The notes under the pieces are model-generated. The model made no database searches, was not told the DNA's origin, and saw nothing but the letters and a program-made list of their open reading frames with translations. Shown piece by piece: positions 1-64,000 of a stretch of DNA of 64,000 nt (the stretch's first letter is position 1; every line of letters begins with the position of its first letter). The stretch covers positions 1 to 64,000 of the forward strand of contig JAIQFP010000025.1 in NCBI GenBank assembly GCA_020073165.1, in the 5' to 3' direction. A program made the position numbers and the translations under genes. The stretch comes from Terriglobia bacterium. GTDB lineage: Bacteria; Acidobacteriota; Terriglobia; Terriglobales; Acidobacteriaceae.

Positions 1-2
1 GA

Positions 3-221
3 GTCGGTTTGTTGCCCGTCGACGATCGTTGGTTCACGATCTACTTCGCGCAGATCCCTCTGGCCCAGTTCGACAGCTGGCACCGGCGCATTACGCCTTT
101 GCCGAAACAAGGCAGCTTTTCCATGGATGAGGCAGGGGAAGGGGGAAAAAGCTCCCCTTCCCCTGCACCCCATCCCCTTACCGAAGTGGAGGAAAAAATG
201 TCAGGGATGTGCCCAGTCTAA
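3..221 (+). CDS. C-terminal end of an integrase-core IS transposase (partial)
   Basis: An open frame enters from the left edge and ends at TAA 219-221. Its segment VDDRWFTIYFAQIPLAQFD followed by a short basic tail resembles the extreme C-terminus of IS481-like integrase-core transposases, where a W-x-V/I-Y-F strand precedes the end of the protein. The catalytic DDE core would lie outside the window, so the family is inferred from a short stretch only. The last third is a low-complexity Ser/Pro/Glu run and may be read-through. Two identical 16-bp repeats overlap the stop codon, as expected at the end of an insertion sequence. Confidence 0.42.
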   Translation, partial: VGLLPVDDRWFTIYFAQIPLAQFDSWHRRITPLPKQGSFSMDEAGEGGKSSPSPAPHPLTEVEEKMSGMCPV

Positions 222-235
222 AATGTCAGGGATGT
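195..235. repeat. Direct repeat pair at a probable IS end
   Basis: The 16-mer AAAATGTCAGGGATGT occurs at 195-210 and again, identical, at 220-235 (25-bp period). It lies between the transposase-like tail and a broken downstream gene, so it probably marks the right terminus of the insertion sequence and may be a transposase-binding repeat. Its partner at the left end is outside the window. Confidence 0.55.
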
Positions 236-240
236 CCCCG

Positions 241-439
241 GCCGTTCACCATCCCATCCAGCCCAAAGGGACACAATGGCGACAAGATTAGTTACAGCTA
301 CGCCAGCAAGGGGACGGTGACCCTCAAAGACGGCAAATTCGCCGGAGCCAAGGGCGAAGGCACCTGCCAAGGCAAAGCCAATGCCGACGGAACCGCTACC
401 TGGGATTGTGAAGGCACCTACACCCCGGCGACGAAGTAA
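241..439 (+). pseudogene. 3' stump of a secreted or surface protein gene cut by the IS
   Basis: Downstream of the IS-end repeats an open frame continues to TAA 437-439. It encodes about 55 residues of plausible coding character: alternating polar and Gly residues, two Cys (in TCQGK and WDCEG), and a Thr/Tyr-rich end. There is no start codon with a ribosome-binding site at a sensible place, and the frame reads back into the IS repeats. This suggests the 5' part of the gene was displaced by the insertion. The family is not recognised; the two Cys and lack of charged helices fit an exported beta-rich domain. Confidence 0.4.
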
Positions 440-513
440 ACCCCATGGCCCACCCTCGCCGCGCTTGCCAGAGGGTGGGCACATCATGTTTGATGGTCGC
501 GGAGGAACGAACG

Positions 514-1086
514 ATGAAGAAGGCGTTTTCAGTGACTGCAGTGATACTGGCCGCCGGTCTCATGCTCGCCGCGGCGGCGCAGGACATGACCAAGAAAGAC
601 GCGGCTCCCAAACCTGCGGCGAGCCCGTCGCAGGCGGTGCTGGAGCAGTGGAACGAGATTGGGCGAAAACTGATTGCGATGGCGGAGGATTTTCCCGAGG
701 ATAAGTACGATTTCAAGCCCACCCCCGCGCAGCGCACCTTCGCGCAGCAGTTGCTCCACGTCTCCGGGGCGAACTACTACTTCACCAATGCGGCGATGGG
801 CCAGAAGCCACCGGGCGAGGGCGATCCGAAGCGCGAGCAGTATAAGACTCGGGCCGATGTAGCTGCATTTGTGAAGAAATCGTTTGCCGACGGCGCAGCT
901 GCGATCAAGGCCAAAGGCGACGCGGGAATGAACGATCTGGTGGCCGATCCGTTCAGCAATCAGCAGATGCGGATTGTTGATTTCGCCTACGGCTTCATCG
1001 AGCATTCGGGCGAGATCTATGGCCAGCTCGCGGTCTATTACCGCGTAGCCGGCATGGTACCGCCGGAGTCGCGACCCAAGAAATAG
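514..1086 (+). CDS. Secreted DinB-like protein
   Basis: Encodes 190 residues. The start at ATG 514 is preceded by GGAGG at 501-505. An N-terminal signal peptide (MKKAFSV, hydrophobic LAAGLMLAAAA) is followed by a four-helix protein of the DinB/DUF664 type: W-N-E-I-G-R-K-L near residue 48, L-L-H-V-S-G-A-N-Y near 85 and a late IEHSGEIYGQLAVYYR helix. His residues in the LLHV and IEHS segments correspond to the divalent-metal ligands seen in DinB folds. Exported DinB proteins are common in Acidobacteriota; their substrate is unknown. The next gene converges and ends 7 bp away. Confidence 0.7.
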   Translation: MKKAFSVTAVILAAGLMLAAAAQDMTKKDAAPKPAASPSQAVLEQWNEIGRKLIAMAEDFPEDKYDFKPTPAQRTFAQQLLHVSGANYYFTNAAMGQKPPGEGDPKREQYKTRADVAAFVKKSFADGAAAIKAKGDAGMNDLVADPFSNQQMRIVDFAYGFIEHSGEIYGQLAVYYRVAGMVPPESRPKK

Positions 1087-1093
1087 CTGCGAT

Positions 1094-2476
1094 TCAGTGC
1101 TGGTCGGCAGCGCCTTCAGCCTGCGCTCGTTCTACCAGCCACTGGTGCAATTCACGCTCGAGCGCCGGGTGAATCTCGACGATGCTGAGGCCCGCCAGGC
1201 CGCCGGGAGCGGTCCAGGCCAGCTTGGCTTTGGCTTCGATGGGAGAAGTTGTATCCGGCAGCGTGAACGAAATGTCCATCGTGGAGCCGTGAGCCAGGGT
1301 GGCGGCACACTGGACGGCCAGACCGCCGGAGCTGAGGTTAACACTGGTGGCGTCGATCTGCTGTCCGTCCACGTGCAGAACGATGGGCACTTCGATCATG
1401 GCGCGGAAGTAGCGCTGCACATGTGCGCTGCGGGACCCGAGCGCGGATTGCAGCTCTGCGCCTTGCCCGTCCCGGCTGTACTTCTGCAACTTGCGCCGCA
1501 GCGTGCGGCTGGAGATGCCCAGCTGCTGCGCGGCTTTGGCCTGATTGTTGCCGTTGCGGGCCAGGGCCTGGAAGATCATCTGCCGTTCCATGTCACCCAG
1601 GTTGCCGTCGAGCGCGGCGGTGGAAGCGTTTACCGACAGGCCGCAAATCGCTGCCGGAAGATGGCTGGCTCGAATCTCCTGGGTTCCCGGCTTCTCCTGC
1701 AGGGTGACCTTGAAAATGACGTTTTTCAGTTCACGTACATTGCCTGGCCAGTCGTAACGCAGCAGGACCTCCTTGGCCTCTTCGCTGAACTTCGCGCTGG
1801 GGGCATGCTGGTGCAGGAAGAATTCGGCGATGGGAACGATATCGTCGGGGCGCTCGCGCAAGGGCGGCACCCGCAGCGGGAACTGGGTCAGGCGATGGTA
1901 GAGATCGCGGCGGAACTTGCCGGAGCGGACTTCTTCCTCCAGATCGCGGTTGGTGGCGGCGAGCACGCGGACGTTGACCGCAACCTTGCGGCTGCCGCCC
2001 AGCCGGTAGTAGGGCACGCCATCCAGCACCCGCAGGAGTTTGGCCTGCACTTTGCCGTCGAGCTCGCCGATCTCATCAAGCAGCAGCGTGCCCTGATCGG
2101 CAAGTTCAAACAAGCCAGGCTTGGTGGCATCGGCGCCGCTGAAGGCACCCTTTTCGTATCCGAAAAGCTCGCTCTCGACCAGATGTTCGGGCAGCGCGGC
2201 GCAGTTGACGTCCACGAAGGCCTTGCCGCAGCGCAGGGAATGTTGATGGATGGCCTTTGCCACCATCTCCTTGCCCACGCCGGTTTCGCCTACGATGAGC
2301 ACCGCGGCGTCGTGCTGGGCCACGCGCTCCACCATGGCCATGAGCTTGCGCATGAGCTCGCTGCGAACCACGGCGGTGGTCCCGTCCACGAGCTGCATCT
2401 GGGCGGCCGATTTCATGTTGAAAGAAAAGGCGTGAATGCCCGCGCGGGCAGAAGAAACACACGCCTCCCCGTGCAC
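1094..2476 (-). CDS. Sigma-54-dependent activator with C-terminal PilZ domain
   Basis: Encodes 460 residues from GTG 2476; ATG 2416 (MKSAAQ) is an alternative start that would remove 20 poorly conserved residues. The AAA+ domain has Walker A GETGVGKE (63-70), a sigma-54 contact loop GAFSGA (110-115, the Ser variant of GAFTGA) and Walker B LLLDE (131-135). A Fis-type helix-turn-helix follows (NNQAKAAQQLGISSRTLRRK, near 310-330). The last ~110 residues form a PilZ-like beta domain with an NLSSGG motif, but I see no clear upstream RxxxR, so c-di-GMP binding is uncertain. There is no N-terminal receiver or GAF domain, so the PilZ part may be the sensor. Its targets are unknown. Confidence 0.85.
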   Translation of the reverse strand: MHGEACVSSARAGIHAFSFNMKSAAQMQLVDGTTAVVRSELMRKLMAMVERVAQHDAAVLIVGETGVGKEMVAKAIHQHSLRCGKAFVDVNCAALPEHLVESELFGYEKGAFSGADATKPGLFELADQGTLLLDEIGELDGKVQAKLLRVLDGVPYYRLGGSRKVAVNVRVLAATNRDLEEEVRSGKFRRDLYHRLTQFPLRVPPLRERPDDIVPIAEFFLHQHAPSAKFSEEAKEVLLRYDWPGNVRELKNVIFKVTLQEKPGTQEIRASHLPAAICGLSVNASTAALDGNLGDMERQMIFQALARNGNNQAKAAQQLGISSRTLRRKLQKYSRDGQGAELQSALGSRSAHVQRYFRAMIEVPIVLHVDGQQIDATSVNLSSGGLAVQCAATLAHGSTMDISFTLPDTTSPIEAKAKLAWTAPGGLAGLSIVEIHPALERELHQWLVERAQAEGAADQH

Positions 2477-2615
2477 TCTTTAGCACGGCGCCGGCAATGC
2501 GGAAAGGTTACTTCGGTTTAATTGGCTGGAATCAGAAGCTTGGTGGAGAACTTATGGCCCGTGAGGACGATGCCCCGACAGAATTGCGGAAAGCGACACC
2601 CTCCGGAGACCTGCT

Positions 2616-2717
2616 CTAGTTCCCCCAAACCGCTGAGGCTGCCGACAGCAGGCTGAGGCCCGCGACCATCGCCGAGAGCAACAGAACCACCAGGCTCACT
2701 TTCTTGAATCGCTTCAT
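2616..2717 (-). CDS. 33-residue exported peptide ending in a WGN motif
   Basis: This small gene starts at ATG 2717, preceded by GGAGGAGTC, and ends at TAG 2616-2618. The 33 residues are a basic start (MKRFKK), a hydrophobic core (VSLVVLLLSAMVAGLSLL) and an end SAASAVWGN. It therefore looks like a signal peptide with almost nothing after it: ASA is a good signal-peptidase site and would release only VWGN. The final six residues, SAVWGN, match the hexapeptide repeated in the tail of the S8 protease encoded 75 bp upstream on the same strand. The ribosome-binding site, composition and neighbour support a real gene; its function is unknown. Confidence 0.55.
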   Translation of the reverse strand: MKRFKKVSLVVLLLSAMVAGLSLLSAASAVWGN

Positions 2718-2792
2718 GACTCCTCCTTTCACAGTATTCCGTTCTCTGGAACCAAGCTTGTCTGCACCAAGCTCTCAGGCTTTCAGGCCTGC

Positions 2793-4586
2793 TTACTCAC
2801 CGTCGTCATCTCCGCTGCCATCGATGTTCTCGGCTTCATTGGCGGCGGCGATCGAACTGCCCCAGATCACCGAGTTGCCCCAGATCACGCTGTAGCCGGC
2901 GAGCGTGTCGTTGCCCCAAACTACTGAGTTGCCCCAGATCACCGAGGTCCCGGTGAGCAGTGTGTTACCCCAGATAAGCGAGTTGCCCCAAATCACAGAT
3001 GTGTCCCAGATGGCGGAAGGGTCCGCCATGATGAACACATTTCCGTCGGAATCAAGGACGGCGACAGGCGAAAGCGCAGTGCCCTGGACGGTATCGTCGT
3101 TGGCCAGGGCATTGGGAATATCGAGATATCCCGCCCCCACGGTGAACAGGTCGTATTGATAGTCGGTCAGTACGCCGTCGACCAGAATCTGGCTGTGCTG
3201 CGGGAAGACCTTGTCCGCCGTCTTCATCAGGCGGGCCTTGACCACGTCTGGGGTCAGGGTGGAATCCTGATGCAGCAGCAGCGCGGCGGCGCCGCTCACC
3301 ACCGGAGTCGCCATGCTGGTTCCGCTGAGCTTGAAGTAGGCCCTGGCCGCCGTTGACGCGGCGCCGTAGGTTGTCGGCGACACTTCATCCGTCTTGAACT
3401 TGACGTCGAGGGTGCTGCCGGGCACGAGCAGCGAGGCGATGCGGTTGCCGGGCGCCACCAGGTCGGGCTTGACCACGTGGTCGAGCACTGTGGGGCCCCT
3501 GGAGCTGTAGCTGGCAATGAGATCATCGCCTTTGGTGGGTGTTCCCATGGTGTTCATCGCACCCACCGTAATTACGTCAGGATCATTGCCGGGGGCGCTG
3601 ATCATGCCATAGCCGTGGGTGTGGTACTTGTTGTTCCGGCCCTGGTTTCCCGCGGCCACGACCACGACCAGACCGGCCTTCCATGCCGATTCAACAGCCT
3701 GGCAGAGCGGATCCAGCGTGTAACTCTCAAAGACCGGCCGCCCTAGCGAGAGATTGACCACGCGAATGTTGTATGTATTCTTGAGTGCGATGGCCCGCTG
3801 CAGAGCCGCGATGACATAGGAATCCTGCCCGGAACCGTTGCTATCCAGCACCTTCAGGTTCACCAGCCGAGCCCGCGGAGCAACGCCGTAGATAGCCGAA
3901 GGATTATTCCTGCCGCCCGATTGCTGGCCGTTTCCGGCAATGATGCCGGCCACGTGTGTGCCGTGGCCATAGTGGTCAGCCGTATCCGTTCCGGGAACAA
4001 AACTCTCGCTGTAAAGAATGCGGGATTGACCAGTGCTTAGGTCGCGCAGGTCGGGACTGTCGGTGATGCCGCTATCGATGACGGCCACGGTGATGCCGGA
4101 ACCGTCGAGGCCTGTGCGCTGAGCAACGTCGGCACCCACGGTGGCTTCGGCATAGTCCGCGGCTCCACTGAGAGAGCGGTTGGGCGAAATGTAGGCTACA
4201 TCGGGATCGTTGGCCAACGCCCTGAGAGCGGCCACGGGCAGGGTAAACACGCCGCCGCGAACCGCGTTCAGCCTTTGTTGATGGACTCCGCCCAAACTAG
4301 CCAGATGCTGAAGTTGTCCGGTGGAGGGAGATTTCCGGAATTGCACGATGACCTGCAGACCTTGTCGATCGTCGCTCGCCTGGGCGACGACGGCCGAGAG
4401 TTCAGGTGACAGGCGGTGTGAACGACGAGGAGTCGAAACATCATCCTCGCGGAAAGACCGCGGCTGTGCCTGGCCGAAGGCTGCACTCATGCTACAAACC
4501 AGGAAAATTAGAACTGCGGCGCACCTACGCCAATCCGCTGAGCCGGCTGTAAGGTTCCGTCCGCGTTGTTTTGTCTCCTGCTTCAT
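2793..4586 (-). CDS. Exported subtilisin-family (S8) serine protease with hexapeptide-repeat tail
   Basis: Encodes 597 residues; ATG 4586 follows GGAGAGAG. A signal peptide (core CAAVLIFLVCSMSAAFG) is followed by an I9-like propeptide containing VIVQF near residue 78. The catalytic domain has Asp in AVIDSGI (~170), His in GHGTHVAG (~210), the oxyanion region AAGNQG and Ser in GTSMATPV (~425). Residues 524-577 form nine consecutive six-residue units of the type S-V-I-W-G-N, and the protein ends in an acidic GDDDGE tail. The catalytic residues are complete, so it should be active outside the cytoplasm. The repeats could form a beta-solenoid or act as a surface anchor. Confidence 0.9.
   Translation of the reverse strand: MKQETKQRGRNLTAGSADWRRCAAVLIFLVCSMSAAFGQAQPRSFREDDVSTPRRSHRLSPELSAVVAQASDDRQGLQVIVQFRKSPSTGQLQHLASLGGVHQQRLNAVRGGVFTLPVAALRALANDPDVAYISPNRSLSGAADYAEATVGADVAQRTGLDGSGITVAVIDSGITDSPDLRDLSTGQSRILYSESFVPGTDTADHYGHGTHVAGIIAGNGQQSGGRNNPSAIYGVAPRARLVNLKVLDSNGSGQDSYVIAALQRAIALKNTYNIRVVNLSLGRPVFESYTLDPLCQAVESAWKAGLVVVVAAGNQGRNNKYHTHGYGMISAPGNDPDVITVGAMNTMGTPTKGDDLIASYSSRGPTVLDHVVKPDLVAPGNRIASLLVPGSTLDVKFKTDEVSPTTYGAASTAARAYFKLSGTSMATPVVSGAAALLLHQDSTLTPDVVKARLMKTADKVFPQHSQILVDGVLTDYQYDLFTVGAGYLDIPNALANDDTVQGTALSPVAVLDSDGNVFIMADPSAIWDTSVIWGNSLIWGNTLLTGTSVIWGNSVVWGNDTLAGYSVIWGNSVIWGSSIAAANEAENIDGSGDDDGE
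2856..3017 (-). repeat. Coding hexapeptide repeat, nine units
   Basis: The codons for residues 524-577 of the S8 protease read as nine in-register hexads: SAIWDT, SVIWGN, SLIWGN, TLLTGT, SVIWGN, SVVWGN, DTLAGY, SVIWGN, SVIWGS. At DNA level this gives repeated copies of CCCCAGATCAC-like sequence on the plus strand. Even the degenerate units keep the six-residue spacing, which argues for a structural period and not random low complexity. Confidence 0.85.
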
Positions 4587-5000
4587 TTCGCTCTCTCCGC
4601 AATCAGGAAACTCGAGCCGGGGAATATGCCGTCACGGGTTTGAGTGCAGGTGCGGTTCCAACCGTCGGTTCAAAGTTAACATCATTAAAATCAAATATTT
4701 AGATAGATCTCTTTCAGGTTGGGAGAGGGGACATTCTGTCCCAGAGAAAGACGGCACCATCCGAAAGCTCGGCGTTAACTATATGACAGGAGGGTGTTTA
4801 TGCTCCTCCGTACCAGCACAGGACAATTTGTCCGGGAGAACCCTGATCGTGGGCTGACCCAGGTATCCAATCGGGTGTTACCAAAGTTTAGAAGAAGCAT
4901 CGTAAGTTATTGTCCCAAAGCGGCTTAGCTGTTATCACTTAGATTCGATCCAGCTAGGGCCTGATGCCCCCGCAGGCCATCAGGATCGTCGCGGAGGGAC
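4587..5000. promoter_or_regulatory. Divergent intergenic region with two dyads
   Basis: This 414-bp AT-richer stretch separates the leftward S8 protease from the rightward HD-GYP gene. It holds two short dyads: GGGACA/TGTCCC at 4728-4742 (3-nt loop) and GGACAA/TTGTCC at 4821-4833 (1-nt centre). They share a GGACA core and could be operator half-sites. The AT-rich part at 4675-4710 is a plausible promoter zone for the protease. I see no convincing riboswitch fold and no small gene. Confidence 0.35.
4910..4938 (+). promoter_or_regulatory. Candidate sigma-70-like promoter for the HD-GYP gene
   Basis: TTGTCC at 4910-4915 and TATCAC at 4933-4938 are separated by 17 bp. The -10 element lies about 60 bp before the start at 5001. 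This is a consensus-spacing match found by eye, without experimental support. Confidence 0.32.
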
Positions 5001-7763
5001 ATGCCTGCCCGCTCACACTCGCAGTCGTGGAGAGACCTGACCCTCGGGGCCAAGGTGTTTATCAGCTTCATCGTGTTGGTGGGCACGGGTGTGCTCGTCT
5101 ATACCGCGATCAACCCCACCAGCAAGAACGTGGCGAAGTTTATTTGTTACTTGCTGGTGGCGGTCCTGGCATCAAGGCTGAAGGTTCATCTGCCCGGCAT
5201 CACCGGAACCATGTCGGTGAACTTTCTGTTCATCCTGCTGGGCATCCTGGAGCTGAGTTTCGCCGAGACCCTGATCCTGGGCAGCGCCGCTATCCTGGTG
5301 CAATGTTTCTACCGCGACCATCCCAGCCCGCTGCAGGTGCTGTTCAATATCTGTGCCAGCTCGTTCGCGATTGCTGCGGCCTATGGCGTGTATCACCTGG
5401 CGCTGTTTCACGGAGTCTTCGCCAACCATTCCCTGCTGCTGGTGGCGGCAGCCTCCACGTATTTCGTGGCCAACACCGGATCGATTGCGACAGTAATCGC
5501 GCTCACGGAAGGGAAATCGCTCAACAAGATCTGGGTGGAGTGTTATTTCTGGTCGTTCCCGTACTACCTGGTGGGCGCCGGAGTTGCCGGTTTGGTGGCC
5601 TGGTTCAACCGGGAGTTCGACTGGCAAACCTCGCTGCTGATTCTGCCCGCGATTTACCTGATCTACCGCTCCTACCGCCTGTACCTGGGGAAACTGGAAG
5701 ACGAGAAGCGGCATGTGGAGGAGATGGCCAACCTGCACCTGCGCACCATTGAAGCGCTGGCGCTGGCCATCGAAGCCAAGGACCATACTACCCACGACCA
5801 CCTGCAACGGGTTCGGGTCTATGCCATCGAGGTGGCAAAAGCCCTGGCGGTGAGCCCAGGGGAAATGGAGGCCCTGCACGCGGCGGCGCTCTTGCATGAC
5901 ATTGGCAAGCTGGCGGTGCCGGAACACATCATCTCCAAGCCTGGACGGCTTACTCCGGAAGAATTTGAGAAGATGAAAATTCACCCGGTGGTGGGAGCCG
6001 AGATCCTGGAGCGGGTTCGTTTCCCTTATCCGGTGGTGCCGATCGTGCGGGCACACCACGAACGCTGGGACGGATCGGGGTACCCGTTCGGGCTCAAGGG
6101 AGAGGAAATTCCCATCGGCGCCCGCATCCTCTCGGCGGTGGATTACCTGGATGCGCTGGCCTCCGACCGCCAGTACCGGCGGGCTTTGCCCCTGCAGGAC
6201 GTGATGCAAAGCCTGGCTACCGAGTCCGGCAAATCGTTCGATCCGAAAGTGGTAGAGGTCCTGCAAAGGCGCTACCTCGACCTGGAAGCGATAGTGAAGG
6301 CCCAGTTCGGCGACGATGCCGAGAGCAAGTTATCCACCGAGGTGAAAGTGGAGCGCGGCACGGCTCCGGATGCGGGGTTTGAACAGATCTCGGTGCGCGA
6401 GGGGCAGGAAGCGAATTTCCTCTCTTCGATCGCGGCAGCGCGCCAGGAGGCGCAGACGCTTTTCGAGTTGAGCCAGGACTTGGGGGCCTCACTCAGCCTG
6501 GGCGAAACGCTGTCGGTCTTCTCGGTGAAGATGAAGCGGTTGGTACGCTACGATGCCATCGCCATCTACGTGCGGCGCAACAACGAGCTTATCCCCGAGC
6601 ACGTCAATGGCGACAATTTCCGGCTGTTTGCCTCGCTGCGCATTCCGCTGGGCCAGGGACTCTCGGGATGGGTGGCGCAGAACAAGAAACCGATCATCAA
6701 CGGCAATCCCTCGGTGGAACCGGGATACCTGAATGATCCCACCAAGTTCAGCACGCTGCGTTCGGCGCTGGCCGTTCCGCTCGAGGGCTTGGCCGGGATA
6801 GTGGGAGTGCTGGCGCTTTATCACGCGGAAAAAGATGCGTTCACCTCCGATCACCTGCGCATTCTGCTGGCCATCAGTTCCAAGATGGCATTGGCCATCG
6901 AGAATGCGCTGAAGTACGAGCAGGCGGAGAACTCCGCCACTACGGACTACCTCACCGGATTGCCCAACGCGCGCTCGCTGTTCCTGCAGCTCGACCGTGA
7001 ACTGGCCCGTTGCAAGCGCGACACCTCGTCGTTGACGGTCATGGTCTCTGACATGGACGGTTTCAAGCAGATCAACGACCGCTTCGGCCATCTGGAGGGG
7101 AACCGCGTGCTGCGCCTCTTCGCGCAGGCATTGAAAGACACCTGCCGTGAATACGACTACGTGGCCCGCATGGGTGGCGATGAATTTGTAGTGGTAGCGC
7201 CAGGGCTTCCCCCGGACGCCGCCGCCAAGAAGGCGCAGCAGTTACAGGAACTGGCCAAGCAGGCCGGCCACGTGGTGTGCCGCGAGGACATTCTCTCGCT
7301 CAGTGTGGGACAGGCGGTTTATCCCGAGGACGGACGCGACGCCGAAGAACTTCTGGCTGAAGCCGACCGGCGCATGTACATCGAGAAGCAGCAGCAGAAC
7401 ACACACAAAAGCCGCAGGATGCATGCGCGCATGAAGTGCCGGGTCACGATGGAGTTGCATCCCGAGGGTGGAGCTGGCCCCATCCTGGGCAACCTGATCG
7501 ACGTCAGCCTGGGCGGCTGCTACATCGAAACCAGCGCCATCCTGACCAAGGGGAGCGAAGTCAAACTGATCTTCTCGATCGACGACGGCAAGCTGCAGGC
7601 CGAGGGCGTGGTGGTTCGCATCGATCCCGGGTCGGGCATCGCGGTGCGGTTTAACGCGATGGATCGCGACGAAAGAGAGAAGATGCACCGCATCCTGGAA
7701 TTTGTCCACAACACCACCAAGTTTTACGACAACCGCTACTTCAAAGAGCTGTTGAAGCGCTGA
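5001..7763 (+). CDS. Membrane HD-GYP / GAF / GGDEF / PilZ cyclic-di-GMP protein
   Basis: Encodes 920 residues; ATG 5001 follows GGAGG. Residues 1-220 form about seven membrane helices of MASE-like type. An HD-GYP phosphodiesterase domain follows, with LLHDIGK near 297 and HHERWDGSGYP near 350-360. A GAF domain spans about 485-640. A GGDEF domain has an intact GGDEF signature near 725, so it could make c-di-GMP. A PilZ domain closes the protein from about 804, with an RRMHAR start and a DVSLGGCY motif. Both hydrolytic and synthetic motifs look complete, so one chain could degrade, make and sense the messenger. It stands alone on the plus strand. Confidence 0.92.
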   Translation: MPARSHSQSWRDLTLGAKVFISFIVLVGTGVLVYTAINPTSKNVAKFICYLLVAVLASRLKVHLPGITGTMSVNFLFILLGILELSFAETLILGSAAILVQCFYRDHPSPLQVLFNICASSFAIAAAYGVYHLALFHGVFANHSLLLVAAASTYFVANTGSIATVIALTEGKSLNKIWVECYFWSFPYYLVGAGVAGLVAWFNREFDWQTSLLILPAIYLIYRSYRLYLGKLEDEKRHVEEMANLHLRTIEALALAIEAKDHTTHDHLQRVRVYAIEVAKALAVSPGEMEALHAAALLHDIGKLAVPEHIISKPGRLTPEEFEKMKIHPVVGAEILERVRFPYPVVPIVRAHHERWDGSGYPFGLKGEEIPIGARILSAVDYLDALASDRQYRRALPLQDVMQSLATESGKSFDPKVVEVLQRRYLDLEAIVKAQFGDDAESKLSTEVKVERGTAPDAGFEQISVREGQEANFLSSIAAARQEAQTLFELSQDLGASLSLGETLSVFSVKMKRLVRYDAIAIYVRRNNELIPEHVNGDNFRLFASLRIPLGQGLSGWVAQNKKPIINGNPSVEPGYLNDPTKFSTLRSALAVPLEGLAGIVGVLALYHAEKDAFTSDHLRILLAISSKMALAIENALKYEQAENSATTDYLTGLPNARSLFLQLDRELARCKRDTSSLTVMVSDMDGFKQINDRFGHLEGNRVLRLFAQALKDTCREYDYVARMGGDEFVVVAPGLPPDAAAKKAQQLQELAKQAGHVVCREDILSLSVGQAVYPEDGRDAEELLAEADRRMYIEKQQQNTHKSRRMHARMKCRVTMELHPEGGAGPILGNLIDVSLGGCYIETSAILTKGSEVKLIFSIDDGKLQAEGVVVRIDPGSGIAVRFNAMDRDEREKMHRILEFVHNTTKFYDNRYFKELLKR

Positions 7764-7804
7764 TCCGGGCCACCCCCCATCGGTTCCGGAGGCAGGGTGA
7801 GTAT

Positions 7805-8665
7805 TTGCGTGGAGTTTTGAAACTCGCGGCCAAAATCCTGATCACCGTCCTGCTGGGCGGCTTCCTGGGTGCGACCCTGGTGCGCCTGGCTCCGGGTTTT
7901 GGAGTGGATGAGGAGGAGTTGGACCCTCGCCTCAACCAGCAGAGCATCGTGGCCCTGCGACAGGCGCATGCTCCCGAGAGCAATCTGATGGTTCTCTATT
8001 TCCATTACCTCGACCGGTTGCTGCACGGGGATCTGGGAATCTCACGCACGCTACAGCGGCCGGTCCGGCAGCTCCTGGTGGAGCGCTTTCCGGAAACGAT
8101 GAAGGGAGTTGGCCTGGGACTCGCGCTGGGATGGACGCTGGGGTTGGGCTTGGCAGTGGCCACCGTAATGTCGAGAGCTTGGTACCTCGATCTGTCTGCC
8201 GGGATCCTGGCAGGACTGCTGCTGTGTCTGCCGGCAGCAGTTTTGGCGTTGCTTTTTGTTCTGGCCCAAGCTCCGGCGCGACTGATCCTGGGATTAATTG
8301 TGTTTCCCAAGGTGTTCCGCTATTCGCGCAATCTCTTGGCGCGGAGTTCCGCCTTGCCGCATGTGTTGATGGCCCGAGCCAAGGGCTTGGGCAACCTCCG
8401 GGTGCTGGTGTGGCACATCCTGCCGACGGCCGCGCCGCAGCTGCTGGCGCTGGCTGGGGTTTCGGTCAGCGTGGCATTCACCGCCGCCATTCCGGTGGAA
8501 GCGCTGTGCGACTTGCCCGGGATTGGGCAGCTTGCCTGGAAAGCCGCGCTGGGACGGGATGTAGCCCTGCTGATCAATCTCACCATGATCGTCACCCTGG
8601 TCACGCTGGTGGCCAATTCGGCGTCCGATCTGATGGGAAACAGGTTCCGGAGGGCGGAAGCATGA
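7805..8665 (+). CDS. Peptide/nickel-type ABC transporter permease (DppB/OppB family)
   Basis: Encodes 286 residues; TTG 7805 follows AGGGTGAG. An N-terminal membrane helix, a periplasmic stretch containing VLYFHYLDRLLHGDLGISRTLQRPV and a run of membrane helices define a DppB-type BPD permease. The conserved pattern RARAKGLGNLRVLVWHILP is the EAA loop that contacts the ATPase. It is the first gene of an operon: the next start overlaps its stop (ATGA at 8662-8665). The periplasmic domain is shorter than in classical DppB. Substrate class (peptide or similar) is inferred from family only. Confidence 0.87.
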   Translation: MRGVLKLAAKILITVLLGGFLGATLVRLAPGFGVDEEELDPRLNQQSIVALRQAHAPESNLMVLYFHYLDRLLHGDLGISRTLQRPVRQLLVERFPETMKGVGLGLALGWTLGLGLAVATVMSRAWYLDLSAGILAGLLLCLPAAVLALLFVLAQAPARLILGLIVFPKVFRYSRNLLARSSALPHVLMARAKGLGNLRVLVWHILPTAAPQLLALAGVSVSVAFTAAIPVEALCDLPGIGQLAWKAALGRDVALLINLTMIVTLVTLVANSASDLMGNRFRRAEA

Positions 8666-9468
8666 AGTGGGCGCGCATCATGGCGATCGCTTTTCTGTTG
8701 GTCGTATCGGCCGCCAGCCTGCTCGCGAACTTCGTGGCGCCCGCTTCGTACGCACACCAGTTCCGCGATGTGCCCGACGCCGCGCCTTCCCGGCAACATC
8801 TCCTGGGGACGGACGACCTGGGACGCGATCGTTTTTCCCGCGTGCTTTACGGAACAAGGGTGTCGCTATTGCTGGCGCCGGCAGCTGCGCTGCTGGCGAG
8901 CGTGCTTGCGGCTCTGGTGGGCGGCATCGCCGGGTTTGTGGGCGGCTGGGTGGAGCGTTGTGTGATGGCCGCTACCGATCTGTTTCTCTCGCTGCCCTGG
9001 CTCTTCCTGCTGATCACGGTGCGGGCGCTTCTACCCTTGAATGTGTCGCCGGTTACATCGGTCGTGATCACTTTCGCTTTGCTGGGTTGCCTGGGATGGG
9101 CGGGCGCTGCGCGAGTAGTCTGCGCGGATGCACGTGCTCTGTCGCAATCAGATTTTGTGCTGCTGGCGCGGGCCTCGGGGAGTGCCGGCATACGGTTGCT
9201 GTGGCATCACCTGGTCCCCAACCTGAAGCCGGTGCTGTACGCGCAGTTCTGGATCTCCGTGCCGGTGTTCATGATTGCGGAAGCCAACCTTGGAATCCTG
9301 GGGCTGGGTGTGGCCGAGCCCCTACCTTCCTGGGGCAGCCTGCTGCGCGAACTGGAAAGCTTTTCGACCATCTCTGGCCAGCCCTGGCAGTTTGTTCCAC
9401 TCATTCTTTTGATTGTCGTAGTCAGCAGTTTTCATCTTGTCCTGACGCAAGAGGAGTTGCCGGTATGA
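8662..9468 (+). CDS. Peptide-type ABC transporter permease (DppC/OppC family)
   Basis: Encodes 268 residues from ATG 8662, overlapping the previous stop by 4 bp. Upstream in-frame sequence belongs to the previous gene read in another frame, so the start is secure. HLLGTDDLGRDRFSRVLYGTRVSL near residue 45 is the DppC signature, followed by membrane helices and an EAA-like loop (ARASGSAGIRLLWHHLVPN). It pairs with the preceding permease to form the membrane channel. Its own TGA overlaps the next ATG (9465-9468). Confidence 0.88.
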   Translation: MKWARIMAIAFLLVVSAASLLANFVAPASYAHQFRDVPDAAPSRQHLLGTDDLGRDRFSRVLYGTRVSLLLAPAAALLASVLAALVGGIAGFVGGWVERCVMAATDLFLSLPWLFLLITVRALLPLNVSPVTSVVITFALLGCLGWAGAARVVCADARALSQSDFVLLARASGSAGIRLLWHHLVPNLKPVLYAQFWISVPVFMIAEANLGILGLGVAEPLPSWGSLLRELESFSTISGQPWQFVPLILLIVVVSSFHLVLTQEELPV

Positions 9469-11096
9469 GACAACGCTGGGTCCGCATTGTTCTGTTGATT
9501 CTGGCCGTCCTGAGCACGGGGATTGCACTCGCCCAATCGGGTGGTGAGTTGCGCTTCTGCCTCCGCTCGGATCCCAAGACCTTCAACCCATTGCTGATGG
9601 CGGACGACGCCTCCGAGACGGTTCGCTACTTAACCGGCGGTGTGCTGATGCGCCTGAACCGGCTGACGCAGGAAGCGGAGCCGGAACTGGCCACCTCCTG
9701 GAAGGTCAGCGACGGCGGCAAGACGATCACGCTCAAACTGCGGGACGGTGTCCGCTTCTCCGATGGCACACCCCTCTCGTCGGACGACGTGGCTTACACA
9801 GTCCAACAACTCATGGACCCTGCTCTGCATTCGCCTACGGGCGATGCTTTCCGCTCAGGTGAAGGCCGGGTCATCACCCGCGTGCTGGGAAAGAACCGCA
9901 TCACGATCACCTTTCCCGCTCCCATCGCCGGCCTGGACAAATTGTTTGACCAGGTGGCCATCATGTCGGCCAAGTCGCCGCAGAAGGAAATGGCGGTGCT
10001 GGGCCCGTATTACGTGGCGGAGAACAAAGCCGGCGCTTACCTGATCCTGAAGCGCAATCCGAATTACTGGAAGCACGACTCCAGCGGCCGGCAGTTGCCC
10101 TACATCGATTCCGTCCGCCTCGAAATTCAGCAGAACCGCGACATCGAGACGCTCCGGTTGGAGCGGGGTGAGATTGACTTCATCAATTCCATCGACGCCG
10201 AGTACTACGACAAGGTGATGGCGCAGAACCCGGCAATGGCGCACGATGCCGGCATCTCGCTGGATGCGGAATTCATGTGGTTCAACCAGGTGCCGACCTC
10301 TCCGTTGCCCGCATACAAGAAGGCGTGGTTCACGTCCACCAACTTCCGGCGGGCGATTTCAGAAGCTATCAACCGCGAAGACCTGGTACGCATCGCGTTC
10401 CGTGGACGCGCTCATCCGGCGGCTGGCCCCGTTTCTCCCGGCAACAAGTTCTGGTTCAACTCCAAGCTGCAGCCGCACCCGTTCGACCAGAAATCAGCCT
10501 TGCAGCGGCTGGCGCAGGATGGCTTCCACCTGCAGGATGGCGTGCTCCATGACCGCGACGGACATATGGTCGAGTTTTCGATTGTCACCAATGCCGGCAA
10601 CAAATACCGCGAGCGCATGGCCACCATGATCCAGCAGGACCTGTCAGGCATCGGAATCAAACTGAACGTGGTCACGCTGGATTTCCCTTCGCTCATCGAA
10701 CGCATGACGCGCACTTTCGACTACGAAGCCTGCCTGCTCGGCCTGGTGAATACGGACTTGGATCCGAACTCGCAAATGAACGTGTGGCTCAGCTCCTCGG
10801 ACAATCACCAGTGGAATCCCAGCCAGAAAACTCCGGCTACGGCTTGGGAAGCGGAGATCGACAAACTGATGCGCGCCCAAGCGTCCGCTCTGGATGCGAA
10901 ACAGCGCAAACAATATTTTGACCAGGTTCAGGAAATCGCCTGGGAGCAGGAGCCCTTCATCTACCTGGTGAACAAGGATGCGCTGTCGGCGGTATCGCCG
11001 TCGGTGCGCAACGTGCATCCGGTGGTGCTGCGGCCGCAGGTGTACTGGAACATTGACGAACTCTCGCTGGGCAGCGAGGTGGCCAGGAACAAGTAA
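9465..11096 (+). CDS. Extracytoplasmic peptide-binding protein (SBP family 5)
   Basis: Encodes 543 residues from ATG 9465. It has a signal peptide (RIVLLILAVLSTGIALAQS) without a lipobox Cys, so the protein should be periplasmic and not lipid-anchored. The mature part starts GGELRFCLRSDPKTFNPL and carries W-K-V-S-D-G-G-K-T-I-T-L-K-L-R-D-G-V-R-F-S-D-G, the hallmark of DppA/OppA-type binding proteins. Length is typical. It is third in the transporter operon, and its TAA overlaps the next ATG by one base. The ligand cannot be read from sequence. Confidence 0.9.
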   Translation: MRQRWVRIVLLILAVLSTGIALAQSGGELRFCLRSDPKTFNPLLMADDASETVRYLTGGVLMRLNRLTQEAEPELATSWKVSDGGKTITLKLRDGVRFSDGTPLSSDDVAYTVQQLMDPALHSPTGDAFRSGEGRVITRVLGKNRITITFPAPIAGLDKLFDQVAIMSAKSPQKEMAVLGPYYVAENKAGAYLILKRNPNYWKHDSSGRQLPYIDSVRLEIQQNRDIETLRLERGEIDFINSIDAEYYDKVMAQNPAMAHDAGISLDAEFMWFNQVPTSPLPAYKKAWFTSTNFRRAISEAINREDLVRIAFRGRAHPAAGPVSPGNKFWFNSKLQPHPFDQKSALQRLAQDGFHLQDGVLHDRDGHMVEFSIVTNAGNKYRERMATMIQQDLSGIGIKLNVVTLDFPSLIERMTRTFDYEACLLGLVNTDLDPNSQMNVWLSSSDNHQWNPSQKTPATAWEAEIDKLMRAQASALDAKQRKQYFDQVQEIAWEQEPFIYLVNKDALSAVSPSVRNVHPVVLRPQVYWNIDELSLGSEVARNK

Positions 11097-11896
11097 TGGA
11101 CGCGCTCTTGTCACTCCGAGTCTCGGGAGGCTATTCCGGAAAGCCGGGAGTGATGCGCGACCTTGCGCTCGAACTGCGCGAACGGGAAATCCTCGGCTTG
11201 GTGGGGCAGAGCGGCTGCGGCAAGAGCACCCTGGCGCTGGCCATCCTGAAGCTGCTTCATTTGAAGGGTGGGAAAGTTGAGGGCTCGATCCGGCTCAAGG
11301 GGCGCGAATTGATGGCTCTGGGCGAGCGCGAGATGCGCGCGCTGCGGGGCAGCGAGATCGGGCTGGTGTTGCAGAGCCCGATGTCCTCACTCAATCCCGC
11401 GCTACGCATCGGCACCCAACTGGAAGAGGCGTGGCGAGTGCACCGCCGCGGAACTCACGAGGAGTGCCGGCGGGCGCTGCTGGAGCGTCTAGAAAATGTG
11501 AGCCTGCCGGCGGAACCTGGGTTCCTGAAAAGGTATCCGTCACAACTGAGCGTCGGGCAGGCGCAACGGGTGCTGATCGCGATGGCGGTTCTGCATCGCC
11601 CGGCGCTTCTGATTGCCGACGAGCCGACCAGCGCTCTGGACCTGATCACCCAGTCGGAAATTCTGCAACTCTTCGCCAGCGTCAGGCGCCAGTTCGGCAT
11701 GACTATCCTCTATATCTCTCATGATCTGCTTTCGGTGGCGACTATCAGCGACCGGATGGCAGTGATGCACCAGGGTGAAATCGTGGAGTGCCGCCCGACG
11801 GCGGAGATTTTCCGCGAACCGGCACATCCCTACACCCAGGAGTTGATTCGCGCCCTTCCAGTGGTGCCACAGCTCGCAGCAGCTGCTGGCAAATAG
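11096..11896 (+). CDS. Peptide-type ABC transporter ATPase (DppD/OppD family)
   Basis: Encodes 266 residues; ATG 11096 shares a base with the preceding TAA. It has Walker A GQSGCGKST (~39-47), a Q-loop QSPMSSLNPALRIG, a signature LSVGQAQR, Walker B LLIADEPTSALD and a switch His in YISHD. The family normally works as a DppD/DppF heterodimer, but only one ATPase gene is present here; the next gene is unrelated and on the other strand. The C-terminal iron-sulfur/CPxG extension of long DppD proteins is also absent. The protein may homodimerise or pair with an ATPase encoded elsewhere. Confidence 0.88.
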   Translation: MDALLSLRVSGGYSGKPGVMRDLALELREREILGLVGQSGCGKSTLALAILKLLHLKGGKVEGSIRLKGRELMALGEREMRALRGSEIGLVLQSPMSSLNPALRIGTQLEEAWRVHRRGTHEECRRALLERLENVSLPAEPGFLKRYPSQLSVGQAQRVLIAMAVLHRPALLIADEPTSALDLITQSEILQLFASVRRQFGMTILYISHDLLSVATISDRMAVMHQGEIVECRPTAEIFREPAHPYTQELIRALPVVPQLAAAAGK

Positions 11897-11994
11897 GGGT
11901 CCGGCGGGAAGAAGAAGATCTTAAACCGCGAAGGTCGCAAAGAAATCCGCAAAGGACGGGGAGAAGATCGGGGTCGATAACCTGCGATCTGTGC

Positions 11995-12447
11995 TTATTT
12001 TCTGCCGGGGTGGAACTCTCCCTTGCGGGAGAATTGGGAATACGGCCACTCGCTCTTCTTGGCAGGATTGGAGACGGCGGCGGCTGCGGCAAAGGCTTTG
12101 GACTCGCTTCCCCAATCGGCTGGGGCAGGCGCGATGCCCCAGATGTTTCCAGCCTGGTCCAAACCCAGCCCCACCAGCCAGTACTTGCCTTCGCTTCCCA
12201 GCGGGACACAGTTGGCAACACGAGCAGTAACCGTTTGCCCTGTTGGGAGTTCGTCGAGGCGAACCGGCAACCCCGGCTCCAGCGGTCGCGAAACCCGTAC
12301 CCCACAGCCCTGAGTGTTCACCACCAAGGTATGGCAGTGCTCGGTGAACTCGACGGCGGGGTCGAGACTGGTCACGCGCAGCGGGATCTGAGCTCGAATT
12401 CGGGTGCTGCGCCGTTGGGCTTCCAAGGATTTCTCGGTCGGGTCCAT
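11995..12447 (-). CDS. PilZ-domain protein
   Basis: Encodes 150 residues from ATG 12447; GTG 12462 is an alternative. RRSTRIRAQIPLRV near residues 12-25 gives the RxxxR element of PilZ domains, and a following beta strand, VVNTQGCGVRV, stands where (D/N)xSxxG is expected (here N-T-Q-G-C-G, a divergent second motif). This predicts a small soluble c-di-GMP receptor or a degenerate relative. The C-terminal 40 residues are Ala/Ser/Lys-rich and probably disordered. It lies downstream of the RiPP operon on the same strand, separated by 150 bp, so cotranscription is uncertain. Confidence 0.68.
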   Translation of the reverse strand: MDPTEKSLEAQRRSTRIRAQIPLRVTSLDPAVEFTEHCHTLVVNTQGCGVRVSRPLEPGLPVRLDELPTGQTVTARVANCVPLGSEGKYWLVGLGLDQAGNIWGIAPAPADWGSESKAFAAAAAVSNPAKKSEWPYSQFSRKGEFHPGRK

Positions 12448-12557
12448 AGGCCTGGTTCTCACAAAATTCTACGTCGGAAAATGCCGGCAGCCTGTGACTA
12501 GGCGGTGGAAAGGAACACCAAAGTAACCAGCGATGCGGGGGCGAGTTCTTGTCTAAA

Positions 12558-12588
12558 CAGTTCTCAGTTTTGAGTTCCCAGTTCTCAG
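12558..12588. repeat. Short dispersed repeat of the CAGTTCTCAG type
   Basis: CAGTTCTCAG, then a degenerate copy and CAGTTCTCAG again, lie just beyond the 3' end of the radical SAM gene. A related copy lies at 30278-30301 beside another gene end. These are probably intergenic dispersed repeats with no coding role. Confidence 0.4.
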
Positions 12589-12597
12589 CGCAGGCGT

Positions 12598-13686
12598 TTA
12601 CTCGACCAGCGATTGTATCTGTATCAACGGGCCGGAAGTGCGGGTTTTGCGGAGCATATTGGCGGAAGGGATTCCGGTTCGGTGGAACGACTTCTGGCAA
12701 TCCGCCGTCGAGGGACCGCGCATGCTGCCTTCCATGTAAGCCAGGCCGGGACAGCGGGTGCACGTGCCGACATGGCTGCAGGCAGAGCAGACCGGCAGGT
12801 CTTTGGCGCGGATGGAACGAACGTCATTCAACTCGGGCGATTCACGCCAGATATCGATGAACTTCTGCCGGCGCAAGTTGCCGCTAGGTAGCGGAAACTG
12901 CACGCAGGGGAAAACATCGCCGTAGGGGGTAATGTATGCCGCGGTATGCCCGGCGCTGCAGGGCAGGCCTTCCATAACGTCGTCCCCAGGCGGAGGCGGG
13001 GGCGCACAGAACTCTTCCACATTGCCCACCAGATTCTTGTTGTGGAATACCTCGTTCAGCTCTATGCCGGAAATGCGGAGATTGAGGATGGAAGTGTCGC
13101 CGTCGATCTTGGGCGTGATGGTGGGATCGAGCGTATAGCTGACGCCCAGCTCGCCGGCCAGCGCCTGAACTCCGTCATGCTCACCCAGGTTGGCGGTCAT
13201 GAGCACATTGGCGATGGTGACCTTCAATCCCTGCGACTTCAGAAAGCGGATGGCTTCGAGGCTGCGCTTCAGGGAGCCGGGCAACTTGGTGATGGCGTCG
13301 TGGATCTCGGCGCGGCGCGAATAGATGCTGATCTGGACCTGCTCGACACCCAGGTTGCGCATGCGCCGGGCTTCCACCTCACGGATCATGACACCGTTGG
13401 TCTTGATCTTGACGCTGAACAGCAGGCGGCGGGCATGCTCCAGGATTTCAAAGAAGTCACGGCGCATCAGCACTTCACCCCCACTTAGAGTGAGAAAGAA
13501 GGTGCCGGCTTCGGCGAGTTGATTGAGCACATCCTTGATTTCGGCGGTGGTCATTTCGCCGTGGTCGTCGTGCTCCAGGTAGCAGTGGATGCAGCGCTCG
13601 TTGCAGCGGTAGGTAACGTCGAGATGGACGCCCAGCGGAACGCCCAGCGCGAGGGCACGCTCGTTCATCTCCTGCACCAGGCTCAT
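12598..13686 (-). CDS. SPASM-domain radical SAM peptide maturase
   Basis: Encodes 362 residues. The radical SAM cluster motif CNERCIHC puts Cys at 28, 32 and 35, followed by the SAM-binding LSGGEVLMR. The C-terminal half has a SPASM arrangement: PCSAGH, YITPYGDVFPC, GNLRRQKFIDIW, CSACSHVGTCTRCPG and a last Cys near 335. This matches enzymes such as PqqE and sactisynthases that crosslink ribosomal peptides using auxiliary iron-sulfur clusters. It is the last gene of a minus-strand operon with precursor, peptidase, kinase-like and PqqD-like genes, and its start overlaps the PqqD stop (ATGA). The likely substrate is the 59-residue peptide encoded at 15299-15478. Confidence 0.9.
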   Translation of the reverse strand: MSLVQEMNERALALGVPLGVHLDVTYRCNERCIHCYLEHDDHGEMTTAEIKDVLNQLAEAGTFFLTLSGGEVLMRRDFFEILEHARRLLFSVKIKTNGVMIREVEARRMRNLGVEQVQISIYSRRAEIHDAITKLPGSLKRSLEAIRFLKSQGLKVTIANVLMTANLGEHDGVQALAGELGVSYTLDPTITPKIDGDTSILNLRISGIELNEVFHNKNLVGNVEEFCAPPPPPGDDVMEGLPCSAGHTAAYITPYGDVFPCVQFPLPSGNLRRQKFIDIWRESPELNDVRSIRAKDLPVCSACSHVGTCTRCPGLAYMEGSMRGPSTADCQKSFHRTGIPSANMLRKTRTSGPLIQIQSLVE

Positions 13687-13991
13687 GCTGCCTCCACCGG
13701 AGGGTTCTCGAAGGGACGATCGGAGACGAGCAGGATGCCGTGCTGCGCGAGCTCATCCACAAACTGCTCGGCATCGCGGCGCGCGACCTCAGGTTCGACA
13801 TCGAACTCCTCGCACACGATGCGGGCGACGATCTCCGCGAGCGGAGTGCGGCCGTCGGCGGCTTGCCAGATTGCAGTCGCGACCTGGTTGAGGGTGAAAA
13901 ACGTGGAGTCCACGGCCGACATGATCATCATTTCGCCACCCAGCATGCGGGCGGCGATGGCCGTGCTCCTCGCGATGTACTTCTCCGTCAT
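13683..13991 (-). CDS. PqqD-like RiPP recognition protein
   Basis: Encodes 102 residues from ATG 13991. The order MMIMSAVDSTFFTLNQVATAIW (strand, turn, helix) followed by a winged-helix tail with a long FVDELAQHGILLV segment is that of PqqD/RRE proteins. These bind the leader of a precursor peptide and present it to the modifying enzyme. Its stop overlaps the start of the radical SAM gene, and its start overlaps the end of the HPr-kinase-like gene, so translation is probably coupled. The YxxP motif of the adjacent precursor is the expected ligand. Confidence 0.86.
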   Translation of the reverse strand: MTEKYIARSTAIAARMLGGEMMIMSAVDSTFFTLNQVATAIWQAADGRTPLAEIVARIVCEEFDVEPEVARRDAEQFVDELAQHGILLVSDRPFENPPVEAA

Positions 13992-14788
13992 TGAATCAGG
14001 TCCCAAACCCGCTGGTCAGGCACGAAGGTCAAGCGCCGCACCGGCACCCGGTCCACGAATTCACAGGCCGCGCGGAACACCAGCTTCACCAGTTCGACAT
14101 CTTCGGCAAAAAAGAGGATGTTGCGCAGCAAGCAACGAACCGCTTCGGCGGCGCTGAGGGGTTCGATCTTGTTCTCCGGGCCTTGGGCAAGAAGAAACAG
14201 GGTGTCGACAGGAGCAGAACGATTCTCACCCACGCGGGCAAGTTCCCCGGCAAAGGGAGTTCCGCAGGCACGATATTCGTCACCGGTACGGCGGACATAG
14301 GAGACTTCATCGGTAAGCAGAGTCGCGTCCGGCGGCGCCAAACGGGAGATCGTCGTCTTGCCTGCCCCTGACATTCCCGAGAAAAGGAACGCACGACCAT
14401 GCCGGATAGCGCTGGCGGCATGCAGCAGAAAGCCACCCTCCTGCGCCAGGATCAAGGTGTGGACAATGCGCAGCACCGAGTCAATGGAGTAGGGGTTGGC
14501 GGACTGGCGAATGCTTCCCTGGCCGGCGCGCGGGTCCCACCGGGCGCGAAAATCTCCACGGCGCAGATGCCACTGGCCATCTTGCATTTCCACATGCACC
14601 TCCTCGTCGGATTCCATCTCCGGCGAGGGCGTGACCAGGTCGATGTCAAACGCGAACCTGGGTGAAGAGGAAGAGTCCACGAAGCCGGCGTACCGCCTGG
14701 CTAACAACTGGCGGAAGGAAGAGTCCTGGGTACGCAGCAGGATGGGCATACCGCCAATGTCAACGGCGATTTCGTGGCTCCGACTCAC
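13988..14788 (-). CDS. HPr-kinase-like P-loop protein of a RiPP cluster
   Basis: Encodes 266 residues from GTG 14788, with GGGAGAG upstream and a GTGA overlap with the previous stop; longer in-frame sequence upstream belongs to the peptidase gene. The second half is the HPr kinase/phosphorylase fold: a strand HAASAIRHGRAFLFSG leads into the P-loop GMSGAGKTT (~139-147), then LLTDEVSYV with the acidic DE pair, then PFAGE. The N-terminal ~100 residues are a divergent alpha/beta domain. Stand-alone HPrK-like proteins occur in lasso-peptide clusters, where one phosphorylates a C-terminal serine. A peptide kinase role is therefore plausible, since the local precursor also ends in Ser. Confidence 0.8.
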   Translation of the reverse strand: MSRSHEIAVDIGGMPILLRTQDSSFRQLLARRYAGFVDSSSSPRFAFDIDLVTPSPEMESDEEVHVEMQDGQWHLRRGDFRARWDPRAGQGSIRQSANPYSIDSVLRIVHTLILAQEGGFLLHAASAIRHGRAFLFSGMSGAGKTTISRLAPPDATLLTDEVSYVRRTGDEYRACGTPFAGELARVGENRSAPVDTLFLLAQGPENKIEPLSAAEAVRCLLRNILFFAEDVELVKLVFRAACEFVDRVPVRRLTFVPDQRVWDLIQ

Positions 14789-15288
14789 GAGGCCGCTCTC
14801 CCGGCAACGAAGTTGAATCTGGAGCCGGCATCTCTCCGCGCCGCATGCAGCCGCAGTACGAGCCGGCGCAAGAGATCCCAATGGCAGAGCAAGCGGGCAA
14901 CCAGCAGGTGCAGCCGGCCGCGCCCGGAAGCGGGCGCAATGTATGCACCATCGCGCGCGATGCCGGTCACCGTGCCCAGCAACTCCGTGGGACGCACCGG
15001 CGGGTCGTCCTCGGTCATGCAGTCGCCGCGAGTGATCAGCACAGGCTCCCCGCCCAGGACGGATTTGCCCGCTACACGATGAATGAAGAAGCGCCCCTCG
15101 CGGAAATAGAGCGCCAGCTCGCCAACCTGTACCTGTCCAAATTCTCGGGATTGAATGCTGAGGAGATCGCCGGGCCACAAAGCGGGCAGCATGCTGGTTC
15201 CGGTGGCCCGCAACTGCAAGCTCCCCCAGGACCGCAATATCTCGGCTACCAGAATGGACTTAACTTCTCCGCGGGTCTGGGCATTCAT
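14785..15288 (-). CDS. S24/S26-type signal peptidase-like protein, soluble
   Basis: Encodes 167 residues from ATG 15288. It shows the signal peptidase boxes: RATGTSMLPALWPGD with catalytic Ser32, FFIHRVAG with His70, and ITRGDCMTEDD with Gly-Asp near 88-89. His stands where bacterial SPase I has Lys, as in the archaeal/ER SipW-type enzymes. No N-terminal membrane anchor is visible, unlike normal signal peptidases, so it probably acts in the cytoplasm or at the exporter. It starts 10 bp after the precursor stop. The likely job is removal of the precursor leader. The C-terminal ~60 residues are Arg/Leu-rich and unusual. Confidence 0.78.
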   Translation of the reverse strand: MNAQTRGEVKSILVAEILRSWGSLQLRATGTSMLPALWPGDLLSIQSREFGQVQVGELALYFREGRFFIHRVAGKSVLGGEPVLITRGDCMTEDDPPVRPTELLGTVTGIARDGAYIAPASGRGRLHLLVARLLCHWDLLRRLVLRLHAARRDAGSRFNFVAGRAAS

Positions 15289-15298
15289 GGGGCAGCCG

Positions 15299-15478
15299 TC
15301 AGGATACTTTCCTGTTGAACTTGCATTGCTGCTGGCTCCCGCTGATTTTGCCGCAGGACAAAGCCAGGGTTTCAAAAACTCGCTCGTAGCGAAACTCCGG
15401 CTTGCGGTAGGGTCTCTTCCCGGCGGTCCCGCGCGGCACGCTGTTTTGTTCTCCAGAAGGTCGGTTCTTCTGAGTCAT
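15299..15478 (-). CDS. RiPP precursor peptide, 59 residues
   Basis: It starts at ATG 15478, without a strong ribosome-binding site, and stops 10 bp before the peptidase gene. The N-terminal half is basic and polar. A leader motif follows: Y24-R-K-P27 then V-F35-E-T-L, similar to the YxxP...F...T pattern that RRE/PqqD domains bind in lasso-type leaders. After ALS41 comes CGKISGSQQQCKFNRKVS (42-59), with two Cys ten residues apart, three Ser and a C-terminal Ser. Ala39/Ser41 satisfy the -3/-1 rule for signal-peptidase cleavage just before Cys42. The adjacent maturation genes make this the best candidate precursor. The exact modification is unknown. Confidence 0.72.
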   Translation of the reverse strand: MTQKNRPSGEQNSVPRGTAGKRPYRKPEFRYERVFETLALSCGKISGSQQQCKFNRKVS

Positions 15479-15766
15479 AAGAATCCCAACGAGTGTTGTG
15501 GCTTCTATGCCGTTGCCACCTGCGGCCTGCCGCGGGCTTGATTCAGGATAAGGCAGTGTACAACAGAGGGGAAGGCAATTTCTAACCGTTGTTGCCACAG
15601 CAGATACCCAGAAGTTCCCCAACGGTTCACCGTTCGGATACGGGCGTTCATTCAGCAGGACACGCCGCATGAGGCAGTAGCGATATTGCCCACAAGGCCC
15701 TTCAACCGGCGGAAAGCCCGATTCGGGATGACGCCCCGATGGGACTGGACTGCGCAAGATTGGCTA
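15479..15766. promoter_or_regulatory. Leader region of the RiPP operon
   Basis: This 288-bp gap separates the exporter permease from the precursor, both on the minus strand. An in-frame extension upstream of the precursor ATG reads through most of it but has no ribosome-binding site and looks non-coding. It should carry the promoter for the precursor operon; candidates such as TACACT near 15556 lack a well-placed -35, so I do not assign one. Confidence 0.3.
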
Positions 15767-16573
15767 CTAGTAGAAGGAGAGCGTGCCCTGCAGCCGGGCG
15801 CGGCGGAGGGTGTAGGAGAAGATCATGAGGCTGAAAGGGAGTAGCAACAGGGAAAACAGCGCCAGGATTCCAATCTCCCCAGCGAGAGCGGACCAGTTCG
15901 TCGCTTGCAACAAGGCCATGCGCATGCCATCCAGGGAATGGGTGATGGGAATCAGCTGTGCGACAACACGCAGGGGCCTTGGCAGGGTGGCTACCGGGAA
16001 CAGTGTCCCGGTCATAAACCACGCTCCGGATCCCAGCAGCCACACCAGCGCTGAACCCTTCTGGATGGCCAACTGCAACGCGGCCGCCAGGATGCCAATC
16101 GCCACCGCAATGGTGAGCGAAAGCACGAAGATTACGACACACCCGAGGAAATTGGCGTGCACTGGAGCGCCAAACAACAGCAATCCTGCTCCAAGGTAGA
16201 ACAGCAGTTGCAAAGTGTTTCCCGCAAACGCCGAGATGGCGCTGAGGAATACCAGCACCGGCGCAGGGGTGGATGTGGTCATCAGGATTTCCAGGGTGCC
16301 GGTCTGTTGCGCCTCCTGCACAATGACCAGGAAAGCGTTGATACCCATCACCAGAAACGTATAGAAGCCGGTGCCCACCAGAAGGAACGGGAAATAGTCC
16401 ACTCCGTCGGGGCGAAACCCGGGCCCGATAGCGCGGGACAGGTAATAGAACGCAGCCAGTTCGGCCGCGGCGCCCGCGGCAGTGATCAGGAAGCCAGTGC
16501 GATAGCGAATGGCAGTCAGCAGATCGCGGCGCACGATGGCGGCGGTCTTGTCCAGCAGTTGGGCCAGCTTCAT
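15767..16573 (-). CDS. ABC-2 type exporter permease
   Basis: Encodes 268 residues from ATG 16573, which overlaps the ATPase stop (ATGA); GTG 16579 is an alternative. Six membrane helices are readable, with the ABC-2 pattern: a cytoplasmic AIVRRDLLTAIRYRTG entry, a mid-protein VQEAQQTGTLEILMTTSTP segment and the late PLRVVAQLIPITHSLDGMR motif. It forms an export pump with the adjacent ATPase. Its position next to the RiPP operon suggests export of the mature peptide, but ABC-2 pumps serve many substrates. It ends 289 bp before the precursor start. Confidence 0.86.
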   Translation of the reverse strand: MKLAQLLDKTAAIVRRDLLTAIRYRTGFLITAAGAAAELAAFYYLSRAIGPGFRPDGVDYFPFLLVGTGFYTFLVMGINAFLVIVQEAQQTGTLEILMTTSTPAPVLVFLSAISAFAGNTLQLLFYLGAGLLLFGAPVHANFLGCVVIFVLSLTIAVAIGILAAALQLAIQKGSALVWLLGSGAWFMTGTLFPVATLPRPLRVVAQLIPITHSLDGMRMALLQATNWSALAGEIGILALFSLLLLPFSLMIFSYTLRRARLQGTLSFY

Positions 16574-17367
16574 CGCCACCCCCTGGCCGCCAGCTGCGCA
16601 GCCTCGTCCAGCTCGCCCGTGGTCTGGAAATAAAAGGATCGCAGTTCCTCCACGCTGCTGTCGCCAACCTTGCGATAGCCGGCCAGCCTTCCGTGATGCA
16701 GCACCGCAACGAAATCGCCGACGGCGGCGGCCTCGTTAAAGCTATGGGTTGCGAGGATGACGGTGGCACCCTGGGCAGGCAGTTCGCGCACTAGGTTCCA
16801 GAAGTGCGCCGCCGAGGCCGGGTCGAGGCTGCGGGTGGGCTCATCCAACAGGATGACCGAAGGCTCTTTGATGAGCGCGCGGGCGATGCCCAGCCGTTGA
16901 TACATCCCGCTGGAGAACTTCATGACCAGCGTGTCGGCAGCGTCTAGCAGACCGGTACGTTCCAGCATGGCTTGGACTCGCGAAGGGCGTGCCTTGTGGG
17001 GGACGTCATCCAACGTTGCGAAGAAGTCGAGGTTCTCGCGGGCCGACAGCCGCGGGAAAAACGACCTTTCGGTGGCCACCGCAAACCCGACGTGCTTGCG
17101 GACTTCGTTGGGTGCGCCCTGAGTGTCGGCGCCCTGGACCAATACCCGGCCTGCGTCGGGCAAGAGCATGGTGGAGACCAGCTTCAGGGTGGTGGTCTTG
17201 CCGCTGCCATTGGGGCCGAGCAAAACCAGACTTTTGCCTCGGGCAACACTCAGCGAGACATCGTCGAGGGCGCGGGTTTCGCCACTCCGCTCCCGCCCCA
17301 TCCAATTGAACAGCGCCGGGTGATGGCGGAATATTTTGCTGACGGACTCGAGGACGATGCTGTCCAT
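16570..17367 (-). CDS. ABC exporter ATPase
   Basis: Encodes 265 residues from ATG 17367. It has Walker A GPNGSGKTT, a Q-loop region VATERSFFPRLSARENLDFF, the signature MKFSSGMYQRLGIARAL, Walker B VILLDEPTRSLDP and an H-loop LATHS. The signature has FSSGM in place of LSGGQ, a variant seen in drug and polysaccharide export ATPases. It couples translationally to the ABC-2 permease. It is divergent from the nucleotidyltransferase gene, which starts 123 bp away, so the intergenic space may hold promoters for both. Confidence 0.9.
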   Translation of the reverse strand: MDSIVLESVSKIFRHHPALFNWMGRERSGETRALDDVSLSVARGKSLVLLGPNGSGKTTTLKLVSTMLLPDAGRVLVQGADTQGAPNEVRKHVGFAVATERSFFPRLSARENLDFFATLDDVPHKARPSRVQAMLERTGLLDAADTLVMKFSSGMYQRLGIARALIKEPSVILLDEPTRSLDPASAAHFWNLVRELPAQGATVILATHSFNEAAAVGDFVAVLHHGRLAGYRKVGDSSVEELRSFYFQTTGELDEAAQLAARGWR

Positions 17368-17490
17368 GTTCTCCGCGACACCGGGCGCTGCTGAAAAGCT
17401 ATGCTCTGGAAGTCTCTGTATTATAGTGGCGGCGGTACGGGTTGCCGCACCCGAATCCGCATTTCACCTCTGAGAAGGCGCACCTTGAGC

Positions 17491-18684
17491 ATGCCCATCG
17501 CCGCCTTGCCGCGAACAGTTGGACAAGCGCCACCGCGGCCTGCGCCGGTCTTCGCCTCCAGTCCAGAGTTCGATTTGTTGCTCGCCTGCTGTGCCGAACT
17601 CTCGAACGGCGAACGGACCCAGCGAATCCGCGACCTCCTGGATCATCCGCTTGACTGGCAGCGGCTGATTCAAATTGCCGAGCACCACGGTGTCATACCG
17701 CATCTGTATCGTCATCTTTCCGAGGCGAGCAATGTGCCGCCAGACTCGATCGAGGCGATCCGTCAAGGCTACGAAGCCACCGCTCGCAAGGCCCTATGGC
17801 TGACTGGGGAACTGTTTCGCGTCGTCGCTCACCTGGACTCGCGTGGGATCGCCGTGCTTCCGTACAAAGGCCCTGTCCTGGCTGAGATTCTGTATGGCAA
17901 CGTTGCCCTCCGGCAGTTCTCCGATCTGGATGTGCTCATCCACGCCGCGGATGTGCCGCGGGCCAAGGCGGCCCTGACGGAACTGAGTTACAAACCCGGG
18001 TTCGAGTTTACGCCACAAGAGGGGCGCGCTTACTTTGCATCGGGATACGAATACACGTTCGACAGCGCCCACGGACGCAATCTGCTGGAGCTGCAATGGC
18101 AGATCCAGCCGCGGTTTTATTCGGTAGATCTTGATGTGGATGGGCTTTTCGATCGCGCCCAGTCGGTAGCGGTCGCCGGGCGTTCGCTACAAACGCTCAG
18201 TGCGGAAGACCTGATGCTGGTGCTATGTGTGCATGCCGCCAAACACGCCTGGGTGCAACTTTCGTGGCTGTTCGACATCGTCCAACTAGCGCGCTCGCAG
18301 CGGGTAAATTGGGATGTTGTCACGCAACAGGCAAAGCGCCTTGGCATCGAGCGAATCGTAGCAGCGAGTTTCGCGCTGGCTCAAAAACTGCTCGGTACGG
18401 CGGCGCCTGCAGGACAGGCGCAGAGTCAGGCGGCGGACGAAGCCATTGCACGTGCGATTGTTCCGATCATCGCGCAGGGCACGGAATACGACACCGAGTC
18501 GATCTCTTATTTTCGGCTGATGATGCGCCTGAGGGAGCGCCGTCGGGACCGTCTCCGGTTTCTGTGGCGGCTGATCGTTACCCCGAGTGTCGGGGAATGG
18601 TCGGCAGTGCGCTTGCCCGGGCCGCTTTTCTTTCTCTATCGAGTGGTGCGGATCTTTCGGCTGGCGGCCAGAGTCTTGCGCTGA
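17491..18684 (+). CDS. Nucleotidyltransferase-fold protein (NTP_transf_5 type)
   Basis: Encodes 397 residues from ATG 17491; the frame is open to 17401 but the extra residues look non-coding. The segment VLPYKGPVLAEILYGN...RQFSDLDVLI carries the KG and D145-x-D147 motifs of the uncharacterised nucleotidyltransferase family PF14907. Further conserved features are LELQWQI, and LCVHAAKHAWVQLSWLFDIVQLAR. Members of this family sit in RiPP and polysaccharide clusters together with PqqD, HPrK-like and S26-like proteins. It therefore probably belongs functionally with the peptide operon on the opposite strand. Substrate and reaction are unknown. TATTAT at 17419-17424 is a possible -10 element. Confidence 0.78.
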   Translation: MPIAALPRTVGQAPPRPAPVFASSPEFDLLLACCAELSNGERTQRIRDLLDHPLDWQRLIQIAEHHGVIPHLYRHLSEASNVPPDSIEAIRQGYEATARKALWLTGELFRVVAHLDSRGIAVLPYKGPVLAEILYGNVALRQFSDLDVLIHAADVPRAKAALTELSYKPGFEFTPQEGRAYFASGYEYTFDSAHGRNLLELQWQIQPRFYSVDLDVDGLFDRAQSVAVAGRSLQTLSAEDLMLVLCVHAAKHAWVQLSWLFDIVQLARSQRVNWDVVTQQAKRLGIERIVAASFALAQKLLGTAAPAGQAQSQAADEAIARAIVPIIAQGTEYDTESISYFRLMMRLRERRRDRLRFLWRLIVTPSVGEWSAVRLPGPLFFLYRVVRIFRLAARVLR

Positions 18685-18718
18685 GCACCACCGGCACGGT
18701 GGCGCTGCACTCGCGTAA

Positions 18719-19510
18719 TCACCCTCCAGCATTCTTCCGCGCCCTGGCTATCCCTTTGCGCAAGCCGTGCTCGACGATTCGCCCGTATCCGGCAGCGTCC
18801 ATCGCAGACATGACGGTGGCCGCGACTCCGCCGGGCGTGGCGGCTTCGTGCAAGAGGCGGTGGAGCGGAATCTTACCCTCACGCCAGGCGACAACTCCGT
18901 CGCCCAGGGCGTGAGCAGCGGCGGTGAGAGCACTCCTGCGGTCCAACCCTAACTTCTGCGCCGCGTCGGCCAACGCAGCCAGAGCGTGATAGCCGTGACT
19001 GGAGGAGTAAGTGACAGTGAAAGCATCGAATTTGCTCTCGGGAATTTCGATTACTTGGCCGACGCGCGCGAACAGGCGTCGCACTACCTGCTTGGCCACG
19101 CTGGGGAAACCGCGGCCAAAGGTTATCGCCGTCAGCCCGCGGGCAGTGCGGCACACGGGACTAGGCATGGCTCGCGCCCAGTGGACTGACGGTCCTAGCC
19201 GGGCGCGCAATTTCGCCAGCGGGATGCCGGCGGCAAGACTGACCGCCGGCAACGGGCGATGGAGGCGTCCGATTTGCTTTAGAAGTTCCCGTACCGAGTC
19301 GGGACGGACAGCGATCACCAGCAAGCCGGCTTGAGCGACGGCGTTCTGCAAGTCCGGCTCGGCGATCACGCGGTGTTGCCGCTTGAGTTGTTGCAACTTG
19401 CGCGGGTTCCGGTCATGGACCACGATTGGCCGGTCGTACCCCGCAAGGCGCAGGCCCGCGACCAGGGCGCTGGTGATGCGTCCGCCTCCGAGAAAGACTG
19501 TCGCCCTCAC
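18719..19510 (-). CDS. proC: Pyrroline-5-carboxylate reductase
   Basis: Encodes 263 residues from GTG 19510, overlapping the upstream stop (GTGA). The NADPH-binding start TVFLGGGRITSALVAGL replaces the usual FIGxGNMG. LLVIAVRPDSV and the MPSPVCRTARG segment correspond to the VKP and MPNTPA regions of ProC. The C-terminus has HEAATPGGVAATVMSAMDAAG, the dimerisation signature. It reduces pyrroline-5-carboxylate to proline. The divergence from classical ProC in the first motif leaves a related imine or oxidoreductase role possible. Cotranscribed with the aminomutase-like gene upstream. Confidence 0.78.
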   Translation of the reverse strand: MRATVFLGGGRITSALVAGLRLAGYDRPIVVHDRNPRKLQQLKRQHRVIAEPDLQNAVAQAGLLVIAVRPDSVRELLKQIGRLHRPLPAVSLAAGIPLAKLRARLGPSVHWARAMPSPVCRTARGLTAITFGRGFPSVAKQVVRRLFARVGQVIEIPESKFDAFTVTYSSSHGYHALAALADAAQKLGLDRRSALTAAAHALGDGVVAWREGKIPLHRLLHEAATPGGVAATVMSAMDAAGYGRIVEHGLRKGIARARKNAGG

Positions 19511-20838
19511 GTGAGTTCCGCGCAGGCCTGGTCGGCCGCCTTCACCAGCGTTTGCACGTCGGCCTCGGTGTGGGCGGTGGAGATGATCCAGTGCAGGCCG
19601 TTGGATGGGGTCATGTAGATACCGTATTCGAGCAGCGCGTGTACGAAGCGGGAATACTTCCGCGTGTCCACATAAGTGCAGTAGTCGCGGTAATCGTGGA
19701 TGGCATCACGTTCGGTGAAGTAGATTTGGAACATGGGGCCGAAGCCCTGCACGATGGCCTTTACCTTGCGGCGGCGGAATACGTCGCGCAGCCCGGCAAT
19801 CGCGGCATCGCCGATGGCGTGCAGCTTGCGGTAAATGCCGTCGGCAGAGAGCAAATCCAGGTTGGCAGCGATGACTTTCATGGTGAGGCGGTGGCCGTTG
19901 AACGTGCCGTAGTGCAGAACCATGTGGTCGCCCCAGCGCATGCGGTCGAGAATGGAACGTGGTCCAGCCACGGCGCCTACAGGAAATCCAGCGCCCAGCG
20001 CTTTGCCAAAAGTGCTGAGGTCGGGCTGGATGCCGTAGTACTCCTGGCATCCGCCGGGTGCGTAGCGGAAACCGGTGACCACTTCGTCGAGAATGAGCAG
20101 CACACCGTGTTCGCGCGTTAGTTCGCGCAGCTTCTGCAGGTAGCCCTCGCGTGGCAGGATGCAGCCCATGTTGGCCATGATGGGTTCGGTGATCACCGCC
20201 GCCAGTTCGTGTCCGTGCTGGCGCATGACGCGCTCCAGCGCGGGCACGTCGTTCCAGGGGACGAGTACCACGTCGTCGAAGGTCGAGGACGGAATGCCTT
20301 CCGAGTCAGGAATGCGGGCCGGATTTTCCGGTGGGCCCAACTGTTCGGGGGGATGGCCGTGAGCATTTAGAAGATAGGGATCGTACCAGCCGTGATAGTG
20401 ACCTTCGAATTTGAGGAACTTGCGGCGGCCGGTGTGGGCGCGGGCCAGGCGCAGCGCCAGCATGGTGGCTTCGCTGCCGGTGTTGGCGAAGCGGACGACT
20501 TCGGCAGACGGCACCATGCGGCGAAAGCGCTCGGCGGCTTCCACTTCCGCCGAGGTGGCAGCGGCGAAGTGTGAGCCCTCCGACATCGCTTGTGAGACGA
20601 CTTCCACCAGCCTGGGATGCGCGTGCCCATGAATGAGCGCGCCGAAGGACATCATGAAATCTAGGTACTCGTTGCCGTCGGCGTCCCAGACATGCGAGCC
20701 CTGGCCGCGCTCCAGGAAGATCGGCCCTGGCGAATAAACAGCCGCGCCACGGGAGGGCGAGTTCACCCCTTCGACCAGGGATTGCTGGGCGCGAGCGAAC
20801 CATTGGGCGGAGCGGGTTGTGGCGGATGCTCGTGTCAA
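19507..20838 (-). CDS. Glutamate-1-semialdehyde aminomutase-like class III aminotransferase
   Basis: Encodes 443 residues; TTG 20838 is the most upstream start and is not strongly supported by a ribosome-binding site. GVNSPSRGAAVYSPGP and YLDFMMSFGALIHGHAHP near the N-terminus, GSEATMLALRLAR, LILDEVVTGFRYAPGG and the PLP lysine in STFGKALGAG are typical of HemL-family PLP enzymes. HemL converts glutamate-1-semialdehyde to 5-aminolevulinate for haem. The pairing with proC suggests that a glutamate-semialdehyde-related metabolite may be its substrate instead, so I leave the symbol open. Confidence 0.8.
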   Translation of the reverse strand: MTRASATTRSAQWFARAQQSLVEGVNSPSRGAAVYSPGPIFLERGQGSHVWDADGNEYLDFMMSFGALIHGHAHPRLVEVVSQAMSEGSHFAAATSAEVEAAERFRRMVPSAEVVRFANTGSEATMLALRLARAHTGRRKFLKFEGHYHGWYDPYLLNAHGHPPEQLGPPENPARIPDSEGIPSSTFDDVVLVPWNDVPALERVMRQHGHELAAVITEPIMANMGCILPREGYLQKLRELTREHGVLLILDEVVTGFRYAPGGCQEYYGIQPDLSTFGKALGAGFPVGAVAGPRSILDRMRWGDHMVLHYGTFNGHRLTMKVIAANLDLLSADGIYRKLHAIGDAAIAGLRDVFRRRKVKAIVQGFGPMFQIYFTERDAIHDYRDYCTYVDTRKYSRFVHALLEYGIYMTPSNGLHWIISTAHTEADVQTLVKAADQACAELT

Positions 20839-20939
20839 GGCGTGCTCAGGAGAACATTACCGCAAAGCGCGCCGGTGGTGCGAACAAAACCCCAAACGTC
20901 ATCGACCAAATTCGCTGGGTTTATCTAAGGAGACGCCGG

Positions 20940-21920
20940 TCAATTCCCCACTAGCTGCCAAGTCTCGTTCATCAAGGTTCCGTCTGCGGTCTCGCCGCCG
21001 AAGAGGATGACCTGATGCGTGGCGGAATCGTATGCCATCCCTACACCGGAGGTGACCGACGGCGAGTTCGTGGGAGTCAATTGAGCCCAAGTCGTCCCGT
21101 TCCATGACCAGGTTTCATTGGTTCCACCGAACAGCACCGCGGCCTGCGCCGCAGGAGCAAAAGCGCTGCCTCCTCCGACAAACGCACTTACCTGGGTGGC
21201 AGGAGATAGCTGTTTCCAGTTCGTGCCATTCCATGCCCAGGTATTGTCGGTACGAATCGTGTCCCCGGTGCCACCGGTGAGAATAACCTGGTGCCTCATG
21301 GTATCGAGGGTCGTGGTCCCCCAGGCTCTGGGATACGGAACCGTGGAGGGATTCAGTTTTTGCCAGGCTGTCCCGGCCCACCGCCAGGTGTTGCTGAACA
21401 CCGGAAATAGCGGCTTGAAGAGGTTGTAGCCGCCGAACATCATGGCCTGGCCGGAGACCGGGTCCGAAAACATCATGGCCCCGGTGGCGTTGGGCGGCGA
21501 CTTCGGCAACTGCGCCTGGGTCCAGGTGGAGGTTGCGCCATCCCAGATCCAAGTGTCCTGCAGATAGTGGTTGGTGTCGAACCCGCCGAACATCACCAGT
21601 TTCTGCGTGGGCCGGTCAAAGGCCATGGTCGCGCCATTGCGCACCGGCGGCGCCACCGATGGGTTCACTTGCGTCCAATTGGTCCCGTCGAATGTCCAGG
21701 TATCGTTAAGATTTCCGGCGTCACCGAAGCCGCCAAAGAGCACAATTTTCCCGCTCACCGGGTCGAATGCCATGGCGGGGTACGTGCGCGCCGGAGGAGA
21801 TGTTGCCGTAGAAAGCTTCGTCCAATTGGCAGCGTGAATGAGGACGGGTTGTGCCGTCGCAAACAACACCGCCACGACCGCGAGGAAGATCGCCCTTGTC
21901 AGTTGATTTCGAGAACCCAT
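20940..21920 (-). CDS. Secreted kelch-repeat protein
   Basis: Encodes 326 residues from ATG 21920, with AAGGAA upstream. A signal peptide (AIFLAVVAVLFATAQPVLIHA) is followed by about six repeats of the type R-x-x-x-x-M-A-F-D-x-x-x-x-x-x-V-L-F-G-G-F with W-x-W-N-G-T-x-W between them. This is a kelch beta-propeller with unusually regular NxTWxWxG spacing. Such exported propellers in soil bacteria are usually binding proteins; no catalytic residues of galactose oxidase are visible. A monocistronic gene, about 100 bp from the aminotransferase start. Confidence 0.82.
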   Translation of the reverse strand: MGSRNQLTRAIFLAVVAVLFATAQPVLIHAANWTKLSTATSPPARTYPAMAFDPVSGKIVLFGGFGDAGNLNDTWTFDGTNWTQVNPSVAPPVRNGATMAFDRPTQKLVMFGGFDTNHYLQDTWIWDGATSTWTQAQLPKSPPNATGAMMFSDPVSGQAMMFGGYNLFKPLFPVFSNTWRWAGTAWQKLNPSTVPYPRAWGTTTLDTMRHQVILTGGTGDTIRTDNTWAWNGTNWKQLSPATQVSAFVGGGSAFAPAAQAAVLFGGTNETWSWNGTTWAQLTPTNSPSVTSGVGMAYDSATHQVILFGGETADGTLMNETWQLVGN

Positions 21921-22185
21921 AGAGTTCGTTTCCTTTGTCAGCCAGAGAATCAAGGCTAAGGTGGCGAGTAAATCTAAACCCGCTTGATGACCCCAAAAAA
22001 CAACGGGAATTTTATCGTATGTTCGGTGCCGCGCAATACGTACCTTTGGCCCTATTGACGCCGTACGGCGACCACGCTCGTAACAACACGCTCGCACTGT
22101 TAAGTGGTGTTTGTATTAGGGATCCGTCAAAACGACCACACCACCCCTGCACCCCACAGCCGTTTACAGATGGTCTAGACGGCTT

Positions 22186-22947
22186 CTAATCGGCGGTCCC
22201 GCCTCCATCCACAACCAGGGCCGCACCGGTCATGAACGAAGAATCATCGCAAGCCAGAAACAGCGCCGCTTTCGCAATTTCGTCGGCGGTACCAATGCGC
22301 CCCAGCGGACGGTTGCCGCAACCGGCCAGATAATCCTCCCACTTCTGGCCGCGGATGCGGGCGTCTTCGGGGAGCATGGGAGTGTCTACGTCTCCGGGGC
22401 AGATGCAGTTTACGCGGATGCCCTGGCGTCCGTGATCGATCGCCATGGCCTTGGTCAGCAGCACCACACCGCCCTTTGAGGCGCAATACCCCACCGCGGC
22501 ATCGCCGCCGACAATACCCCATCCAGAGCTGTTGTTGATGATCACGCCACGGCCCTGGGCGATCATCGTGGGTAAAGCGTACTTCGACATCAGAAATGTT
22601 CCCTTCAGGTTGATGTCAATCTGCAGGTCCCATTCCTCTTCGCTGCAATCGAGCGTGGTGTGGGAATAGAACACTCCGGCGTTGTTGAAGAGAATGTCGA
22701 GTGTGTGGAAGGCGTTCAGAGTTTCCTCCACGGCGCGGCGGCATTCGTCGGCCTTGCGCACGTCAGTGCGGATGAAAATGGCTTGGCCTCCGGATTCCAA
22801 AATGCGGGCGGTGACGGCGTGGCCGCGTTTTTCATCGCGGCCGGTGATGGCGACCTTGGCGCCTTCTTTGGCGAAGAGAAGCGCGGTAGCTTCGCCGATG
22901 CCCGAGGTGCCTCCGGTGATGAGCGCGACTTTGTTTGCGAGACGCAT
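22186..22947 (-). CDS. Short-chain dehydrogenase/reductase
   Basis: Encodes 253 residues from ATG 22947. A classical SDR: cofactor motif TGGTSGIG near residue 13, NNAG near 90, catalytic Ser in NNSSGWG, Tyr-x-x-x-Lys in YCASKGG and the PGDVDTPM motif. A basic residue after the first strand (TGRDEKRGH) fits NADP or NAD use; not decidable. It is the last of a leftward operon holding three SDRs. The second SDR at 23032 shares the unusual S-G-W-G active-site context and VNCICPGD, so the two are probably recent duplicates. Substrate unknown. Confidence 0.87.
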   Translation of the reverse strand: MRLANKVALITGGTSGIGEATALLFAKEGAKVAITGRDEKRGHAVTARILESGGQAIFIRTDVRKADECRRAVEETLNAFHTLDILFNNAGVFYSHTTLDCSEEEWDLQIDINLKGTFLMSKYALPTMIAQGRGVIINNSSGWGIVGGDAAVGYCASKGGVVLLTKAMAIDHGRQGIRVNCICPGDVDTPMLPEDARIRGQKWEDYLAGCGNRPLGRIGTADEIAKAALFLACDDSSFMTGAALVVDGGGTAD

Positions 22948-22981
22948 ATACGTTGGGAGGTACCTGCCCGTCAACAAAACC

Positions 22982-23021
22982 GGGCGAGCTTTGCTCGCCC
23001 GCCCAGACGAGGGCGTCTGGG
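22982..23021. repeat. Twin perfect hairpins between two SDR genes
   Basis: Two perfect palindromes lie in tandem: GGGCGAGC-TTT-GCTCGCCC at 22982-23000 and CCCAGACG-AGGG-CGTCTGGG at 23002-23021. They fill the gap between the two SDR genes and could act as an RNA processing or attenuation structure, or be a mobile palindromic repeat of the type seen elsewhere in this window. There is no following T-tract. Confidence 0.6.
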
Positions 23022-23031
23022 CCTACGCGGG

Positions 23032-23823
23032 TCAAATTGATCCGGCTAATCCTCCTCCGTCAACCACCAGGGCGGTACCGGTGACGAACGACGCGGCGTC
23101 GCTGGCCAGATACAGCGCGGCCTGGGCGATCTCTTCCGGCTGGCCGACGCGGCCCAAGGGGCGGCGGGCGGCTTCTGCGAGAAAGCGATCTTTCGGTTCG
23201 CCCAGCTGCTGGGCTTCTGTGTGCAGCATGTCGGTGTCGGTATCGCCGGGGCAGATGCAGTTTACGCGAATCTTCTGGGGCCCATGGTCAATCGCCATCG
23301 CTTTCGTCAGCTGCACGACCGCACCTTTCGACGCGCAATACACTGCCGCCTTTGGCCCGCCAGTCAGTCCCCATCCCGAAGCCATATTAATGATGGAGCC
23401 TCCGCCTGCCTGCTCCATCGAGGGGATGACTGATTTCGACATCAGAAAGACAGACTTTACGTTGACCGCCATGACCCGGTCCCAATCCTGCTCACTCAAC
23501 TCCAGGATGGACGCGCGGCGGATGATGCCGGCGTTATTCAAGAGAACGTGAATGGCGCCGAACTCCTGGATGGCGCGCTCCACCACGCGCTGGCAATCGG
23601 CGGCGCTGGTGACGTTGGCAGGTACGAAGATCGCGCGGCCGCCGAAGGCGGTAATTTCTCCCGCCACGGCGCTCCCGGAGGGTTCGTTGCGATCGGCAAT
23701 GACCACGGCCGCGCCTTCGCGAGCGAAGAGATGGGCGGTGGCGCGGCCGATGCCGCAAGCGCCGCCGGTTATGAGGGCGGTCTTGCCTTTCAGTGCGCCG
23801 GTGTATCGAGTTGGAGAAGGCAT
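23032..23823 (-). CDS. Short-chain dehydrogenase/reductase
   Basis: Encodes 263 residues from ATG 23823. SDR motifs are complete: TGGACGIG, NNAGI, active Ser in MASGWG, YCASKGA and PGDTDTDM, ending VVDGGG. It closely resembles the downstream SDR at 22186 in the segments around the active site. The third SDR of the operon is less similar. Together with the third gene these could act on a sugar or hydroxy-acid pathway, but there is no dedicated substrate clue. It lies between the secreted hypothetical protein and the twin hairpins. Confidence 0.87.
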   Translation of the reverse strand: MPSPTRYTGALKGKTALITGGACGIGRATAHLFAREGAAVVIADRNEPSGSAVAGEITAFGGRAIFVPANVTSAADCQRVVERAIQEFGAIHVLLNNAGIIRRASILELSEQDWDRVMAVNVKSVFLMSKSVIPSMEQAGGGSIINMASGWGLTGGPKAAVYCASKGAVVQLTKAMAIDHGPQKIRVNCICPGDTDTDMLHTEAQQLGEPKDRFLAEAARRPLGRVGQPEEIAQAALYLASDAASFVTGTALVVDGGGLAGSI

Positions 23824-23844
23824 GTTAGTGTCCCAGACCTCAGG

Positions 23845-24444
23845 CTAGGGCCCGAGCTTGCAATCTGGCGGTTCTTTGGTTGGCGTTCCTTTTTCGGTCA
23901 CAGTGTCTTCGAGCTGTTCGATCTTGTCCATTAGAAGTATCAGCGCACTCGGATACTTGGCCTTCTCTACAAGCGACGCGACGTAGTATTCGCGAGTCTG
24001 AAGCTGCTTACTCTTGCCAGCTGGAAGGAACACATGCACTGTCGAGGTCTCGAAATAATCTATCGGTTCGTGCGGTGGCGCGAAGTAGGGTTTTAGTCGG
24101 CCTACAGATTTTGACTGGAGGAACTCCATGAATTGACTGATCTGCCAGGAATCGCGTTCTGGGAAAAGGTATTCACGGGTTTCTCTCATGTCCGGATGCC
24201 AGATCTTACCGTCTTTATCCTGCAGGCTCATTCCTGATATCGACCAGCGGAAGTAAACAAATCTTCCGCCGGAATACAGTTTCAGACATGACGCGCCTTT
24301 TTGACCGCCCATCGGACCCAACGTCGTCTGCTCGACTTTTAGTACAAGATCGCTTGACTTTTCCTGAGCCGGACACAATACCGCTTGCGCTAAGAAAATC
24401 AAGAACACAAGTCTTCCGGCTAATCCTTGCCGAATCATCTTCAT
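23845..24444 (-). CDS. Secreted hypothetical protein inside the SDR operon
   Basis: Encodes 199 residues; ATG 24444 overlaps the stop of the upstream SDR (ATGA). A hydrophobic N-terminus (GRLVFLIFLAQAVLCPAQE) looks like a signal peptide, with a possible but weak lipobox around AVLC. The remainder has one other Cys near residue 50 and another near the end (DCKLGP), many aromatic residues and no recognised domain. Codon composition is less GC-rich than its neighbours, which may mean it was acquired. The function is not identifiable. Confidence 0.68.
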   Translation of the reverse strand: MKMIRQGLAGRLVFLIFLAQAVLCPAQEKSSDLVLKVEQTTLGPMGGQKGASCLKLYSGGRFVYFRWSISGMSLQDKDGKIWHPDMRETREYLFPERDSWQISQFMEFLQSKSVGRLKPYFAPPHEPIDYFETSTVHVFLPAGKSKQLQTREYYVASLVEKAKYPSALILLMDKIEQLEDTVTEKGTPTKEPPDCKLGP

Positions 24445-25193
24445 CTCCCCGCCAAGCTCCCCGCCGTCTCCGCGCCGTCAATCGTGTACACATGTCCCGT
24501 CATGTAGGCGGCGTCTTCCGACGCCAGAAACGCGAACAGTGCCGCGATCTCCTCCGGCTTGGCATGGCGGCGCAGGGGAATCTTACTGTTGACCTCCTCC
24601 AGCATGGCATCGGTGTACTCGGCGCGCTGCATGGGGGTGAGCACGTAGCCCGGAGCGACGGCGCAGACCCGTACTTTGGGAGCGAGTTCGAGTGCAATGG
24701 ATTTTGTCAACTCGATCACTCCGGCCTTGGTGGCGTTGTAATCGGCGTAGTAAGGGTATCCCACGATTCCGTTGGTGGAGGCGGTTTGCAGGATGACTCC
24801 GCCGTTGTGGCGCACCATATGGCGAGCCGCGGCCTGTGCCATATAAAAGACGCCGGTCAGGTTGACGGCGATGACTTTGTCCCACTCGTCGGGAGTGATG
24901 TCGAGAAAATTGTGGCGAATGCTGATGCCGGCGTTGTTGATGAGGACATCGAGGCCGCCCATGAGCTGGATGGCGTCGGCAACGGCGGCTTCGACCTGCT
25001 TCAGGATGGAGACATCGGCATCAACCGTTCCTGCCAGGTCCGGCAACTCTTGATGGATTCGCTCGCGGGCCTTGGCGTCGCGGTCGAGGACCACGACGGC
25101 CGAGCCTTCTTCGAGAAAGCGGGCAGCGGTGGCGGCCCCGATGCCGCTGGCGCCTCCCGTGATGAGCACACGTTTGCCTTCCAGACCTCGCAT
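24441..25193 (-). CDS. Short-chain dehydrogenase/reductase
   Basis: Encodes 250 residues from ATG 25193. It has TGGASGIG, NNAGI, a Thr/Ser active-site region TASTNGIVG, Y-N-A-T-K and a PGYVLTPM segment. The Asp after the first strand (VVLDRDAK) indicates NAD preference. This is the first gene of the leftward SDR operon, and translation of the following secreted protein is coupled to it. Substrate unknown; sugar or sugar-acid dehydrogenases of this type are common in Acidobacteriota. Confidence 0.87.
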   Translation of the reverse strand: MRGLEGKRVLITGGASGIGAATAARFLEEGSAVVVLDRDAKARERIHQELPDLAGTVDADVSILKQVEAAVADAIQLMGGLDVLINNAGISIRHNFLDITPDEWDKVIAVNLTGVFYMAQAAARHMVRHNGGVILQTASTNGIVGYPYYADYNATKAGVIELTKSIALELAPKVRVCAVAPGYVLTPMQRAEYTDAMLEEVNSKIPLRRHAKPEEIAALFAFLASEDAAYMTGHVYTIDGAETAGSLAGR

Positions 25194-25325
25194 GGGTTCC
25201 TCGCAAAGCGGAAGTTGTTCAAGGAAGTCAGGATAAACGACGGGGAGGGTTGTGGCTAGCAGCTGTGATGGCGAATGGGTCCGAGAACCTCGGCTACTGT
25301 TTCTGGCAGTCGAATGTGATCGTGT

Positions 25326-25805
25326 TTACGCCTCCAAGTCCACCAAGCTCGTGCCTGCTTGATCAGGTTGATCGTGAAATATTGCGTCCGTGGCTCGCGG
25401 AGTCTGCACAACGTGGCTCAGCAGAAACCCCTCCGCACAACCAAACCACAAAACATCCCTGGCACCGGTCAGCAGGTAGTCTGCATACCCTTGCCAAGGT
25501 CTCAAGAAGGTTCGCTTGCTGCGACCCTGCCAGACAAGAACATCCACGTGCCCTTTATCGCGATAGTCCACGTCGATCAAGACATGGTAGCTGGTCACCC
25601 TCGACGGGACGCGAGCGCGGGACAAATCGGGCTCAGGCGGAAGTGGTTGACACGACGCATCGGGTTCCAGCACGCCGTCTTGAATTGCAAGATTCGCGGA
25701 ATAGTAGCCCGTAGGACTGTTGTAGAGCTTGCCAGTGACGGTGAGAGTACACCGGCGCAACGTTTCAGCATGCCTCCACGCCTCATCGTGGAACACGAGT
25801 TCCAC
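25326..25805 (-). CDS. Hypothetical protein, possibly 5'-truncated
   Basis: Encodes 159 residues from GTG 25805. The middle is well-formed: CTLTVTGKLYNSPTGYYSAN, ARVPSRVTSYHVLIDVDY, RPWQGYADYLLTG and WFGCAEGFLL, with four Cys. It looks like an exported beta-rich protein. In frame upstream of the GTG lies a signal-peptide-like end (HVLAIAPASRQPACGEAEVE) with no start codon, and that DNA overlaps the 3' end of the next gene. The original 5' end may therefore have been lost or frameshifted. No family assigned. Confidence 0.5.
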   Translation of the reverse strand: MELVFHDEAWRHAETLRRCTLTVTGKLYNSPTGYYSANLAIQDGVLEPDASCQPLPPEPDLSRARVPSRVTSYHVLIDVDYRDKGHVDVLVWQGRSKRTFLRPWQGYADYLLTGARDVLWFGCAEGFLLSHVVQTPRATDAIFHDQPDQAGTSLVDLEA

Positions 25806-25831
25806 TTCGGCTTCGCCGCACGCAGGCTGGC

Positions 25832-25853
25832 GGGACGCCGGCGCTATGGCTAG
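25832..25853. repeat. Dispersed repeat with a GACGCCGGCGCTA core
   Basis: A 22-bp segment with core GACGCCGGCGCTA covers the stop codon of the RMD1-like gene. A copy with one mismatch is at 44030-44051, at the 3' end of the aldehyde dehydrogenase gene, and a reverse-complement core is at 49497-49509. The repeat sits at gene ends and is palindromic in part (GCCGGC). Confidence 0.5.
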
Positions 25854-26995
25854 AACATGCTTCCCCGAAACAGGTAGACCAGTTCGATCACCAGAATAAT
25901 GACCACTGTGAGTTCGAGGAAGAAGGCCCGGCTCTGGTTGAACTGGTCCACCATGAAGCGGTAGAGCTCCTCGGCGGTGTGCACCTTCTGCGTGACCAGG
26001 TCTTTGTAGTCGGGGACGCCGACCTTGGCGGCAGCCACTTTGTAGAGGCGCGCGGAGAACATGTCGCTGAGGAACTTGATGGCGTTGTCGGCGTGTTCGG
26101 TGAGCTCGCTTACGTCGAGCAGGACAGTATGCAGCTTGGTGGCAGCACGCGCCAGGCGCCAGCGGGCGAGCATACCGGTGCCTTTGTCCAGAGAAGCGTA
26201 AACTCCCTCCAACTCGCGGGTGAGGAACTCGTCGTAGTGACGGAACTCCAGTAACTGCGAGTTGGCGTATTCGAGTAATTGGATGGCGGTCTCGGCGCCA
26301 GACGCGCTGTCGTAAAGAAACGCAGCGTTGTAGCCAATGACGGCGAGGTCGTTGGGATAGTACGAAATGCGCGATTGCAGGATTTCTGTGCGCTCCCCGT
26401 CGGAAAGCTGAGCGGTCTCACCGCGCACAATCTGGGCAATGCGCTCTCCGTGGGAATTGACCAGGTCGGCGGCGGAGGGGCAGCCGGGGACCTCGCGCAC
26501 ATGGAAGATAAAGTAATCTTCGCTCAGCCACTCGGCATAGGGCTTGACCAGGGCGGGAGCAGCGCGCTCCAGCTTCTGGTGAGCAATGCGGGAAGCGTGC
26601 CCCGCGAAATCCACATCCCAGACCCAGCGGCTGCCCAGGCGGACCAGCATGTCCCAGTCGCCGGAGAAGGGAAGCTCAAAAACCACGCTAAGCACGCCAT
26701 AGTCGTAGTACTTGATCTGGCCATGCAGGCGCTCGCCGGTCTCCAGTACCAGGGGCTCGATTGACTCCACAACCGGGGGTCGCTGGTAGCGAATGTAGCC
26801 GGGAGTGGGGTGCTTGAAACTGGGCTGCTCCACAGTGCGGGCGCCGAAGATTTCACGCAACTGGTCGAGACGGATTTCTTCGCAGACGTCGAACTGGATC
26901 AGGACGAGGACCGAGCCGTGGAGCGAGGTCTCCGATGCGGCGGGGACCTGGGACCGGGTGGCGGTTTCAGTTTGCGTGTCCGGGGTCATACACAC
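25850..26995 (-). CDS. RMD1/DUF155-like membrane protein
   Basis: Encodes 381 residues. The N-terminal half has the pattern GQIKYYDYGVLSVVFELPF, and the C-terminal half has long helices (AETAIQLLEYANSQLLEFRHYDEFL, LYRFMVDQFNQSRAFFLELTVV) leading to one C-terminal membrane helix, ELTVVIILVIELVYLF, and a short basic tail. This layout matches the RMD1/Sif2 (DUF155) family, inner-membrane or mitochondrial proteins of unclear function related to RMND1. Assignment is by architecture only. The 3' end carries the dispersed GACGCCGGCGCTA repeat. The gene is alone on its strand, upstream of the truncated hypothetical. Confidence 0.62.
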   Translation of the reverse strand: MCMTPDTQTETATRSQVPAASETSLHGSVLVLIQFDVCEEIRLDQLREIFGARTVEQPSFKHPTPGYIRYQRPPVVESIEPLVLETGERLHGQIKYYDYGVLSVVFELPFSGDWDMLVRLGSRWVWDVDFAGHASRIAHQKLERAAPALVKPYAEWLSEDYFIFHVREVPGCPSAADLVNSHGERIAQIVRGETAQLSDGERTEILQSRISYYPNDLAVIGYNAAFLYDSASGAETAIQLLEYANSQLLEFRHYDEFLTRELEGVYASLDKGTGMLARWRLARAATKLHTVLLDVSELTEHADNAIKFLSDMFSARLYKVAAAKVGVPDYKDLVTQKVHTAEELYRFMVDQFNQSRAFFLELTVVIILVIELVYLFRGSMF

Positions 26996-27214
26996 CGTCC
27001 GTGCAGAGACTGGCAGGGACCGACCGAAGCTTCAGTACAAAGGCACGCCCCGGCCTCGTGCGATATTAGCACCAGCTTGGCAGGGGCATTACATCTGCGG
27101 GTTCTCCAAGGCATTCGTGGAAGTATAAAGTCTTCATCATCAATAGCTTGAATTGGACATGCCCTCTCCACGCTTCGCTCGGCAGACGGCCGAGGCGGCC
27201 GCCGCTACGTGGGC

Positions 27215-30200
27215 TTAGCTACGGCGAGTGGCTGCCCACAGCAGGGCTGCGCCGGCGGCGACTCCAGCCGCGGCCAGGCCAGCGCGCTGCATCGAGGATT
27301 GCACCTGTTTCTCGCGTCGTCGCACAGAGGCTCGCTCCGGGTACGGTCCGACAGGACCGAGCGGACCTTCGCGCAATGCCATCTGGATAACTTCCGCCAA
27401 GTGCATGGCATGGCGGTCCGTGCATTGGGCAATCTGTTCGCGGCAACTGAAACCGTCGGCGATGATGAGGTTGTCCGGCGAGGCGTTGCGGACCGCGGGC
27501 AGGAGTTCGAGCTCTCCGATGGCGACTGACACGTCGTACTTGTCACGCTCGAAGCCGAACGAGCCCGCCATGCCGCAGCAGCCGGGTGCGGGGGCTTCGT
27601 AAGCGACTCCCATCTTCTTCAGGACCGACTCTTCATCGGTCATCTTCATCACTGACTTGTGATGGCAGTGGCCATGGACCAGCGCCTTGCGGGACAGCCT
27701 GGGCGGCTGAAAGTGCTGGGCTTTCTTTTCTAGGAATTCGCTCAGTAGAAAGGTCTGCTGCGACAACCGGCGGGCGCGCACGTCGTTGGGAAAAAGATTG
27801 ATCAGTTCGTCGCGGAAGACGGCGGCACAGCTCGGCTCGAGCGCAACAATGGAAATTCCCGTATCGATTTCTTCGGCCAGGGTGTCGAGAGTATCCAGCA
27901 ACAGGCTCTTGGCGCGGTCGAGCATACCGAAATCGTAGAGAGGGCGTCCGCAGCAGAGGCTTGCGAGCGGCAGCAGCACGCGGAACCCGGCGGCTTCGAG
28001 GACTTCGACGGCCGCTTTGGCGGTGTCCGGCAAAAAGTAGTTATTGAAGGTGTCGGGCCACAGCACGACCGGAGTGGCTCCCACATTGCGCGGCTGCCGC
28101 CGCTGGAACCAGTCACGGAACGTCTGCGGCGCAACCGCCGGAATACTCCGCTCCATCGGGATTCCCACCACCAGCTTGGCAATATCGCGCAAGAACGGAA
28201 GTTGCGTCGTCAGGTTCACCAACCCGGGCAGGTTCGAAGCCAGTCTCGCCCAAATATCAATATTGCCGAAAGCGTAGGCACTGCGCGGGCGCAAGCGGTC
28301 CTCGTAGTAGTGGGAAAGAAATTCCGCTTTGTAGGTGGCCACATCCACACCCACGGGGCAATCGCTCTTGCAGCCCTTGCAGGCTAGGCAGAGGTCGAGC
28401 GAGTTCTTGACGTGCTCATCACGCCAGCCGTCGCGGATCACGTCGCGCCTGGTCATCTCCCAAAGCAGGTGGGCGCGGCCGCGAGTGGAGTGCTCTTCGT
28501 CGCGGGTAGCGCGGAAGCTGGGGCACATCACGCCACCTTCGTCGCGGCGGCACTTCCCCACTCCCACGCAGCGCAACGTGGCATGCGCGAGACTGCCGTG
28601 GTCCTCGGGATACTGAAAATGGGTTGGCTGATCCCAGACGGGCACGTCCGCCCCCGGCCGCAGGTTCTCGTCCAAGCGATAGGGTTCGACCACCTTGCCG
28701 GGATTCATCTTCCATTCCGGATCCCAGAGTGCCTTGAATTCGCAGAACGCCTTTACCAGTTCGGGGCCAAACATCCGCGGGAGTAACTCCGCGCGCGACT
28801 GCCCGTCGCCATGCTCGCCGGACAGCGAGCCGCCGTAGCTGACCACGACATCTGCGCACTCTTCTACGAACTTGCGGTACTTGCGAACGCCCTCGCGCGT
28901 CTGCATGTCGAAATTGGTGCGAGTGTGCACACAGGCGTGGCCGAAGTGTCCGTAGAGCACCCCGTAATAGCCGTATCTGTCCATCAGCTTGCGGAAGTCG
29001 CGGAGATACTTGCCGAGATTTTCCGGGGCGACGGCGGCATCCTCCCAACCTTCCCAGGTCAGCGGTTCGCCGGGGACATGCGAAGTCGCGCCCAGGCCGG
29101 ACTCTCGAATGTCCCACACCCGCCGGGCTTGCTGCTTGTCGATGAACAAACGCATCTGCGGCGGGCTCGAGCTGCGGCCCAGGGATTCCATGAGCCCACG
29201 GGCTTGGGCTTCGGCCTCTGACGCGGTTGAAGCCCCGAATTCTGCCAGCAGCCAGCCTCCGCCCTCGGGCAACAAGGCCAGTCCCTCGGAGTTGAGTTTC
29301 TTCCTCCTGGTGTACTCAATCAGCAGATCATCCATGCCCTCAAGGCCGATTGGCTTGTGGACCATGATGTCGGGGACGTGATCGGCACACTGGTAAATGT
29401 CCGGATAAGCGATGACGAGGAGCACTCGTGCGGAGGGGCTCTCCACCAGGCGACAGGTGGCTTCGAGCACCGTCACGCACGTGCCTTCCGAGCCAACCAG
29501 CGCCCGGGCGACGTGGAAACCATTTTCCGGCAGCAGGAAATTCAGGTTGTATCCCGAGACCCGCCGCGGAATGTTGGGATAACGCTGGCGGATCAGGTCC
29601 CCGTAGGTCGCAGCCAGCCCCTGCAGCCCGGCGTAGATCTGGCCCCGGCGTCCGCCTTCGCGGATGATTCGTTCCAACTCCTCGCTGCTGGTCTGCCCCA
29701 CTCGCATGAGCAGGCCGTCATAGGTGAGGATATCCAGTTCTTCAATATTGTCGTCGGTCTTGCCCGCCATGACCGAGTGCACGCCGCAGGAGTTGTTCCC
29801 AATCATGCCACCCAGGGTGCAGCGGTCGTGGGTGGCAGGGTCGGGCCCGAAGGTCAGGTGGTACCGCTCGGCCGCCGTGCGCAGGTGATCGAGGACTACT
29901 CCCGGCTGGACGCGCGCGACGCGGCGCGCGGGATCAACCTGCAGAATCCCATCCAGGTACTTCGACATGTCAATCACGACAGCTACGTTGCAGCACTGTC
30001 CGGCGAGCGAGGTGCCGCCGCCTCGGCACAGGATGGGAGCGCCGAATTCACGGGCAAGAGCAACCGTGGTAATGACATCATCAATGTCCCGGGGAAGGAC
30101 GACTCCGATGGGGACCTGGCGGTAGCTGGAGCCGTCGGTAGCGTAGAGGGCGCGGCTGCCTTTGTCGAACCGCACCTCGCCGCGAAGGTGACGGCGCAGG

Positions 30201-30277
30201 GCTGTAGCCAGTGCGGAGGCGTCCACTGCGGCCGACTTCGCCAGTTGCGCCAGGGTTGCGAATGTCGGGGATGACAT
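27215..30277 (-). CDS. Fused FAD/iron-sulfur oxidoreductase (D-lactate or glycolate dehydrogenase type)
   Basis: Encodes 1020 residues from ATG 30277. An FAD-binding type-4 domain comes first (PILCRGGGTSLAGQCCNVAVVIDMS, then DPATHDRCTLGGMIGNNSCG), followed by the FAD-oxidase C-terminal domain with GHFGHACVHTR and GEHGDGQSR. Next is a 4Fe-4S ferredoxin domain (CVGVGKCRR and LCLACKGCKSDCP) and two CCG domains (SLCCGRPL and CCGMAGSFG). The C-terminus ends in a single helix-like Ala-rich stretch that may be a membrane anchor. Such single-chain enzymes oxidise D-lactate, glycolate or D-2-hydroxy acids and pass electrons to the membrane chain. The substrate is not decided by sequence. Confidence 0.88.
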   Translation of the reverse strand: MSSPTFATLAQLAKSAAVDASALATALRRHLRGEVRFDKGSRALYATDGSSYRQVPIGVVLPRDIDDVITTVALAREFGAPILCRGGGTSLAGQCCNVAVVIDMSKYLDGILQVDPARRVARVQPGVVLDHLRTAAERYHLTFGPDPATHDRCTLGGMIGNNSCGVHSVMAGKTDDNIEELDILTYDGLLMRVGQTSSEELERIIREGGRRGQIYAGLQGLAATYGDLIRQRYPNIPRRVSGYNLNFLLPENGFHVARALVGSEGTCVTVLEATCRLVESPSARVLLVIAYPDIYQCADHVPDIMVHKPIGLEGMDDLLIEYTRRKKLNSEGLALLPEGGGWLLAEFGASTASEAEAQARGLMESLGRSSSPPQMRLFIDKQQARRVWDIRESGLGATSHVPGEPLTWEGWEDAAVAPENLGKYLRDFRKLMDRYGYYGVLYGHFGHACVHTRTNFDMQTREGVRKYRKFVEECADVVVSYGGSLSGEHGDGQSRAELLPRMFGPELVKAFCEFKALWDPEWKMNPGKVVEPYRLDENLRPGADVPVWDQPTHFQYPEDHGSLAHATLRCVGVGKCRRDEGGVMCPSFRATRDEEHSTRGRAHLLWEMTRRDVIRDGWRDEHVKNSLDLCLACKGCKSDCPVGVDVATYKAEFLSHYYEDRLRPRSAYAFGNIDIWARLASNLPGLVNLTTQLPFLRDIAKLVVGIPMERSIPAVAPQTFRDWFQRRQPRNVGATPVVLWPDTFNNYFLPDTAKAAVEVLEAAGFRVLLPLASLCCGRPLYDFGMLDRAKSLLLDTLDTLAEEIDTGISIVALEPSCAAVFRDELINLFPNDVRARRLSQQTFLLSEFLEKKAQHFQPPRLSRKALVHGHCHHKSVMKMTDEESVLKKMGVAYEAPAPGCCGMAGSFGFERDKYDVSVAIGELELLPAVRNASPDNLIIADGFSCREQIAQCTDRHAMHLAEVIQMALREGPLGPVGPYPERASVRRREKQVQSSMQRAGLAAAGVAAGAALLWAATRRS

Positions 30278-30301
30278 CAGTTCTCAGTTCCCGCTTCTCA
30301 G
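30278..30301. repeat. Second copy of the CAGTTCTCAG-type repeat
   Basis: CAGTTCTCAG followed by a degenerate copy and another TTCTCAG overlaps the region immediately upstream of the FAD/iron-sulfur gene. It matches the repeat at 12558-12588. Confidence 0.4.
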
Positions 30302-30322
30302 TCTTGCTCTGAGTTGCGTCAG

Positions 30323-30955
30323 CTAGTCACTGGAACCGCTGGAGGGAGCTCCCTTGCCGCTGACGTTGGCGATGTGGATCACGGTCTTGCCGTCTTCCGG
30401 TTCGATGTTGATGGTAATGATGTTCTTGTCCGCGGTGGAAACGATCGCGTAGTGATTCTCATCAGCGACGGAGACGTTGGCGTTGGGAAACTGCGACTTG
30501 TAGAACTCAGCAACCTTCTCCGGCGGATCGTCGGTTTCGAACTGGGCTGCGACGCTGTGCATCCCGCCAAAACTCACGTCTGCCGCCTTGCCCTTCAACA
30601 CCTTGGCTCCGGGGTAGAGCGCCACTCCCAGATTCCGCGCGGCATCGCTGGGATTATCCGTGCTCTCCACCGTGCCGAAAGGAGTCTCGACGCGCACATT
30701 GCCACTTTTCTGTTCCACATGGGTCCTGCTGGCGATGCGCCAGCCGATGAAAGCCGCCGTACCCGCACCCAGGATGCCCAGGGCGAAAATGACGGCCACC
30801 ACAATGAGCACAATCTTGAGGCCGCTGCTGCTCTGGGCCGGTGGCGTCGCCGGAGCGGCAGCACTCACCGCGGCCGCGGGCACACCGGCTCCGCATTTGG
30901 GACAGAACTTCGCCGCAGGTTCCAGGGTTGTACCGCAGGAATTACAGAACGCCAT
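30323..30955 (-). CDS. Zinc-ribbon membrane protein
   Basis: Encodes 210 residues from ATG 30955. The N-terminus is a rubredoxin-like zinc ribbon with Cys 4, 7, 18 and 21, a Pro/Ala-rich linker, and one membrane helix (KIVLIVVAVIFALGILGAGTAAFIG). The C-terminal half is an exported alpha/beta domain containing GVALYPGAKVLKG and FETDDPPEKVAEFYKSQFPNA. The ribbon would stay in the cytoplasm. A paralogue at 49655 shares the ribbon-linker-helix plan but a different outer domain. Domain function unknown. Confidence 0.78.
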   Translation of the reverse strand: MAFCNSCGTTLEPAAKFCPKCGAGVPAAAVSAAAPATPPAQSSSGLKIVLIVVAVIFALGILGAGTAAFIGWRIASRTHVEQKSGNVRVETPFGTVESTDNPSDAARNLGVALYPGAKVLKGKAADVSFGGMHSVAAQFETDDPPEKVAEFYKSQFPNANVSVADENHYAIVSTADKNIITINIEPEDGKTVIHIANVSGKGAPSSGSSD

Positions 30956-31034
30956 AGGTCACCTCGCGCCGCTTGTTTTGTATAGACGACGGAGTATATC
31001 GCAGGTCGGGCAGAGCTGTCGGTGCTTACGCGCC

Positions 31035-31322
31035 TCAGCTCCAGAGCCGGGTGCCGTAGTCCGCCAAGGTCAGCCCGAGCAGCAGCAGCAGCCAGAAAAG
31101 GCCAGCCAGGATCACCACCTTGGTCATTTTCTCGCTGGCGCCCTTCACGTGCATGAAGAAAAGCACTACCAGCAACGCCTTGACCGTGGCGATGCCCAGG
31201 GCCAGAATCGGGTTCAGCGGCCCCAGATTGATGAAGGCGGCGCCTACCGTGGTCGCGGTGAGGACCAGGAGGATGGCGAAGATCAGGATGTAAAAGCCTA
31301 CGGAACTCGAATGTTCTGCCAT
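31035..31322 (-). CDS. coxD: Cytochrome c oxidase subunit IV (caa3 type)
   Basis: Encodes 95 residues with three membrane helices: GFYILIFAILLVLTATTVGAAF, LALGIATVKALLVVLFFMHV and VILAGLFWLLLLLGLTLADY. The AxxKAxLVxxFFMHxK pattern in the middle helix is the mark of subunit IV of caa3/bo-type oxidases, where it supports assembly and proton transfer. It is the last gene of the respiratory operon and starts 7 bp downstream of the coxC stop. Confidence 0.88.
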   Translation of the reverse strand: MAEHSSSVGFYILIFAILLVLTATTVGAAFINLGPLNPILALGIATVKALLVVLFFMHVKGASEKMTKVVILAGLFWLLLLLGLTLADYGTRLWS

Positions 31323-31329
31323 AGCGTCC

Positions 31330-32028
31330 TCAACGATGCCGGCTGATCAAGTAGAGCAGCGGGAAAAGATAGATCCACACCACGTCCACAAAGTGCCAGT
31401 ACAAACCCGCCATTTCAATCGGCGTGTAGTAGTCCTTGGTGTAGCGGCCCTTCCAGGCCAGCCAGGTCAGCCCGCTGAACAGCCCCACCCCGATGATCAT
31501 GTGCAGGGCGTGCATCCCGGTCATGACGAAATAAAGCGAAAAGAACATCTCCGCGTGCCGCATGTCGACGGGCGACTGCTCGGGGTGGCCTTGCATGTAT
31601 TCCGGCGCGAAATTAAAGGAGGGCCCGGGCACGTGGTGTTCCTTGAACTTGTCGGTATACTCCACAGCCTTGACGCCCAGGAAGGTGCAGCCCAGAACGA
31701 TGGTGGCCAGCAGATAAAGAACCAACAACTTGCGCTTGCCGTGCCGCGCGGCATGTACCGCCAGCACCACCGTCAAGCTGCTGGTGATCAGGACAGCAGT
31801 ATTGGTTGCACCGAGCTTGATGCTGAGGCTCTGACTGGCGGCGGCAAAGTCGTTGAAGTGCTGCAGGCGATAGATCAGGTAGGCGCAGAACATGCCGCCG
31901 AAGAACATGATTTCGGTGACCAGGAACAGCCACATGCCCAGGCTGGCGGCATTCTTCTGCTGCTCCATCTCGGCGAAGTGGTGCCGCAGTGCCGGATTGG
32001 GTGCGGTGGCGGCGGAGCTATGACTCAC
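31330..32028 (-). CDS. coxC: Cytochrome c oxidase subunit III
   Basis: Encodes 232 residues from GTG 32028, preceded by GGGAGGTG; upstream in-frame sequence is the coxA coding region in another frame. It overlaps the coxA stop by 11 bp. [35 protein letters not shown] opens the first of the helices, followed by [20 protein letters not shown], an [19 protein letters not shown] helix and a final [20 protein letters not shown] helix. Five to six helices, shorter than the seven-helix mitochondrial form, as usual in caa3 operons. It is a core, non-catalytic oxidase subunit. Confidence 0.9.
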
Positions 32029-33658
32029 CCGGCACCTCCCTGTCGGGGATGTGCTCGTAGTCGTAGGCTTCGAAATCCACCACCGGGGTCTCGTCAAAAT
32101 TGTAGGTAGTCGGCGGAGAACTGGTCTTCCATTCCAGTCCGGCCGCATTCCACGGATTATCCGGTGCCAGCTTTCCGTAGCGCATGGACCACAGGAAGTA
32201 GACCATGGGGAGCAGGTAGCCCACACCCAGGATGGTAGAACCCGCGGTGGAAAGCACGTTCAGGATCTGGAACTCGGGCATGTGGGAATAATCCCAGTAG
32301 CGCCTCGGCATCCCCAGATAACCGAGAATGAATTGGGGGAAGAACGTCAGATTGAAGCCGATGAAGACGATCAAGGCGGCCAGCCTGCCCCAACCTTCGG
32401 GATACATGCGACCGGAAATCTTTGGCCACCAGAAATGCATTCCACCCAAGTACCCCATCAGCACCCCGCCCACCATGATGTAGTGGAAGTGTGCTACCAC
32501 GAAATAGGTATCAGTGACGTGCACATCAATGCCCAGTGAGGCCAGGAATAGGCCAGTCAGCCCGCCAATGGTGAACAGGCCCAGAAAACCGAAGGCGTAC
32601 AGCATCGGCGTCTGGTACGAAATCGAACCTTTGTACATGGTCGCGGTCCAGTTGAAGATCTTGATGGCGGAGGGAATCGCGACCAGGAAGCTGAGGAATG
32701 AAAAGACCAGCGCGGCATAAACCGACATGCCGGCGACGAACATATGGTGCGCCCAGACCAGGAATCCAAGCACCGCGATGCCAATGCTGGATAGCGCGAC
32801 GAACTTGTATCCGAAGATGCGCTTGCGCGAGAAGCAGGGAATGATCTCGCTGATGATCCCCATCGAGGGCAGGATCATGATGTAGACCGCAGGATGGGAG
32901 TAGAACCAGAACAAATGCTGAAAGAGGAGCGGATCGCCACCCAGCTTGGGATCGAAGATGCCGAGGTGGAACAGGCGCTCGGCGGCAACCAGCACGATGG
33001 TAATGGCGATCACGGGCGTACCCAGGATCATGATGATGCTGGTGGCATACTGCGACCAGATGAACAGCGGCAGGCGCGACCAGGTCATCCCCGGCGCGCG
33101 CATGCGGTGCACCGTCACGATGAAGTTCAGCCCGGTGAAGATGGAAGAGAAGCCTGCCACGAAAGCAGCCAGTCCGGCTTCGATGATCTTGGTATTAGTG
33201 AAAGCGGTGCTGTAGGGTGTGTAAAACGTCCAGCCAGTGTCCACCCCGCCGGTCAGCATGCAGTGCATGATCAGCACGCCACCGATCATGTAGAGATACC
33301 AGCTCAGGAGGTTGATACGGGGAAAGGCCAGGTCTTTGGCGCCGATCATCATCGGGACCAGAAAATTCCCCAGGGTGGCCGGCACGACCGGGATCAGGAA
33401 GAAGAACACCATCACCATGCCGTGCATGGTGAACAGCTTGTTGTAGGTATCGGCCTGTACCAGGTCGCCGGCCGGAGTCAGCAACTCCAGGCGGATGAGA
33501 AGCGCGAAGAACCCGCCAATGAAGAAAAAGAAGGTAATGGACATCAAATACAGCAGCGCGATGCGCTTGTGGTCGGTGGTCAGCAGCCACGACTTGATGC
33601 CGTACTCCTTGTTAAGGTAGTTCTCGTGTTCGGCGACTGCGATGGCTGTGGTCGACAT
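32018..33658 (-). CDS. coxA: Cytochrome c oxidase subunit I, A2-type
   Basis: Encodes 546 residues from ATG 33658. Heme-copper ligands are visible: the early His in [16 protein letters not shown], the CuB pair in [10 protein letters not shown], the crosslinked Tyr with its His in [11 protein letters not shown], and the two hemes' His in [13 protein letters not shown]. The helix VI segment reads Y-S-H-P-A-V-Y where A1 enzymes have G-H-P-E-V-Y, so the D-channel Glu is missing and a Tyr-Ser pair is present. This defines the A2 subclass known from Rhodothermus and Thermus caa3. It reduces oxygen to water and pumps protons. Confidence 0.93.
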
Positions 33659-33660
33659 TG

Positions 33661-34650
<990 letters not shown>

Positions 34651-34652
34651 AT

Positions 34653-35534
34653 CTACCTGACCCGCTCTGCTCCTAGCGGATGTCCCTGGGGACGACGAAA
34701 CATGACGTACATGAAAGAACCCAGGACCAGCATGGTGACCACCCCTGCCAGCCGCATGATGTTCATGATGATGGCGCCGTATTTTCCGGTCGCCGGGTCA
34801 TAGTGATAGCAATACAGCAGTACTGCATCCACCAGATTGCCGATCTTGTTCTCGGAGGCCTCCACCAGCCCCAGGCGCAAATCCTTTGGCGGATACTCCA
34901 CGCCGTAGAGGTAGCGCGAGATCTTACCTTCGGGGGTAAGGATCAGGATCGTCGTGGCGTGGGCGAACTGGCCCGTTTTCTCGTCGAACTGATATCCGAA
35001 CCCCGCGGCGCGGGTCAGAGCCGCGATGTTTGACTCGTCTCCGCTGAGGAAGTGCCATCCTTGCTCGGCGCCTGGGCGGTTATAACGCTGCAGGAAGGTG
35101 TGTTTCTTTTCCGCGGCCATCTCGGGGGTCTCGCGGGGATCGAAGCTCACCGTGATCACGTCGAATTGCTTGCCCACATCAAACTTCACATTCGCCAGCG
35201 AGCTCGTCAGCCCGCTCAGAACCTCGCCGCATAGCATGGGGCACTGGTAGTAGACCAGGTTCAGGATCATCGGCTTCTTGCCAAAGTAGTCTGCCAGGCG
35301 CACTGGCTTCCCGGTCTCGTCGCGAAAAGTCAGGTTAGGCGGAATCTGCTCGCCCAGGCGCTGCTCCACACCCACCGCCTTCAACATGGGCGGACGTTGA
35401 CTGGTGGGCGGAGTAGCCATCGTGCCCATGCCGTTACCCGGATACATTTGGGCCCGCGCCGACCCCAGCAGCGCGAACGCTGCCAGCGTGGCGAGCCCGA
35501 GCTTCCAACCGGTGAATCGGTTTCTACTGCTCAC
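34653..35534 (-). CDS. SCO/SenC-type copper chaperone with C-terminal membrane anchor
   Basis: Encodes 293 residues; GTG 35534 overlaps the previous stop by 11 bp. A signal peptide (ATLAAFALLGSARAQ) precedes a thioredoxin-fold SCO domain with the copper site YYQCPMLCGEV (CxxxC) and the distal His in QFAHATTILIL. A single membrane helix near the end (MNIMRLAGVVTMLVLGSFMYVMF) anchors it. SCO proteins load copper into the CuA site of subunit II, the product of the very next gene. Anchoring at the C-terminus is typical of SCO proteins in ACIII-caa3 loci. Confidence 0.88.
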   Translation of the reverse strand: MSSRNRFTGWKLGLATLAAFALLGSARAQMYPGNGMGTMATPPTSQRPPMLKAVGVEQRLGEQIPPNLTFRDETGKPVRLADYFGKKPMILNLVYYQCPMLCGEVLSGLTSSLANVKFDVGKQFDVITVSFDPRETPEMAAEKKHTFLQRYNRPGAEQGWHFLSGDESNIAALTRAAGFGYQFDEKTGQFAHATTILILTPEGKISRYLYGVEYPPKDLRLGLVEASENKIGNLVDAVLLYCYHYDPATGKYGAIIMNIMRLAGVVTMLVLGSFMYVMFRRPQGHPLGAERVR

Positions 35535-36075
35535 TGCCTTGTCCCTTCCCGGCGCCCGGCCGGAGCGGTTGTTTGACGGCGGCGGTAGTCTTGCCCACCG
35601 GCTTCTTCACAGCGCTGGCCGGAGCCGTCGCGCCGCTCTGCGGAAGCACGGGCAATCCCCGCTGCACCACCAGTTCCATGGCTCGCTCGATGGGAATACG
35701 CACCACGCCGCTCTTCTCGTCCACCCAGCCATAGCTATTCAGTTGCTGCTCTTCTTTCACCCGGTCGCTGTTTAGCTGGCCGCCCTCATCTTCTTCCAGG
35801 AGGGGCTCGGGAAAATCCTTCTTGATCTCTGCTTTGGTTTCCGCCCGTGTAGGCTTGCCCGTCTCCGGCTTCGCCGCCACCAGCGGATTCTGCGGTGGCT
35901 GGCTGGCTCTCTGATACACATCCAGATAGTGGTACACCCCGATCAGAATGAAGTAAGACAGCACGCAGGTCACCGCCAGTCCTATCAGGAACGCGAACAC
36001 CGCCTTCGCGTTCAGGTCCTCGCGTTCGAATTCGCCGTTGCCGCTGGCCGCGGGTTTGTTCGTCTCTTCACTCAT
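35524..36075 (-). CDS. Small membrane protein of the ACIII-caa3 locus
   Basis: Encodes 183 residues from ATG 36075, overlapping the actF stop by 8 bp. One membrane helix (KAVFAFLIGLAVTCVLSYFILIGVYHYL) is followed by an exported Pro/Glu/Lys-rich region with the conserved-looking YGWVDEKSGVVRIPIERAMELVVQRGLP and a low-complexity basic tail. Proteins of this plan occur between ActF and the oxidase genes in other ACIII loci; a role in assembly or in holding the two complexes together is inference only. A longer in-frame extension upstream lies inside actF. Confidence 0.72.
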   Translation of the reverse strand: MSEETNKPAASGNGEFEREDLNAKAVFAFLIGLAVTCVLSYFILIGVYHYLDVYQRASQPPQNPLVAAKPETGKPTRAETKAEIKKDFPEPLLEEDEGGQLNSDRVKEEQQLNSYGWVDEKSGVVRIPIERAMELVVQRGLPVLPQSGATAPASAVKKPVGKTTAAVKQPLRPGAGKGQGSEQ

Positions 36076-37279
36076 GCGCCGGTTCCAGTACTTCTTTTGC
36101 ATCCAGGTCGTAGGCGGGCAGCAGGGGCATGGAACCCAGGTTCCGGAAGAAGTACGCCAGCCACAAGCCACCCATGGCGACGGGCACCACTACGTCCGCC
36201 CAAGTCACCGTCAATGTGTTGGAGAAATTCGGTTCGATGTTCCAGAAAATATCCAGGTAGCGCATCACCATCAGCCAGATGGCCAGCCAGACCAGGCGGG
36301 TCACGTCACGCTTGAAGGGACGCGACAGCAACATCACAAACGGCACGGCAAAGTGGAAAACCACCAGGAACAGTCCGATGTATCCCCAACCGCCGTTCAG
36401 CCGCCTCATGTACCAGGTGATTTCTTCCGGCAAATTGCCCGCCCAGATGATGAGCCACTGCGAAAACTCGAAATACGCCCATACCATCACGAAGGTCAGC
36501 ATCAGTTTGCCGTGGTCGTGGACGTAGTCGGGCTTCAACATCTCCGACATCGGCTTGTACCGCACAAGAATTCGCTCCACCACGACCGCGAAGCAGATGG
36601 CCGACAAAACTTGCCCGGCCAGGACCAGCAGGCCGTAGATGGTCGAAATCCAACTGGGGTCAAGCGACATCACCCAATCGATGGCGGCGAACGATATGGT
36701 GAAGCCGTACAGAATCAGGCCGGGGCCGGCGAGCGCCCGAAAGCGCGCGCTGTGGTCGCGCGCGGGAGGCTGGTCCTGCTCCCGCGACCACTTCGTCAGG
36801 AAGAAGGACAAGGCGTTCCAGATAGCAAAATAGATGACAGCACGAAGAATGAATCCGTTCACCGAAAGATAGGAGCGGGTGATCTCCTGCAAGTGCTCAC
36901 GCAGATGCTTGTCCGTGATGGACTCCAGCGGCCGCGCCCACACATAGAGTTTGGGAAGCCCGAACAAACAGATGGGAACGAACAGCAGGGCCATGAACGG
37001 GAGGGTGCGCATGGCTGCTCCCATGATGCGACGGATGACCATGCCCCAGCCGCCTCCGGTCATATGGCGCAGCATGAGGACCGCCATCGATCCCAGAGCC
37101 ACGCCCAGCCAGGCCATGAAGCTAAGCAGGTAGCCGCGGAAAAACACAGCCGGCTGGGCAAACGCACCCGCCACAGCGATCACGCTGAAAATCACGCCCA
37201 CGACCAGCGAACGCTGTCCGATGGTCTTGACCACGAGCGGCGCCATCAAGTCCGGGTTGCGCATGTGCGCCGTGCTCAT
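36068..37279 (-). CDS. actF: Alternative Complex III membrane subunit ActF
   Basis: Encodes 403 residues from ATG 37279, overlapping the actE stop (ATGA). About ten membrane helices are readable, with the family segments SFAAIDWVMSLDPSWISTIYGLLVLAGQ, FSQWLIIWAGNLPEEITWYMRR and FHFAVPFVMLLSRPFKR. ActF is the second NrfD-like integral subunit, paralogous to ActC, and contributes to the quinol-side membrane core of ACIII. Length is typical. It is flanked by actE and the small membrane protein. Confidence 0.92.
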   Translation of the reverse strand: MSTAHMRNPDLMAPLVVKTIGQRSLVVGVIFSVIAVAGAFAQPAVFFRGYLLSFMAWLGVALGSMAVLMLRHMTGGGWGMVIRRIMGAAMRTLPFMALLFVPICLFGLPKLYVWARPLESITDKHLREHLQEITRSYLSVNGFILRAVIYFAIWNALSFFLTKWSREQDQPPARDHSARFRALAGPGLILYGFTISFAAIDWVMSLDPSWISTIYGLLVLAGQVLSAICFAVVVERILVRYKPMSEMLKPDYVHDHGKLMLTFVMVWAYFEFSQWLIIWAGNLPEEITWYMRRLNGGWGYIGLFLVVFHFAVPFVMLLSRPFKRDVTRLVWLAIWLMVMRYLDIFWNIEPNFSNTLTVTWADVVVPVAMGGLWLAYFFRNLGSMPLLPAYDLDAKEVLEPAHE

Positions 37280-37932
37280 TTCGGCTCCTCCGGCGCGGAG
37301 TTGGCGGATTTCGGCTCCACCACTGGCAAGGTCGCTCCCGAGCCCGGTTCTTCGAATCGCGGCAGCTCCGAGGGAACTTTCTCTCCTGACGGAACGTCCG
37401 CCATGGTCGCATTCTGGCTCAACTGGAGGGCGCGGACATAGGCGATGATGCACCAGCGGTCGCGTGCCGGAATCTGTGACGCATAATCCGGCATGATGCC
37501 GAACCCGTTGCTGATCACGTCGAAGAAATAGCCCAATGGCGCCTTGCGCAGCCGTTCGCTGTGATACGAGGGCGGCTTGCGAGGGAATCCTCGGGAGGGC
37601 ACGAAGCCGTTGCCATCGCCCAGCCGCGAGTGGCAAGGCGCGCAAAAGATGTCGAAACGTTCGCGTCCGCGCGCCAGCACTTCTTCAGTCACTGGGAACG
37701 GCATGAAGTCGCCGGGGTTGTTGCCGATCTTTCCGGTATAGAAATAAGTGTCTTCGTGCAACTGCCCGCGGGCCACGGTGCCCTCCACCGGCGTCCGGGC
37801 TGAGCGCAAGTCGGCGTAGAAGTCGCTTTCGGCCAGCGGCTTGAAGCGCGGCTGGTCGTGCATGTCCTGTCGGCAGCCAGCCAGCAGCAGCATCAGCGCG
37901 CCCAGAAGCGAGATTTTCCGGCAGTTCCGCAT
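37276..37932 (-). CDS. actE: ACIII monoheme cytochrome c subunit ActE
   Basis: Encodes 218 residues from ATG 37932. It is a lipoprotein: basic start, hydrophobic LLGALMLLLAGC with lipobox Cys at about residue 20. A single heme site CAPCH sits in RFDIFCAPCHSRLGDG, with a Met candidate in NGFGIMPDYASQIP as sixth ligand. The C-terminal 40 residues are Pro/Glu-rich. ActE carries one heme on the periplasmic face of the complex and hands electrons towards cytochrome c. It starts 5 bp downstream of the actD stop. Confidence 0.9.
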   Translation of the reverse strand: MRNCRKISLLGALMLLLAGCRQDMHDQPRFKPLAESDFYADLRSARTPVEGTVARGQLHEDTYFYTGKIGNNPGDFMPFPVTEEVLARGRERFDIFCAPCHSRLGDGNGFVPSRGFPRKPPSYHSERLRKAPLGYFFDVISNGFGIMPDYASQIPARDRWCIIAYVRALQLSQNATMADVPSGEKVPSELPRFEEPGSGATLPVVEPKSANSAPEEPK

Positions 37933-37936
37933 GGCC

Positions 37937-38473
37937 CTAGCTGGGCACCTCCGAAATAGATTTCGGGGTCAAGCTTTCCAGGAACCGCCGCGTCTGGACA
38001 CTGTCGTACTTGGGATCGGAGGAGAACACGATCAGGAAAAACCGGTCCTTGGTGGCAAAGGCGAAGCGCGGTGCGTTGAACACCGGGTGATAAGGCATGG
38101 GCAGGCCGTTCAGAGCGAGCATGCCGAACACGGCCGCCAGCGCCGCAAAAAGAATGGTCATCTCAAAAGTCACGACGATGAACGCCGGCCAGGAGTGATA
38201 CGGCTTGCCTCCCACGTTCAGGGGATAGCTGACGGCCGAAATCCAGTACTGCATGAGGTAGCCGGACAAACCCCCGATCAGTCCGCCGATGAGCACCACC
38301 AGAGGCACATTGTTCTTGTGGAAGCCGATGGCTTCCGCCAGGCCTTCGACCGAGAAGGGGCTGAAAGCGTCGATCTTCTGATAGCCCGCCTCGTGGGTGT
38401 GATGCGCCGCTGCTACCAGGACGCTGGCCGAGTCAAATTCCGCCAGCATGCCGTAGATGGGAGGCCGCTTCAT
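37937..38473 (-). CDS. actD: ACIII subunit ActD (DUF3341)
   Basis: Encodes 178 residues from ATG 38473. The start (YGMLAEFDSASVLVAAAHHTHEAGYQKIDAFSPFSVEGL) and two membrane helices (LVVLIGGLIGGLSGYLMQYW and ATFEMTILFAALAAVFGMLAL-like) define DUF3341. FATKDRFFLIV closes the soluble part. ActD is a two-helix scaffold subunit without cofactors. Its start overlaps the actC stop (ATGA), as is normal for this operon. Confidence 0.92.
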   Translation of the reverse strand: MKRPPIYGMLAEFDSASVLVAAAHHTHEAGYQKIDAFSPFSVEGLAEAIGFHKNNVPLVVLIGGLIGGLSGYLMQYWISAVSYPLNVGGKPYHSWPAFIVVTFEMTILFAALAAVFGMLALNGLPMPYHPVFNAPRFAFATKDRFFLIVFSSDPKYDSVQTRRFLESLTPKSISEVPS

Positions 38474-39840
38474 TCCTTCACCTCCGCTTCCGGCAACAGG
38501 GTACGCATCTCAAAGATCGAGATCATGGGCAGGATGCGCACGAACAGGAACATGGCGGCCAGGAACATGCCGATGGTCCCGACATAGGTCATCCAGTCCC
38601 AGCGCGTCGGGTAGTACATGCCCCAGGAAGAGTTGAGGAAGTCCCGTTGCAGGCTGACCACGACAATGATGAAGCGCTCCAGCCACATGCCGACAAGGAT
38701 GACGCCGGAAACCGCAAACAGCGCGACCGGCTTGGTGCGCAGCTTGCGGATCCACAATACCTGCGGGATCACGATGTTGCAGGCGATCAGCATGTAGTAG
38801 AAGAAGGCATAAGGCCCGTGCAAGCGGTTCCACAGTGTGAACGCGTCGTAACGATTTCCGCTGTACCAGCCCATGAATCCTTCAATGATGTAGCCGTAAG
38901 CCACGATCAGTCCGGTGGCGAGCATGACTTTGGCCGAGTTCTCCAGGTGGCGCTCGGTGATGAAGTCCTCCAGGGCGTAAATCTTGCGAATGGGGATGGC
39001 CAGCATCAGCACCATGGCAAAACCGGAGTAGATGGCGCCGGCCACAAAGTACGGCGGGAAGATGGTGGTATGCCAGCCTGGCACGATCCCGACGGCGAAG
39101 TCAAAGCTGACCACGGTGTGTACCGAGAGCACCAGCGGCGTGGCTAGTCCGGCCAGCAGCAGGTACGCCGTCTCGTAGCGGAACCAGTGGCGCGCGGAGC
39201 CCCGCCAACCCATGGCCAGAATGCCATAGATGATCCTCGCCCAGCGATTTTCCGAGCGGTCACGCAGGGTCGCGAGGTCGGGAATCAATCCGATGAACCA
39301 GAACAGCAGCGAAACTGTGAAATAAGTGGAGACGGCGAACACGTCCCACACCAGCGGGCTGCGGAATTGCGGCCAGATTCCCATGGTGCTGGGATAGGGG
39401 AACATCCAGTAGGCGAGCCATGGCCGGCCCATGTGAATCAGTGGAAAGATGCCGGCGCTGGCCACGGCAAACAGCGTCATGGCCTCGGCAAAGCGGTTGA
39501 TGGAGTTGCGCCACGATTGCCGCAGCAGCAGCAGGATGGCCGAGATCAGGGTTCCGGCGTGTCCGATACCGATCCACCACACGAAGTTGACGATGGCGAA
39601 TCCCCAGCCGATCGGGATGTTGATCCCCCAGATGCCGGTGCCACGAACCAGCAGGTAGCCGATGGCATACAGCAACATCATAGTCACCAGGAAAAACGCG
39701 CCAAAACCGATGAACCACGAGGTTGAGGTGGGTCGGGTCAGCACGATCGCGCTGATCTTGTCAGTGACCGAGCCAAACGTGTAGCCGGGCTCAATTACCG
39801 GAGCCTGCTTGCCGCCCGCCTGTTCGCTGCGCTCGTCCAT
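38470..39840 (-). CDS. actC: ACIII membrane subunit ActC (NrfD/PsrC family)
   Basis: Encodes 456 residues from ATG 39840. About ten membrane helices, with FVWWIGIGHAGTLISAILLLLRQSWRNSINRFAEAMT early (the quinol-site His-containing helix), IPLIHMGRPWLAYWMFPYP, and VHTVVSFDFAVGIVPGWHTTIFPPYFVAGAI. It is the NrfD-like subunit that should bind and oxidise menaquinol. It starts 13 bp after the actB stop. All family landmarks are intact. Confidence 0.94.
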   Translation of the reverse strand: MDERSEQAGGKQAPVIEPGYTFGSVTDKISAIVLTRPTSTSWFIGFGAFFLVTMMLLYAIGYLLVRGTGIWGINIPIGWGFAIVNFVWWIGIGHAGTLISAILLLLRQSWRNSINRFAEAMTLFAVASAGIFPLIHMGRPWLAYWMFPYPSTMGIWPQFRSPLVWDVFAVSTYFTVSLLFWFIGLIPDLATLRDRSENRWARIIYGILAMGWRGSARHWFRYETAYLLLAGLATPLVLSVHTVVSFDFAVGIVPGWHTTIFPPYFVAGAIYSGFAMVLMLAIPIRKIYALEDFITERHLENSAKVMLATGLIVAYGYIIEGFMGWYSGNRYDAFTLWNRLHGPYAFFYYMLIACNIVIPQVLWIRKLRTKPVALFAVSGVILVGMWLERFIIVVVSLQRDFLNSSWGMYYPTRWDWMTYVGTIGMFLAAMFLFVRILPMISIFEMRTLLPEAEVKE

Positions 39841-39853
39841 GAAGTCGCTCTGA

Positions 39854-42800
39854 CTATTCCTTCAATTCAGGGTTCGGGTTGCGAATCTCCGCCAGGTACG
39901 TGGTCCGCGGCCGGGTGTTGAGGTCGGCCAGCAGGCTGTAGTTGCGCGCCTGCGCCTTCAGCTTCGAAACCCGGCTGTTGGGATCGTTGATATTGCCGAA
40001 CACAATGGCATCCGCCGGACAGGACTGCTGGCAGGCGGACTGCAACTCGTTGTCGCGAATCTTGCGGTCCTCGCGCTCCGCGTCAATACGGTGCAGATTA
40101 ATGCGCTGCACGCAGTAGGTGCACTTCTCCATCACGCCGCGGCTGCGTATGCTGACGTTGGGATTGCGCATCATCTTGAACTGGGGCGTAGTCCAGTCCT
40201 GGAACAGCAGGAAATTGAAGCGCCTCACTTTGTAGGGACAGTTGTTCGAGCAATAGCGCGTGCCCACGCAGCGGTTGTAGACCATGTCGTTCAAACCTTC
40301 GCTGCTGTGGACAGTGGCGCCCACCGGGCAAACCACTTCGCAGGGCGCGTTCTCGCAGTGCATGCAGGGCACGGGCTGGAAGTAAGCTTTGGGATTGTCG
40401 CGGTCGCCCTGGTAGTAGGCGTCCACGCGCAGCCAGTGCATGTGGCGGCCGAGGACGACCTGCTCCTTGCCGACCACGGCGATATTGTTTTCCGACTGGC
40501 AGGCGACGATACAGTTGTTGCAGCCCACGCAGGCATTCAGGTCAATGGCCATTCCCCAGGCGTAGGCTTCGCTTTTGTAGGGATAGTCGGGATAGAGCGT
40601 CAGACCGTGCGGCGGCTCTTCCTCTTGGGCGAAGTTTGGTTCCGTCTTGTATTCGTCAAGGGAAGCGGCACGCACCAGCGGACGCGCGCCCACCGGTGTT
40701 TCCATGGTCTGGTAGCCCTGGGTGGTCGCCAGCTTGTAGATGTCGCCGGTCTTGCGAATGACGACGCCGGTGGCTGTCCATGGGGTTGCGCTGTAGCGCA
40801 GCGGATACATATCGAAGCCCGCGCCGGTGCCCACGCGGCCAGCGCGGCGGCGTCCGTAGCCCAAGAAGGCAGTGACCGAATTGTCGGGATGTCCCGCCTG
40901 TACCCAGACTGGAGCCGTGACCTTCTTGCCGTTCAACTCCAGCTCGATCACGTCCTCGCTCTTCACCCCCAGGCGTTCCGCCATCGCCGGACCAATTAGC
41001 AGCGGGTTGTCCCAGGTCATCTTCGACATCGGATTTGGCAGTTCCTGTAACCAGCCGTTGTTGGAGAAGCGGCCGTCGTAGATGGAAGGATCGCGGCGGA
41101 AGTTGAGCTCGACAGCATTTTGGTCGGGAGCGATGGACTCTGGGAACTTGCCCGCCTTCAGAGAAACCTGCTTCGGCTGAAACGCGGTGCCTTCAAGCCA
41201 TCCATCATGCAGTGCCTTACGCCAGAATTCGTCGAAGTCGGCACCGGGATGCTGCTTCTGCCAGTAAGCCTGAACAATCTCATGACCGGAGGAGGAGGTT
41301 TGGCCCGAGAGGGCTGCCACAAACTCGTTCGCGCTCTTGCCGCCATAGAGCGGCGCAATCAGCGGCTGTACGATGCTGACCGTGCCATCGTAGGCGCGGG
41401 CATCGCCCCAAGCTTCAAGATAGTGCGCCTCGTTGACGTGCCACTGGCAAAGCTCCGCCGTCTCGTTCTGGTAAAGGCCCAAATGCACACGGATGGGAAT
41501 ATTTGTGTTCTTCAGCGTGTTGGCGAAATCGAAATCCGCGGGCGCATCGTAGGCCGGATTACCTCCCAGAATGAACAGCATGTCCACCTTGCCGGCGCGC
41601 ATGTCGGAGACCAGATCTTTGAGCGACTCGGTCTGGTTGATCGGGTTGGCATCGACTGGATCGGTGTAGAAGACGGTTTTGCCGACGTTGCCCAAGAGCT
41701 GGTTTAGGGCGTGGGCCGAAGCGTGAACTGCGGCAGACTGATGATTCCCCGGAATCACAATGATGGATCCGTTGTGGGCCGCTAAATCCTTCATCATCGC
41801 GGCGTAGAATCCAGGCGGCCCAGTCGGCCCGACCACAAGATGGGAATTACCCGAGGCAATTTCCAGTAAGGAATCTGTAAAGACAGCGATTTCACTCGCT
41901 CTCATCGGCGCCCTATAATCCGCCTTTGCCCCGGTCGCGCTCATCCCGCTCTCGACCACACACAGCCGGTTCATGTTGCCGTCGGGGTCGCGCCGCTTGG
42001 CGAAGTCGCGGATGTAGCGTGTCGAGCCGGGGAATCCTGCGAACAGAAAATCCGCATCCAGCGACAGAATCACATCTGCTTTCGAGAAGTCGTAGCGCGT
42101 CTCCACCGGCTGACCGAAGGCCATCTGCGCGCCTGCGTACACGTTGTCGCGATTGATAGGCTCATACACATGCCACTTGGCTTGCGGATAAATCTTGAGC
42201 AGCGAACGCAACTGGTCGGCCAGCGTGGGCGAGGAAATCGTCTGGGTCAGAATCCTGACGCCTTGCCCCTGCAACGCCTTCTGCACAGTCAGGGGTCCGC
42301 GGATTGCTTCGATGAATCCCGCCCAGGTGCGCACATCGCCGAGATGGGTGATGGTCTGCGAGCGGTCCGGATCGTACATCTCCAGCATAGAAGCCTGGGC
42401 GAACACATCGGTGCCGCCGAGGCTGGCGGGATGCTGATCGTTGCCCTCAATCTTGGTGGGCCGGTACATGTGGCTTTCCACCAGCACCGGCGAGGCGTAT
42501 CCGCCCAACGTGAACGCGGTAGCGAAAAACAGCGGCCGCCCGGGAATGACTTCTTCTGGCTGCCGCACATAGGGCACGATGGGTTCGAGCGGCTGCTTGG
42601 TGCAAGCGGTCATGCCCGCCAGCGCCAGCGATGCGCCCATCAGTTTGAGGAAACCGCGCCGCGAGGCGGAGTCCAGCCACTCCGATGCGCCCTTGGGAAA
42701 CTCGCGGTGCATCATCTCCTGGAACTCGGCGCTTCCCGCGAGTTCTTCGAGACTACGCCAGAACTCCGGCCCCTTGGTCTCAGCGATGCGGGCGCGAGCA

Positions 42801-42868
42801 GTCTCCAGGTCGAGCTTGTGCTTCTTGCTGGGACAAACAGCTTCGCGGTTTTGCTTTTCCTCTTTCAT
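39854..42868 (-). CDS. actB: ACIII molybdopterin-like/iron-sulfur subunit ActB
   Basis: Encodes 1004 residues from ATG 42868. A short N-terminal domain (CPSKKHKLDLETARARI) is followed by a buried Tat-like motif, SRRGFLKLMGASLALAG, near residue 70. The large first region is the molybdoenzyme fold that has lost its cofactor ligands in this family. The C-terminal third is a ferredoxin domain: CVGCNNCIVACQSEN, CMHCENAPCEVVCPVGA, CVGTRYCSNNCPYKV and CTYCVQRINLHR, for three 4Fe-4S and one 3Fe-4S cluster. It receives electrons from ActC and passes them to the heme subunits. A repeat element separates it from actA. Confidence 0.95.
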   Translation of the reverse strand: MKEEKQNREAVCPSKKHKLDLETARARIAETKGPEFWRSLEELAGSAEFQEMMHREFPKGASEWLDSASRRGFLKLMGASLALAGMTACTKQPLEPIVPYVRQPEEVIPGRPLFFATAFTLGGYASPVLVESHMYRPTKIEGNDQHPASLGGTDVFAQASMLEMYDPDRSQTITHLGDVRTWAGFIEAIRGPLTVQKALQGQGVRILTQTISSPTLADQLRSLLKIYPQAKWHVYEPINRDNVYAGAQMAFGQPVETRYDFSKADVILSLDADFLFAGFPGSTRYIRDFAKRRDPDGNMNRLCVVESGMSATGAKADYRAPMRASEIAVFTDSLLEIASGNSHLVVGPTGPPGFYAAMMKDLAAHNGSIIVIPGNHQSAAVHASAHALNQLLGNVGKTVFYTDPVDANPINQTESLKDLVSDMRAGKVDMLFILGGNPAYDAPADFDFANTLKNTNIPIRVHLGLYQNETAELCQWHVNEAHYLEAWGDARAYDGTVSIVQPLIAPLYGGKSANEFVAALSGQTSSSGHEIVQAYWQKQHPGADFDEFWRKALHDGWLEGTAFQPKQVSLKAGKFPESIAPDQNAVELNFRRDPSIYDGRFSNNGWLQELPNPMSKMTWDNPLLIGPAMAERLGVKSEDVIELELNGKKVTAPVWVQAGHPDNSVTAFLGYGRRRAGRVGTGAGFDMYPLRYSATPWTATGVVIRKTGDIYKLATTQGYQTMETPVGARPLVRAASLDEYKTEPNFAQEEEPPHGLTLYPDYPYKSEAYAWGMAIDLNACVGCNNCIVACQSENNIAVVGKEQVVLGRHMHWLRVDAYYQGDRDNPKAYFQPVPCMHCENAPCEVVCPVGATVHSSEGLNDMVYNRCVGTRYCSNNCPYKVRRFNFLLFQDWTTPQFKMMRNPNVSIRSRGVMEKCTYCVQRINLHRIDAEREDRKIRDNELQSACQQSCPADAIVFGNINDPNSRVSKLKAQARNYSLLADLNTRPRTTYLAEIRNPNPELKE

Positions 42869-42885
42869 TAAACAAACACCAGCCC

Positions 42886-43109
42886 TGTCATCCTGAGCGA
42901 AGCGAGAGTCCGCGAAGCGGACTCCCGCGCAGTCGAAGGACCCCTATGGCCTTGATACCGCTCGCGACGTTCCAAGGCATTCTCCCTCGGTCCTCGACGC
43001 CACGGTGAGAACGCCTTGCATCGGCGCTCTGCGGCTACGCCCACTTGCGGGGTCCTTCGACTCCGTGACTGCTTTGCTGCGCTCCGCATTCACTCCGCTC
43101 AGGATGACA
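42886..43109. repeat. Composite inverted-repeat element between actA and actB
   Basis: Two arms of about 60 bp face each other: 42886-42944 and 43049-43109. Read the same way, both begin GGGGTCCTTCGACT and end CGCTCAGGATGACA, while their middles differ. The spacer holds a further inverted repeat (AAGGCATTCTC against GAGAACGCCTT). No gene fits inside. The arrangement resembles a small non-autonomous mobile or REP/BIME-type element that has landed in the operon. Confidence 0.72.
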
Positions 43110-43121
43110 TTCTTAAGACGC

Positions 43122-43817
43122 TCATCGGTGACACGTCGAGCAACTCATAATGTCGGTGGCCGTGCGCAATTTGTATTTCTTCACCAAGTCCATTCCCAGC
43201 GACAACTGATCGGTATAAGGCTGACCATCGACAAGCACGGGTTGGCTGCTCGACGGCTCCTGGTAGCGCATGTTGAACACCTGCTCGCGCGGACGCAGGT
43301 ACTTTTCCGGCGCACGGTGGCAATCCAGGCACCACTCCATCTGTAGCGAAGCGTAGTTATACATCAAGGGCATACGGTCCACCGGCCCGTGGCAGGTATT
43401 GCAGCCGACGCCCTTGTTGATGTGAATGCTGTGATTGAAATAGACGAAGTCCGGCAGATCGTTGACCCGGTTCCACACCAGCGACTTGCCGCTGCGGTAG
43501 CTCTCGCGCACCGGCTCCAGCATCGCGGCGTTAGTCCAGATCTGGGAGTGGCAGTTCATGCAAGTCTTGGTGGGCGGGATGCCGGCAAAGCTCGAAGTCT
43601 CCACCGAAGTGTGGCAGTAGCGGCAATCGATGCCAAGCCCAGCGACATGATGCTGGTGACTGAAAGGCGCGGGCTGGGGCCGGGCCACTCCGGCGTACGT
43701 CACGTAGGGCGAGCGCTGGACGGTCGCGGCCACCCAGAACAACGCCGCCACCACGAAGACCGCTCCAAAGATCGTGGCCCGGGAGATGGTGTTCGTACTG
43801 CGATGAAATATCTGCAT
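43122..43817 (-). CDS. actA: ACIII pentaheme cytochrome c subunit ActA
   Basis: Encodes 231 residues from ATG 43817. One N-terminal membrane helix (TIFGAVFVVAALFWVAATVQ) anchors it. Five CxxCH sites are visible: CRYCH, CMNCH, CNTCH, CLDCH and CSTCH, as in the pentaheme ActA of ACIII. The region KSLVWNRVNDLPDFVYFNHSIH between hemes is also typical. It is the first gene of the respiratory operon and collects electrons at the periplasmic side. A repeat element of about 220 bp lies between its stop and actB. Confidence 0.93.
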   Translation of the reverse strand: MQIFHRSTNTISRATIFGAVFVVAALFWVAATVQRSPYVTYAGVARPQPAPFSHQHHVAGLGIDCRYCHTSVETSSFAGIPPTKTCMNCHSQIWTNAAMLEPVRESYRSGKSLVWNRVNDLPDFVYFNHSIHINKGVGCNTCHGPVDRMPLMYNYASLQMEWCLDCHRAPEKYLRPREQVFNMRYQEPSSSQPVLVDGQPYTDQLSLGMDLVKKYKLRTATDIMSCSTCHR

Positions 43818-43931
43818 CGAGTGAAGACTTTGCGTGCAGTGGGAACCACACCCAGGGGTCCCCGGTTCATGCAGCGTTGCGTGACCTGGTTAAGTCACAG
43901 ATGGTTGTGAGGTTGAACACGAAAACGGGTG

Positions 43932-43937
43932 ATTATA
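43932..43937 (-). promoter_or_regulatory. Candidate -10 element for the act-cox operon
   Basis: TATAAT reads on the minus strand at 43932-43937, about 115 bp before the actA start. No good -35 is present at 17 bp, and a small dyad, GGGTTGTACCC (43950-43960), covers the position where it would be. An activator-dependent promoter is therefore possible. The 5' leader of about 108 nt shows no other strong structure. Confidence 0.35.
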
Positions 43938-44029
43938 ACAAACCGGGAGGGTTGTACCCTGTGACCGCAAATTAAATTTGGAGAGTGAGGAAATGGATGA
44001 GGCCTGCCACTGCGCGCGAGGTGGCCGAA

Positions 44030-44051
44030 GGGACGCCGGCGCTACGGCTAG
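44030..44051. repeat. Dispersed GACGCCGGCGCTA repeat copy
   Basis: One mismatch from the copy at 25832-25853. It overlaps the 3' end and stop of the aldehyde dehydrogenase gene. Confidence 0.5.
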
Positions 44052-45493
44052 CGCAGATTCATGACCAGCAACTTGGGCTCCGTCATTTCCTCGATCGCGT
44101 AGCGCAGTCCCTCGCGCCCGAATCCGGAATCTTTGATCCCGCCATACGGCATGTGATCAATGCGGAAAGTCGGGACGTCGCCGCCAATCACGGCGCCGAC
44201 CTCCAGTTCCTCATAAGCGTTGAACAGCAGTTTGGCGTCGCGGGTGAAGATCCCGGTCTGCAATCCGTAGGGAGAGTTGTTGATCTGCCGACAGGCTTCG
44301 TGGAAGTCGTCGTACGGTTCCACCGTCACCACCGGCGCGAAAATTTCCTGGCAGTTCACCTTCATCTCCGGACGGGTACCGGTCAGCACCGTGGGCTCGA
44401 GCACCGGCCCGTTGCGACGGCCGCCGCACAACAGCCGTGCTCCACTGCGAACCGCCTCTTGCACCCAGTCGCTGGCGCGGACGGCGTCACTCTCGCGAAT
44501 GAGGGGTCCGAGATCGGTGGATTCCTGCAAAGGATCTCCCGCTTGCAGCTTCTTCACTCCAGCCAACAGCAGTTCGGTGAACCGGCCGCAGACCGAACGC
44601 TCCACCAGGATGCGCTGCACCGAGATACAAGTCTGGCCGGCATAGGCGAAACCGCCGGCGACACAGCGGTCGGCGGCGTACGCGAGGTCGGCATCACTGT
44701 GCACAATGACGCCGGCATTTCCGCCCAGTTCGAGGATGACCTTCTTCTTGCCGGCGCGGCGCTTGATGTCCCAGCCCACGGCCGCACTGCCAGTGAAGCT
44801 GATGAGCTTGAGACGTTCGTCGGTCACCAGCAGGCTGGCATCCTCGTTCGAGAGCGGGATCACGTTGAGCGCGCCATCGGGCCAGCCCGCCTGCTGCACC
44901 GCTTCCGCCAGCAACAATGCGCTCAGCGGCGTCTGCGGCGCGGGCTTGAGCACCATGGTGCAGCCGCACGCAATGGCCGGTGCCACCTTGTGCCCGACCA
45001 GGTTCAAAGGAAAATTGAACGGCGTAATGCCGGCGATCGGGCCCAGGGGAAAGCGGCGGACGATTCCCCAACGTCCCGCGGTGGACTCCTGCCAATCGAG
45101 AGGAAGGTATTCGCCGTAAATGCGGGTGCTCTCTTCAGCGGCAACATTGAAGGTGAAAATCGCGCGCCCCACCTCGGTGCGCGCCGCCTTGATGGGCTTG
45201 CCGGCTTCCTGGGCCAGAGTGCGGGCGAACTCCTCCTTGCGCTCGGTGATGTTCTCCGCCACCCGCCGCAGCACCCGCTGGCGTTCGAATGCAGGCAGAC
45301 GGCGAGTCGTGCCGAATGCCTTGACAGCCGCGGCGATCGCCGCCTCGGCATGCTCCCGCCTTCCCTGGAACACCCGGGCGATCACGCTGCCGTCGTAGGG
45401 GGCCCTCACCTCTACGAGGTCGCCTTCTTCCATCCACTTGCCATCGACCAAAAAACCCTGGGTGGTGACGGGAGTCACAGTCATCTGTGCCAT
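44048..45493 (-). CDS. NAD(P)-dependent aldehyde dehydrogenase
   Basis: Encodes 481 residues from ATG 45493; the longer frame upstream overlaps the divergent amidase gene and is unlikely. It shows the ALDH landmarks: ITPFNFPLNLVGHKVAPAIACG, catalytic Glu in LELGGNAG and catalytic Cys in FAYAGQTCISVQR, then EEIFAPVV-like CQEIFAPVVTVEPYDD. The relation is closest to broad-specificity lactaldehyde/succinate-semialdehyde or GapN-like enzymes; specificity cannot be read. Its start is 113 bp from the start of the amidase, so the intervening region holds two divergent promoters. The stop overlaps the dispersed repeat. Confidence 0.88.
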   Translation of the reverse strand: MAQMTVTPVTTQGFLVDGKWMEEGDLVEVRAPYDGSVIARVFQGRREHAEAAIAAAVKAFGTTRRLPAFERQRVLRRVAENITERKEEFARTLAQEAGKPIKAARTEVGRAIFTFNVAAEESTRIYGEYLPLDWQESTAGRWGIVRRFPLGPIAGITPFNFPLNLVGHKVAPAIACGCTMVLKPAPQTPLSALLLAEAVQQAGWPDGALNVIPLSNEDASLLVTDERLKLISFTGSAAVGWDIKRRAGKKKVILELGGNAGVIVHSDADLAYAADRCVAGGFAYAGQTCISVQRILVERSVCGRFTELLLAGVKKLQAGDPLQESTDLGPLIRESDAVRASDWVQEAVRSGARLLCGGRRNGPVLEPTVLTGTRPEMKVNCQEIFAPVVTVEPYDDFHEACRQINNSPYGLQTGIFTRDAKLLFNAYEELEVGAVIGGDVPTFRIDHMPYGGIKDSGFGREGLRYAIEEMTEPKLLVMNLR

Positions 45494-45606
45494 AGGGGTT
45501 ATCTCAGACCTCCGCCGGGGACGAACCACACGATTATAGGCTTTCCCCGGCGGGCCGGTTAGCCGCTTTCGACGATAATAGGTCGCGCAGGGAGCGAGGA
45601 CCACGT

Positions 45607-46995
45607 TTGCAGACAATCCTGGAACTTGCCGAGCAGATCCGCCGAGGCTCCATTTCCCCCGTGGAACTGACAACCGACTGCCTGGCGCGCATCGAGCGTG
45701 TCAACCCCGCGCTGAATGCGTTTATCACGGTCATGGCCGGCCAGGCGCTGGCGCAGGCACGCCGCGCCGAGGCGGAAATCCGGGCTGGCGGCTGGCGGGG
45801 ACCCTTGCACGGCATTCCGCTCGGTCTCAAGGATCTGATCGATACTGCCCGAGTCCGCACCACGGCTGCCAGTGCTGTGTTCAAAGATCGTGTGCCGACA
45901 GAAGATGCGGAGGTCGTGCGGCGCTTGCAAAATGCAGGAGCGGTGTTCTTGGGCAAACAAAATCTGCACGAGTTCGCGTACGGGGCCAGTTCGGTGGTGA
46001 GCTATTTCCGCGAGGTGCACAATCCCTGGGATACGGCCCACATTGCCGGAGGCTCCTCAAGTGGCTCCGCCTCAGCCGTGGCCGCGGGCCTTGGCTGTGC
46101 CGCGATCGGAACCGATACTGCCGGATCGATTCGCGAGCCGGCAGCCATGTGCGGGATCGTGGGCCTGAAACCGACCTATGGACGGGTCAGCGCCCGTGGC
46201 GTCGTCCCCCTCTCCTGGTCGCTCGACCACGTCGGACCAATCACGCGGACCGTCGCAGACGCCGCGGTGATCCTGCACGCCATCGCGGGCTACGATGCCC
46301 GAGACGTCGGCAGCGCGGATATGCCGGTCGCCGACTATGTCGCCGCCCTGCGGCATGACACGAAACCTCTTCGCATCGGGGTCCCGCGCGCGTACTTCTA
46401 CGACGATCTGGACCCGGAAATCGCCGCCGCCGTCAGCCAGGCACTCACGGTACTGGCAACTATGTCCGCAGAGATTCGCGACCTCGAGCTCCATGTCCCC
46501 ACCGACTGCACCGTCCAGAGCGCGGAGTCCTATGCCTACCATGCGGAGTTCGTCGCCCGGAGTCCCGAGCTGTATCAGCCGGAAACGCTTCGCCGCATTC
46601 AGACCGGAGCGAAGGTAACCGCCACCGACTACATCCTCCACCACCGCGAGATGGAACAGATGCGACATGGCATCAGCGACGTTTTCGAGGATGTGGATGT
46701 GCTGCTGACTCCGACCACCCCGATACCGCCCCCTGCTATCGCCGAGTTGAAAGAGAACCCCGAACTGCTGCGCCCCCGCGAGCTCTTGCTGCTGCGCAAC
46801 ACCCGCCCGGTCAACGTGTGGGGATTGCCGGCGATTTCCGTCCCGTGCGGGTTTACCAGCGCCGGCCTGCCGATCGGACTACAAATCATCGGCCCGCACT
46901 GGGAGGAAGCCAGGGTTCTGCGGCTGGCTCACGCCTACGAGCAGGCCACAGCGTGGCACAAACGCCAGCCGAAAATTGTGGAGCCGGTTCCCTGA
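45607..46995 (+). CDS. Amidase (amidase-signature family, GatA-like)
   Basis: Encodes 462 residues from TTG 45607, with GGAGCGAGGA upstream. Residues of the Ser-cisSer-Lys triad are visible: Lys in HGIPLGLKDLID (~78) and the Ser pair in AGGSSSGSASAVAAGLGCAAIGTDTAGSIREPA, with the nucleophile in the second motif. It resembles GatA and aliphatic amidases. The absence of gatB and gatC nearby argues against the glutamyl-tRNA amidotransferase role, so it is probably a stand-alone amidase of unknown substrate. The next gene overlaps by frame only; its own start is 23 bp after the stop. Confidence 0.85.
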   Translation: MQTILELAEQIRRGSISPVELTTDCLARIERVNPALNAFITVMAGQALAQARRAEAEIRAGGWRGPLHGIPLGLKDLIDTARVRTTAASAVFKDRVPTEDAEVVRRLQNAGAVFLGKQNLHEFAYGASSVVSYFREVHNPWDTAHIAGGSSSGSASAVAAGLGCAAIGTDTAGSIREPAAMCGIVGLKPTYGRVSARGVVPLSWSLDHVGPITRTVADAAVILHAIAGYDARDVGSADMPVADYVAALRHDTKPLRIGVPRAYFYDDLDPEIAAAVSQALTVLATMSAEIRDLELHVPTDCTVQSAESYAYHAEFVARSPELYQPETLRRIQTGAKVTATDYILHHREMEQMRHGISDVFEDVDVLLTPTTPIPPPAIAELKENPELLRPRELLLLRNTRPVNVWGLPAISVPCGFTSAGLPIGLQIIGPHWEEARVLRLAHAYEQATAWHKRQPKIVEPVP

Positions 46996-47017
46996 TCCTG
47001 CCCTCCTGGTTGCTAAT

Positions 47018-47914
47018 ATGTCTGCTGTGCCAACCAGGGCTTTGCCGACGTCCCAAGTTACGGTTCTTCGCGCGGATTCACTCCAGAAACTCACCTGGCT
47101 GGTCCATGGCTTCAGCACGCGCCCAGGGGGATTTTCCGATGCCTATGGTGGCGGCGCCCTCAATCTGGGATTCACCAGGCAAGATTCACGCAGCGCCGTG
47201 GAACGCAACCGCCGCGCCTTCCTCGAGAAACTCGGCACGATGAACGCTGGCCAACCCTGGCCTCTCATTACCCTGCGCCAGATCCACTCCGATGTGATTC
47301 ATTGCGTCGGTAAGCCACCCGCGCAGCCACTGGTCGGAGATGGCCTCATCACCGACCGCCCCGGCCTGTTGCTCGCAGTCCAGACCGCCGATTGTCTGCC
47401 CGTGATCTTGGCTGACGCAAAACGGCGAGCGGTGGGCGTCTTCCACGCCGGTTGGCGTGGCACGGTGAAGCGCATTGTCGAAAAAGGTGTGGGCGAAATG
47501 CGCCGCTGGTTCGGCAGCCTACCGCGCGACCTGAAAGCCGGCATCGGCCCGGGCATCCATGGCTGCTGTTACGAAGTGGGGCCCGAGGTTCGGGAACGCT
47601 TCCACTCCCAATTCGCCTATGCCGCGGAACTGTTTCGCGAAAGTAAGGAATCGGACCCGATCCGCGAGAGGTACCCGCTGCTGTTTCTCACCGCCCGGGC
47701 ACCGGGACATAGTGACCTTCCGAAGAAAATTTTTCTCGACCTGGTGGAAGCCAACCGCCGCCAGTTGCTTGCCGCCGGAGTGACGGCCAGGAGCATCAGC
47801 GCCTCGCCGCTGTGCACCTGTTGCCGCACCGATCTTCTGTTTTCCTACCGCGCAGCTAAAGGCCCTACCGGGAGGTTGATGGGCGTGGCAGGAATTAAAC
47901 CGGCGCGGAAGTAA
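47018..47914 (+). CDS. pgeF: PgeF/YfiH-family purine nucleoside phosphorylase (polyphenol oxidase-like)
   Basis: Encodes 298 residues from ATG 47018. It carries LRQIHSDVIHCV, the metal-site stretch DCLPVILAD and FHAGWRG, an early VHGFSTRPGGFSDAYGG and the C-terminal CTCCRTDLLFSYRA, which together define the YfiH/PgeF family. The protein is reported to act as a purine nucleoside phosphorylase and, in E. coli, to edit peptidoglycan by removing L-Ser from stem peptides; either role may apply. The metal ligands His and Cys (GWRG, CxDCLP) are intact. Confidence 0.88.
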   Translation: MSAVPTRALPTSQVTVLRADSLQKLTWLVHGFSTRPGGFSDAYGGGALNLGFTRQDSRSAVERNRRAFLEKLGTMNAGQPWPLITLRQIHSDVIHCVGKPPAQPLVGDGLITDRPGLLLAVQTADCLPVILADAKRRAVGVFHAGWRGTVKRIVEKGVGEMRRWFGSLPRDLKAGIGPGIHGCCYEVGPEVRERFHSQFAYAAELFRESKESDPIRERYPLLFLTARAPGHSDLPKKIFLDLVEANRRQLLAAGVTARSISASPLCTCCRTDLLFSYRAAKGPTGRLMGVAGIKPARK

Positions 47915-47931
47915 GGTCAGGAAAGAAAAGA

Positions 47932-47951
47932 AGACGTTGCCAGCAACGTCT
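47932..47951. terminator. Stem-loop between convergent genes
   Basis: AGACGTTGC and GCAACGTCT form a perfect 9-bp stem around a CA centre (effectively 8 bp with a 4-nt loop). It lies between the rightward pgeF stop and the leftward HU stop, where a bidirectional terminator is expected. No T-tract follows on either side. Confidence 0.5.
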
Positions 47952-48005
47952 CTGCAGGGAACTGCTCTGTTGCGGGCAGGCGAGACCTCGCAGCCACACC
48001 GCTCG

Positions 48006-48320
48006 CTACTGTGCCGGAGGTGCGGTGGGCGGCGGCGCTGGTTCGCCCGTGTTCACCAGGTCTTTGAGTTCCTTGCTGGGCTTGAAGAACGGAATCTTCT
48101 TGGCCGGAACTTCTACCCGATCGCCGGTCTTTGGGTTGCGTCCGACGCGCGGTTTGCGCTGGCGGGTGCGGAAGCTGCCGAAGCCCCGGATCTCAATTTT
48201 GTCACCCACCCGGAGTGAGCGGACAACGCTGTCAAATATTGTCTCGACGATGACCTCACTGTCCTTGCGTGTCAACTCGGCCAGCCGGGAAACCTCGTCA
48301 ATCAGATCGGCTTTTGTCAT
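48006..48320 (-). CDS. HU/IHF-family DNA-binding protein
   Basis: Encodes 104 residues from ATG 48320. It is a complete HU fold: MTKADLIDEVSRLAELTRKDSEVIVETIFDSV helices, then GDKIEIRGFGSFRTRQRKPRVGRNPKTGDRVEVPAKKIPFFKPSKELKD, with the Pro-containing DNA-binding arm RKPRVGRNPKTG. The IEIRGFGSF pattern resembles IHF-beta-type proteins. The tail is a Pro/Ala stretch. It should bend and compact DNA. It stands alone on the minus strand, converging with pgeF. Confidence 0.94.
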   Translation of the reverse strand: MTKADLIDEVSRLAELTRKDSEVIVETIFDSVVRSLRVGDKIEIRGFGSFRTRQRKPRVGRNPKTGDRVEVPAKKIPFFKPSKELKDLVNTGEPAPPPTAPPAQ

Positions 48321-48452
48321 ACGCCCCTTCGCTCTGTCGGAAACTCAATGTGGCTGTTTTGTTCCAGGGGCCCCTCCGCCACTGAGTAGGCCTGCATAAA
48401 CTTCTCAAATTTCAGGGCTTTTGTGCAAGAAGCATTTTTGGATGCAGGTTTC

Positions 48453-48515
48453 GGGTGTCAGGTCTTGGGCAGGGCAGCATGAGGAATGAGACCTAACGCC
48501 CGAGACCTGAGACCC
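48453..48515. repeat. Large near-perfect inverted repeat between sppA and the HU gene
   Basis: GGGTGTCAGGTCTTGGGC (48453-48470) and its reverse complement at 48498-48515 match at 16 of 18 positions, with a 27-nt loop. It fills the 211-bp gap between the HU start and the sppA stop. It may be a transcription terminator for sppA or a palindromic mobile repeat. Confidence 0.6.
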
Positions 48516-48531
48516 GACGCCTGATCTGCAC

Positions 48532-49446
48532 CTATTTCCACAGATAGTAGAAGTTCATATGCTGCTCCAGCAGCTTTTCGCGGGTGGGCAGCCACTCCGA
48601 GACGTCCCCGAACAGCAGATCGAGCACGGTCTTGCGCTCTTTTTCGGGATGCACCAGCACCGGTTCGCCCTTGATGCCGACTGCCTTGGCGGTCTCGTCC
48701 ACCGCTGTCTGGAAATCCCCCACCTGGTCAATGAGCTTCATGGACAGCGCCTGCTCGCCGGTCCAGACCTTGCCGTTGGCGATGGCTTTGATGTCGTCGA
48801 ATTTCGCTTTTCGCCCGTCGGCCACCGCCTGAATGAACTGGGTATGCATGTTGTCGATCAGCGACTGCAGGTATTCCTTTTCGGCCGGGGTCATGTCGCG
48901 CGTGGGCGAGCCGGTGTCCTTGAACTCACCGGCTTTCATAGTGATGTCTTTGAGCTTGGCCCAGTGCAACAGGTCCCCGTAGTTGACCCACTCGGAGATG
49001 ACACCGATGGAACCCACGATGCTGCCGTTGTCGGCGTATATCTTGTCGGTCGCGCACGATATGTAATAGGCGCCGCTGGCTCCGAGGGTCTCGATCGAAG
49101 CCACGACGCGTTTTTTCTTATCGTCGCGGATGCGCTTGACTTCGCGGTAAATCTCTTCTGAAGCCGCCACCCCGCCGCCGGGCGAGTTGACGTGCAGGAT
49201 GATGGCCTTGATGGAATCGTCTTCGGCGAATTTCTTAAGTTGGGGCACCACCACCGAGGGCGTGATGATGACGCCTTCCAGATCAACCACGCCAATCTTG
49301 TCACCAAAGCTGCCCAGCGCGCTGGTCTGGTCGCCTGTGCGCAGGGTGATGTACACCAGCGTAAACACCGCCAGCACAAAGAGGAAGAAGGCCCCTCCTC
49401 CAATCACAATCCAGAGCCAAATGCGGGAACGACCGTTATCCGGCAT
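48532..49446 (-). CDS. sppA: Signal peptide peptidase SppA
   Basis: Encodes 304 residues from ATG 49446. One N-terminal membrane helix (IWLWIVIGGGAFFLFVLAVFTLVYI) is followed by the protease domain: VVDLEGVI, AIILHVNSPGGGVAASEEIYREV, and the catalytic Ser in IETLGASGAYYISCATDKIYADNGSIVGSIGV. The catalytic Lys is expected downstream, in the KDTGSPTRDMTPAEKEYLQ region. This is the short SppA form (one repeat), which assembles into an oligomer and degrades cleaved signal peptides in the membrane. It ends with an unusual QHMNFYYLWK tail. Confidence 0.93.
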   Translation of the reverse strand: MPDNGRSRIWLWIVIGGGAFFLFVLAVFTLVYITLRTGDQTSALGSFGDKIGVVDLEGVIITPSVVVPQLKKFAEDDSIKAIILHVNSPGGGVAASEEIYREVKRIRDDKKKRVVASIETLGASGAYYISCATDKIYADNGSIVGSIGVISEWVNYGDLLHWAKLKDITMKAGEFKDTGSPTRDMTPAEKEYLQSLIDNMHTQFIQAVADGRKAKFDDIKAIANGKVWTGEQALSMKLIDQVGDFQTAVDETAKAVGIKGEPVLVHPEKERKTVLDLLFGDVSEWLPTREKLLEQHMNFYYLWK

Positions 49447-49496
49447 ACAGATTCGTTAGTTTAGCACCGGAAGCAGCTTGGAGTTTCAGGGTTTTG

Positions 49497-49517
49497 TAGC
49501 GCCGGCGTCTCGCCGGC
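49497..49517. repeat. Palindromic repeat GCCGGCG-TCT-CGCCGGC
   Basis: A perfect 7-bp palindrome at 49501-49517 overlaps the reverse-complement core of the GACGCCGGCGCTA repeat (49497-49509). It lies in the divergent gap between sppA and the zinc-ribbon gene. Confidence 0.5.
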
Positions 49518-49654
49518 TGTGGGGGGCGTCCTCCCCACTCGTGGGCAGAACCAGAGTGCCGACATCCGGTGACTGTTCGTCTACCCCACAGGAATCTTGG
49601 GTTGCATCGCTGGCTCACCAGCGGCAGAATTACCCAGATTCCCGGGAGGCAATC

Positions 49655-50347
49655 ATGGCCGCATTCTGCGTCAGTTGTGGTGCTGCGCTCGCCGAAGGCG
49701 TCAAGTTCTGTTCCAAGTGTGGGGCCGCGGTGCAAGCCCCGCCGGCTGCACCGGTAAGCGCGGCGTCCCCGCCCCCGGCGCCGCCCCCGGCAGCCCCCTC
49801 GTCCGGGGGCAGCAGCACGGCAGTGAAGGTCATCATCGGAGTGCTGGCGGTGTTCGTATTCTTGAGCCTGCTGGTGGCCGGGAGTTGCTTCTATGTCGCC
49901 TATCGCGTCAAGAAGAAGGCCCACGAATTCTCCCGGGAGATGGGCGGGGAAGTGGCTCCCTACAAAGGCAAGCGTCAGCCTTGCGCGAAGTTGTCCAGCG
50001 CAGATGCCAGTAGCGCTCTGGGACAACCGGTCACCTCCGTAGAGCAGGTAGGTAACACGTGCGAGTACCACTTCGGCCCCGGCGGCAACCAGCGTTTTGC
50101 CGTCGATTACACCTGGGAAGGCGGGGCCATGGCCTTCAAGCTCTCCCACGCAGCCATGAAGTCAGTTGCGGGGATGGAGACCTTCACCCCGCTGCAGGGC
50201 ATCGGGGATGAGGCCTACATCGAGCCCATGGGTTCGGGCCTGCTGATGCGCAAGGGAGACGTGATGGTGAATATGGACCTGCGCGTGAGCGGGGTCAGCG
50301 TGGATGCAGCCAAAACCATGGCCGCCAAAATTGCCGACAATTTGTAA
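49655..50347 (+). CDS. Zinc-ribbon membrane protein (paralogue of 30323)
   Basis: Encodes 230 residues from ATG 49655, preceded by GGGAGG. Zinc-ribbon Cys at 5, 8, 19 and 22, a Pro/Ala-rich linker, then one membrane helix (VIIGVLAVFVFLSLLVAGSCFYVAYR). The outer domain contains PCAKLSSADASSALGQPVTSVEQVGNTCEYHFGPGG and a late IGDEAYIEPMGSGLLMRKGD, a pattern of periplasmic DUF-type lipid or protein-binding modules. It converges with the lipid-kinase gene, ending 17 bp away. Shared plan with the protein at 30323 suggests a lineage-specific family. Confidence 0.78.
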   Translation: MAAFCVSCGAALAEGVKFCSKCGAAVQAPPAAPVSAASPPPAPPPAAPSSGGSSTAVKVIIGVLAVFVFLSLLVAGSCFYVAYRVKKKAHEFSREMGGEVAPYKGKRQPCAKLSSADASSALGQPVTSVEQVGNTCEYHFGPGGNQRFAVDYTWEGGAMAFKLSHAAMKSVAGMETFTPLQGIGDEAYIEPMGSGLLMRKGDVMVNMDLRVSGVSVDAAKTMAAKIADNL

Positions 50348-50363
50348 TCGAGGACGAACCAGA

Positions 50364-51347
50364 TCAAGGCATCACGACGCGCAACGCGCTTGTCGCCACG
50401 CTCACCTCGACGGGAGTAGCGCAAACGTATTCGCCATCGGCGTACACATCCAACGGCTTTTCTGTTTCCACCCTGAGGCGCTGCGCGCGGAAATACTCAA
50501 CCCCCGGAATGCTGAGGTGGCGGCCGAAATAGACCGTAGGGAAAAGACAGAAGAGCTTGAACTTGTCGACGTCGGCGACGATGCAGATATCAAGCTGGCC
50601 GTCATCCAAGCGGGCGTCGGGCGCGATTTTCATGCCCCCGCCGTATGCCGGGGTGTTAGCAAAGGCCGCCAAAACTGTCGGCTTCTCGCTCCAACGCGTG
50701 AACGAGTCCAGCTGCCCGGCCTCTGATGCCAGGATTTTCATGGGAATGGGAGCAAACCGCAGAAGCTCGGGCAGCAGGCTAAGCACGTAGCCGCCGTGTC
50801 CGCGCACCCAGCGTGGAAGTTTGTTCGCTCGGCGGGCGATGTCGACGTCCAAACCGACCCCGCCGACACAGCAAAAGTAGTGCTGCGTGGCATGTGGCGC
50901 GGGCGCCTCGCCCGCGCCCGTCAGCGATGGAACTGGGTTTGGGTGGCGCAGCGCTTCAGCGCTGCGGAGAGGCTCCCCTTGGATCTGGGGCTTCCCCTGC
51001 GGGTCCGGCACCCAAGGCGTGATTACCCCCAGATCAATGCTCCGAACATTGCCGCCACCAGATGAGAACTTATGCCACGCTGCCAGGGAATTTTTGGCGC
51101 TGCCCAGATTCAGCGCCCGGGCAAAATCATTTCCACTGCCGCAAGGGACAACCAGAACGGGCAGCTGCAGCCTGACCAGTTGGGGCAGATGGCGATGGAC
51201 CGTGCCGTCGCCGCCAAAGATCAAGACCACATCGGCTTCACCCGGGCTGGCCGGCAAACCCATCAACCAGGTCGCATTCGAGCCTTTCTGGAATGGCCGC
51301 AGAGCCTTCGCGGGTGACCCTAAGCCAAGGATGGCGGCAGCGCGCAT
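50364..51347 (-). CDS. YegS/DgkB-type lipid kinase with repeat-derived insert
   Basis: Encodes 327 residues from ATG 51347. GGDGTV (45-50) and PCGSGNDFARALNLG (69-83) are the ATP-binding motifs of diacylglycerol/sphingosine-type lipid kinases; the CVGGVGLDVDIARRANKLPRW and GGGMKIAPDA segments also fit. Between residues 109 and 155 the usual short loop is replaced by about 45 extra residues encoded by palindromic DNA repeats in frame. The catalytic motifs on both sides remain intact, so activity is plausible. The product would phosphorylate a lipid or diacylglycerol in the membrane. Confidence 0.82.
   Translation of the reverse strand: MRAAAILGLGSPAKALRPFQKGSNATWLMGLPASPGEADVVLIFGGDGTVHRHLPQLVRLQLPVLVVPCGSGNDFARALNLGSAKNSLAAWHKFSSGGGNVRSIDLGVITPWVPDPQGKPQIQGEPLRSAEALRHPNPVPSLTGAGEAPAPHATQHYFCCVGGVGLDVDIARRANKLPRWVRGHGGYVLSLLPELLRFAPIPMKILASEAGQLDSFTRWSEKPTVLAAFANTPAYGGGMKIAPDARLDDGQLDICIVADVDKFKLFCLFPTVYFGRHLSIPGVEYFRAQRLRVETEKPLDVYADGEYVCATPVEVSVATSALRVVMP
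50896..50966. repeat. Two palindromic repeats inside the lipid-kinase gene
   Basis: GGCGCGGGCG-CCT-CGCCCGCGCC at 50896-50918 and CGCAGCGC-TTCA-GCGCTGCG at 50947-50966 are both perfect palindromes. They lie in frame within the coding region and encode the segments around residues 128-150 that other family members lack. Confidence 0.7.
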
Positions 51348-51419
51348 GTCCGGCGGCAGAGTATCAGAGTTTCAACCCTGGGACACAGAGGCGCAGGCGG
51401 AAGCCTGCGAGCCGAGGGG

Positions 51420-52658
51420 TCACGGCCGGATAACGACTCGCTTGATTTTCCGGCCAATGCGCAGCGTCACCGAGGAGCCCGCCTTCAAGGAAACCACCGG
51501 ATGCGGAACCACTTGCCCGTCGACGCTCACCGCCTTTTCCTTGATCTTGCGACCTGCTTCTGAGACCGATTGGGCCAGCCCTACGCGAGCCAGCAACTTG
51601 TCGAGGCGGACGCCTTCGCCATCCTTGTTGGCGATCTCCGCGAAGGTCACCGTTGCTTCCTCGATGTTCTCCGGCACTTCATCCTTCTGGAACTGCTTCG
51701 CCCAATCATTCGCAGCTCTAGTCGCGGCATCGGCCGAGTGGAAATCCGCCACGATACGGCGCGCCAGCTCCTTCTTGACGCTCATGGGATGGACTTGGCC
51801 GCCGGCGACGTCACGCTGCGTCTTCTCAATGTCCGCCATGGACACATCCGTCAGCAGTTCGTAATACCGCCACATCATTTCGTCCGAGATGGACATGATC
51901 TTGCCGTACATCTCCAGCGGTGGCTCGTTGATACCGACCGCGTTGTTCAGTGACTTCGACATCTTCTGCACGCCGTCGAGGCCCTCGAGAATCGGCATGG
52001 TCAGGACAATTTGCGATTCCTGCCCGTAGGCGCGTTGCAGTTCGCGGCCTACCAGCAGATTGAATTTCTGGTCGGTGCCGCCCAGTTCGACGTCGGCCTG
52101 CAATGCCACCGAGTCATATCCCTGCGCCAGCGGGTAGAGCAGTTCATGCAGCGCAATGGGTTTCTCTTCCAGGAAACGCTTGTGGAAGTCCTCGCGTTCG
52201 AGCATCTGCGATACCGTAAACTTCGCGGCCAGCCGGACCCAGTCCTCTCCGTTCAACCTGCCCAGCCACTCGCTGTTGTGGCGGATTTCCGTCTTGCTTT
52301 GGCTCAAGATCTTGAAAACCTGCGCCAGGTAGGTCTTGGCGTTCCGCTTGATTTCTTCCGGACTCAGCGGCGGACGCGTCGCCGAGCGCCCCGTTGGGTC
52401 GCCAATCATACCCGTGAAGTCGCCGATCAGGAAAATGACGGTGTGGCCCAAATCCTGAAAGTGCTTCAGCTTGCGCATCAGCACGGTGTGCCCGAGGTGT
52501 AGGTCGGGGGCGGTGGGGTCAAACCCGGCCTTCACGCGCAGAGGCTTCCCCGACGCGCGGGACTTTTCGAGCTTGGCGCGCAGTTCGGATTCCTTAACGA
52601 TTTCCGCGGAACCCTTCTTGATGTAGGCGAGTTGTTCGTCAACCGGAGCGAAGGACAT
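51420..52658 (-). CDS. tyrS: Tyrosyl-tRNA synthetase
   Basis: Encodes 412 residues from ATG 52658. Class I motifs are complete: HLGH near residue 55, [17 protein letters not shown], the specificity region [25 protein letters not shown] and KMSKS near 236. The C-terminus is an S4 RNA-binding domain ([23 protein letters not shown]). It charges tRNA-Tyr. A TATAAT element lies at 52667-52672, only 8 bp from the ATG, and no ribosome-binding site is visible, so the message may be leaderless. TTG 52664 is a less likely start. Confidence 0.95.
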
Positions 52659-52666
52659 TGGCAAGC

Positions 52667-52672
52667 ATTATA
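52667..52672 (-). promoter_or_regulatory. -10 element placing tyrS on a possibly leaderless mRNA
   Basis: TATAAT on the minus strand ends 8 bp before the tyrS ATG. A transcription start 6-8 bp downstream would fall at or within a few bases of the start codon. Confidence 0.45.
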
Positions 52673-52717
52673 AGGAATGCAGAAGAAAGAAGTCCGAATT
52701 CGGGACCAGATCTGCAG

Positions 52718-53749
52718 TCATTGTGTCGGCTTCTGGGCCGTCCCCAGCCCCCGCGCTTGCGCCACCAGTTTTTTCAACTTGCCCTCGATCGATGCGTCGC
52801 CGATGTGCTGATCTTGCAGTACGCCATCTGCGTCAATGGTAAAGGTCTGCGGAATCACGTGCACGCCGAACGCCCTCGCGATTGGCCCGGCAAACCCACC
52901 ATCGAAATACTGCGGCCAGGTCATGCCGTTATCTGCAACGAACTTCTTCCACTTCTGCTCGTCGTCGTCAAGGCCAATGCTCAACAACACGAATGGCTCC
53001 CCCTGAAACTTCTTCGCGATGTCCCGAATACGCGGCAGAGCCGCTCGGCAAGGGCCGCACCAGGTCGCCCAGAAGTCAATCAGCACGACCTTTCCCTGCA
53101 AATCGTCCAGCGAAATATGCTGCCCATCCGATGTCTCTACCCAAAACGGCGGCGCCATCCTGGCTCGCGCCAGTTCCGGCCGGCTGAGATATCGTAGGGC
53201 GCGCTGCCGATCAAGGTCGCCTGCCGGTCGCAGCTTCACGAACAGCTCAAAGCGTTTCTTGGCCTCGTCGTCCTGCTTCAGGCGCGCGAGCGCCTGCCCA
53301 TCGGCATAGATCGCGTCCGGGAAGTTCGCGTACGTTGCCAGCGCCTTGGACATCTCATCGTGCGCGCGGGCGAATAGCTCTTCCTGGTTCTTGAGCAATG
53401 CCTCACGCATGATCACGAGGCCGAATTGGTAGTGTGCAACAGCGAGGTTCTCGTCCCCCTTTGCATCCGCTATCATCTCTTCTGCTCCGGCTTGTGCAGT
53501 CTTCCACTCTTGAAACTCAATCCCATACTTCACCATCCCTTTTTGACACCCCAGGCAATGCCCGCCGTCTTGCTTGTCCGCTTTCTTGAAGTCGCCGAGC
53601 GCCGCATGTCTGTCGTGCTTCTGCAGATGATCCAGGGCTTTCCGGTACGTTGCTTGTGCTTTCTCATTTGTCGGGCCCTCCGTCGCCTCCTGCGCTAGCG
53701 CTGGAGCAGCAAGACAACTCAGTATCAACAAAATTTCGGCACGGCGCAT
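52718..53749 (-). CDS. Exported TlpA-like thioredoxin protein with TPR-like N-terminus
   Basis: Encodes 343 residues from ATG 53749. A signal peptide (ILLILSCLAAPALAQE) is followed by two helical repeats resembling TPRs (KAQATYRKALDHLQKHDRHAALGDFKKA, and LFARAHDEMSKALATYANFPDAIYADGQALARL), a CLGC pair, then a TlpA/ResA thioredoxin domain whose active site is FWATWCGPCRAALP (CxxC, ~228-231). The cis-Pro is in VHVIPQTF. It should be a periplasmic thiol reductant, possibly for cytochrome c maturation, given the heme-rich neighbourhood. Converges with purN, 5 bp away? No: both lie on the minus strand; purN ends 5 bp beyond 53749. Confidence 0.85.
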   Translation of the reverse strand: MRRAEILLILSCLAAPALAQEATEGPTNEKAQATYRKALDHLQKHDRHAALGDFKKADKQDGGHCLGCQKGMVKYGIEFQEWKTAQAGAEEMIADAKGDENLAVAHYQFGLVIMREALLKNQEELFARAHDEMSKALATYANFPDAIYADGQALARLKQDDEAKKRFELFVKLRPAGDLDRQRALRYLSRPELARARMAPPFWVETSDGQHISLDDLQGKVVLIDFWATWCGPCRAALPRIRDIAKKFQGEPFVLLSIGLDDDEQKWKKFVADNGMTWPQYFDGGFAGPIARAFGVHVIPQTFTIDADGVLQDQHIGDASIEGKLKKLVAQARGLGTAQKPTQ

Positions 53750-53753
53750 ACTC

Positions 53754-54368
53754 TTACCTTGCGGTTACCTTCCGAACGAGCCTTCTACCTGCGACATCGT
53801 AATTACCTTCCAGCACGATATTGATGGCCTCGGAGTATGCGATGTGCTCCTGCTCAAGGATCCTCTCAGCCAGAGTGTGTTCGTCGTCGCCGTCGAGCAC
53901 AGGAACGGTCTTCTGCACAATGATGGCGCCGTGGTCGAGTTCCTCGTCCACGAAATGGACGGTGCAGCCGGCAACTTTCACCCCGTAGGCGAAGGCCTGC
54001 TGCTGGGCTTCCAGGCCGGGAAAGGCGGGCAACAGGGAGGGATGGATGTTGAGAATGCGATGCGGGAACTGCTGCACGAACCAGGGCGAGAGCAGGCGCA
54101 TGTATCCCGCAAGGCAGACCAGGTCGACCTCGTGGTCCTTGAGCAGCGCAACCACTTCGCGGTCGTGTTGTTCGCGCTCCTTGCCCTTGGACGGAACCAC
54201 AAAAGTGGTCAGGCCGAGGCGCTGGGCGATTTCCAGGCCCCCCGCCTCCGCCTTATTCGAGATCACGACTGCGATGCAGGCGTTGGGGATGTGTCCAGCG
54301 GCGACGTTCTTGGCGATGGCTTCGAAGTTCGAACCACGCCCGGAGAGCAGGATGCCGAGGTTGTGCAT
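53754..54368 (-). CDS. purN: Phosphoribosylglycinamide formyltransferase
   Basis: Encodes 204 residues from ATG 54368. It has the PurN set: NLGILLSGRGSNFEAIAKNV, VVISNKAEAGGLEIAQRLGL, the folate site DLVCLAGYMRLLSPWFV, NIHPSLLPAFPGLEAQQQA with catalytic Asn/His, and TVHFVDEELDHGAII with the catalytic Asp. It makes formyl-GAR in purine synthesis using 10-formyl-THF. TATCAT at 54375-54380 lies just upstream of the start, and no ribosome-binding site is evident, so a leaderless message is possible as for tyrS. A longer frame to 54887 runs antisense to the PadR gene and is not coding. Confidence 0.93.
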   Translation of the reverse strand: MHNLGILLSGRGSNFEAIAKNVAAGHIPNACIAVVISNKAEAGGLEIAQRLGLTTFVVPSKGKEREQHDREVVALLKDHEVDLVCLAGYMRLLSPWFVQQFPHRILNIHPSLLPAFPGLEAQQQAFAYGVKVAGCTVHFVDEELDHGAIIVQKTVPVLDGDDEHTLAERILEQEHIAYSEAINIVLEGNYDVAGRRLVRKVTAR

Positions 54369-54529
54369 GGTTAGATGATAATTCACCACAGAGACACACA
54401 GACATAGAGGAATTGGTGATTTGTGATTCTTGATTGTTGATTTGGGAATAAGTCGTCTGGCCCGATGGCGGTCCCAAATCAAGTAATCAACAATTCTCCT
54501 CTTGACGCCGATCGGGCAGTTGGACCAAC

Positions 54530-54548
54530 ATATGTTGCTATGACATAT
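54530..54548. promoter_or_regulatory. Candidate PadR operator overlapping the PadR start
   Basis: ATATGT (54530-54535) and ACATAT (54543-54548) form a perfect dyad with a 7-bp centre, and the ATG at 54540 lies inside it. TTGACG at 54502-54507 is a possible -35. PadR proteins bind such AT-rich palindromes at their own promoters, so autoregulation is likely. Confidence 0.45.
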
Positions 54549-54893
54549 ATGGCTCCGAAGGTCTTCGACCGGGAATTGAAGAAAGGCAGCGCCGAACTGC
54601 TGATTCTTTCGTTGCTCGAGCATCGCCCCCGCCACGGCTATGAGATCAGCAAGCTCATCGAGGCGCGCTCCGAGGGAGTGCTGCGCTTCAACGTAGCTTC
54701 GTTCTATCCCTTGCTGTACCGGCTCGAACAACGCGGGTTCATTGAGGGCCGCTGGGTAGAAAAAGCCGGCCAGCGGCGGCGGCGGTATTACCGGCTGACT
54801 CCTCAAGGCCGGAAGATGCTCAAGGAACAACGCAGCATCTGGCGCGACTTCGTGAATGCCATGAACCAGATCACGGGAGCGGAACATGCCTGA
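54540..54893 (+). CDS. PadR-family transcriptional regulator
   Basis: Encodes 117 residues from ATG 54540 (ATG 54549 is possible). The winged helix is complete: DRELKKGSAELLILSLLEHRPRHGYEISKLI, then VLRFNVASFYPLLYRLEQRGFIEGRW, a basic wing (AGQRRRRYYRLTPQGRKML) and a C-terminal helix (EQRSIWRDFVNAMNQI). It is the short form without a ligand domain. The stop overlaps the start of the ADOP permease gene by 8 bp, so it presumably controls that gene. PadR next to ADOP is a very common Acidobacteriota pair. Confidence 0.9.
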   Translation: MTYMAPKVFDRELKKGSAELLILSLLEHRPRHGYEISKLIEARSEGVLRFNVASFYPLLYRLEQRGFIEGRWVEKAGQRRRRYYRLTPQGRKMLKEQRSIWRDFVNAMNQITGAEHA

Positions 54894-57648
54894 CTGGGGA
54901 AAAGAGATCAGAGCGCTGTTGGAAGGCCTGAGGCTGGACCCGACGCGCGAAGGCGAGATCGTAGAAGAACTCAGCCAGCACTTGAACGACCGCTACGAGG
55001 AATTGCTGGCAGCTGGAACCTCCGCAGGGCAGGCCCACCGCTCGGTGATGGAAGAACTAAACTCCGGCCGCCTGACGGCGGAACTGCAGCCTCTGTTGCA
55101 CCCGGCGCCACAGCCAATTGTGCTGGGCCAGGATGAGCGAGCGAATCCGCTGGCCGGGCTGTGGAGGGACTTGCGCTACGGTGCGCGGCTGCTTCGTCTG
55201 AATCCGGGATTTGCCCTGGTCGCGATCCTGTCCCTCGCACTGGGAATTGGCGCAAACGCGGCAATCTTCCAGCTGCTGGACGCGGTCCGCCTGCGCACAC
55301 TCCCGGTGAGAGATCCGCAAGAACTGGCCAACATACCCGTGGTGTATCACCCTAACGGCCGCACCGGATCGTTCTCCTCGCCCAACCCTCAACTCACGAA
55401 TGCCCTTTGGGAACGCCTTCGCGATCAACAGCAGGGGTTTTCGAGTATCGGAGCCTGGAGCGCCCAAAAACTCAATCTGAGCCAGGGCGGCGAAGCCCGC
55501 TACGCGAACGCCCTATGGGTGAGCGGCAGCTTCTTTGCCACCCTTGGAACACATCCCATTCTGGGCCGCCTGATTTCACCCGCCGACGATCAACCCGGAT
55601 GCGGCTCCTCCGAAGCCGTCATCAGCGATTCCTTCTGGCAGAGGGAATTCGGCGGTGGTGCTTCTGTGCTCGGTCAGAAAGTTACGCTGGAAGGACATCC
55701 CTTCGAGATCATCGGCGTCACCCCGGCTGGCTTTTTTGGAGTGGAGGTAGGACGCAACTTCGACGTGGCCCTTCCCGTTTGTGCTGAGCCCACCGTCATG
55801 GGCGAACGGGAGTCTGCGCTGCGGAATCCGCAAGGATGGTGGTTGGCCGCCATCGGACGCCTCAAGCCGGGCTGGACCGTCGAGCGCGCTTCCGCCCAGC
55901 TTGCCGCCATCTCTCCAGGCATCTTTGAAGCTACCTTGCCCGCGGAATACGATCCCACCGACCGGAAGAATTATCTCCAGTTCAAGTTGGGAGCGCTGCC
56001 CGCCGCTTCCGGGATTTCCGAGCTCCGCAAAGAGTATGAGAACCCCCTTTGGCTATTGATGGGAATCTCCGGCTTGGTCCTGCTGATTGCGTGTGCCAAC
56101 CTGGCCAATCTGATGGTGGCTCGCGCCACGGCGCGACAGCGGGAGATGGCGGTGCGGCTGGCGTTGGGAGCTTCGCGCGGCCGTCTGGTCCGGCAACTGC
56201 TAGCGGAGAGCCTGCTGCTGGCCGTGGTGGGCGCCTTGTGTGGCGTGGGCCTGGCGCAAGCCCTGAGCCGGCTGCTGGTGTCGTTCCTCAGCACGCAGAA
56301 CACGCATCTGTTTATCGATCTGACGCCGGACTGGCGCGTACTCGTGTTCACTGCCGGGCTGGCCATTCTCACTTGTCTGTTGTTCGGTTTGACCCCGGCA
56401 ATTCAGGCAGCAGGCACCGCTCCCGGCGAAGCCATGAAGGCGACCGGCCGCGCGACCACCGCCGGCCGCGAACGCTTCGCGGTGCGCCGCGGTCTGGTGG
56501 TCTCCCAGGTTGCGCTCTCGCTGGTGTTGCTGGTCGGCGCTCTGCTGTTTGTTCGCACCCTGCGCAACCTGGTAACGCTCGACGCTGGCTTCCAGCGCGA
56601 TCACATCCTCATCAATGATGTTGACTTATCCCCGCTCCGGATTCCGGTCGCGAACCGGGTGGCTTACAAACAAGAACTGCTGGCCCGTACACGGGCAATC
56701 CCTGGAGTTATCTCAGCGGCCACTGCCAGAGTTGTGCCGGTGAGCGGCAACGGATGGAACGACAACATCAGCATTCCCGGCACCACGGTGCAGCGCAAGA
56801 TCGCAGATTTCAATCGCGTCAGTCCCGGCTATTTTCGGACGGTAGGAACTCCACTCCTTGCAGGGCGCGATTTTGACGACCGCGACACCGCGGCGTCCCC
56901 CCAGGTCGCCATCGTGACCGAGAAGTTCGTAAAGAAATTTCTCGCCGGCTCCAATCCGATCGGCAGGACCTTTGGGGTGGTCCAGCAAGGCGGCAAGCCC
57001 GACCGCATTTATCAGATCGTGGGGTTGGTTCGAGACACCAAGTACAACGATCTGCGCGAGGAGTTCATGCCCATCGTTTTCGTGGCCGAAGCGCAGGATG
57101 ACTCACCCGATCTGGAAGCGCAGTTCATGATTCGTTCCGACGCACCCCTGACCGACCTTATCCCGGCAGTGAAGCGGACCATAGCTGAGGTCAACCCGGC
57201 CATGGTGCTCAACTTTAGCGTGTTCGACACTATGATCCGCGAAGGTTTGTTGCGGGAACGCCTGATGGCAACCCTGTCCGGCTTTTTCGGATTTCTGGCC
57301 GCGATCCTGGCCATGATCGGTTTGTATGGCGTGATCTCCTACATGGTGGCCCGGCGACGCAACGAGATCGGGATTCGCATGGCGCTGGGTGCGGACCGGA
57401 GCAGTATCGTCGCTCTGATCATGCAGGAGGCAGGGACGCTGCTGGGCATCGGCCTGACCATAGGGACAGTGCTGGCCTTGATCGCGGGAAGCACCGCCAG
57501 TGCACTCCTGTTTGGTTTGCGGCCCAGCGATCCGTGGACCCTGACCATGGCGGCGCTGAGCTTGGCAGCGGTGGCCGCAGCAGCCAGCTTCCTGCCCGCA
57601 CGAAGGGCTGCGACGCTCGACCCGATGCAGGCCTTGCGCGAGGAATGA
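54886..57648 (+). CDS. ADOP-type duplicated ABC permease
   Basis: Encodes 920 residues from ATG 54886. An N-terminal helical prefix (GKEIRALLEGLRLDPTREGEIVEELSQHLNDRYEEL) is followed by two MacB-like periplasmic domains and two FtsX domains; the helices around LLIACANLANLMVARATARQREMAVRLALGASRGRLVRQLL and YGVISYMVARRRNEIGIRMALGADRSSIV repeat the same motif. This is the Acidobacterial Duplicated Orphan Permease plan: two permease halves fused, without its own ATPase. The role is unknown; efflux or mechanotransmission has been suggested. It is cotranscribed with padR. Confidence 0.9.
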   Translation: MPDWGKEIRALLEGLRLDPTREGEIVEELSQHLNDRYEELLAAGTSAGQAHRSVMEELNSGRLTAELQPLLHPAPQPIVLGQDERANPLAGLWRDLRYGARLLRLNPGFALVAILSLALGIGANAAIFQLLDAVRLRTLPVRDPQELANIPVVYHPNGRTGSFSSPNPQLTNALWERLRDQQQGFSSIGAWSAQKLNLSQGGEARYANALWVSGSFFATLGTHPILGRLISPADDQPGCGSSEAVISDSFWQREFGGGASVLGQKVTLEGHPFEIIGVTPAGFFGVEVGRNFDVALPVCAEPTVMGERESALRNPQGWWLAAIGRLKPGWTVERASAQLAAISPGIFEATLPAEYDPTDRKNYLQFKLGALPAASGISELRKEYENPLWLLMGISGLVLLIACANLANLMVARATARQREMAVRLALGASRGRLVRQLLAESLLLAVVGALCGVGLAQALSRLLVSFLSTQNTHLFIDLTPDWRVLVFTAGLAILTCLLFGLTPAIQAAGTAPGEAMKATGRATTAGRERFAVRRGLVVSQVALSLVLLVGALLFVRTLRNLVTLDAGFQRDHILINDVDLSPLRIPVANRVAYKQELLARTRAIPGVISAATARVVPVSGNGWNDNISIPGTTVQRKIADFNRVSPGYFRTVGTPLLAGRDFDDRDTAASPQVAIVTEKFVKKFLAGSNPIGRTFGVVQQGGKPDRIYQIVGLVRDTKYNDLREEFMPIVFVAEAQDDSPDLEAQFMIRSDAPLTDLIPAVKRTIAEVNPAMVLNFSVFDTMIREGLLRERLMATLSGFFGFLAAILAMIGLYGVISYMVARRRNEIGIRMALGADRSSIVALIMQEAGTLLGIGLTIGTVLALIAGSTASALLFGLRPSDPWTLTMAALSLAAVAAAASFLPARRAATLDPMQALREE

Positions 57649-57694
57649 GCCGTTTGCTCGCCGTGGGTTCGCTCCGATATAGTTCTCTCCTGGC

Positions 57695-58069
57695 ATGTTC
57701 GAGAACTTCCAGGCCGTCGACCGCTGGAGCAAGAAGCCGGTGCACTGTCTCTACCAGGCGCTGATCGTGGCCATTGCCACGCGCCATGCCGATGCGGTGG
57801 ACATCAAGTTCCTGGTGGATGGCCGCCCGGTGTGGGTAGCACTGCCCCATCCCGCCTGGGTGGAGTACAAGAACCGCACCGGCAAGGTCATCACCGATCG
57901 CCTGGCGATTGAGATTGCCGGGCACTACCTGAAAACCGCCCTGGAGTCTGGTGAGGGCATGGGCCGCGAGACGTATTCGCTTACCGTGGACGAGACCCTC
58001 AAGCATCTGGATGCAGTGGTGGCGGAATCCGAAGCCCAGGCGGTCGCAACCTCAGCGGTTAGCTCCTAG
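57695..58069 (+). CDS. Conserved-looking small hypothetical protein
   Basis: Encodes 124 residues from ATG 57695. The sequence MFENFQAVDRWSKKPVHCLYQALIVAIATRHADAV is followed by FLVDGRPVWVALPHPAWVEYKNRTGKVITDRLAIEIAG and a helical end. Composition and lack of stop codons over this GC-rich frame support it as coding. It has no signal peptide or membrane helix and no recognised family. It follows ADOP by 46 bp on the same strand and could be cotranscribed. Confidence 0.62.
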   Translation: MFENFQAVDRWSKKPVHCLYQALIVAIATRHADAVDIKFLVDGRPVWVALPHPAWVEYKNRTGKVITDRLAIEIAGHYLKTALESGEGMGRETYSLTVDETLKHLDAVVAESEAQAVATSAVSS

Positions 58070-58393
58070 CCTTTAGCTTCCAGCCGTAGGACCTATTCTG
58101 GCATGCCTGCTTCGCCGGCAGGGCGGACACTCTTTTTCCGCCCAAACATCAGCCAAGTGCAAGCGTCACAACCAGTTGTGCGGTAACGCACTGCCCATGA
58201 GCGAGCCAGTTCGAGACAATAGTTGGTTGGCGGGTGATGCTGCCCACGCCAGACGTTTGGGTCCAGCACTTGGAAGCTCCCTGCAAATGAGGGACAATAC
58301 TGGCCTTGTCTTTATAGGACATTCTTTCTGGCCGTGTCGGTTCGGTTTCGGCGCGGTTCCGTATGCCTGAGTTTTTTCTGAGGAGATGCCTTT
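58070..58393. promoter_or_regulatory. Upstream region of pckG
   Basis: This 324-bp gap shows no supported gene. It contains two related segments, GACAATAGTTGG near 58212 and GACAATACTGG near 58293, and a dyad GACAA/TTGTC (58293-58297 and 58306-58310), followed by TATAGG at 58313. These could be regulatory sites for the carboxykinase. A GC hairpin lies at 58110-58125 (GCCTGC...GCAGGG-type). Confidence 0.3.
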
Positions 58394-60226
58394 ATGTCCA
58401 GTCTTACGATGGATGTGGAAACGGCCCGCACCGAGCGGAAGAATAAACGTCTCGCGCAGTGGGTGGAAGAAGTCGCACAGCTTTGCAAACCGGACCGCGT
58501 CCACTGGTGCGACGGTTCGCAGGAAGAGTACCAGGCGATGCTCCGGCTGATGATCCTGTCCGGCACCGCCATCCCCTTGGTCGAGGGCAAGCGGCCCAAT
58601 AGCGTGCTGGTAAGGTCGAATCCCGCCGACGTGGCGCGGGTGGAGGACCGCACCTTCATCTGTGCGCGCACCAAGGACGAGGCTGGCCCCACCAACAACT
58701 GGGAAGATCCAGCCAAAATGACGGAGAAACTGAAGGGCCTCTACACCGGCTCGATGGTGGGGCGCACCCTGTATGTGATTCCTTACAGCATGGGCCCGAT
58801 CGGCTCGCCGATTGCCAAGATCGGCGTGGAGATCACCGACTCACCCTATGTCGTGGCCAATATGCACATCATGGCACGGGTGGGCAAGCGGGTGCTGGAT
58901 GTGCTCGGCGCAGACGGCGAATTCGTGAAGGGCCTGCACTCGGTGGGCGCGCCGCTGGGCCCCAACGATCAGGATTCGCCCTGGCCCAACAACGCGCAGG
59001 ACAAATACATTTGCCACTTCCCGGATACGCGGGAGATCTGGTCGTACGGCTCCGGCTACGGCGGCAACGCTCTGCTCGGCAAGAAGTGTCACGCGCTGCG
59101 CATCGCCTCGGTTCAGGCCCGCGACGAGGGCTGGATGGCCGAGCACATGCTCATCCTGAAAATGACCAGCCCCACGGGAGTGGTGAAGTACATGACGGGG
59201 GCGTTCCCCTCGGCCTGCGGCAAGACCAACCTGGCTATGCTGATTCCGACTATCCCCGGCTGGAAGGTGGAAACCGTCGGCGATGACATCGCCTGGATGA
59301 AGTTCGGCGCGGATGGGCGACTCTACGCCATCAACCCGGAATACGGCTTCTTTGGCGTGGCCCCGGGTACCAGCATGAAGTCGAACCGCAACGCCATGCT
59401 GACCGCCACCCGCAACTCCATCTTTACCAATTGCGCCATGACCCCCGACGGTGACGTGTGGTGGGAAGGCATGACCGACGACAAGCCGGCCGAGCTGATC
59501 GACTGGCTGCGGCGGCCCTGGACTCCGTCCTCCGGCCGCAAGGCGGCGCACCCCAATGCCCGGTTTACTACCCCCGCCAGGCAGTGCCCGGTAATCGCGC
59601 CCGAGTGGGAGGATCCCAAGGGCGTGCCGATTGACGCCATCTTCTTTGGCGGACGCCGCGCCGGTGTCGTGCCCCTGGTGACCGAGGCTTTTAGCTGGCA
59701 ACACGGCACGTTCCTGGGCGCCACCGCCAGCAGCGAGACGACCGCGGCTGCGGCCGGCAAGGTCGGACAACTGCGGCGCGACCCCATGGCCATGCTGCCC
59801 TTCTGCGGCTACAACATGGGTGACTACTTCGCGCACTATCTGAAGATTGGTGCCAAGCCCGGCGCCAAGCTGCCGAAGATCTACTACGTCAATTGGTTCC
59901 GCACGGACGAAAACGGCAAGTTTCTGTGGCCAGGATATGGCGAGAACAGCCGCGTGCTGAAGTGGGCCTTCGAGCGTTGCGAGGGCAAAGCCCAGGCCGT
60001 GGACACGCCCATCGGGCGCCTTCCCGGCGCTGCCGACCTCGACACGCGTGGTCTGGATATCCCTGCCGCCAACTTGGCGAAACTGCTCAGCGTGGACGTC
60101 GACGGCTGGCTGGCCGAGGTGCCGCTGATCAGGGAGCACTTCGCCAAGTTCGGCAGCCACATGCCGGAGGGGCTGAACCGCGAGCTGTCCGAGCTGGAAG
60201 CACGGCTCAAGGCGGCCAAGAAGTAA
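58394..60226 (+). CDS. pckG: GTP-type phosphoenolpyruvate carboxykinase
   Basis: Encodes 610 residues from ATG 58394, with a GAGGAG site upstream. Signature motifs: the kinase P-loop [17 protein letters not shown] near 270-285 with the reactive Cys, the [16 protein letters not shown] segment, the GTP-specific [14 protein letters not shown] and PPGRR-like [12 protein letters not shown]. It interconverts oxaloacetate and PEP using GTP, feeding gluconeogenesis. Length matches the cytosolic/GTP class. Strand is opposite to most of the neighbouring genes; an antisense frame of similar length is a shadow. Confidence 0.96.
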
Positions 60227-60286
60227 CAACCGGGGCTTGCCGGGTAACGTTGCCCGGGCAACCAGGAGTCGTCGCTGACCGCATCT

Positions 60287-60667
60287 ATGCGTGTGCTTGG
60301 GTACACATGGGTCGGGGTGCGAACTGCCGACCTGAAATCATCTGCGCGCTTCTTTGCCGACGTCCTGGGCTTATCCCTCGTCCACGAGGGTAAGGGGCTG
60401 GTCCAGTTTGAGGTGCCTTCGGGGCAACTGTTCGAGGTCTTCGGCTCGGAGAGTCGTTACTATCAGCTTCACGCTTGCCCAGTTCTGGCCTTTCAGGTGG
60501 AGGATGTGCGCGCGGCCAGGAAGGAACTGGAGTCACGGGGCGTCGAGTTCGTCACAGATGTCGATGGCAACGAATCAGAGGCCTGGACATATTTTCGCGG
60601 CCCCGACGGCTACCTATACGAGCTTTGGCAGACGCCACGCCCCTTGAAAGCGCTGCCGCCCCACTAG
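60287..60667 (+). CDS. VOC-superfamily protein (glyoxalase/dioxygenase fold)
   Basis: Encodes 126 residues from ATG 60287. A single VOC module is readable: WVGVRTADLKSSARFFADVLGLSLVHEG, then FEVPSGQLFEVFG, CPVLAFQVEDVRAARKELESRGVEF and YFRGPDGYLYELWQTP. The end ExW is the third metal-ligand position. Metal ligands H/E appear only partly conserved at the N-terminus (WVGVR where H is usual), so it may be a non-enzymatic binder. It stands after pckG, 60 bp away, probably with its own promoter. Confidence 0.82.
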   Translation: MRVLGYTWVGVRTADLKSSARFFADVLGLSLVHEGKGLVQFEVPSGQLFEVFGSESRYYQLHACPVLAFQVEDVRAARKELESRGVEFVTDVDGNESEAWTYFRGPDGYLYELWQTPRPLKALPPH

Positions 60668-60741
60668 CGGCTGAACCAGCCGGTCGCCGCGAGATGATCG
60701 GTCGAAGCAACGGGAGGTAAACACCTATTCACGGTCTTGCG

Positions 60742-61154
60742 GGGCCCGGGCCCAAATCCGGTAGTGGGTCAGTCTGATTTCCACATGGCATCGCGTCCGC
60801 GTTGAATCCGTGGCATGATCGGATTGACAAGGGGCTTATCCTGAAAGCGCTCGGAGAGAAAACGATTGCATGAAGCGGATGCTGCAAGTCCTGATCGTGA
60901 TTTCAATCGGGGTAGCACTAGCCGCACTAGCCGGATTTCTATTGCGTTTCATCGGTTACAGCCTCAGCGAAGCATTCAATCCTTTACTTCCGCATCCAGA
61001 AGACAGTGAGGCAAAACGGCAATCTTACTTGTGGGGCATCTATTTTCTGGTCGCCAGCGCCGTCACCGTTCGCCTGTTCCAAGCGTACCGGCGAAACCAT
61101 CGGCGGAAGTAGCTGTGGAAATCAGACTTCACCCAGTACCCCAAATCCGGGCCC
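60742..61154. repeat. Inverted-repeat-flanked unit around a small membrane gene
   Basis: Arms at 60742-60785 and 61114-61154 are inverted copies: outer ends GGGCCCGG match over 8 bp, the inner ends share AGTCTGATTTCCACA exactly, and the middles are similar (GTAGTGGGT against GTACTGGGT). Between them lies exactly one small gene, whose stop codon abuts the right arm. This resembles a MITE-like or excised-IS structure carrying a passenger gene. No transposase is present. Confidence 0.6.
60870..61112 (+). CDS. Small two-helix membrane protein inside the inverted-repeat unit
   Basis: Encodes 80 residues from ATG 60870, with GGAGAG upstream. Two membrane helices (LQVLIVISIGVALAALAGFLLRFIGY and SYLWGIYFLVASAVTVRLF) with a basic tail RRNHRRK. 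It is flanked by inverted repeats, and its stop lies 1 bp from the right arm. No family recognised. Confidence 0.55.
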   Translation: MKRMLQVLIVISIGVALAALAGFLLRFIGYSLSEAFNPLLPHPEDSEAKRQSYLWGIYFLVASAVTVRLFQAYRRNHRRK

Positions 61155-61201
61155 TTTCTTTTTTGCGGTCGGGGTGTGGTAGAACTGCATCTAAGCAACC
61201 A

Positions 61202-62272
61202 ATGCCTACAAAGTCTCGTCCTGGCATCTCTGTGGGGGAGATGCTCTCCGCCTGGTGGAATATTCTCAGCGGCAGCGTTCCCATGCTCTCCATCGAAATC
61301 ACGCGCGAGTGTCCGTTGCGCTGTCCGGGATGCTATGCCTATGGCGAGACCCACCTGGGCGGCGGCCAGACGCTGCGCGAGTTATCGGACTATCGCGGCG
61401 ACGCGCTGGTCGAAGGTGTTCTCAAAGTAGTGGAGAAGCACAAGGCCCTGCACGTCTCTCTAGTCGGCGGCGAGCCCCTGATCCGGCATCGTGAACTCAG
61501 CCGCATTCTTCCCGAGCTCAGCGCGCGCGGGCGATTCGTGCTGGTCGTGACCAGCGCCGTGATTCCGATTCCCCAGGAGTGGATGAAGCTTCCCAGACTG
61601 CGAGTTGCCGTCTCAGTGGATGGGTTGCCGGAGCACCACAATGTGCGACGGGAACCGGCGACCTACGAGCGCATTCTGAACAACATTGAAGGCCGCCAGG
61701 TGAATATTCATTGCACCATTACCCACCCCATGGTGCAGCGCTCCGGATACCTGCAAGAATTCATGGCTTTCTGGGATGCGCGTCCGGAAGTGAACCGGAT
61801 TTGGGTGAGCCTTTACAGCCCGCAGGCGGGCGAGGAGAGTGCAGAAAGGCTAACCGCCGAAGACCGCGGCAGGCTGGCGCAGGAGTTGCCCGAGCTGTCG
61901 GCACAATACCCGAAGCTGCTGATGAGTCCGAGCATGGCACGAACTTTGCTTTCTCCGCCTGCAAATCCGCAGGAGTGCCTGTTCTCCAAGATGTCCACCA
62001 ACTACTCGGCCGACCTGCGCACCCGGGTGGAGCCTTGCATTTTTGGCGGGACACCGGATTGCAGCCAGTGCGGGTGCGCGGTCACGGCCGGCATGCACCA
62101 ATTGAAAAATGTCCAGTTGCTGGGACCTTTGAAGGCTGGGCACCTGGTACGCGCTTCCATCGCCATCGGTTCAGCCGCCAATCGTTTGCGCGCAGGATCG
62201 GTCATGCCAGCGCGCTGGAATGGGCTCCCCTCGTCGCAGCCCGAAAGCCCACTGGTGCAAATTGACAGCTAG
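61202..62272 (+). CDS. Radical SAM protein with SPASM-like C-terminus
   Basis: Encodes 356 residues from ATG 61202; earlier in-frame sequence is the preceding gene and repeat. The cluster site is CPLRCPGC in ITRECPLRCPGCYAYG; HVSLVGGEPLI and AVSVDGLPEHHNVRREPATYERIL follow the HpnH/activating-enzyme-like radical SAM pattern. The C-terminus holds Cys residues (ECLFSKM, EPCIFGGTPDCSQCGC) that could bind an extra cluster. Not related closely to the RiPP maturase at 12598. Function unknown; possible roles include peptide or lipid modification. Confidence 0.8.
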   Translation: MPTKSRPGISVGEMLSAWWNILSGSVPMLSIEITRECPLRCPGCYAYGETHLGGGQTLRELSDYRGDALVEGVLKVVEKHKALHVSLVGGEPLIRHRELSRILPELSARGRFVLVVTSAVIPIPQEWMKLPRLRVAVSVDGLPEHHNVRREPATYERILNNIEGRQVNIHCTITHPMVQRSGYLQEFMAFWDARPEVNRIWVSLYSPQAGEESAERLTAEDRGRLAQELPELSAQYPKLLMSPSMARTLLSPPANPQECLFSKMSTNYSADLRTRVEPCIFGGTPDCSQCGCAVTAGMHQLKNVQLLGPLKAGHLVRASIAIGSAANRLRAGSVMPARWNGLPSSQPESPLVQIDS

Positions 62273-62282
62273 CGAATTTGCA

Positions 62283-62528
62283 TCACGCCTTTTTTAGCGC
62301 TCGGACGACCGCCACCAGCACCACCGCTCCTAGGATTGCCACCAGGATGCTGGGGATCAGTCCTCCGGAGGTGTAGAAACCAAAGAAGCTCATGATCCAT
62401 CCGCCGATGATGCTCCCGACAATGCCGAGCACGATGTCCACCAGGATGCCGTAGCCGGAGCCTTTCATGATCTTGCCGGTGGCCCAGCCGGCAATCAGTC
62501 CCACCAGAATCATCCAGATGAAATACAT
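62283..62528 (-). CDS. GlsB/YeaQ/YmgE family stress-response membrane protein
   Basis: Encodes 81 residues from ATG 62528, with GAGGAAC upstream. Three membrane helices: the first IWMILVGLIAGWATGKIM, the second GYGILVDIVLGIVGSIIGGWIMSFFG and the third LIPSILVAILGAVVLVAVVRAL. The GWxTGKIM and GxVGxxIGGW patterns define the transglycosylase-associated (GlsB) family of small stress proteins. It converges with the radical SAM gene, 10 bp apart. Confidence 0.9.
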   Translation of the reverse strand: MYFIWMILVGLIAGWATGKIMKGSGYGILVDIVLGIVGSIIGGWIMSFFGFYTSGGLIPSILVAILGAVVLVAVVRALKKA

Positions 62529-62657
62529 AGTTCCTCCTCAGTCAGCGCGCGGAGACTACTCGTCCGCATGCCGCAGTGTCAAGCGGGGATGGGGTAAGAA
62601 CACCACGGGAGGGCGGGGTAGCGGGTGAAAGCCATCATTTTTTCAGTAGTTGGTGCT

Positions 62658-62982
62658 ATGGCGATGTTACGCCAATGAATTGTCGTGCCTCAATCTCTAG
62701 CTGCCCGGCGCACCAGAGTCGTCGTTGCCCTTCCACGATGCCCTGAAGATAGGAAAAAGGAAACCCGTCAATGGTAAGCCGCAAACTATGGCAACAATGC
62801 CCGCGAAAAGCGAATGCCACTTTACCAAGCCGATCACAAAATCGACCACGGCGCAGATTGAAAAGAAGACAAGCGGAGTCGGACGGTTCATCTCGTCAGC
62901 ATTATGCTCCACTCGGCACAATCTCTGCGATTCCAGTAGAAACGGCTAGGGGAAGATGAGTGAAATGGCGATGTTACGCCAA
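62658..62982. repeat. 18-bp direct repeats flanking a small gene
   Basis: ATGGCGATGTTACGCCAA is identical at 62658-62675 and 62965-62982. Each copy contains the hairpin GGCG-ATGTTA-CGCC. The intervening 290 bp hold the small membrane gene at 62697-62891. Confidence 0.65.
62697..62891 (-). CDS. Small hypothetical membrane protein
   Basis: Encodes 64 residues from ATG 62891. Two hydrophobic segments (LVFFSICAVVDFVIGLVKW and LFAGIVAIVCGLPLTGFLFPIF) and a charged tail. The ribosome-binding site is weak. It lies inside the 18-bp direct-repeat pair. No family recognised. Confidence 0.45.
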   Translation of the reverse strand: MNRPTPLVFFSICAVVDFVIGLVKWHSLFAGIVAIVCGLPLTGFLFPIFRASWKGNDDSGAPGS

Positions 62983-63258
62983 CTACCGCCGCGGTTGATC
63001 TGACGTCACATGCACGAAAAAAGAATCCGGTTTCCCACGCAAGGGACGCAGCCCCTTTATTATGAAAAGCTGCCCGATGGCAGTCACACGCAGAGTTCCC
63101 GTTTGGGAATGCAACCATTCTCCGGTTGCGATTTTTCCTCTGGCCATCCTCCGTCGAGCGCGAAAATGTAGGTAGATAAGAGTGCCTGGGCCGTTTTTCA
63201 CAGGTTCGGTCTGGTGTGGTTCCCACTCCAGACTGCGGCATGTCTGGCGGAGGTTCCT
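62983..63258. other. Intergenic region before the secreted protease gene
   Basis: About 276 bp with no supported gene. Antisense frames here are low complexity. The promoter for the protease gene is expected in this interval, but I do not see a clear -35/-10 pair. Confidence 0.3.
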
Positions 63259-64000
63259 ATGCGATCCCGGAATGCAGCTTCAATTCTCCTTTTCTTCTTC
63301 GGCACGCTTGCCAGCGCCTTCTCGCAGGCCACCACACCAACCCTGTCGGGCGACCAGATTATTGACCGAACCTCTCCCGCGGTCGTACTCATCCTCGCCG
63401 GTTCGGGGAATGGTCAAGTCGCGGCTATCGGCTCCGGTCTTATCGTCCGTCCGGAAGGGGTCGTGCTCACCGCGAACCATGTAGTGAAGGGCATGCGTGA
63501 GGTCCAGGTGCGCCTCAAGAGCGGCGACGTTTACGATCGAGTGGAACTGATCGCAAGCGATGAGCGCCGGGACATCGCTGCCCTCCGCATCCCGGCTACC
63601 GGCCTTGCCGTGTTGCCGATAGCCAGCTCTGCCGACGTCCACGCTGGTGCCCCCGTCTACCTCGTCTCCAACGGCGCCGGACTGCCCTGGACCGCTTCCT
63701 CGGGTGTACTCAGCGCATCACGTATGGCTGATGACGTGCCTGGGGCTGGCAGCGGTTACCGCCTGCTGCAGTTCACGGCCCCGCTTTCTCCCGGCTCCAG
63801 CGGCGGCGTGCTGGTCGATGCCCAAGCTCGTGCCCTGGGTATAGTGGTCGGCTCGATCACGCCGGGACAAAACGTGAACTTCGCCGTTCCCGTGGATAGC
63901 ATCGCCGGGCTCTCCGCGGTAGCGGGCGGCACACCCTTCGCTTCCGGTTCCGGCCTGCAGCTTCCCACGGCCGCTTCCGTGGGCGGCGCGCCTGCTCCCG
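63259..64000 (+). CDS. Secreted trypsin-like serine protease (partial, runs off the edge)
   Basis: The gene starts at ATG 63259, with GGAGG at 63248-63252, and is open to the window edge, giving 247 residues so far. A signal peptide (AASILLFFFGTLASAFSQ) is followed by a trypsin-like HtrA-type domain: His in LTANHVV, Asp in DERRDIAALRI and Ser in SPGSSGGVLVD, all intact. The last residues are a Ser/Ala/Pro-rich linker that may lead to a PDZ or other C-terminal domain outside the window. Confidence 0.82.
   Translation, partial: MRSRNAASILLFFFGTLASAFSQATTPTLSGDQIIDRTSPAVVLILAGSGNGQVAAIGSGLIVRPEGVVLTANHVVKGMREVQVRLKSGDVYDRVELIASDERRDIAALRIPATGLAVLPIASSADVHAGAPVYLVSNGAGLPWTASSGVLSASRMADDVPGAGSGYRLLQFTAPLSPGSSGGVLVDAQARALGIVVGSITPGQNVNFAVPVDSIAGLSAVAGGTPFASGSGLQLPTAASVGGAPAP

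Follow-up and report, generated by a model that had tools for sequence, protein, structure and literature searches.

A conserved gene cluster of soil Acidobacteriota appears to specify a two-cysteine peptide matured by a radical SAM enzyme together with a dedicated kinase

What might be made by five genes that stand almost end to end on the reverse strand of a 64,000-nucleotide stretch of a Terriglobia genome (the window), and to which class of peptides would the product belong? A first-pass annotation of the window had proposed a RiPP cluster comprising a precursor, a SPASM radical SAM enzyme, a PqqD-like recognition element (RRE) and signal-peptidase-like and HPr-kinase-like proteins, and this proposal was supported by the protein families and the synteny found here. 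Its five-gene layout was reproduced on the sequence and the list of open reading frames, with the coordinates given in Table 1. The peptidase, kinase, PqqD and radical SAM genes overlap successively by 4 bp, and the peptidase start lies 10 bp from the precursor stop. Rfam and tRNA scans of the 64-kb window gave no matches. In all, 160 relatives of the radical SAM enzyme were collected, and the loci of the best 80, mostly from MAGs, were picked by the sequence of this enzyme alone (62–87% identical); being the best 80 of 160, they represent the close group, and 38 of them form a subset with ample flank. The gene order precursor-S26-kinase-PqqD-radical SAM was kept in 65 of these best 80 of 160 loci. 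Granulicella mallensis (locus L122) is a culturable carrier of the cluster. A lack of conservation in syntenic clusters had been named by the first-pass annotation as telling against its claim; conservation was found, which favored the claim. The locus is a conserved, unstudied cluster of soil Acidobacteriota, and its product appears to be a small two-cysteine peptide that is made by a radical enzyme with the help of a dedicated kinase.

Table 1. Features of the cluster and its neighbors, with positions in the window.
Feature	Position	Strand	Evidence
Radical SAM/SPASM enzyme	12598..13686	-	PF04055 and PF13186 above cut-off
PqqD-type RiPP recognition element	13683..13991	-	PF05402, E 4.2e-18
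PEPCK/HprK-fold kinase, GTG start	13988..14788	-	AF2 model, pLDDT 92.3
S26B (Sec11-like) soluble Ser/His/Asp peptidase	14785..15288	-	Profile match to human SEC11C, E 8.2e-13
Precursor peptide, 59 aa	15299..15478	-	Family in 70/80 loci (best 80 of 160) and 5/6 further close loci
ABC-2 exporter membrane subunit	15767..16579	-	PF12698/PF01061 above cut-off
ABC exporter ATPase	16570..17367	-	PF00005
NTP_transf_5 nucleotidyltransferase-like protein, divergent from exporter	17401..18684	+	PF14907, 211 bits (cut-off 31.2)

The precursor carries YRKP in its leader, a candidate cleavage site ALS|C and an 18-residue core, CGKISGSQQQCKFNRKVS (residues 42–59), with the pattern C-G-K-x(7)-C-x(6)-S. Neither Pfam nor NCBIfam has a model that matches this peptide. 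A profile built from six sequences (the window and five loci) matched 70 of the best 80 of 160 loci, on the same strand and upstream of the same genes. A chance open reading frame was ruled out, because a family of 70 shares a fixed place and fixed residues, and the annotated precursor, whose Cys pair is conserved, is therefore a true gene. Among these loci, Cys1, Lys and Cys2 of the core were kept in all 69 intact precursors, as was Ser as the last residue, locus L105 being left out of the counts since its frame continues beyond the core. The residues separating the two Cys were highly variable, positions −2 to −7, counted from the C-terminus, varied, and no core Ser or Thr was invariant apart from the terminal one. 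The Tyr and Pro of the YxxP motif occurred in all 68 precursors long enough to cover it. Of the motif that had been read from the single sequence, the YxxP/F-E-T/Cys pattern held, with departures of E to V in 18/69 and T to V in 4/69. After removal of one duplicate of the site-to-end stretch (n = 68), Ala stood at −3 to Cys1 in 67 sequences and a small residue (S/A/T/G) at −1 in 61, the other seven having R, Q, I, V or F; besides the Ala or Ser first described before Cys1, Thr was allowed there (11/68). The ALSC site was rejected as a lipoprotein site, with Ala rather than Leu at −3 and no hydrophobic stretch in the precursor (highest hydropathy 0.22). Within its own genome no second precursor copy was detected (next match E 0.26), and a weak precursor-like match at C23 (L210) showed no visible YxxP two-Cys open reading frame.

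The radical SAM enzyme matched the Radical_SAM and SPASM families with 81.6 and 45.5 bits (cut-offs 29.5 and 21.5), and contains CNERCIHCY and seven Cys in the SPASM region (243, 261, 300, 303, 309, 312 and 330); the Cys were invariant in seven aligned rows. Family names gave no lead to its chemistry: the nearest NCBIfam models, AhbD and MftC, lay far under their cut-offs. The PqqD protein scored 65.9 bits against PF05402 (cut-off 23.4) and matched both the geo_PqqD and the lasso_PqqD model under cut-off; its gene lay directly upstream of the radical SAM gene in 78 of the best 80 of 160 loci.

The S26B protein is the probable leader peptidase of the cluster. Its Ser32 was conserved in 72 of 73 rows and His70, Asp89 and Asp95 in all 73, and no membrane segment was detected (highest 19-residue hydropathy 0.99), as expected from the soluble signal-peptidase-like protein first described. 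We call it Sec11-like rather than a signal peptidase because it has no membrane anchor; its match to TIGR02228 was 37.2 bits against a curated cut-off of 51.85. The predicted model (pLDDT 89.7) retrieved the LexA C-domain (3e-4) and SEC11A (6.6e-4) with Foldseek. The 18-residue core originally suggested fits the site, provided that the peptidase obeys the −3/−1 small-residue rule. At four distant radical SAM loci with kinase and PqqD genes and without an S26 protein, a B2-like peptidase is encoded directly downstream of the radical SAM gene, as if the B2-like and S26-type leader peptidases had been swapped for one another.

The ABC-2 exporter pair and the NTP_transf_5 gene likely belong to the cluster. 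Homologues near the cluster were found in 22 (ABC-2 subunit), 19 (ATPase) and 39 (NTP_transf_5) of the best 80 of 160 loci, and in 12, 11 and 23 of the 38 with ample flank. Of these 38, 15 lacked NTP_transf_5 and 26 lacked the ABC-2 protein, so that neither is essential. The first-pass annotation had made no mention of the exporter or the NTP_transf_5 gene as members, of the invariant Ser at the C-terminus or of the A-L-[S/A/T]-C site.

The HPr-kinase-like protein has a predicted PEPCK/HprK fold with the expected His, P-loop Lys and Asp. Its model aligned with PEPCK 2pc9 (Z 15.9 over model residues 1–266), HprK/P standing lower in the ranking, and the nearest named family was ScmC (TIGR04249). 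His123, Lys144 of the P-loop and Asp160 were invariant in 16 rows, and the His, Lys and Asp together with a Glu occurred in every row of the group having a residue there. These residues come close to the His-Lys-Asp-Asp motif reported for lasso kinases whose target is a C-terminal Ser (PMC9266682). In a kinase tree, which held a single lasso kinase, the only one long enough, 25 kinases sampled from the group of the window formed one side of a branch (97/98).

From the observed genes, synteny, residues and predicted folds we infer every reaction of the following pathway, and we lean towards the view that the cluster makes a small ribosomal peptide by all of its steps together. The PqqD protein would bind the YxKP leader and hand the precursor on to the SPASM enzyme. 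The latter would modify the two-Cys core, most likely through a bond in which Cys1, the invariant Lys or Cys2 takes part. The kinase would phosphorylate the precursor, most likely at the C-terminal Ser; no other hydroxyl residue in the core is invariant. Cleavage of A-L-[S/A/T]|C by the Sec11-like peptidase would follow and give a peptide of 18 residues. The phosphate may be capped by the NTP_transf_5 protein, and export may fall to the ABC-2 pair.

Several of these parts are shared with phosphorylated lasso peptide clusters. With the reported clusters of paeninodin and pseudomycoidin and the Bradymonas bsf cluster, the likeness extends to the YxxP leader, the PqqD/B1-type RRE, the HprK-like kinase (His-Lys-Asp-acid), the nucleotidyltransferase and the ABC exporter, and a C-terminal Ser occurs both in this family's precursors and in those of the paeninodin type. 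The kinase, PqqD and NTP_transf_5 families are present also in lasso clusters of Acidobacteriota; among 20 lasso-peptidase loci, chosen by hand and mostly the strongest PF13471 matches, the kinase profile matched 11 and the NTP5 profile eight. In contrast to those clusters, the present one has a SPASM radical SAM enzyme, a Sec11-like peptidase and a two-Cys core, and neither a cyclase nor a B2 peptidase (PF13471), so that a lasso peptide cluster was ruled out. PF13471 had no matches in the window's own genome at E 0.01, the B2 profile none in the best 80 of 160 loci at E 1e-3, and both PF00733 matches of the genome lay on other contigs. The layout looks like that of a phospho-lasso cluster in which a radical SAM enzyme and an S26-type peptidase have taken the places of the cyclase and the B2 peptidase. 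We interpret it as a family of radical-SAM RiPPs in which leader recognition is of the lasso type and phosphate serves as a tailoring group.

Among radical SAM systems, the SynChlorMet cassette (NCBIfam ScmC, ScmD, ScmE and ScmF) likewise has, by its family names, kinase-like, PqqD-like and SPASM radical SAM proteins, whereas the present cluster is distinguished by its single radical SAM enzyme, its S26-type peptidase and its defined precursor. Membership was rejected, all matches being far under the curated cut-offs (ScmC 49.5/125, ScmD 28.7/100 and ScmE 99.9/400 bits), as was membership of GeoRSP (geo_PqqD 41.1/100 and GeoRSP_rSAM 112.9/400 bits). GeoRSP and the mycofactocin and PQQ systems share the PqqD-like chaperone and SPASM enzyme and are not known to have a kinase or S26 partner. 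The sactipeptide maturase SkfB is the solved protein closest to the radical SAM enzyme by sequence (E 7.5e-22) and also acts with a Cys-containing core; unlike in SkfB systems, the RRE here is a separate protein, and a kinase and an S26 protein are added. A sactipeptide-type thioether from Cys to an alpha-carbon would here be hypothetical. The claim of an apparently new gene combination has therefore to be tempered: it is not wholly unprecedented, because kinase-like, PqqD and radical SAM proteins are already named together in the uncharacterised SynChlorMet cassette of NCBIfam, and kinase, PqqD and nucleotidyltransferase occur together in phospho-lasso clusters. A non-exhaustive search of the open-access literature found no paper on such a cluster.

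Where the kinase acts is the point on which readings diverge. It is possible, though we would put it at somewhat under even, that the family is defined by a radical SAM-modified two-Cys peptide bearing a phosphate, perhaps a capped one, on the C-terminal Ser, with a lasso-type leader, RRE, kinase and nucleotidyltransferase and with the leader removed by the soluble Sec11-like peptidase. A less probable, rather unlikely account keeps the same RiPP cluster and gives the kinase another role: it would phosphorylate a leader or core Ser/Thr or the maturase, or serve as a sensor. The C-terminal Ser would then be kept as the end that the peptidase, the exporter or the radical SAM enzyme recognises. 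The retention of this Ser at loci without a local kinase (L090, L093, L104 and L127) speaks for that account. So do precursors picked by eye, obtained from 15 of 34 distant loci: eight of nine end in Ser where no kinase lies within 5 kb, and only three of six where one does, the others (L044, L055 and L066) ending in G, T or A. None of the kinase-bearing lasso loci with readable precursors (L188, L204 and L206) has a terminal Ser, and the lasso kinase BsfK is reported to phosphorylate Ser3, not the C-terminus (PMC10368454). Against it stand the lack of any other invariant core Ser/Thr, the presence of a kinase homologue elsewhere in 9/9 kinase-less distant genomes, and the strong co-occurrence of kinase and radical SAM enzyme (50/53 genomes with the enzyme vs. 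43/244 without; Fisher test, shared ancestry ignored). A simple rule that a local kinase implies a C-terminal Ser was rejected, being opposed by the kinase-less loci that keep Ser and by the kinase-bearing distant and lasso loci that do not have it. The kinase-less loci, BsfK Ser3 and the lasso precursors also count against the link between kinase and C-terminal Ser itself.

It is quite improbable that the product is instead a cofactor- or signal-like peptide kept in the cell, as with PQQ or mycofactocin, and not an exported natural product. Of the NCBIfam models shown, that of the mycofactocin maturase MftC aligned best with nearly the whole radical SAM enzyme in one stretch (residues 14–321), and 26 of the 38 ample-flank loci have no nearby ABC-2 homologue; however, its score was 126.5 bits against a cut-off of 265, and 22 of the best 80 of 160 loci have an exporter in synteny. 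The strong variation between the core Cys fits a diversifying product better than a cofactor.

The family offers a testable case of module exchange across RiPP classes, in which related RRE, kinase and nucleotidyltransferase families and the same YxxP leader motif accompany a lasso cyclase in some clusters and a radical SAM enzyme in others. Should the phosphate be detected, the product would be a phosphorylated radical-SAM RiPP, with a soluble Sec11-like enzyme as its leader peptidase.

The positions claimed in the first-pass annotation for the five leftward genes of the cluster were borne out by the sequence and the ORF list, as was their spacing: the last four genes overlap by 4 bp each, and 10 bp separate the precursor and peptidase genes. 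PqqD, Radical_SAM, and SPASM domains of the window proteins all scored above cut-off in Pfam. In Pfam and NCBIfam, the peptidase matched signal peptidase models and the kinase matched ScmC/HprK-related models below cut-off only, and the precursor had no family match.

Features of the cluster, its surroundings, and one distant locus
Locus	Feature	Position	Strand	Remark
Window	Peptide ABC importer-like ORFs	8131-11896	+	permease, binding protein, ATPase; resemblance assigned by eye
Window	PilZ-like protein	11995-12462		directly downstream of rSAM gene; 19.9 of 22.5 bits, below Pfam cut-off
Window	SPASM radical SAM enzyme (rSAM)	12598-13686	-	
Window	PqqD (RRE)	13683-13991	-	
Window	Kinase	13988-14788	-	
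Window	S26 protein (peptidase)	14785-15288	-	
Window	Precursor	15299-15478	-	
Window	ABC-2 membrane protein + ATPase	15767-17367	-	near cluster
Window	NTP_transf_5 protein	17401-18684	+	near cluster
L054	Second-family precursor-like gene	6543-6695		tandem pair behind rSAM
L054	Second-family precursor-like gene	6856-6972		tandem pair behind rSAM

An rSAM match at E 1e-40 was observed in 53/297 genomes of the phylum, own genome counted in, and the neighbourhoods of 40 of the 57 rSAM places outside the window were examined. In the six loci nearest to the window (L038-L043, five genomes; rSAM 64-77% identical), the kinase and PqqD were present in 6/6 and the precursor and S26 protein in 5/6, both being absent from L043. 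A search of the rSAM alignment against named genomes retained the best 80 of 160 relatives (62-87% identical), whose record titles name Acidobacteriota taxa, save one Nevskia soli isolate and one Burkholderiales MAG; the clusters in these two records (L120 and L145) may reflect mis-binning or transfer. Among these best 80 of 160, the precursor profile matched 70 loci, the S26 protein and the kinase were each found in 73 and PqqD in 78, and the full order precursor-S26-kinase-PqqD-rSAM was kept in 65. Of the ten loci with no precursor match, four (L088, L118, L124, and L134) extend no more than roughly 1 kb upstream; in the six whose upstream sequence is not that short (L083, L085, L113, L120, L154, and L157), neither the profile nor direct tblastn found a precursor. 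An NTP_transf_5 protein lies near the cluster in 39/80 of these best relatives (23/38 with ample flank, set at a minimum of 7 kb on the upstream side and 3.5 kb on the downstream side) and an ABC-2 membrane protein in 22/80 (12/38). An additional divergent PqqD-like ORF was seen upstream of the cluster in L082, L090, and L093.

The precursors are strongly constrained. Y and P of the YxxP motif were kept in all 68 precursors long enough to cover it, and Cys1, Lys, and Cys2 in 69/69; the core holds exactly two Cys in 68/68, separated by nine residues in 57/68. All 69 intact distinct precursors end in Ser, the sole invariant hydroxyl residue in the core, while positions -2 to -7 are variable. Signal peptidases follow a -3/-1 rule, and the Ala at -3 of Cys1 (67/68), together with a small residue at -1 (61/68), fits that rule; cleavage there would free an 18-residue core in the window. 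In L105, the precursor frame continues beyond the core with no stop, and two N occur in the locus, perhaps a sequencing or assembly fault.

The top solved match of the S26 profile was SEC11C (E 8.2e-13), the catalytic subunit of the human signal peptidase complex. The Ser is present in 72/73 alignment rows, and the His and two Asp in 73/73; no membrane segment was found in the S26 protein. Its confident model (pLDDT 89.7) matched LexA-type (3e-4) and SEC11A (6.6e-4) domains with modest E-values. The kinase model (pLDDT 92.3) matched PEPCK along its full length (Z 15.9) and HprK/P more weakly, and its His, P-loop Lys, and Asp were invariant in 16 diverse rows.

The proposed target of the kinase is the C-terminal Ser. 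PMC9266682 describes a His-Lys-Asp-Asp motif in lasso kinases, several of which phosphorylate a C-terminal Ser, and PsmN, a nucleotidyltransferase homologue that attaches hexose to the phosphorylated Ser; BsfK, according to PMC10368454, targets Ser3, and its lasso cluster has a discrete RRE, kinase, and nucleotidyltransferase. Across the 297 genomes (rSAM E 1e-40, kinase E 1e-15), rSAM and kinase occur together in 50, rSAM alone in 3, and kinase alone in 43 (Fisher p 5e-27, uncorrected for shared descent). However, the terminal Ser is kept in L090, L093, L104, and L127, where no kinase was found in the locus (L098, which contains an assembly gap, is outside these four), which speaks against phosphorylation of this Ser by the kinase. 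Moreover, readable precursors in the kinase-bearing lasso loci L188, L204, and L206 end in a residue other than Ser. In the distant rSAM loci, where candidate precursors chosen by eye were obtained in 15/34, those with a kinase within 5 kb end in G (L044), S (L045, L049, and L054 twice), T (L055), or A (L066), and those with no kinase within 5 kb end in Ser (L061, L062, L067-L069, L073, L075, and L077) or Thr (L060). All nine of the latter have a kinase homologue elsewhere in the genome, on the rSAM contig and 6-11 kb away in G033, G059, G119, and G263. A second precursor family, about MKKTYERPAIxHTEKLEARAVxCxKxxxxCxxGPIQS, was seen near rSAM in L060-L062, L067-L069, and L075; it accompanies PqqD-rSAM, with the kinase elsewhere in the genome (in four, on the same contig).

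The components of the cluster are already known; its assembly as a whole was not found in the open-access literature searched, where, among the papers listed, neither the titles nor the opening lines of the abstracts mention a cluster of this kind. A term search found no "kinase" in the RRE-Finder paper or the structure-based RRE study, and no "signal peptidase" in the latter or a review of RiPP leader proteases. The SynChlorMet cassette of NCBIfam shows that a set of kinase-like, PqqD, and SPASM proteins had been noted before; the window proteins score far below the cut-offs of that cassette.

PF13471 (lasso B2 type) was found in 64/297 genomes, from which we selected 20 lasso loci. Profiles derived from the rSAM loci gave a PqqD match in 17/20, a kinase match in 11/20, and an NTP_transf_5 match in 8/20; a cyclase-like ORF was recognized, by motif only, in 14/20. 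In lasso kinase rows covering the site, His and Lys are present in 11/11 and Asp in 10/12. Four distant rSAM loci with kinase and PqqD (L051, L052, L057, and L070) carry a B2-like Cys/His peptidase ORF directly downstream of rSAM, with neither an S26 protein nor a cyclase-like ORF seen nearby; Asn-synthase matches in their genomes lie on other contigs or 34 kb off (G198). B2 was detected in 0/80 group loci (best 80 of 160 relatives) at E 1e-3, a PF13471 match is absent from the own genome, and the Asn-synthase matches of the latter sit on other contigs than the cluster. On these results, rSAM and lasso clusters seem to have the leader motif, RRE, kinase, and nucleotidyltransferase in common and to differ by an exchange of cyclase and peptidase. 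Judged from similarity rather than from a tree, the modules of the two cluster types probably have a common ancestry.
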